IMG/VR virus record: IMGVR_UViG_3300025168_000739
Coordinates: 1 to 22,472 of that record
Source of the DNA: a virus
Length of the DNA: 22,472 nt
Reading direction: 5' to 3' (one strand)
The position numbers and the translations under genes are program-made. Under the pieces are notes generated by a model. That model ran no database searches and was not told the origin of the DNA. It saw only the letters and a list, made by a program, of their open reading frames with translations. Positions 1 through 22,472 of this stretch are shown in pieces; the first letter of the stretch is position 1; each line of letters opens with the position of its first letter.

Positions 1-1079
1 CAAGTGATGACGGATCAATAAGATCACTAGATTCTAAGATAGTTGGTAATTCTTTATATATTTTATATTCTAAAGGAACTAGTGCGTATGATATCACTGT
101 AGAATCTGGTATAGTAAAAATGGACCTTAGGGATCCATTGAACCCTGTGTTTGTCTGGAAGAAAAAGTTATCAGTGAATAATGCGTCTAGAATGATTATA
201 GACGGTAACCATATACACGTAGCATGTTCAGGAGATGAATCTAATAATAAAATGATTACTGTTGAAATTGACGGTATCGTTGCAGATCATATTGATACAG
301 GATATGTTAGTGCAAATAAAGTTAAAACTGAAAAAGTTCAGGCTGAAACTGTAAATGCAGTATCTATTAATTCTGATAAAATTCACTCTAAAGAGCTTAG
401 CGCTGATTTTGTAAACTTTGCCGTCCCTGTAGGTGGAGTCATTATGTATACTGGACAGACTACCCCAGGTACCGGAATTTATTGGAATTATACATGGTGC
501 GCAGGGCAACATGTTACAGATGTTAGTGGTAATGTTATTATGTCATGTACTAGGCCAGATGGAAAAGTGATATTTGTGGATAAAAACTTATTAGAATACT
601 TTCCTGAAAACTTAGCAGGACAAACAGTTCTTCCTGATCTTCAAAATCGATTCCCGTTAGGTAGTGCCCTCACTAGTCAAAACGCGGAAACAGGAGGAAG
701 TGCAGAAATCACTGTGGAAAACTTACCGACACATAAACATGAATCCGGGACCCTAAATATAAAAAACCCCTCTTTTGAGGAGAAAAAAGAAGATGATCAT
801 GGTGCACATCAGCATTTCGGAACGGTAGGAAAGCTAGCATCTGGAGGAGCTACTTTACAACTGACCCACGATAGATCAATGGATCTGAATCGTAAGTTTC
901 ATGGATTTTGTGATGGTACGGGGTCTTCTGAATGTGATGCAGTAGCAATTATGGAACGTGACCAATCAGGACATATGCACGCCGCTCACACTTTTCAAGG
1001 CGATACTGGCGATACAGGTGACGGAGATGACTATTACCCGCCTTATACAAGAGTTAATTATATAATTAGAATAGTCTAA
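1..1079 (+). CDS. Tail adhesin with LVIVD-like repeats and C-terminal tail-collar domain (5' end outside window)
   Basis: The frame is open from position 3 with no stop, so the ATG at 120 is probably internal and the gene starts left of the window. The first part shows repeat-like strands (GIVKMDLRDPLNP, then MIIDGNHIHVACS) resembling LVIVD beta-propeller repeats. A short stretch (VSANKVKTEKVQAETVN) follows that could be a trimeric stalk. From about nt 420 it reads as a phage tail-collar domain: VPVGGVIMYTG, then LPDLQNRFPLG at about nt 630-663, ENLPTHKHE at about nt 718-744, HGAHQHFG and GHMHAAH, and a closing YYPPYTRVNYIIRIV. The His pairs resemble the metal-binding histidines of T4 gp12-type short tail fibres. 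It probably acts as a trimeric host-binding tip protein. It ends one base from the convergent oxygenase gene, leaving no room for a terminator. The collar assignment is firm; the propeller is tentative. Confidence 0.85.
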   Translation, partial: SDDGSIRSLDSKIVGNSLYILYSKGTSAYDITVESGIVKMDLRDPLNPVFVWKKKLSVNNASRMIIDGNHIHVACSGDESNNKMITVEIDGIVADHIDTGYVSANKVKTEKVQAETVNAVSINSDKIHSKELSADFVNFAVPVGGVIMYTGQTTPGTGIYWNYTWCAGQHVTDVSGNVIMSCTRPDGKVIFVDKNLLEYFPENLAGQTVLPDLQNRFPLGSALTSQNAETGGSAEITVENLPTHKHESGTLNIKNPSFEEKKEDDHGAHQHFGTVGKLASGGATLQLTHDRSMDLNRKFHGFCDGTGSSECDAVAIMERDQSGHMHAAHTFQGDTGDTGDGDDYYPPYTRVNYIIRIV

Positions 1080-1080
1080 A

Positions 1081-1665
1081 CTATTTTTTTATAACTGAAT
1101 TATTAGTTATCCATGTTTGAATTCTATAAGTATCGACTCCAGACCACTTAGACTCGTGAATATGAGTCCAGTATGGCGGAAAAAACACAACAGTTCCTTC
1201 TTCTAAAGGAATATTCACACCAAGATCTGGAAACTCTAAAGTATCGCCAGTTCCTGCGAGGGATATTACTAAAGTTGCAACTCTATAGCTTAAGCAGTCA
1301 CTATATTCTGTTACTTCAGGTCCATCTGCGTGTCTTTGAGTAGGCCCTATAATTTTTCTAAGATGATATCCAGAGTCTTTTATATTTTGAGATATGTATC
1401 CTCGGTAAGAAGGCTCCTTAATTATAAACCTATCTACTGACTTACCTACTGATTTAAATATTAAATCGTCTATTTCCTTAAATTCTTTTTTATCTGACAT
1501 CTTATGTAAAGAACGGCCAATAGAATTAGTATTATATCCATTTTTAGGCTTATTAGTTTCAAACTCGTCTATATTATTCTCTATAAAATCGATTATCTTT
1601 TTACATTCATCAGAGTCTAATAATTTAGCCGTCATTATATGGTAACCATGTTTTATAACTTCCAT
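1081..1665 (-). CDS. 2-oxoglutarate/Fe(II)-dependent oxygenase (prolyl-hydroxylase-like)
   Basis: This 194-residue protein carries the facial triad of the 2OG-Fe(II) dioxygenases: H112-A-D114 (QRHADGPE), a distal His in FFPPYWTHIHES (H168), and a 2-oxoglutarate-binding Arg at about R181 (TYRIQTW). The FPPYWTH segment after 'EEGTVVFFP' is typical of prolyl-4-hydroxylase-like folds. Known members couple 2-oxoglutarate decarboxylation to hydroxylation of protein side chains or small molecules; such genes are frequent in T4-like marine phages, where the substrates are mostly unknown. It lies downstream of the 269-aa unknown gene on the same strand, with 10 nt between that stop and this ATG, so the two are probably co-transcribed. 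The neighbouring tail genes make a virion protein a possible substrate, but that is inference. Confidence 0.85.
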   Translation of the reverse strand: MEVIKHGYHIMTAKLLDSDECKKIIDFIENNIDEFETNKPKNGYNTNSIGRSLHKMSDKKEFKEIDDLIFKSVGKSVDRFIIKEPSYRGYISQNIKDSGYHLRKIIGPTQRHADGPEVTEYSDCLSYRVATLVISLAGTGDTLEFPDLGVNIPLEEGTVVFFPPYWTHIHESKWSGVDTYRIQTWITNNSVIKK

Positions 1666-1675
1666 GTTTAATTTT

Positions 1676-2485
1676 TTATATTATTGATTTTAATGCAAAT
1701 GGAACTATTCTGTCTCTCAACAAGACTTCCCTAAGTTCCTCTAAAATAGTAGGGTCAAAATTATTCTTTTTATCAAATGCCCTATAGAATACTACACTAT
1801 TAGATACTGCGTTTATTAACTCTTTTGGATCCTCGATGTGCTTAGTGTGTGATATAAAGCATACGTTTATTCCAGAATCCATTCGTTTAAGTTCAGGGTT
1901 CCCTGATTCTATTGCTGATTTTAACAGCGCATCGTCTTCACCTTCCTTTAACTTAAGAGTTTGAACAAACTTTAAATTGTGAGAAAATTTATATCTACCG
2001 TCAAACCTAAGCTTCCACACATCATACTTATTATCACTAATATTATTTCTAACGATAAATATTTCTTTTTGAGTATGTGTATGTTTATTTAGATAATACA
2101 TCTTACAGTCGTCTAATGTAGTAAGCATTAAATCTAAATAATCAATTAGTAGTGACACTAGAACATAATTTGAATTTCTAAATATTTCTATCATGTCAGA
2201 TGGTAGATCGTACATGTCCTTTAAATGCTCACGTATCTCACTTAATTTAGGACTCTTATCTATATTATTCATCTTAGTATCATAAATCTTTCCATTTATA
2301 GCAAGATTATTTAGATTTAAAGAATGAAATAATATTTCGTAAAACCTGCCAGTATTTCCCTGGTTTAACAATTCTCGGTATTCTTGGTTTGCTGCAAGTA
2401 GTACATATTTGTAATATTCAGCATCTAAACCGCTACTAGTCCCTTTAGTAATCCACAGTGGATCTAGCACTTCTCTATCTTTCAT
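1676..2485 (-). CDS. Unrecognised 269-aa phage protein
   Basis: I do not recognise this protein. It is mostly polar and charged, with no signal peptide and no clear membrane segment. It begins MKDREVLDPLWITKG. A helical, charged middle (EIREHLKDMYDLPSD, then LIDYLDLMLTTLDDC) is followed by a beta-rich part (KEIFIVRNN, VWKLRFDGRYKF), and it ends in a helical tail (LEELREVLLRDRIVPF). The ATG at 2483-2485 faces an 80-nt divergent intergenic region, so this is the first gene of the two-gene minus-strand unit with the oxygenase. Sitting between a tail adhesin and a neck gene suggests a virion or assembly role, but nothing in the sequence proves it. Confidence 0.7.
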   Translation of the reverse strand: MKDREVLDPLWITKGTSSGLDAEYYKYVLLAANQEYRELLNQGNTGRFYEILFHSLNLNNLAINGKIYDTKMNNIDKSPKLSEIREHLKDMYDLPSDMIEIFRNSNYVLVSLLIDYLDLMLTTLDDCKMYYLNKHTHTQKEIFIVRNNISDNKYDVWKLRFDGRYKFSHNLKFVQTLKLKEGEDDALLKSAIESGNPELKRMDSGINVCFISHTKHIEDPKELINAVSNSVVFYRAFDKKNNFDPTILEELREVLLRDRIVPFALKSII

Positions 2486-2532
2486 ATATTTTTTTACCGA
2501 AAAAAACTATTCAGTTTAAGTTTTACTTTAAG

Positions 2533-2540
2533 AATAAATA
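2533..2540 (+). promoter_or_regulatory. AATAAATA box, T4-late-promoter-like
   Basis: The 80-nt gap between the divergent genes (2486-2565) holds AATAAATA 25 nt before the ATG at 2566. T4-type phages use TATAAATA as the late promoter element, with looser first bases in cyanophage relatives. The spacing fits a promoter with a short leader better than the closer boxes elsewhere in the window. No Shine-Dalgarno precedes the ATG. A TAATTTTC at 2550-2557 only partly matches the Bacteroidota TAnnTTTG box. Confidence 0.4.
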
Positions 2541-2565
2541 ATAAAAAGATAATTTTCGCAGATTA

Positions 2566-4713
2566 ATGGCAAAAACAACCATAAAATTATTAATCGATTC
2601 AGCTAAAAATTCAATATCGTATAGTAAAAATTATAGAATTTATACTACGGCTGAACCTATAACCGGAATAACCGGCTTTACTGACTTGGTAGAGGACGTT
2701 GTTATTGGATCATCTAGTACTGTAAGTCTAAGTAATCTAAATAGATTTATTAGATATTCTAGAAATAAATCAGACTGGTCCTTATGGTATGATATTAGTC
2801 CTGCTGACTTAGGAGAAGCTGATGATATCGTATTTGAAGAGTGTTCTAAATTTTACTTTGAAGTAAAATACGAATACGATGACGGTACTACTAACGAACT
2901 TGACGGAACATTAGAAATTAATGAAATAAAATTAAGATTCTCGCAGCATTCCGCGGTAGACAATACGTTCTCTCCGGTGATACTTTGCTCTGATGAAAAA
3001 TGTAAGACCCTAATAGCTAATGCAAATCCTACTTTTAAACCATATGAAGTAGACAGTGCAATAGGAATGTACAAGGAGTTATCTTTTTACACTAACTCTA
3101 TGTTTGGACACTGCGTGGTATATTTTAGAACAGTTCCTGAATCAGATAGCGGAGATTATGTATTTAAAGAATGGACTCTATTTAAAAACGTAGATAGAAA
3201 ATGCTTAAAGGTATTGGTTCCTGATAATAATTTCCCTGCAAATGATCCTAAATTTAATCAATTTGGATTGGACTTTGAAATGCCGTTTGAAATTCACATA
3301 GACAATCTCTACTATAAATCTATATTCGGTAATGATGCTATACCTAGACATAGGGACTTTTTATATTTTCCGCTCATTAATAGAATGTATGAAATACAAG
3401 GAAGCTATTTACACAGAGGATTTATGATGCAGCCGACATTTTGGAAAATTACGCTTAAGAAGTATAATCCTAATATTGACATGTTGCTTACTGATGATTC
3501 TAGGCACTTCCTAGATAATGTAGTTCAGTCATCTGATGATCTATTCAAAGAGGAGATTGAAGATGATATCGAGGACGCTACTATGCCTAAGCAATACCAA
3601 ACAATATCTCAAAGATTTGACTCTTCTAGAAATGCTATACATCCTGATCTTAGATTAAGACCTTTAAAGTATAACTTTAATCACGCATCCTTAATTGAAA
3701 ATTATTATGATCTTAGTGCAATAACTAGTGTAAATTCTATATATAAATTAACTAATGATTCTACCGCAAAGGCAAATAGTATAAATTTAGCTAATATACC
3801 TAGTATGGTCAAAGGAGATCAGTCGAGTTATAATACAATATTAGCATATCAAGGTAGCGACCTGTTTACTCTTTGGAAGAATAACGCACTGGTAACTACA
3901 GATAAAAATGTAAAAACTACACTTTCTAAGTTTATTAAAGTTAGGGCACCTTATGATACGTTACCAGATCACGACGGTCAATCTGATTCAGGGCGATACA
4001 TAAGAATAGAAGCATATTCAGACCTTTCGTTCAACAATCAAAAAAATATATTAACAGATACTGATTCTAGCTCTAATGATATTGTTACATTTAAAATAAG
4101 AGAATCATCTATAGTGTATAACGCAACTCCAACCTTTAATAATACTGACGTTAGGAATTTATCGTTTACTGCCCTATTTAATCTTAACATTTCAAGTAGC
4201 GTAGTTCATTTTATAAATGGATACGATAATGAAACAAGTAAAGGTATTAAAATAAGCGGTCAATTTGTTAAAAACTCAGGTGATGCAACTGATGGTACTT
4301 TTACTATTACATTGACAGTAAACGGAGCCAGCCAAACTCACTCTGTATCAAACTTTAAAACTGGAGAATGGCACGGAATAGTTGTTTCCTTATCTAACGA
4401 ATTTAATCAAAGTGGAATATACATATACTCTATACTGGAGGATCCTGCTGACATGAATAACCATACAGATTTCGTTACAGTATTTGAAAATCAATCGTCT
4501 TTCACTACTGCTGAATTTAATCTTGGAGGAAAATATTACATTCCTTCTTCTAACATGTGGATCGGAAATATTAGAATGTTTAACACTATGATAAAGACAG
4601 AAGATCATGACTTTATATTAAGTCAACAGTATGTAAAGGATGAATCTAAATTAATTATAATTGATAACTGTAAACCTCAACTTGATTTACCTTATATTGC
4701 TAAAAATAGATAA
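2566..4713 (+). CDS. Putative gp14-like neck protein with C-terminal LamG-like domain
   Basis: This is a 715-residue structural protein. Residues about 1-200 are beta-rich and unrecognised. Residues about 215-335 recall the T4/cyanophage neck protein gp14: FGLDF, then RDFLYFPLINRMYEI, a short loop, TFWKITLKKYNPNID and an acidic stretch (EEIEDDIEDA). gp14 joins the filled head to the tail and is much shorter, so this is an enlarged version. Residues about 522-695 look like a concanavalin/laminin-G jelly roll: FTALFNLN, GEWHGIVVSLS, and the usual closing IGNIRMFNTMI. LamG-like domains often bind sugars. The next gene, 5 nt downstream, looks like gp15, which matches the T4 gene order 14-15 and supports the assignment. 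A surface neck whisker or decoration role for the C-terminus is inference. No Shine-Dalgarno precedes the ATG. Confidence 0.5.
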   Translation: MAKTTIKLLIDSAKNSISYSKNYRIYTTAEPITGITGFTDLVEDVVIGSSSTVSLSNLNRFIRYSRNKSDWSLWYDISPADLGEADDIVFEECSKFYFEVKYEYDDGTTNELDGTLEINEIKLRFSQHSAVDNTFSPVILCSDEKCKTLIANANPTFKPYEVDSAIGMYKELSFYTNSMFGHCVVYFRTVPESDSGDYVFKEWTLFKNVDRKCLKVLVPDNNFPANDPKFNQFGLDFEMPFEIHIDNLYYKSIFGNDAIPRHRDFLYFPLINRMYEIQGSYLHRGFMMQPTFWKITLKKYNPNIDMLLTDDSRHFLDNVVQSSDDLFKEEIEDDIEDATMPKQYQTISQRFDSSRNAIHPDLRLRPLKYNFNHASLIENYYDLSAITSVNSIYKLTNDSTAKANSINLANIPSMVKGDQSSYNTILAYQGSDLFTLWKNNALVTTDKNVKTTLSKFIKVRAPYDTLPDHDGQSDSGRYIRIEAYSDLSFNNQKNILTDTDSSSNDIVTFKIRESSIVYNATPTFNNTDVRNLSFTALFNLNISSSVVHFINGYDNETSKGIKISGQFVKNSGDATDGTFTITLTVNGASQTHSVSNFKTGEWHGIVVSLSNEFNQSGIYIYSILEDPADMNNHTDFVTVFENQSSFTTAEFNLGGKYYIPSSNMWIGNIRMFNTMIKTEDHDFILSQQYVKDESKLIIIDNCKPQLDLPYIAKNR

Positions 4714-4718
4714 TTATT

Positions 4719-5504
4719 ATGCAGATATCGAATCATGAAAAAATAGACAACTCTAACACTCAAGATATATTCTTAAGGAATGCTACTCTTTCCCTGTTAG
4801 ATTTGATGAATAGAAAAATAATAATTGATCTTTTTAGAGAAGGGGTTGTGGAAAAACATGAGATTCCATTTTTCTATAATTTCTCTGGAAACCAAGGATT
4901 TATGCAGGATTTCTTTATCGATGTTCCTGATAATTGTAAATATCCTAGCTTTGCTGAAGGTAATTACGAGCCAGTTCCACGAGGGATACTTACTCTTTCT
5001 GGCTTCAATATTCAAAACTCTGACATAACTAATCCTTTTGTCAGAGGGACTTTTACTCAAGAGGAACGAGACACCAACGATAATAAAGTAATGAAGGCTT
5101 ATTCTTCTAGATTAAGATCTCTTCCTATGAAGTTAACTTTTGACATGAAAGTAATAAGTGATAACCTAAATAAAACATTTAAGATTACTGAAAAGATATT
5201 TGATTTTTACTATGCAAATATAGTTACTTATTTTCAATATAGAGGATTGAGAATACCTGCTCAAGTGAAATTTCCAGAGGCAATAACCAATGATAAAAAA
5301 TATAATTTTACCTATAAAGATGATACATATGTTGAAACTAGCTTTCAAGTATCAATGGAAACATATTACCCAAGTTTCGATCAATCATCTACATTAGAAC
5401 GCGGAAACGTAATAAGACAATTTGGATTTGATAAAAAAATAGCTGATAGTGGATCTAGCCTAGGACAGATATGGACAGATAAGGACTATCCAACTAATGA
5501 GTAA
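4719..5504 (+). CDS. gp15-like tail sheath terminator/completion protein
   Basis: This 261-residue protein has the layout of T4 gp15, which caps the tail tube and sheath and docks to the neck. An early helix-strand region (LMNRKIIIDLFREGVVEKHEIPFF) corresponds to the segment where gp15 homologues read F..I.I.R....V..I.VP. A middle PRGILTLSGFNI recalls the 'PRMSFEMTGM' strand. A later LPMKLTFDMKVISDNLNKTF and ITEKIFDFYYANIVTYF recall the 'pyd..f.l.i.tkn.dd.lqIiEqIlpyF' part. The start lies 5 nt after the neck gene stop, and its TAA overlaps the next ATG by one base, so the genes are translationally linked. Family assignment is from motif pattern and gene order. Confidence 0.55.
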   Translation: MQISNHEKIDNSNTQDIFLRNATLSLLDLMNRKIIIDLFREGVVEKHEIPFFYNFSGNQGFMQDFFIDVPDNCKYPSFAEGNYEPVPRGILTLSGFNIQNSDITNPFVRGTFTQEERDTNDNKVMKAYSSRLRSLPMKLTFDMKVISDNLNKTFKITEKIFDFYYANIVTYFQYRGLRIPAQVKFPEAITNDKKYNFTYKDDTYVETSFQVSMETYYPSFDQSSTLERGNVIRQFGFDKKIADSGSSLGQIWTDKDYPTNE

Positions 5505-6061
5505 TGAATAGAATACAAACATTCAGTCAATTTAAAGGATCTCAGAACATTTCTGAGGGACTAAGATATCACATAGATAATAACATATCAATATGTGAAT
5601 CAGTGTTCAGACCAGGGTCTGGATCTCACATTAGCTTACTTAAAGAAGCAAGAAGTTATTATTTTGAAGGTGCACTAATCCTAGATGATATAGATGCCCA
5701 GCTTTTTGAAAACACTGACCTAGGAAAAACTGCAACCTTTAACGGGAGGACTGTATCATTAGATTTAGTATTAGAGGCTGAACATCGAGGAAAAGAAGTT
5801 GAACTTAATAAGCCAAAAAGAGGAGGATCTAAAAAATTCGTAGTTTATGTAAAAAATCCTAAGACAGGAAAAATACTAAAGATACAATTCGGAGATCCTG
5901 GTATGACATCAAAAGTAAGCGATCCTAAAGCAAGAAAAAGCTTTGCTGCTAGGCATCGATGCAAAGATAAAAAAGATAAGACTAAAGCAGGATATTGGTC
6001 TTGTAGAATTAATAGATACGCTCACCTTTGGGGTGGTAAAACGTATCCAGGATATTGGTAG
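5504..6061 (+). CDS. Conserved phage protein with FGDP...YWSC module and capsid-targeting-like N-terminus
   Basis: This is a 185-residue basic protein. The N-terminus MNRIQTFSQFKGSQNISEG resembles the capsid-targeting sequence of T4 internal head proteins (MKTYQEFIAE), and I-S-E followed by G fits the (L/I)-x-E cleavage rule of the T4 prohead protease gp21. The C-terminal half (about residues 105-185) carries a conserved set of motifs: FVVYVKNPKTGK, IQFGDPGM, DPKARKSFAARHRC, YWSCRINR, ending YPGYW. I recall this FGDP/DP-RKSF-ARH-C/YWSC block from small proteins of T4-like phages, without a settled function. The paired Cys (HRC...YWSC) could bind metal. It overlaps the gp15-like gene by one base and is followed directly by the next ATG. 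A role inside the head is inference. Confidence 0.6.
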   Translation: MNRIQTFSQFKGSQNISEGLRYHIDNNISICESVFRPGSGSHISLLKEARSYYFEGALILDDIDAQLFENTDLGKTATFNGRTVSLDLVLEAEHRGKEVELNKPKRGGSKKFVVYVKNPKTGKILKIQFGDPGMTSKVSDPKARKSFAARHRCKDKKDKTKAGYWSCRINRYAHLWGGKTYPGYW

Positions 6062-6325
6062 ATGAAACCTTATATAGATAATAATAAAATACGCATCTTT
6101 GAGGATACAGTTGACGAGAGTGAACTTATATGGCACAGAGACGAGGAAGATAGAATTATAGAATCAGTAGAAGATACTGATTGGCAGATTCAATTAGATA
6201 ATGAATTACCTAAAAGTTTAAACCACGAGGTATATATTAAAAAAGAAGAGTGGCACAGATTAATAAAAGGAAATGGACCGCTTACTCTTAAAATAAATAA
6301 AATAAAAAATGGAAAATCGACCTGA
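6062..6325 (+). CDS. Small cupin-like protein
   Basis: This 87-residue protein starts immediately after the preceding TAG. It reads as a one-domain, cupin-like beta barrel. An early ELIWHRDEEDRIIE stands where the first cupin motif (H-x-H...E) would be. Later, LPKSLNHEVYIKKEEWHRLIKG resembles the second motif, with its His after a polar turn. Proteins with this WHRD-EDR / W(Y)HR-I-KG pattern occur as small genes in T4-like marine phages, from memory. Only one His is present in each motif, so metal binding is uncertain. The reaction is unknown. It overlaps the following gene by 17 nt. Confidence 0.55.
   Translation: MKPYIDNNKIRIFEDTVDESELIWHRDEEDRIIESVEDTDWQIQLDNELPKSLNHEVYIKKEEWHRLIKGNGPLTLKINKIKNGKST
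6292..6299 (+). promoter_or_regulatory. AATAAATA box within A-rich leader of the 100-aa gene
   Basis: AATAAATA lies 9 nt before the ATG at 6309, inside the end of the cupin-like gene, followed by AAATAAAAA. At this spacing it may be only an A-rich translation leader rather than a promoter. Confidence 0.25.
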
Positions 6326-6611
6326 GAATTATATGTTCTTTAAGAACATTCAGCAGATAGCAAGACAGGCAAAGATATTGCAAGAAATGGACCCTAAAAT
6401 GTTAGACAGTATCTTACAGCATGGGCACGACTGGGCAGACGACCATATCTCAGTAGCTAAAGAGAACATGGATCAAGTATTTGATTTTTTTATGAATAAA
6501 ACTGAAAACCCGCCGCATTCTCATTCCGATAATAATGTAACGTTACAATTTGAAGATGCTGCCTCTAGTTTTAGCGACTTTGTTAAATTAAATGAAAAAA
6601 AAAGAGGTTAG
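6309..6611 (+). CDS. Conserved 100-aa phage protein of unknown function
   Basis: The protein is short and helical. Its core (YMFFKNIQQIARQ, then LEMDP-like QEMDPKMLDSILQ, HGHDWADDHISVAKENMDQV) matches a small family I recall in T4-like phages with a 'GHDWAEDHI.TAKDD' motif and no known function. The ATG is preceded by an A-rich leader (AAATAAATAAAATAAAAA). It ends in FSDFVKLNEKKRG, and its last codons run through nine consecutive A (6595-6603). A -1 slip there would join it to the downstream conserved frame. FSDFVKLNE resembles the capsid-targeting-like N-termini of the genes at 5504 and 6841, which is curious at a C-terminus. Confidence 0.65.
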   Translation: MENRPENYMFFKNIQQIARQAKILQEMDPKMLDSILQHGHDWADDHISVAKENMDQVFDFFMNKTENPPHSHSDNNVTLQFEDAASSFSDFVKLNEKKRG

Positions 6612-6838
6612 AGTGGCATGACTCAAATGCCCCAGATGCCGAAGGTAGATTTAAAAGTCTAGGAATAACGGCATTAGCTGAATGGTTAATTAAAACAAGA
6701 AAGCGGGACATGAGAAAAATAACTGGAAGTTTAAACCAACAAATAGCCTTTAATAAGAAAAGCGATCCTAAATATGCTAAAAAGATGGAAAAGGTTCGCG
6801 AAAAAGTAAAAAGGCTGTTAAATAAAGATAAGAAATAG
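6592..6838 (+). CDS. Conserved phage protein (HDSNAPDAEGRF family), frame interrupted at a run of nine A
   Basis: A conserved frame runs from after a TGA at 6593-6595 to TAG at 6836-6838. It reads RLEWHDSNAPDAEGRF, then LAEWLIKTRKRDMRKI, SLNQQIAFNKKSDPKYAKKM, and a basic helical tail. It has the look of a small DUF-type protein seen in T4-like phages, function unknown. The frame has no ATG, GTG or TTG before 6710. However, the ATG at 6592 runs into nine A: with eight A it would read MKKKRLEWHDSNAP and give an 81-residue protein of normal form. As written, that ATG gives only nine codons. Either one A is extra (sequencing or mutation), or polymerase or ribosome slippage restores the frame. It sits between two genes of the same run, 2 nt before the next ATG, so a gene is expected here. 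Confidence 0.7.
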
Positions 6839-6840
6839 CT

Positions 6841-7815
6841 ATGAAAAAGTATATTAGAAACTTTAGTCACTTTAAAAAGGTAAATGAAAATATTAATAAT
6901 CATTTGGAACCTGGCAATGATCCTCAAGATACAATTGATTTAGTATTAGACCTATGGAGTAACCTTGAGTACCCAGAAGACATAATTAAAAAATACGAAG
7001 ATGAAGGATTTCAAGTAACAACATTATCTCAATTTAAAGAAGAAGGAGAAGAATGTATACCAGATAATTCTGTAGTATTTTCTGAAGATGATCCAAGTGA
7101 CTTATCATATTATAAAGAAGGTTCTATATTAGTTTTAATAGATCAGGGAACTTTAGATTATGACTATACAATAGAAACTGGACCTAACAGTGATGAGCAT
7201 CATCACGATAACATGGCCTTAACTGATGTAATAGATTTAGAAGACTCTGATTATGATAATCCTGACAATTATATTATTGCAGTAACCCGTAAATCAGAAA
7301 TAGCTCGCTCAGAGTTAAAGGGCAAACTTTCCGATGAGGATCTAAATATAGCGGATACATTAGGTGTATTTGAAGATATCTTAAATATTGACTTTTTAAA
7401 TGAATCTCACCCTGGACAATATAAAGCTCCTAAAGGTAGTGCTAGAGATAAAAAATTAAAGAAAGCACAAAAACTATTAAAAGGATCTGAGTCAGATAAG
7501 CAAAAAGCATACAAGCTTAGAGACGAAATGGAAAAAACTGAACGTGAAAAAACCGATGAGGGTTTAGTATACGAAGCAAAGAAGAAAAAGAAAAACTTAA
7601 GTAAAGCAACTGAAGCTAAGATTAGAAAAGTAGCAAATAAAAAAGGATATACTTTTGGAAGCTTAAGAGCAGAATATGTCAAAGGACTAGGAGCATTCTA
7701 TAGCTCAGGTTCTAGGCCAGGAATGACTGCTCATGGATGGGCAATGGCTAGAGTAAATAAGGCCACTCCTAGTAAATCATGGGCAAACGTAAAAAAGTCT
7801 AAATCTAAAAAATGA
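6841..7815 (+). CDS. Putative internal head protein with capsid-targeting-like N-terminus and basic C-terminus
   Basis: This 324-residue protein has three parts. The N-terminus MKKYIRNFSHFKKVNENINN matches the pattern of the gene at 5504 and of T4 capsid-targeting sequences (FxxF...NE). Residues about 25-180 are strongly acidic and unrecognised. From about residue 188 it becomes basic: a PGQYKAPKGSARDKKLKKAQ segment, a lysine-rich linker (AKKKKKNLSKA), and a C-terminal module with KGLGAFYSSGSRPGM, HGWAMARVNKA and a basic tail. I recall the 'GMGAFYSSGSRP...W..ARV' module from small T4-like phage proteins, without a known function. Acidic-then-basic charge would suit a scaffold or DNA-packaged protein cut by a prohead protease, but this is inference. 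The stop overlaps the next ATG (ATGA). Confidence 0.6.
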   Translation: MKKYIRNFSHFKKVNENINNHLEPGNDPQDTIDLVLDLWSNLEYPEDIIKKYEDEGFQVTTLSQFKEEGEECIPDNSVVFSEDDPSDLSYYKEGSILVLIDQGTLDYDYTIETGPNSDEHHHDNMALTDVIDLEDSDYDNPDNYIIAVTRKSEIARSELKGKLSDEDLNIADTLGVFEDILNIDFLNESHPGQYKAPKGSARDKKLKKAQKLLKGSESDKQKAYKLRDEMEKTEREKTDEGLVYEAKKKKKNLSKATEAKIRKVANKKGYTFGSLRAEYVKGLGAFYSSGSRPGMTAHGWAMARVNKATPSKSWANVKKSKSKK

Positions 7816-8360
7816 TATTAAACGCTAGAAATAATGGTTTTGTCTTCTTATTTCCTCCTGATTTTTTCTCAGAAGAAGTAAAAGAAAAATATAAGAAGTA
7901 TTATAAGAGTCTAATATTACCTTATGATACGTTAGAAGATTTTATGTCATCTACAGTTCAACAAATAGAATTTCCAGGATGGGACATGCCGCTAGCTACT
8001 CAAACTAGAACCTTAGGTAAGAAGCAAGAATACAAAGGCTCGAAACCAATAGAGGATGTTTTCCAAAGACAATTTAGTTTAACATTTAAAATGTCAGATG
8101 CGTTTCTTAATTACTTTATATTTTTAGATAATTCTCTTAACTTTATAGACTTTAGTAATAGAAACCAAACAACTTCCCCAATGAGACTTTCGCTTTTAAA
8201 TAACGAAGGATATCTAGTTTCATCTATTATATTTAATAGGCCAATATTGACCGGACAGGATGGTATTAAATTGTCCTATAGCTCAGTGACTCCTGAATTT
8301 AAAACGTTTACTGCTAAGTTTAACTATTTAGACTTTAAACTAAATATAGACTTTGAATAA
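7812..8360 (+). CDS. Tail-tube-like protein (gp19/gp54 type)
   Basis: This 182-residue protein overlaps the preceding gene in ATGA. It begins with a hydrophobic, aromatic segment (GFVFLFPPDFF), followed by VQQIEFPGWDMPLATQTRTLGKKQEYKG, then FQRQFSLTFKMSDAFLNYFIFLDNS. This order of an early strand, a 'GK..EY.G' turn and an F.L.F...D...NY segment is what I expect from the gp19/Hcp-like tube fold used by tail tube and tube-initiator proteins of T4-like phages. The length is close to T4 gp19 (about 163). The end is beta-rich (FTAKFNYLDFKLNIDFE). It closes the plus-strand run and ends 5 nt from the convergent endolysin gene. Assignment is moderate; a baseplate protein with the same fold is the main alternative. 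Confidence 0.45.
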   Translation: MILNARNNGFVFLFPPDFFSEEVKEKYKKYYKSLILPYDTLEDFMSSTVQQIEFPGWDMPLATQTRTLGKKQEYKGSKPIEDVFQRQFSLTFKMSDAFLNYFIFLDNSLNFIDFSNRNQTTSPMRLSLLNNEGYLVSSIIFNRPILTGQDGIKLSYSSVTPEFKTFTAKFNYLDFKLNIDFE

Positions 8361-8365
8361 AATAA

Positions 8366-8764
8366 TTATTTAATTTGATAGTGTGGTAAATCTTTAAAGG
8401 TTTTCCAAAACCCTCCCCATTCTAACTTGTAATTTAATTCAGATGCTGCTTGTAGCATACATACTGCTACTTTTAGTAATTCAGTTTCGTCCCAAGATGC
8501 TCTTCCGGCAACAAAAGGAACGACATCTAGAGCATTACCAGATTGGTGATAAGATAATGTTTTATATCCATCAGCTTTAGATACTCCTTTTAAAAACAGT
8601 TTATTCTGTTCCTCAGCAGTCCTAACTCCTGCGCTTCCTATTATAGTAAAATCTACGCCGTCTTTTCTATTAGAACTAATCTCTAATGCCCTGTTTAGTA
8701 TTTCTACTAAAATAGGATTAACCCCTTTTAAATTTCCTAATGATCTTTTACCTAGTGCGTACAT
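8366..8764 (-). CDS. Endolysin: M15-family zinc D,L-/L,D-peptidase
   Basis: This 132-residue protein contains the full M15 (VanY/L-alanyl-D-glutamate peptidase-like) metal site: SYHQSGNALDVVP (H73, D80) and PHYQIK (H128), with LEWGGFW (E115) as the expected catalytic Glu segment and SAGVRTAEEQNKL as the upstream substrate strand. Enzymes of this family cut peptide cross-links of peptidoglycan. There is no signal peptide, so it needs a holin or similar to reach the wall. The size is that of a single-domain endolysin without a binding domain. It sits 13 nt downstream of a membrane-protein gene on the same strand, which fits a lysis cassette. It is the last gene of the minus-strand block. Confidence 0.9.
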   Translation of the reverse strand: MYALGKRSLGNLKGVNPILVEILNRALEISSNRKDGVDFTIIGSAGVRTAEEQNKLFLKGVSKADGYKTLSYHQSGNALDVVPFVAGRASWDETELLKVAVCMLQAASELNYKLEWGGFWKTFKDLPHYQIK

Positions 8765-8777
8765 ACAGTCTTTATTT

Positions 8778-9245
8778 TTAATTAAAGTAGTCTTTCTTAA
8801 GAGCTCTTAGTGCTATTAAATAATTCCATGAATCTACTGCATGTGCCTTTTGCCCAAACGCAAAATTAAGAGCTTTACTGAACCATTTACCTGTAGGATT
8901 TAATTTATCTTCTATTTCAAGCTTACCTGTAGTCGCAGAAACTGTCACGTTCTTCTTAGAAAATTCAGTATCTTCTTTATGAGTAATAAGATCTTCTATC
9001 AATTCTCCGTTTACATTCCAGGTTAAATCTAGTCCGTATGCTATGCTATGTAGAACATATCCTATTGCTGCGCATATTCCGTCGATAAATCTCCACCAAA
9101 ACAAGAAAAACGCACTCCATTTTTTTGCTACAACTGTTAACCATATTGAATACCCTAGAGAGTATATAAATCCAATCGGAAGTATTAATACTGATACTAT
9201 AGATGCTCCTATTAATTCTAATAATCCTATTCCTAATTCTTTCAT
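8778..9245 (-). CDS. Membrane protein next to endolysin, candidate holin
   Basis: This 155-residue protein has two hydrophobic regions in the first half: residues about 5-38 (LIGASIVSVLILPIGFIYSL) and about 44-72 (FFLFWWRFIDGICAAIGYVL). A soluble C-terminal half follows, ending in a basic tail (ALRALKKDYFN). It is encoded just upstream of the M15 endolysin. Holins are usually small with one to three membrane segments, so the position and topology fit, although 155 residues with a large soluble part is long for the simple classes. A signal-anchor or lysis-accessory protein is an alternative. No sequence family was recognised. Confidence 0.55.
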   Translation of the reverse strand: MKELGIGLLELIGASIVSVLILPIGFIYSLGYSIWLTVVAKKWSAFFLFWWRFIDGICAAIGYVLHSIAYGLDLTWNVNGELIEDLITHKEDTEFSKKNVTVSATTGKLEIEDKLNPTGKWFSKALNFAFGQKAHAVDSWNYLIALRALKKDYFN

Positions 9246-9268
9246 GTTAAAGTATTTTGTATAATTAC

Positions 9269-9481
9269 CTATTTTCTAGCAACAGGAGTTTTTATGTCAT
9301 TAATATTAGACTTTAAATCTTCTAGCGCCTTAATTATATTTTCTAATTGAGGTTTATTTTGAGTCCAAGATATAGTAGAATCTTCCATGTCTCTTAATTT
9401 AGTATATAAAGAAGGTAGTTCATTTAATAAAAAGTCATAATTATTTAACATTTTGTATATTTCTTCGATGTGCTTTCTCAT
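9269..9481 (-). CDS. Short helical protein of the lysis cassette, unknown
   Basis: This 70-residue, mostly helical protein has heptad-like hydrophobic spacing (IEEIYKMLNNYDFLLNELP, then LENIIKALEDLKSNI), which suggests a coiled coil. There is no signal peptide, lipobox or membrane segment, so it is not an obvious spanin. It is transcribed with the membrane protein and endolysin, 23 nt upstream of the former. An A-rich leader with AATAAATA precedes the ATG. Function unknown; a lysis regulator or small structural protein are both possible. Confidence 0.5.
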   Translation of the reverse strand: MRKHIEEIYKMLNNYDFLLNELPSLYTKLRDMEDSTISWTQNKPQLENIIKALEDLKSNINDIKTPVARK

Positions 9482-9489
9482 TTTATTTT

Positions 9490-9497
9490 TATTTATT
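9490..9497 (-). promoter_or_regulatory. AATAAATA box before the lysis genes
   Basis: On the minus strand AATAAATA lies 8 nt before the ATG at 9481, in an A-rich leader (AATAAAAATAAATAAAAATA). It is either a late-promoter-like element or a translation-enhancing leader; the short spacing favours the latter. Confidence 0.3.
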
Positions 9498-9501
9498 TTT
9501 A

Positions 9502-10155
9502 TTAGTAAGCGCTAAGCCAAAAACATTTAACCGGGTTGTTCGCAGGAGTCATTGGTAAAGTGCTAGTTGAACTAGTCACACTATATTGGTATACACCTAA
9601 TGCAGTATCTGAATATAAAGGTTTAGAGGCAAAATTAGCAGAACCTCCTGATGAACCTACCCATATTGAAAAGTAATATTCAGTATTTGCAAGTAAAGTA
9701 ACTGTAGTATTTAAAGTTACTGATCTTACGCCTAATCCATTGGCAGTGGTAGAACCGTGACCTAATAGGCTAGTTCCTGCGCTATCGTGAATACTAAGAG
9801 TAACGTTTTGACTTGCCGCAGTGATAACAAAAAAGCTCATTTGAGTAACCTCTCTTAATACAGTAGGTATTACTTTAACTGAGTACATTTCATTTCCAAT
9901 AGCAGACTGTTGAGTAGTGTTAGATATATCAAAGCTTTGTATTGATTGAGCAATCCCTGGAGTTCCTGATCCGACTTCTTCAAATACCTTTATTGTAACA
10001 CCACTTGAATTTTTATAGTATACCAATTTAGTCCCAAAATCATAAAAGTAGTTGCCATTAGGAACTTCACTTGATTCACCCAATTGCTGTACAGTCCAAG
10101 AATATTCTATTCCAGTACCTAAAGATAATCCGTTTGTGTTTTCTACTGCTGCCAT
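9502..10155 (-). CDS. Tail fibre/adhesin paralogue with shared N-terminal module (217 aa)
   Basis: Residues 1-60 are the shared fibre module (MAAVENTNGLSLGTGIEYSW..., VPNGNYFYDFGTKLVYYKNS). They are nearly identical to the 350-aa protein encoded at 10813-11865 and related to those at 17216 and 19563. The rest (about residues 75-217) is a beta-sandwich-like domain with SFFVITAASQNVTLSIHDSAG and LLANTEYYFSIWVG, ending in CFWLSAY. This resembles carbohydrate-binding jelly rolls, but I cannot name the family. The module probably anchors different receptor-binding domains to a common tail site. The first 95 nt are identical to those of the 350-aa gene. The glycosyltransferase gene lies directly upstream. 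Confidence 0.7.
   Translation of the reverse strand: MAAVENTNGLSLGTGIEYSWTVQQLGESSEVPNGNYFYDFGTKLVYYKNSSGVTIKVFEEVGSGTPGIAQSIQSFDISNTTQQSAIGNEMYSVKVIPTVLREVTQMSFFVITAASQNVTLSIHDSAGTSLLGHGSTTANGLGVRSVTLNTTVTLLANTEYYFSIWVGSSGGSANFASKPLYSDTALGVYQYSVTSSTSTLPMTPANNPVKCFWLSAY
10061..10155 (-). repeat. 95-bp direct repeat, copy 1
   Basis: The first 95 nt of the 217-aa fibre gene are identical, base for base, to 11771-11865. A further 23-nt identical block follows (10025-10047 against 11735-11757). The copies are 1710 bp apart in the same orientation and flank the glycosyltransferase gene. Confidence 0.95.
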
Positions 10156-10161
10156 TTTTAT

Positions 10162-10173
10162 TATTTATTTATA
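10162..10173 (-). promoter_or_regulatory. TATAAATAAATA, perfect T4-late-type box
   Basis: On the minus strand TATAAATA (10173-10166) overlaps AATAAATA (10169-10162) and ends 10 nt before the ATG at 10155. It is the only exact T4 late promoter core found upstream of a start in this window. The 10-nt spacing would leave a leader of only a few bases, so a purely translational role is also possible. Confidence 0.4.
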
Positions 10174-10184
10174 ATATTCTAATT

Positions 10185-10811
10185 TTAATAGTCTACAATC
10201 CTATCTCTTAAGGTTGAATATTCATTAGGCGTGTGGGTTACTGCCCCTAATCCATATAAAAAAGAACGTCTTCTGAACTTATGTATCCTTCTAGTAACAT
10301 GGTCAATAGGTATTTCAAGCCTATTAAGTTCTTCTAGATAAATGTCAAAAACTGATTCATTTATCATATATGAAACACATCCTAAACAGCCATCCTTAGT
10401 AAGTCTGAAATTATAACAACTGTCTAAAGATTGATTAAACGAATTAGAATGAAAAATGTGTATAAAGTCATACCTGCCCATTCTTTTAATAAAGTTTTTA
10501 CAATCACTAAGAAATTGACTAAACATGTCGCTGTTTATTTTAGCATCGTCCTCAAATATTAAAATATTCTTGTGACCTTTTTGTTTAGATAGTTTTATTA
10601 TTCCTTTTGTAGTTTCCTGAAGTGATTTAGCATTATTATTCCAACCGTTACCTTTAGTTGGTTTTACGGAAAATTTAGATGAATCTACTGGAGTGATTCT
10701 AGTGAACTCTATATTATTTTTTAAGGCTTGTTTTTTAAAATTATCAAGTCTATCGGTTGATTTATCTAAATTTATAACAAACACCTCATCTACTAAATCT
10801 GTTATCTTCAT
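10185..10811 (-). CDS. Glycosyltransferase family 25-like protein
   Basis: This 208-residue protein has the two hallmark segments of family 25 (LPS-type) glycosyltransferases: VFVINLDKSTDRLDNFKKQ at residues 10-28, and a GT-A metal/nucleotide site in NILIFEDDAKI (E87-D89). The middle region (YDFIHIFHSNSF, LGCVSYMIN) fits the family. Members transfer a sugar from a nucleotide donor to LPS or to proteins such as collagen. It starts one base after the stop of the 350-aa fibre gene and lies between two fibre genes with identical 5' ends, so it may glycosylate these fibres or modify the host surface. Both are inference. Length is close to other phage and bacterial members. Confidence 0.8.
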   Translation of the reverse strand: MKITDLVDEVFVINLDKSTDRLDNFKKQALKNNIEFTRITPVDSSKFSVKPTKGNGWNNNAKSLQETTKGIIKLSKQKGHKNILIFEDDAKINSDMFSQFLSDCKNFIKRMGRYDFIHIFHSNSFNQSLDSCYNFRLTKDGCLGCVSYMINESVFDIYLEELNRLEIPIDHVTRRIHKFRRRSFLYGLGAVTHTPNEYSTLRDRIVDY

Positions 10812-10812
10812 A

Positions 10813-11865
10813 TTACAGCAAATATCCTTCTAAAACAATGTGAAACTCTCCATCTGATGTTCCTCCAGGGTTAGCAGCACCTGGAAGCCATGATGCGACT
10901 GGATTAACAGCTGTTCCGTTTGCATTTTCCTTTGGGTTATATGTCATATTTAAAGGGGCCAAACTAAAATCTTTAGGTGAATAGCCAGTAGAGTATTCCA
11001 TTCCATTAGTGTCATTTAACAATGACGCATCATTTATAGGCATTTCTGAAGTCATACCTAAACTTCCTTCAAATTGAGATAACTGTCCTGGAAATCTGCC
11101 TATAATACCAAATCCAGTTGTATTATTTAAGTCCGTTGAGTAAGTGTTTAGTAAATCATTAAAATCTACCCTCGTAAAACCCTCAATTCCTACTCCAAAC
11201 ATATTATAAACCGGGTCTCCAGATGCTGCTTGTGTTACACTAGTTTGATGTAGCGTCATTTGAGTATCACTTTGTATGCTTGCTATATACCCAGAACCGG
11301 AAGTGTTACCTCCAGATGCTACACTAGTAATTCTATCGCCGATACTAAATTCACTTAAAAATTGAGTTCCAACTCCAACAACAGTTGCCATTGTCGGTGG
11401 AGTAGCGGATGGGTCTCCATTTACAGTTGAATAAGTACCAGTCATCAAAGCCGTATCAGTGTGCTTTGTAAGTCTTTTTATAATATGAGTATATCTATTC
11501 AATTTAAAATATTTCTTACCTAAAAAGTTTAGTGGAATTACATTGTTTACACTCATAGTAGCCTTACCGTCTGTAGTTATTAATATTTCAAACGTAGCCT
11601 TTAAACCTGTAACTACAGTTCTTTTTATTAGGTAATTGGTTCTTGAATTTATAGTGGCACTGGCTTCTGAATAATGTACTCGACTTTGGTCAAATATGTT
11701 TATTATAACGCCATTTATATCTTTATAATAGACTAATTTAGTCCCAAAATCATAAAAATACTTGTTATTTGGAACTTCACTTGATTCACCCAATTGCTGT
11801 ACAGTCCAAGAATATTCTATTCCAGTACCTAAAGATAATCCGTTTGTGTTTTCTACTGCTGCCAT
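10813..11865 (-). CDS. Tail fibre/adhesin paralogue with shared N-terminal module (350 aa)
   Basis: The first 60 residues are the shared module (MAAVENTNGLSLGTGIEYSW..., KYFYDFGTKLVYYKDING), almost the same as in the 217-aa protein. Residues about 65-125 form a beta-rich segment (RTNYLIKRTVVTGLKATFEI). A motif follows that I know from phage structural proteins: VVGVGTQFLSEFSIGDRI then IASIQSDTQMTLHQT. The C-terminal 130 residues (from about GVGIEGFTRVDFNDLL) are unrecognised, Gly/Asn-rich, ending in EFHIVLEGYLL. The C-terminal halves of the 217-aa and 350-aa proteins share no visible similarity, so these are one anchor with two different tips. No Shine-Dalgarno is present. The stop is one base from the glycosyltransferase start. 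Confidence 0.75.
   Translation of the reverse strand: MAAVENTNGLSLGTGIEYSWTVQQLGESSEVPNNKYFYDFGTKLVYYKDINGVIINIFDQSRVHYSEASATINSRTNYLIKRTVVTGLKATFEILITTDGKATMSVNNVIPLNFLGKKYFKLNRYTHIIKRLTKHTDTALMTGTYSTVNGDPSATPPTMATVVGVGTQFLSEFSIGDRITSVASGGNTSGSGYIASIQSDTQMTLHQTSVTQAASGDPVYNMFGVGIEGFTRVDFNDLLNTYSTDLNNTTGFGIIGRFPGQLSQFEGSLGMTSEMPINDASLLNDTNGMEYSTGYSPKDFSLAPLNMTYNPKENANGTAVNPVASWLPGAANPGGTSDGEFHIVLEGYLL
11771..11865 (-). repeat. 95-bp direct repeat, copy 2
   Basis: This copy is identical to 10061-10155 and encodes the start of the 350-aa fibre gene. The identity stops sharply on the 3' side of the repeat, and upstream of the ATG the leaders differ, so the repeat begins at or near the start codon. 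Confidence 0.95.
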
Positions 11866-11877
11866 CTTCTATATTTT

Positions 11878-14800
11878 TTACGTCGTAGTATTTCCGTATA
11901 TATCCTGTGCAAAATGACTTAAAGTCATATTTACTAGCGGGGTAGTTGCTCCTCTCATAGCGGTCCCTCTTAAAGAAATATTTCTACTTGAACTGCTGTA
12001 AAAACAGCTAGCTCCGTTATTTTTTACCTGAACGTCACAATTAGCAAATTCAATTAAACCATTAGAGAATCCGACTTGGACCCCGTGACCGCCACTATTA
12101 TTTTCTCTAGATTCTATAGTACATTCTAACAAACTAGCAGAGTATGAAGAATTGTTTAAGCTAACCATAACTGCCGCTCCTCCTATTGAAATAAAATTAC
12201 AATTTTTAAATATAATATCTGAGACATTAACAATATTTAAAGCTAAAGATGTTCCATGATTTATCGATGTTCCATTCTTATAATTTATATCACTTCCTGA
12301 TGTATGTGTAATTGTTGCAAAATTCGTACTATTATTTGTAACAAAAAAGTTTGAAAAATAAGATCCGATACTATTAGAATCTATACATATGTTATTTGAA
12401 CAGGCTATGGTAAAATTACTAAATCTAGAAACATAGCCTGATCCGCTAACACCAGATATTCCTTTTCCAGTAGAACTTTCCAAATCAAACCTTGTGCATG
12501 TTCCATTAAACTGAGAACCTATATTTAAAGCATTTCCGCTGTTAGACTTTGAGTGAAAATTAGATAAATCCCACAACCCATCCAAGTCAATTGCATGATC
12601 TGATGAATTAGAGCCTGTATTTATGGCTGTAAAATCGGTTAATTTAACTGTACTTGTGTTATTACTTGCACAAAATATTCCTGAAACTGCAGATCCTCCG
12701 CCTGAAATACCAGTAAAGGATTTAGCACTATATTTTTCTATATAAAGTCCATGACCATTACCATTAGACTCAAAAACACTGTTTCCAAAATTAGCAAATC
12801 CGTCGGTACTATTTTCTATCTGTATATATACTCCGTGAGATATACTAGAAGATATATACATATTGCTCATTATTAAATTTGCGCTACCAGTCGTTGCTGC
12901 TAGTGCAGGAGCTGCTCCCGCTGTCCTTTTTAATGATCCGTTTATTAAATTTAAAGTTTTACTAGTACTTGTACTAGGTAAAAAGTGAATAGATGGATCA
13001 ACACCTGATCCACCATACGTTACTGTAAATCCATTAAAATCAATTAATATATTAGAAAATAAATATCCTTCACCTATAGTTGAAGCACTCCCGCCGACAT
13101 TCATAATGATACCTGAAGTTAGCGTAATATTGTCATATAGAGTCACTACTGCAGTTATATTGGACGCTTTACATGTTTCAAGTGCTGTTTGAAGATCTGA
13201 AAAATACGTCGGCGTACCATTATCGCTGTCTCGTATAACTCTAATTTGTCCAGAGCTAGATGACGATGTTGCAGATAACGTTCCAGTTCCACTTAAAGAT
13301 AGACCGGTTCCGATAGTTAGTTCTTGAACAATTCCGGTTCCTGCATTATACCTTCCAAGTATTTTTTGACTGTCTATTGATGCTATCTTATTTAAACCGA
13401 CTGCTCCAGCATCTATTGTCCAATTTGCTCCTCCTCCAGATACTGTAATATCTCCTTTATCTCCGTTAGTAATACCAGACGCGATGGGTGCGTATGTTGC
13501 GTTGGCAAACCCTCTATCAATAAGAGTTCTGTCAGTATATCCTGACTGATAATTTGCCGCATATTCTATACCTTTTGTAGTTGTTCTAAAATCTGTAAAT
13601 TTAGTAGTACTATTGTCTGCATCTATTTCAAACTTCATAACTGGACTGCCATAGCTGCCACTAGTAACCGAAGCCATTCCTATAAGAGATTTTTTAATAT
13701 TTAAAAATGTTCCTGTGTTATTATCGATATCCATTGATGTGGCTGAACATCCGTTAGAACTTAAAAAAATCTTAGAAGATATTCTACTTCCTACATTAGT
13801 ATCAATGACATATTCTTGAATGCTAGAGGATAAGATCTCTTTTCTAACGTTTATTCCTGTCTCATAATTAACATCTGTTATTACTCCCTGTTCATCGTGA
13901 AATAAACTAGATCCACCAGATGAGTATGGAAATGATCCTGACGAATACTTTTCAAATTTTTCTCTAGCGTTTATATTAAAAGTATCTAAGTTTTTATTTA
14001 ATAAGTTAACACCTAAGCTGAGATCAAAACCAGAAGATCCAGTACCTTCAATGACCGTATCTGCCGTAATAGCACCTCCTAAGTCAATTACTCCACTAGT
14101 TAAAGTTAATCCAGATCCTGCTGAAGTAGATGTCGATAGTGGTGCGTATGTTGCATCAGCAAAGTCCTTGTTTATAAGAGAAAGTCCTGAGAATGTACCG
14201 CTATAATCGGCGTCATATTCAATACCTGCTTTCGTAGCTGATAAATCTTTAAATGTAGTTGAACCTACCCCTGCTGCAGCTCCTGCAATTTTAAATTCAC
14301 CGGCTTTAGCTGTTAAGCAAAGCGTTTCAGGCGCTGCTCCAGAACTACCATAGCCAATCCTTATAGCACTTGGAGAACCTAAGTCTATTGAACCAGCATC
14401 ATTTAAAATGTACAATTGTCCAGCGCCTCCTTTGTATTGAATTGTAGAATATTGATTTAAACCTCCTGTTGTAGTCCAGTTTACTACTTGCAATCCTACG
14501 TTACCTCCAAAATCTCTATGTTCCCAAGTAGTAGTAGATGCTGAGTTAACGTTTGTTTGATGTGTCCAATTTGAAGTCCCTGTACCTATTCCACTAGCTC
14601 CTCCAAATGTTATATCTCCACCGCTATGTTCTACAAAAAATATATCAGCAGTTGTTGTATCAGTAATTTTTAATAAACCATTACTAAACGTAAGGTCTTG
14701 GTTGTTCATGTTATAACTTCTAGCTGCTGCAGCTTGAATTAAATTATCTGTTGCTAAATTTTGAGATAGAGTAGTTGATATAGTTACGTTAGATCTACTG

Positions 14801-15687
14801 TTTATACTGTCGTCTGCTACATTAATAGTAATACCAGTCCCCTCTATAAAGTTTATCTTATCTCTACTTGAAATAGTAGTTCCTCCTTTTTGAATATTCA
14901 ATACTGCAGCGGCAGTTGCCGAGAGGGTGTTAGAAACATCATTATATGTCCATGTAACGCTAGAAGTATCAGTTACTAAACTTGCAATCCTATCGTCTAC
15001 TCGTTCGTTGGTAAAATATAAGTTAGTAGTTCCTTCAGATAAATTATCAGTGTCGAAAGGAGAAAGACTAACAGTAGGCGTTAGTTGTCCAGCGCCATCG
15101 TTATAGTTCCAAGTTATACCTGTCCCGTTCTGAATTAAATCATTTACTCTGTCGTCTACTCTTTCATTTGTTAAATATAAATTAGTAGTTCCTTCAACAA
15201 CATCATCTGTTGTAAATTCAGTAAAATCTATAGAAGCGGTTAATGTATTAGCAGTGTCGTCGTATACAAGACTTATTCCTGTTCCTCCGATCATTAAACT
15301 TGAAACTCTATCATCTACTCGCTCGTCGGTAAAATATAAGTTAGTAGTTCCTTCTGGTAAATCGTCAGAAGTAAAACCTGAAAGTGATACATTTCCAACC
15401 ATTGTATTGGCCGCATCATTGTATGTCCAAGTTAAACCTGTTCCGTTTTGTATGAGTCCTCCAAAAACATCTTCGGCTCTTTCTTGAGTAAAGTATAAAT
15501 TTACTCCCTCCGCAATATCACTAGTAGTTAATGACAAAGCTCCTAAGCTCGCCCATATTAAATTTCCAGAACCATCGTATGATAAAACTTGACCAGTCGT
15601 CCCTGCGGTAGTTGGAAAGTCGTATGCATTATTTACGTTAACTTGACCTAGAAATACTACGTTTCTATAAATTTCAGTATCTTTCAC
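11878..15687 (-). CDS. Long tail fibre, 1269 aa, with ERVDDRV repeats and C-terminal beta-helix
   Basis: The start is GTG (15685-15687): an in-frame TAG lies four codons upstream and there is no ATG between. Residues 1-55 are the N-terminal region (TTGQVLSYDGSGNLIW). Residues about 56-262 hold four tandem 51-53-residue repeats (EGTTNLYFTNERVDDRV ... GTGITWNYND). Next comes a common fibre strand pair (KINFIEGTGITINVADDS). Two KGIEY...ATYAP segments occur in the middle, one followed by GDKGDITVSGGG. From about residue 816 (RVIRDSDNG..., DLQTAL) to the end it reads as a right-handed parallel beta-helix with many N/S/G turns. It closes with QDIYGNTTT, like the 449-aa and right-edge fibres. It is presumably a trimeric receptor-binding fibre. 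No catalytic motif for depolymerase activity could be picked out by eye. Confidence 0.85.
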   Translation of the reverse strand: MKDTEIYRNVVFLGQVNVNNAYDFPTTAGTTGQVLSYDGSGNLIWASLGALSLTTSDIAEGVNLYFTQERAEDVFGGLIQNGTGLTWTYNDAANTMVGNVSLSGFTSDDLPEGTTNLYFTDERVDDRVSSLMIGGTGISLVYDDTANTLTASIDFTEFTTDDVVEGTTNLYLTNERVDDRVNDLIQNGTGITWNYNDGAGQLTPTVSLSPFDTDNLSEGTTNLYFTNERVDDRIASLVTDTSSVTWTYNDVSNTLSATAAAVLNIQKGGTTISSRDKINFIEGTGITINVADDSINSRSNVTISTTLSQNLATDNLIQAAAARSYNMNNQDLTFSNGLLKITDTTTADIFFVEHSGGDITFGGASGIGTGTSNWTHQTNVNSASTTTWEHRDFGGNVGLQVVNWTTTGGLNQYSTIQYKGGAGQLYILNDAGSIDLGSPSAIRIGYGSSGAAPETLCLTAKAGEFKIAGAAAGVGSTTFKDLSATKAGIEYDADYSGTFSGLSLINKDFADATYAPLSTSTSAGSGLTLTSGVIDLGGAITADTVIEGTGSSGFDLSLGVNLLNKNLDTFNINAREKFEKYSSGSFPYSSGGSSLFHDEQGVITDVNYETGINVRKEILSSSIQEYVIDTNVGSRISSKIFLSSNGCSATSMDIDNNTGTFLNIKKSLIGMASVTSGSYGSPVMKFEIDADNSTTKFTDFRTTTKGIEYAANYQSGYTDRTLIDRGFANATYAPIASGITNGDKGDITVSGGGANWTIDAGAVGLNKIASIDSQKILGRYNAGTGIVQELTIGTGLSLSGTGTLSATSSSSSGQIRVIRDSDNGTPTYFSDLQTALETCKASNITAVVTLYDNITLTSGIIMNVGGSASTIGEGYLFSNILIDFNGFTVTYGGSGVDPSIHFLPSTSTSKTLNLINGSLKRTAGAAPALAATTGSANLIMSNMYISSSISHGVYIQIENSTDGFANFGNSVFESNGNGHGLYIEKYSAKSFTGISGGGSAVSGIFCASNNTSTVKLTDFTAINTGSNSSDHAIDLDGLWDLSNFHSKSNSGNALNIGSQFNGTCTRFDLESSTGKGISGVSGSGYVSRFSNFTIACSNNICIDSNSIGSYFSNFFVTNNSTNFATITHTSGSDINYKNGTSINHGTSLALNIVNVSDIIFKNCNFISIGGAAVMVSLNNSSYSASLLECTIESRENNSGGHGVQVGFSNGLIEFANCDVQVKNNGASCFYSSSSRNISLRGTAMRGATTPLVNMTLSHFAQDIYGNTTT
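14902..15522 (-). repeat. Four tandem fibre repeats (about 51-53 aa each)
   Basis: The repeats lie within the long fibre gene and have the consensus EGTTNLYFTxERVDDRVxxL...GTGITWxYND.  They differ at many bases, so they are old protein repeats rather than a recent DNA duplication. The first copy is the most divergent (EGVNLYFTQERAEDVF). Confidence 0.85.
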
Positions 15688-15702
15688 TAATGTAGACTAT
15701 TT

Positions 15703-15714
15703 TATTTATTTATT
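15703..15714 (-). promoter_or_regulatory. Overlapping AATAAATA boxes before the long fibre
   Basis: On the minus strand AATAAATAAATA lies 15 nt before the GTG start at 15687, in a 129-nt intergenic stretch (15688-15816). It is a late-promoter-like sequence; this is the longest gap in the minus-strand block and so a sensible place for a promoter. Confidence 0.4.
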
Positions 15715-15748
15715 TTGACGACTACAAGTTAAACTCAACAACACATCA

Positions 15749-15768
15749 TCCATATAACTATATATGGA
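15749..15768. other. Small inverted repeat in the 15688-15816 intergenic stretch
   Basis: TCCATATA-ACTA-TATATGGA makes an 8-bp stem with a 4-nt loop. It lies after the 220-aa gene stop and before the long fibre start on the minus strand. There is no T-run on either side, so it is a weak terminator candidate at best; an operator or chance palindrome is as likely. Confidence 0.3.
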
Positions 15769-15816
15769 GATTTGTATTATTAACGTGAATTTTTAGAATT
15801 ACTAGTATATTTTATC

Positions 15817-16479
15817 CTAGCATATTATTATTCTTCGAGTGCTTCCTCCGCCGCCGAGTCCTTTTATTTCGGTTCTATCTAATGTTAGATTACCACTTCC
15901 AGCGGTAGCTCTCAAGCTAATGGTTCCAGCACTATGACCACCATCAGCACTAATTGCACCTGTAGCTACTTGCTTATTAGTATTATGAGTTGTAAAAGTC
16001 CTGTTAGTTCCTTGTGGTATCTGTTGAGTTAAAATAACGGCATTACTACAAGAAGTAATCATAATTAGTGAATCCTCTTCAACTGTTAAATTTTGAGTAT
16101 TTGGTGTTGCTTGACCGCCCGTTCTTTCGTATGCTCCAACTCCACCGCTATCGGTAAAACTTCTTATGTGAACAGATACTGGATTCCACATGTTTTGATT
16201 AAAACTTACTACAACATTATGAGTTCCAGTAGGAGGGTCTACTAAATAAAAGAAAGACATTCTTTGACTTAAACCGCCCCTATTAGTGCTATGTAATTGT
16301 GTTAATGAAACTCCATTGTAAGTACATGGATTACTGCCTAACCCAACATTATTTGCATGAGTTATTTGAACAACAAGTAATCTATTGTTCCCTGTATTTT
16401 GATTATGTGAATAACTTTTAGAATATCCCGCAGGCGTAGCATTACTATTTGTTACATTTCCTTTAGTTGGAGCTGCCAT
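15817..16479 (-). CDS. Beta-sandwich virion/adhesin protein, 220 aa
   Basis: The protein is beta-rich with no membrane segment. After an N-rich start (MAAPTKGNVTNSNATPAGYS) it has the pattern NRLLVVQITHANN, CTYNGVSLTQLHS, FFYLVDPPTGTHNVVVSF. I recognise this as a recurring beta-sandwich domain of phage and bacterial surface proteins ('R.LvV.i......v.sVTYnGv.lt.......fYlv.PptGthnvvVsf'). The C-terminus is Gly-rich (EIKGLGGGGSTRRIIIC), ending in a single Cys. The ATG is 1 nt from the stop of the upstream 93-aa gene, so the two are coupled. A role as a minor adhesin or fibre-associated protein is inference from the neighbours. Confidence 0.7.
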   Translation of the reverse strand: MAAPTKGNVTNSNATPAGYSKSYSHNQNTGNNRLLVVQITHANNVGLGSNPCTYNGVSLTQLHSTNRGGLSQRMSFFYLVDPPTGTHNVVVSFNQNMWNPVSVHIRSFTDSGGVGAYERTGGQATPNTQNLTVEEDSLIMITSCSNAVILTQQIPQGTNRTFTTHNTNKQVATGAISADGGHSAGTISLRATAGSGNLTLDRTEIKGLGGGGSTRRIIIC

Positions 16480-16480
16480 A

Positions 16481-16762
16481 TTATAAATCGTTTATGTCTT
16501 TAATTTCAATTAAATTTCTTCCTTCTAGTGTATTTACTTCCGTTCTGGCCTCATTTACATAATCAGTTTCGCTAAAAAATGTACTTACGTTAATTTCTTC
16601 ATTTTCTAACTTTGTTCTATTTTCTGCTAAAAATGAACCTAATGTTTCATCGTAATTCTTATTTATAGAATCTATTAATTCAGAATCCCCAGTATACCCT
16701 ACTTCTGTGAACTTAACGATATTTAAAGATTCTAGCTCTATTTTAGTTATTATAGTTATCAC
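16481..16762 (-). CDS. Small hypothetical protein between fibre genes (93 aa)
   Basis: The start is GTG at 16760-16762; a TAA lies upstream in frame with no ATG between. The protein is acidic and helical (ELIDSINKNYDETLGSF, ENRTKLENEEI, ending EIKDINDL), with no signal or membrane segment. Not recognised. It is tightly coupled to the 220-aa gene downstream and lies 21 nt after the 135-aa gene. A fibre chaperone or small structural subunit would fit the context but has no sequence support. Confidence 0.6.
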   Translation of the reverse strand: MITIITKIELESLNIVKFTEVGYTGDSELIDSINKNYDETLGSFLAENRTKLENEEINVSTFFSETDYVNEARTEVNTLEGRNLIEIKDINDL

Positions 16763-16783
16763 TATTTTTTGATTTTAATTATA

Positions 16784-17191
16784 TTAATCTAAATAAGTTA
16801 CTTCAACAATACCTACACTAGGGAAAAATTCTTCAATTATCTGTTTACCGTAATTACTCATTACATAATGAATGGCCTGCAATCCTGTTTTTCCACCGTC
16901 TGAGTATGTATACTTATCTTCTTTTAAGCCTTCTTCGTTTATCAGTTGCATCTCAAAGTCCTGTCCCATAATGTTTTTATCAGAACCGTCAATGTTTAAT
17001 TGAATAGTATTTTCTGCTTTCCATTCAGTAGATTCTCCATACGCCCAATTAAAAGGTACATTAAAATTTTGAACAGTTTTTCTTCCTGTTCCTATGTTTC
17101 CAGGACAAGAAATCTTTCTTATACCTGCTGCATAAATATCAAGACCTCCTGCCTTAATTCCACAATCTTCTGCTAAAGTTATAGTTATCAT
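16784..17191 (-). CDS. Small hypothetical structural protein (135 aa)
   Basis: The protein is beta-rich, without signal peptide or membrane segment. It begins MITITLAEDCGIKAGGLDIYAAGI and continues with a TGRKTVQNFNVPFNWAYGES stretch and a C-terminal helix (LQAIHYVMSNYGKQIIEEFFP) before VGIVEVTYLD. The early 'GIKAGGLDIYAAGIRKI' looks like a short subunit of a layered virion assembly, but I do not recognise the family. The ATG follows an AT-rich leader with two overlapping AATAAATA boxes, so it probably begins a transcription unit with the 93-aa and 220-aa genes. Confidence 0.6.
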   Translation of the reverse strand: MITITLAEDCGIKAGGLDIYAAGIRKISCPGNIGTGRKTVQNFNVPFNWAYGESTEWKAENTIQLNIDGSDKNIMGQDFEMQLINEEGLKEDKYTYSDGGKTGLQAIHYVMSNYGKQIIEEFFPSVGIVEVTYLD

Positions 17192-17205
17192 AACCGATTT
17201 ATTTT

Positions 17206-17217
17206 TATTTATTTATT
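17206..17217 (-). promoter_or_regulatory. Overlapping AATAAATA boxes before the 135-aa gene
   Basis: On the minus strand AATAAATAAATA ends 14 nt before the ATG at 17191 and overlaps the end of the 700-aa gene. It is late-promoter-like and the same arrangement as at 15703-15714. Confidence 0.4.
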
Positions 17218-19318
17218 ATTCTGTATATCTTATGTTTACCACTGTTGTTGCCGCTGTTGCCACTGTTCCAATATCTAAGAATATCCAGCTGTTAGCTGGT
17301 ATTGTTGGATCTGTTGAGATATCTACAGCTGCTTCAGTTGTAGTTGTTAGTGTGGTAGACGCTCCTATTGCTGTAGGTGAACTGTTAGCTAAATCAGTAT
17401 CCCAATATAGTCTAATATCAACATCACCTGCTGCCATTAATGCTCCTAAAGCTTCTTGAATTGTTATTGCTACGTCTGTTCTAAATATAGGAATATAATC
17501 TGCATCCGCTGGAGATTCAAGAATTATTGTTTTGGTAAGAGACGGTAAAACAACATTGTTAACTGTTACACTATCTCCAATTTTAGTAATCTGAAAGTTG
17601 TTTAAAGCGTACCAAGTTGCATTAACAGAAAAACTTGAAGTACTATCTGCCCAAAATTCTACATAATCTCCTACTGCTAATTCAAGATTGGTAGTTCCAG
17701 TTGGTGCATCCCAAGAAGTATGTAAGTCTGTTGCTGTAATTCTTTGTGTAACTCCGTTTTTCTTACAAAATATTTGAACCCAGCCACTACCATTATCTAC
17801 GAACAATGTATTTGTAAATTGGTATGTTCCTGCACCGCTTGCAGCAACTGTAAATCTATGTGTTGTATTATCCCACTCTCCATTTATATCAAAACCAAGA
17901 GTAGAATTATCTACATAGTCAATTCTTTCTGCCGTAGAAGTAAAAGCTTGTGTTGTGTCCATACGTCCTTGAACAAGAACTTTAGTTCCTATTCCTGAAG
18001 TTGCTCCTCCACTAACTATTTGTTCCCAAGCTGAACCGTTCCAAAAGAACTTTTTATTTTTATCGGTATCAAAACATTCAAAACCTTTTTGAGTCGTTCC
18101 GAATGAACCACTTGAACCAACTCTTCCTGCCGTATTCATTGTTATATTACCGAAAAACGACTGTTGACTTACGTTTGTTCCGTAGTTACGAATCAAAAAC
18201 CTTGCTCCCGTAACTGGTGTTGACTGTCCTAAAGTGAAGTTAGCATCTAAAAAGCAATTGGCATCATTTGAAATTCTAAAGAACTCTGCATTAGCAGCAG
18301 TACTTAAAACAAGTTTAGACACTCCAGACTGAACATTAAACTTAAACAAGTCTTGCGTTCCCGCAGTGTTTCTTATTGTATAGCTTTGAGCGTTTAAGGC
18401 GTGTTGAATAATGTTACCTGTACCAACAGTAAAGGCGTTAGTACTTGTTCCGTCGTATGCTACATTAAAAGCTGAATTTACGTTAGAACCGTTTGTGGCA
18501 AACCTACCGCTATTTTTAACGTCTAAAAGTGAATTATTATTAATATCAGTAACTTTGAACCCACTTGTTGAAGCTGAATTGTTTGATCCTTTAATAAGTG
18601 TGTCGTCTTGTAAGCTTATTTTTTCAGAACCTATAACTGCTGTTCCTTTTAAAATCCACCTTGAAGATGAATCTATTAAACTATGTTCAACAGTAGCTTT
18701 TTTAAATTTTACATAATTATCCGTATCTAAAACAACTCCAAAACTACTATGTCTTGTTCTTAATGTAATATCAGGATAAACACCAATACTTGAACCATAA
18801 GAAACATTAGACTTAATATGTAAAAGAAATCCAGCACTACCGAAATTTAAGTAATCATTTTCAAGAGCCCCACTCGATAATTTTAAGCCATTAAGATATG
18901 ACATATTACATAATGCTAGTGTACTACTACCATTTGTATTATAAAAGGTATGTTTGCCATCAATAGCAGCACCACCATATCCAATTCCGTGTCCGTTTGC
19001 ATTACCTTGTTGAACATCTAAAAGCAATCTGTTTATTCCGGTTGAATCTTTTAATTGCCAAGAGTGATCGTTAATATCTGCTGTATGAGCTCCATCAAAA
19101 GTTAAATCTGCAATTGAAATATTATCACCGCCACTTTCGAATGGGTTTACTACAGCACCAGTTGAATCTTTGAAATAAACTAATTTAGTAGCTTTATCAA
19201 AAAAGTATGCGCTGTTAGGTAAACTTGCAGAAGTCCAATCAGAAGAACTGTCTGTTGTATGAGTATATGTTACTCCTGCTGATTGTGATATTCCGTTTGC
19301 TAAAGTTACTATTGCCAT
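17216..19318 (-). CDS. Tail fibre paralogue with shared N-terminal module and C1q-like domain (700 aa)
   Basis: Residues about 1-65 are a diverged copy of the shared module (GVTYTHTTDSSSDW, LPNSAYFFDKATKLVYFKDS). Residues about 70-420 form a long fibre body with repeating local patterns (LLDVQQGNANGHG, FKVTDINNNSLLDVKNSG, FKFNVQSG), like the template segments of phage fibre proteins. A GFECFDTDKNKKFFWNGSAWEQI segment follows. Residues about 441-580 look like a C1q/TNF-type jelly roll (FDINGEWDNTTHRFTV, GAGTYQFTNTLFVD, LAVGDYVEFWADS, FQITKIG). A last beta domain (YIPIFRTDVAITIQEAL ... INIRYTE-like end) closes it. C1q-type domains form trimers and bind ligands, so this is a good candidate receptor-binding protein. 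The start is 2 nt after the upstream 61-aa gene stop. Confidence 0.8.
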   Translation of the reverse strand: MAIVTLANGISQSAGVTYTHTTDSSSDWTSASLPNSAYFFDKATKLVYFKDSTGAVVNPFESGGDNISIADLTFDGAHTADINDHSWQLKDSTGINRLLLDVQQGNANGHGIGYGGAAIDGKHTFYNTNGSSTLALCNMSYLNGLKLSSGALENDYLNFGSAGFLLHIKSNVSYGSSIGVYPDITLRTRHSSFGVVLDTDNYVKFKKATVEHSLIDSSSRWILKGTAVIGSEKISLQDDTLIKGSNNSASTSGFKVTDINNNSLLDVKNSGRFATNGSNVNSAFNVAYDGTSTNAFTVGTGNIIQHALNAQSYTIRNTAGTQDLFKFNVQSGVSKLVLSTAANAEFFRISNDANCFLDANFTLGQSTPVTGARFLIRNYGTNVSQQSFFGNITMNTAGRVGSSGSFGTTQKGFECFDTDKNKKFFWNGSAWEQIVSGGATSGIGTKVLVQGRMDTTQAFTSTAERIDYVDNSTLGFDINGEWDNTTHRFTVAASGAGTYQFTNTLFVDNGSGWVQIFCKKNGVTQRITATDLHTSWDAPTGTTNLELAVGDYVEFWADSTSSFSVNATWYALNNFQITKIGDSVTVNNVVLPSLTKTIILESPADADYIPIFRTDVAITIQEALGALMAAGDVDIRLYWDTDLANSSPTAIGASTTLTTTTEAAVDISTDPTIPANSWIFLDIGTVATAATTVVNIRYTE

Positions 19319-19319
19319 G

Positions 19320-19505
19320 TTATGTCATTAAATTTTCAGAAAGCAATTTAAAGTCATTGAAAACTTGTTTTTGCTCGTTTGTTAAATCTTCAAAGTTGTT
19401 TATAGTTTGTGTTTCTCCAGACTCATTGACATATTGAACTATCATCCTCTCTGGAACTCCGTCGTGTCCAATTTGGAAAACTGTTTGTTTTAATGTATTT
19501 GCCAT
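19320..19505 (-). CDS. Small hypothetical protein before the 700-aa fibre (61 aa)
   Basis: This short, mixed protein (MANTLKQTVFQIGHDGVPER, VQYVNESGETQTINNFEDL) ends in a helix (EQKQVFNDFKLLSENLMT). It is not recognised, but its stop lies 1 nt before the fibre ATG and it has a good A-rich leader, so it is likely real and translated with the fibre. The size and position recall small fibre-assembly or joining proteins, without sequence proof. Confidence 0.6.
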   Translation of the reverse strand: MANTLKQTVFQIGHDGVPERMIVQYVNESGETQTINNFEDLTNEQKQVFNDFKLLSENLMT

Positions 19506-19518
19506 CTTTACTTTATTT

Positions 19519-19526
19519 TATTTATT
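19519..19526 (-). promoter_or_regulatory. AATAAATA box before the 61-aa/700-aa genes
   Basis: On the minus strand AATAAATA lies 13 nt before the ATG at 19505, in the 57-nt gap 19506-19562. It is late-promoter-like. Confidence 0.35.
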
Positions 19527-19562
19527 TTTTAAAATAATAAGTTCCTTTAAATATCAAAAGTG

Positions 19563-20912
19563 TTAACCAATTAAAACGTTTCCATAAATATCAGGAGTAT
19601 TACTTTGTAAGTTAGTTATATTTGAATTAATTGCTACAGTGCAGCCTCTAAATTTCAATCCTACAAAATAGCAACTCTTTGCTGAACCGGAATATAAGCC
19701 ATTAGCTGAAGCATTGTGAACTCTCAGACTACCGCCGCTAAATGTAACATCGTCGTCACTGCCTACAACGGTTAAGGCATGGCCTGCAGCATCATTCCAA
19801 ATCGAAGATACTGATAAATTAGAAAACTCGACTTTTCCTGCATTCTTAAGTACATACATTCCAGATGCAGCTGTAGATAAAGCTTTGACATCGTCAACTA
19901 AATGGTCTCCAGAGCCCGAACTATATCTAACTCCATAAGAAGAAGTAGAGTGTCCTGTTATGTTAGTTCCGTTTCCTAAAATATTGACTCCCGCAGAACC
20001 TGAAGAATAGCCAAAAATATTTGCGCATTTATTAGCTCCTGTTATAGAAGCCCCATAACTAGAATTAGAATATCCTTTACAATCAAAATTGTATCCTCCG
20101 GCTCCATAAAATCCAATATCTCCAGTAGATCTTCCTATGCAGCTATATGCGTTGCTACTATTGTTATAAACTCCATAAGAGCTAGTAGAAAATCCATAAC
20201 AATTTATTGCCGTTCCGTTGTTTTGTATTTGTAAACCGGCACCGCTGTTTGCGCTTGCTTTTGCATTTTCTAGTTTTGCGTTTGATATATAAACCCCTAA
20301 AGATTCTCCAACAAAATCACCACCTTTGACCGTTCTTGATGCGCTAGATAAATAACTAGCGTTACCGAAATCACTCTCTAAAATCATCGAATTTAAAGTC
20401 AAAACTCCAGAACCAGTTGCACTAATTGAAACACTGTTCGATAGTGATGCCGTACCTCCTATTCTTTTAATTTTACCATTAAACATTTCTAAAGAAACAT
20501 TAATTGGAACTGTAAAAGAATTAGAAGTTCCGGTCGTATTTAGTGTATAAGTATATCCGTTAAAGTTTATATTAACACCATCAACACAAGTCACTGTTAT
20601 ATCGCTCGTTTCTGTAATATTTGAAAATACTTCTATAGTATCTCCACTAGAAGCTGCTGCAAGCGCTAAAGCAAAAGTATCATAAGCAGTATACTTACCA
20701 GTTGAATCTGATATAGCAATTTTCATAATAGATCCACCGTATACACTTAACACTGCACCAGTAGAATCCTTATAATAAGGTAAACTAGTAGCTTTGTCAT
20801 AAAAATAAGTACTGTTTGGTACACTTCCCCAATCACCATTGTTGTCGGTTATCTTTGAATAACTAATACCTTTTTCAGGTTTCGGGTTAAAGTTTATATC
20901 TTGTACTGCCAT
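19563..20912 (-). CDS. Tail fibre with shared N-terminal module and beta-helix (449 aa)
   Basis: Residues about 1-60 are a diverged shared module (GISYSKITDNNGDW, VPNSTYFYDKATSLPYYKDS). From about residue 65 a beta-helix begins: TAYDTFALALAAASSGDTI, VFSNITE, INFNGYTYTL, MFNGKIKRIGG. A long series of turns rich in N, S and G follows (SSYGVYNNSSNAYS, GFYGAGGYNFDC). The end (GCTVAINSNITNLQ...DIYGNVLIG) matches the C-terminal cap of the 1269-aa and right-edge fibres. It therefore combines the N-terminal anchor of one group with the beta-helix of the other, which makes it the link between the two sets. Beta-helix fibres may bind or cut surface polysaccharide; no catalytic residues could be assigned. 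Confidence 0.8.
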   Translation of the reverse strand: MAVQDINFNPKPEKGISYSKITDNNGDWGSVPNSTYFYDKATSLPYYKDSTGAVLSVYGGSIMKIAISDSTGKYTAYDTFALALAAASSGDTIEVFSNITETSDITVTCVDGVNINFNGYTYTLNTTGTSNSFTVPINVSLEMFNGKIKRIGGTASLSNSVSISATGSGVLTLNSMILESDFGNASYLSSASRTVKGGDFVGESLGVYISNAKLENAKASANSGAGLQIQNNGTAINCYGFSTSSYGVYNNSSNAYSCIGRSTGDIGFYGAGGYNFDCKGYSNSSYGASITGANKCANIFGYSSGSAGVNILGNGTNITGHSTSSYGVRYSSGSGDHLVDDVKALSTAASGMYVLKNAGKVEFSNLSVSSIWNDAAGHALTVVGSDDDVTFSGGSLRVHNASANGLYSGSAKSCYFVGLKFRGCTVAINSNITNLQSNTPDIYGNVLIG

Positions 20913-20930
20913 TATTATCTTATTTTTATT

Positions 20931-22472
20931 CTATATAGTTATATTTCCATACGGGTCACTAGTAAACGTATTAGATAAAGTTACATTTGAGCTTATTGTA
21001 GTTGTAGCACCATCAAAAGAACAATTAGCTACCTTCATATTCATAGCAGCATCACCTTTTATACAATTAACAGTTGAATCTGCTACCTCAAAATCACAAT
21101 TAACAAAAGTAACTACAGAAGCTCCATCAACAATGTTAGCAGCATGTGCTGTTCCCCCAGATGTTTTCTCACTTATAAATGTACACTTCTTAAATTTACT
21201 AGTAGAACTTCCATAATTATAAAAAGCTACACCATCTTTATTTCTAAAAGTACAATTAATCCAATTTGTGGTAAATCTTGATACTACATTATTAGTCCCA
21301 GAATTAGTAGTAAAGTTTACATTTTCAACCCTTTCAGCACCTGTAATAAAAGCACAATCAGTACTATCACTAAAAACATCACCATTTATTAGTATTGAAT
21401 TACTAGGTACATTTAATGTTCTTGTTCCGCTAGTAGTTTTACAATAGAAGTTTTCTATTTTATAGGCTGAAGCAGAAGAAAATACAGCATAACCAGATAC
21501 ACTTATAGCTGTAAAATCTTTAACTATAGGTGCTAGCGATTCTAATAAAACACAATTACCACTATTAGATTCAGCATAAAAATTAGTTGCTGATGTTACA
21601 GAAGATCTAACTCTTAAAGCTGCTCCTGTTCCTTCGGCTATTGCCTTAAAATTAGTAACGTCTCCACCAGCATTTAAGAAACAAGCCATTCCAGAACCTG
21701 TACTAATAGATATAAAACTTGTTAATGAAATACCTCCTAATGCATCAGCTAAATAAACCCCATAACCTGTATTAGTTTTAAAGGTAGAATTTCCTAACTC
21801 CCATATATTAATTGGTGTTACTGATGCATCTATTTTTAAAGCTGAACCTGCTTCACTATAAACATAACAATTAGACATATATAAATCTCCAATACCACTT
21901 GAAAAATGTAAAGCATTCCCAGTTCCAGTAGTTTTTATTAGAGACCCATTTATTATTGTAATTATATTACTTTGTAATTTATTAAATATTACAGCACCTG
22001 AATCATTAGCGGTATTCGTTATGGTAAAACCATTTAAATCAAAAGTTATATTATCAATGTTTGTTGTTACATTTGTAGAAATAGAAGTAGTTGTTGTTAT
22101 ATTATCATGTAAAGTAATAGTAATATCACCCCCAGATGAATTAGCTGCAGTTAAAGCAGATTGAACATCAGTATAAAATACTGAACCTCCACTTCCACCC
22201 TCTTGGGTAAGTTGTACAATTCCTACTCCGGCCGCAACATCTACCCATGCAGTACCATTATATCTTTGTAAACTACTTAAATCAGTATCAAATACCATTA
22301 AGTTAGTATCTGGTGAAGAGATAGCATTCTTTTGAGCTGTTGTTAGCCTTGGCATTAAGAAGCCGTCTGTTGTTGTATTCATCTCAACTTTACCTCCTAA
22401 TATTGCACCCGTAGAGGAAAGCAAATGTTGAGGTGTTGTTGTATTCCATCCTAAACCTAGACTATTACCTGT
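20931..22472 (-). CDS. Tail fibre with beta-helix, 5' end outside window
   Basis: The frame stays open to the right edge; a TTG near 22424 is only internal (upstream codons read TGNSLGLGWNTTTPQHL). Near the visible start is the segment GFLMPRLTTAQKNAI then LMVFDTDLSSLQRYNGTAWV, common in Bacteroidota phage and surface proteins. From about 22210 down, the beta-helix shared with the two other fibres begins: FYTDVQSALTAANSSGGDI, LHDNITT, FDLNGFTIT, IINGSLIKTTG. It ends in SDPYGNITI, the same cap as the others. It starts left-to-right 18 nt from the 449-aa gene and lies in the same transcription direction, so the fibre locus continues past the window. Confidence 0.8.
   Translation of the reverse strand, partial: TGNSLGLGWNTTTPQHLLSSTGAILGGKVEMNTTTDGFLMPRLTTAQKNAISSPDTNLMVFDTDLSSLQRYNGTAWVDVAAGVGIVQLTQEGGSGGSVFYTDVQSALTAANSSGGDITITLHDNITTTTSISTNVTTNIDNITFDLNGFTITNTANDSGAVIFNKLQSNIITIINGSLIKTTGTGNALHFSSGIGDLYMSNCYVYSEAGSALKIDASVTPINIWELGNSTFKTNTGYGVYLADALGGISLTSFISISTGSGMACFLNAGGDVTNFKAIAEGTGAALRVRSSVTSATNFYAESNSGNCVLLESLAPIVKDFTAISVSGYAVFSSASAYKIENFYCKTTSGTRTLNVPSNSILINGDVFSDSTDCAFITGAERVENVNFTTNSGTNNVVSRFTTNWINCTFRNKDGVAFYNYGSSTSKFKKCTFISEKTSGGTAHAANIVDGASVVTFVNCDFEVADSTVNCIKGDAAMNMKVANCSFDGATTTISSNVTLSNTFTSDPYGNITI

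Follow-up and report, generated by a model that had tools for sequence, protein, structure and literature searches.

Results

Organization of the fibre locus

The window, by which we mean the whole stretch of viral DNA analysed (22,472 nucleotides), carries two fibre genes, A and B, with a gene for a family 25 glycosyltransferase (GT25) lying between them (Table 1). The layout is operon-like: the gene of a 1269-aa tail or structural protein is followed after 12 nt by gene B, after 1 nt by the GT25 gene and after 29 nt by gene A. The product of the GT25 gene matched the Pfam family Glyco_transf_25 with an E-value of 5e-11, which passes the cut-off. Among phage records, matches to this gene were found only in uncultured phage genomes of 636-735 kb, at 26-32% identity. 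Residues 160-216 of protein B matched a tail fiber protein family (phrog_1980, E 1e-5), and the tip of protein A, i.e. the part behind the N-terminal anchor described below, gave weak matches to DUF4082 and choice-of-anchor R, both under the curated cut-offs. The phage is probably a myovirus, because positions 4719-5504 encode a sheath stabiliser of the T4 gp15 type. Near the structural genes, positions 1081-1665 gave a weak match to a phage 2OG-Fe(II) oxygenase (phrog_61, E 9e-6). No recombinase, invertase or reverse transcriptase was found among the ORFs scanned in this 22.5-kb record, a set that includes part of the short ORFs.

Table 1. Positions of the features discussed in the text (window coordinates unless another contig is named)
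Feature	Position	Strand	Description
Gene A, 217 aa	9502..10155	-	anchor and small predicted beta-sandwich tip
GT25 gene, 208 aa	10185..10811	-	between A and B; Pfam Glyco_transf_25
Gene B, 350 aa	10813..11865	-	anchor and tail-fibre-like tip
1269-aa tail/structural protein	11878..15687	-	directly upstream of B, 12-nt gap
95-bp repeat, copy A	10061..10155	-	codons 1-31 and two bases of gene A
95-bp repeat, copy B	11771..11865	-	codons 1-31 and two bases of gene B
Anchor module of gene A, codons 1-62	9970..10155	-	codons 1-48 homogenised with copy B
Anchor module of gene B, codons 1-62	11680..11865	-	
Third anchor-module copy	19127..19318	-	diverged; N-terminus of 700-aa protein (17216-19318)
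Fourth anchor-module copy	20733..20912	-	diverged; N-terminus of 449-aa protein (19563-20912)
53-aa repeats of the 1269-aa tail gene	window 14977-15368; L003 705-800 and 1023-1118		
L034/L032 chimera	L034 3290-3463 vs L032 1028 and 3290		
2.3-kb fibre cassette, presence/absence	L086 6175-6183; L091 6184-8473		viral contigs from several metagenomes

The identical 95 bp belong to a longer N-terminal module

An earlier note on this DNA had drawn attention to two identical direct copies of a 95-bp sequence 1710 bp apart, and alignment within the window bore this out: the copies agree in 95 of 95 positions, lie in direct orientation with a start-to-start distance of 1710 bp, and form a maximal match, with no further identical base at either end. 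The identity starts precisely at the ATG of both genes. The length of the repeat is far above chance, because the longest exact repeat reached only 13-18 nt when the window was shuffled 50 times at the mononucleotide level; when copy B was removed from the window, the longest remaining exact repeat was 27 nt. However, the two genes do not diverge completely behind the repeat, as the note had supposed. Over codons 33-62 they remain identical at 69 of 90 nucleotides (about 77%), with both silent and replacement differences; the homology fades over codons 32-60 until, about 29 codons beyond the 95 bp, it is gone near codon 62. The repeat accounts for half of the coding sequence of an N-terminal module some 60 amino acids long, which we refer to as the anchor.

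The sequence had also been presented as a pair. This is correct for the exact match, but a profile built from the first 62 residues detected four copies of the module in the window, every one at the extreme N-terminus of its protein. The additional copies, at the heads of the 700-aa and 449-aa proteins, are less alike than the A/B pair; the 449-aa protein is, judged by eye, probably a beta-helix.

Codons 1-48 group within genomes and the following codons by orthology

The virus record IMGVR_UViG_3300037891_000718 (L003/L010, hereafter L003) has the same order of genes, i.e. the tail gene, B, GT25, A, a 155-aa protein and an endolysin. When the glycosyltransferase, tip B and the 155-aa downstream protein were used as queries, only the L003 contig was returned. 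The fibre genes vary most among the genes of the locus, because protein identity between the window and L003 is 60% for B and 57% for A, as against 89% for the glycosyltransferase and 98% for the 155-aa neighbour. The 1269-aa protein appears to be encoded by a mosaic gene: residues about 482-725 are near-identical to those of L003, and both sides are far more diverged.

We compared the site patterns of the four copies (A and B of the window, A and B of L003), a comparison with one close relative that yielded 20 informative sites. Within codons 1-48, 14 sites grouped the two copies of the same genome and none grouped the orthologues, whereas within codons 49-62 no site grouped the copies within a genome and six grouped the orthologues (Fisher p 2.6e-5 for the contrast, a somewhat optimistic value, as are the other p-values, since the codon 48/49 boundary was picked after viewing the alignment). 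Maximum likelihood under the HKY model gave the same contrast: for codons 1-48 the tree with the paralogues together was better than that with the orthologues together by 41 lnL (AU p 9e-10), and for codons 49-62 the orthologues-together tree was better by 10.6 lnL (AU p 0.0076). Nine codons are common to both copies within a genome and fixed differently between the genomes. Because six of these nine co-changing codons are synonymous, constraint on the protein alone would be insufficient to explain the homogenised codons; the synonymous differences between the window and L003 fall at codons 14, 19, 25, 26, 31 and 38, and in each genome both copies share the change.

Both sides of the homogenised tract follow orthology. 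On the 3' side this applies to codons 49-62 (0:6), and upstream of the ATG the leaders do so in part, A resembling A (AAATAAATAATAAAA) and B resembling B over part of the flank. In L003, A and B are identical over codons 34-48, which constitutes a tract of its own, and isolated differences between them are kept at codons 11 and 21. The 53-aa repeats in the adjacent 1269-aa gene served as a control and were found to follow orthology in the same two genomes (e.g., 54:1). The exception was units 2 and 4 of L003, which look homogenised (91 of 96 nt identical vs 74 of 96 in the window), a sign that short repeats exchange more generally in this lineage.

The module in other phages

The anchor had no convincing match in Pfam or PHROGs. 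Proteins A and B, the anchor, the 700-aa and 449-aa proteins and the anchor of a relative gave no match by tblastn in cultured-phage records, the module was not found in the 50,697 phage records searched, and an exact 44-nt search of viral contigs revealed no further carriers of the repeat DNA. Two broader profiles of the module retrieved 37 and then 57 loci from viral contigs, the contigs partly overlapping. The loci collected contain 70 distinct module genes, in 67 of which the module starts at the initial Met, and the motif YFYD..TKLVYYK..G is common to the carriers. The genes range from less than 100 aa (some being clipped by contig ends) to more than 1000 aa. In 28 gene pairs, a count that takes in the A/B pairs themselves and near-duplicate contigs, the anchor DNA is at least 80% alike (maximum 98.9%) and the tips are unrelated. 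Thus, with 28 such pairs and 67 of 70 modules at Met, the same module precedes unrelated C-terminal parts, as is expected of modular receptor-binding proteins. The profile of the A/B anchor found no relative in genome contigs, and the broader profile found one match only, in a 102-kb contig of a Flavobacteriales MAG. This contig may itself be a phage contig, and the hosts of the phages carrying the module are possibly Flavobacteriales.

Two kinds of anchor-tip variants were detected among these loci. One gene of L034 opens like one gene of L032 and continues as another, the change of parent lying inside the anchor. L086 and L091 are about 95% identical over 4 kb upstream plus the anchor (178 of 180 nt in the anchor) and 99.6% identical downstream. 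In L091 what comes next is a fibre of 667 aa, then a gene of 103 aa and then a second fibre gene, whose N-terminus is different; in L086 the anchor is joined straight to the tip of this second fibre gene. The joint shows a few bases of homology and no long repeat. Extra mismatches in the first 20-40 bases past the joint in L086 suggest that a third phage may have been involved, and the variant may represent either loss or gain of the cassette. The variants show that tips do move on the module in nature, in distant module phages and elsewhere than at the A/B locus. The exchange of tips behind one anchor that the earlier note had envisaged therefore gains support for the family as a whole, by chimeras, cassettes and unrelated tips, but not for the locus itself.

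Predicted structure of the anchor and the tips

In the AlphaFold models the module was predicted at moderate confidence (block means about 60-82) in protein B only. The N-terminal domain of Mtd (Major tropism determinant) resembled the module weakly (Z 3.3-3.7 over 42 residues, 2.3-2.4 A), a similarity that may reflect a common arrangement only, and collagen trimerisation domains were also among the weak structural neighbours (Z 3-4). Because of these neighbours, we read the module as most likely a small trimerising and/or virion-docking unit of the fibre. The different tips behind it are probably receptor-binding or carbohydrate-contacting.

Tip A was predicted to be a beta-sandwich. VIA-align gave a best Z of 7.2 for this tip, to a carbohydrate-binding module, followed by GH2 sandwich domains; we did not trust a function assigned from this score alone, since the beta-sandwich arrangement is common. 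For protein B the best Z was 4.4. Searches of the sequences of solved structures with A and B returned nothing convincing, and Foldseek gave no hit with E <0.001 for A against the PDB or for B against viral models.

Discussion

Concerted evolution of the two anchors

The earlier note had left the choice between recent duplication and ongoing exchange. The contrast of 14:0 with 0:6 speaks for exchange, and the orthologous tips in L003 speak against a recent duplication. The duplication that gave rise to A and B is older than the split between the window phage and L003, because orthology governs codons 49-62 as well as the tips and some of the 5' flanking sequence, and codons 1-48 have been homogenised independently in each genome. 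We consider it likely that codons 1-48 of A and B have been copied repeatedly between the paralogues by gene conversion, because these codons group within the genome and codons 49-62 do the opposite; the result would be two tips behind a shared virion anchor and a slow mixing rather than a switch. The 95 identical bases are then the newest tract in the window, within an exchanged stretch of about 144 bp (codons 1-48).

In mechanistic terms, homologous recombination would repeatedly copy this stretch from one fibre gene to the other, and we infer that the exchange is conversion rather than the product of repeated crossovers between co-infecting genomes. Proteins A and B would dock at the same kind of site on the virion, their tips would bind host structures, and selection for one docking interface could help to keep the anchors alike. 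The two proteins would then be fibres displayed together as a set, and the common 5' ends of their genes would permit a slow reshuffling without reversible switching.

Other explanations

The locus could instead be a dedicated host-range switch, with the direct repeats serving as a high-frequency recombination site that deletes or re-sorts tips. The repeats are in frame, exact over 95 bp and 1710 bp apart, and distant relatives do show cassette presence/absence and anchor-tip chimeras. However, direct repeats cannot invert the DNA between them but only delete 1710 bp, whereby B and the GT25 gene are lost and nothing regenerates B. The loss of the glycosyltransferase and the 350-aa tip proposed in the earlier note is sound in its geometry, the ATGs being in register 1710 bp apart, but no single-repeat form of the locus was found in the sequences searched and L003 retains the two-gene form. 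A crossover inside the 95 bp would irreversibly yield an unaltered protein A downstream of the B leader, which gives no support to the idea that either tip could be put behind the same anchor. With deletion as the only outcome and no recombinase or reverse transcriptase among the ORFs scanned, the description of the locus as a ready-made switch is not supported, and the L086/L091 junction was formed with a few bases of homology, not at a long repeat. Of the pattern that the note had set against its own proposal, i.e. the same two-gene arrangement in relatives with normally diverged repeats, the arrangement was found in L003 and the normal divergence was not. Altogether, we regard a dedicated switch as very unlikely.

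Two further devices for varying fibres were considered and rejected. In an invertible tail-fibre cassette (phase variation) the repeats would be inverted, and here they are direct, with no invertase among the ORFs scanned. A diversity-generating retroelement has a template/variable repeat pair, with adenine-specific changes and the variable repeat in the C-terminal part, whereas the repeats described here do not differ and are found at the 5' ends.

Since the window is a virus contig and assemblers of short reads are able to collapse bubbles between repeats, the identity could in principle have arisen when a metagenome assembler merged two moderately different copies. We give this only a slim chance: the contig runs through both copies into different flanks, there is no break where the identity passes to about 77%, and the independent contig L003 repeats the homogenisation pattern. 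Both genomes are assembled contigs in which bubble popping could erase isolated differences between copies, yet L003 keeps those at codons 11 and 21.

If a fibre gene had been duplicated in tandem very recently and one of the two tips then replaced, a near-identity that is confined to the 5' end and sets in right at the ATG would be understandable. This course of events is nonetheless highly improbable: in L003 both genes are present, their tips are orthologous and the same glycosyltransferase lies between them, codons 49-62 and some of the 5' flanking sequence also sort by orthology, and independent duplications onto the same two tips would be required in both lineages. Strong purifying selection on the first 31 codons without exchange, be it on a protein interface or on a regulatory RNA or DNA element, deserves almost no credence in spite of the conservation of the module across many phages, because constraint cannot make two genes change silently together, as they do in each genome at the six synonymous codons named above.

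Relation to known systems

The locus follows the modular design of receptor-binding proteins that is already known, with an anchor for which Pfam and PHROGs gave no convincing match. In T-even phages, distal tail-fibre adhesins are reportedly swapped by recombination between conserved motifs, as Tetart et al. are said to have described in 1998. There, as at the present locus, homologous stretches within fibre genes permit the exchange of the part that determines specificity. However, T-even adhesin segments are exchanged between phages, whereas at the present locus the homogenisation takes place between paralogous fibre genes within a single genome. In Mtd of the Bordetella phage, whose N-terminal domain is the weak structural neighbour of the module, a retroelement varies the C-terminal part; no variation of the retroelement type was seen at the A/B locus.

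The branched tailspike complex of the Ackermannviridae is comparable in that one virus carries several receptor-binding proteins with conserved N-terminal or 5' parts and different tips. For TSP1-TSP4 of the genus Kuttervirus, paralogous tsp genes recombined in the laboratory, which produced a chimera and also led to the loss of tsp genes (PMC11414711), and swapping of tips at a conserved motif has been proposed from Ackermannviridae genomes (PMC8432352). In contrast, the module described here is different and much shorter, a glycosyltransferase gene lies between the genes, and the concerted evolution is shown from two genomes; the locus operates in a similar manner, but nothing marks it as a member of the Ackermannviridae complex. 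The T4 gp10-like XD linking domains that characterise two of the tailspikes had no Pfam or PHROGs match in A, B or the 700-aa and 449-aa proteins, sequences that are remote from those of all cultured phages. Lytic E. coli phages have tailspike genes with conserved motifs of 44 and 95 nt, which have been proposed as recombination hotspots (Virol J 2023, PMC10408124). In these tailspikes, too, the N-terminal anchor is conserved and the C-terminal domain exchanged (PMC10408124), but it is different phages that have the motifs in common, with a mean identity of 63-81%, whereas here two genes of one genome agree exactly over 95 bp. We recognised no case in which paralogous fibre genes of a phage undergo gene conversion or evolve in concert in the titles and abstracts covered, a body of text in which the subscription literature is mostly not represented.

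Conserved N-termini with exchangeable tips are thus familiar, and whether shared 5' ends are leftovers or are actively exchanged has usually been inferred. The two related genomes allow a direct test, with the anchors homogenised inside each genome and a boundary near codon 48/49. Beyond gene conversion between A and B, we can tentatively imagine, though with more doubt than belief, that the 60-residue anchor with its conserved coding DNA is a standing recombination handle, conversion keeping the paralogous anchors matched while tips or cassettes are gained, lost and re-sorted without losing their fit to the virion. If this were true, the locus would be an evolvable multi-fibre array.

The module identifies a fibre-protein family of uncultured phages and provides a handle for finding their tips. 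Among the carriers collected, a neighbouring pair of fibre genes in L025 (4997 and 5603) has an exact anchor match of 56 nt, the second longest found.
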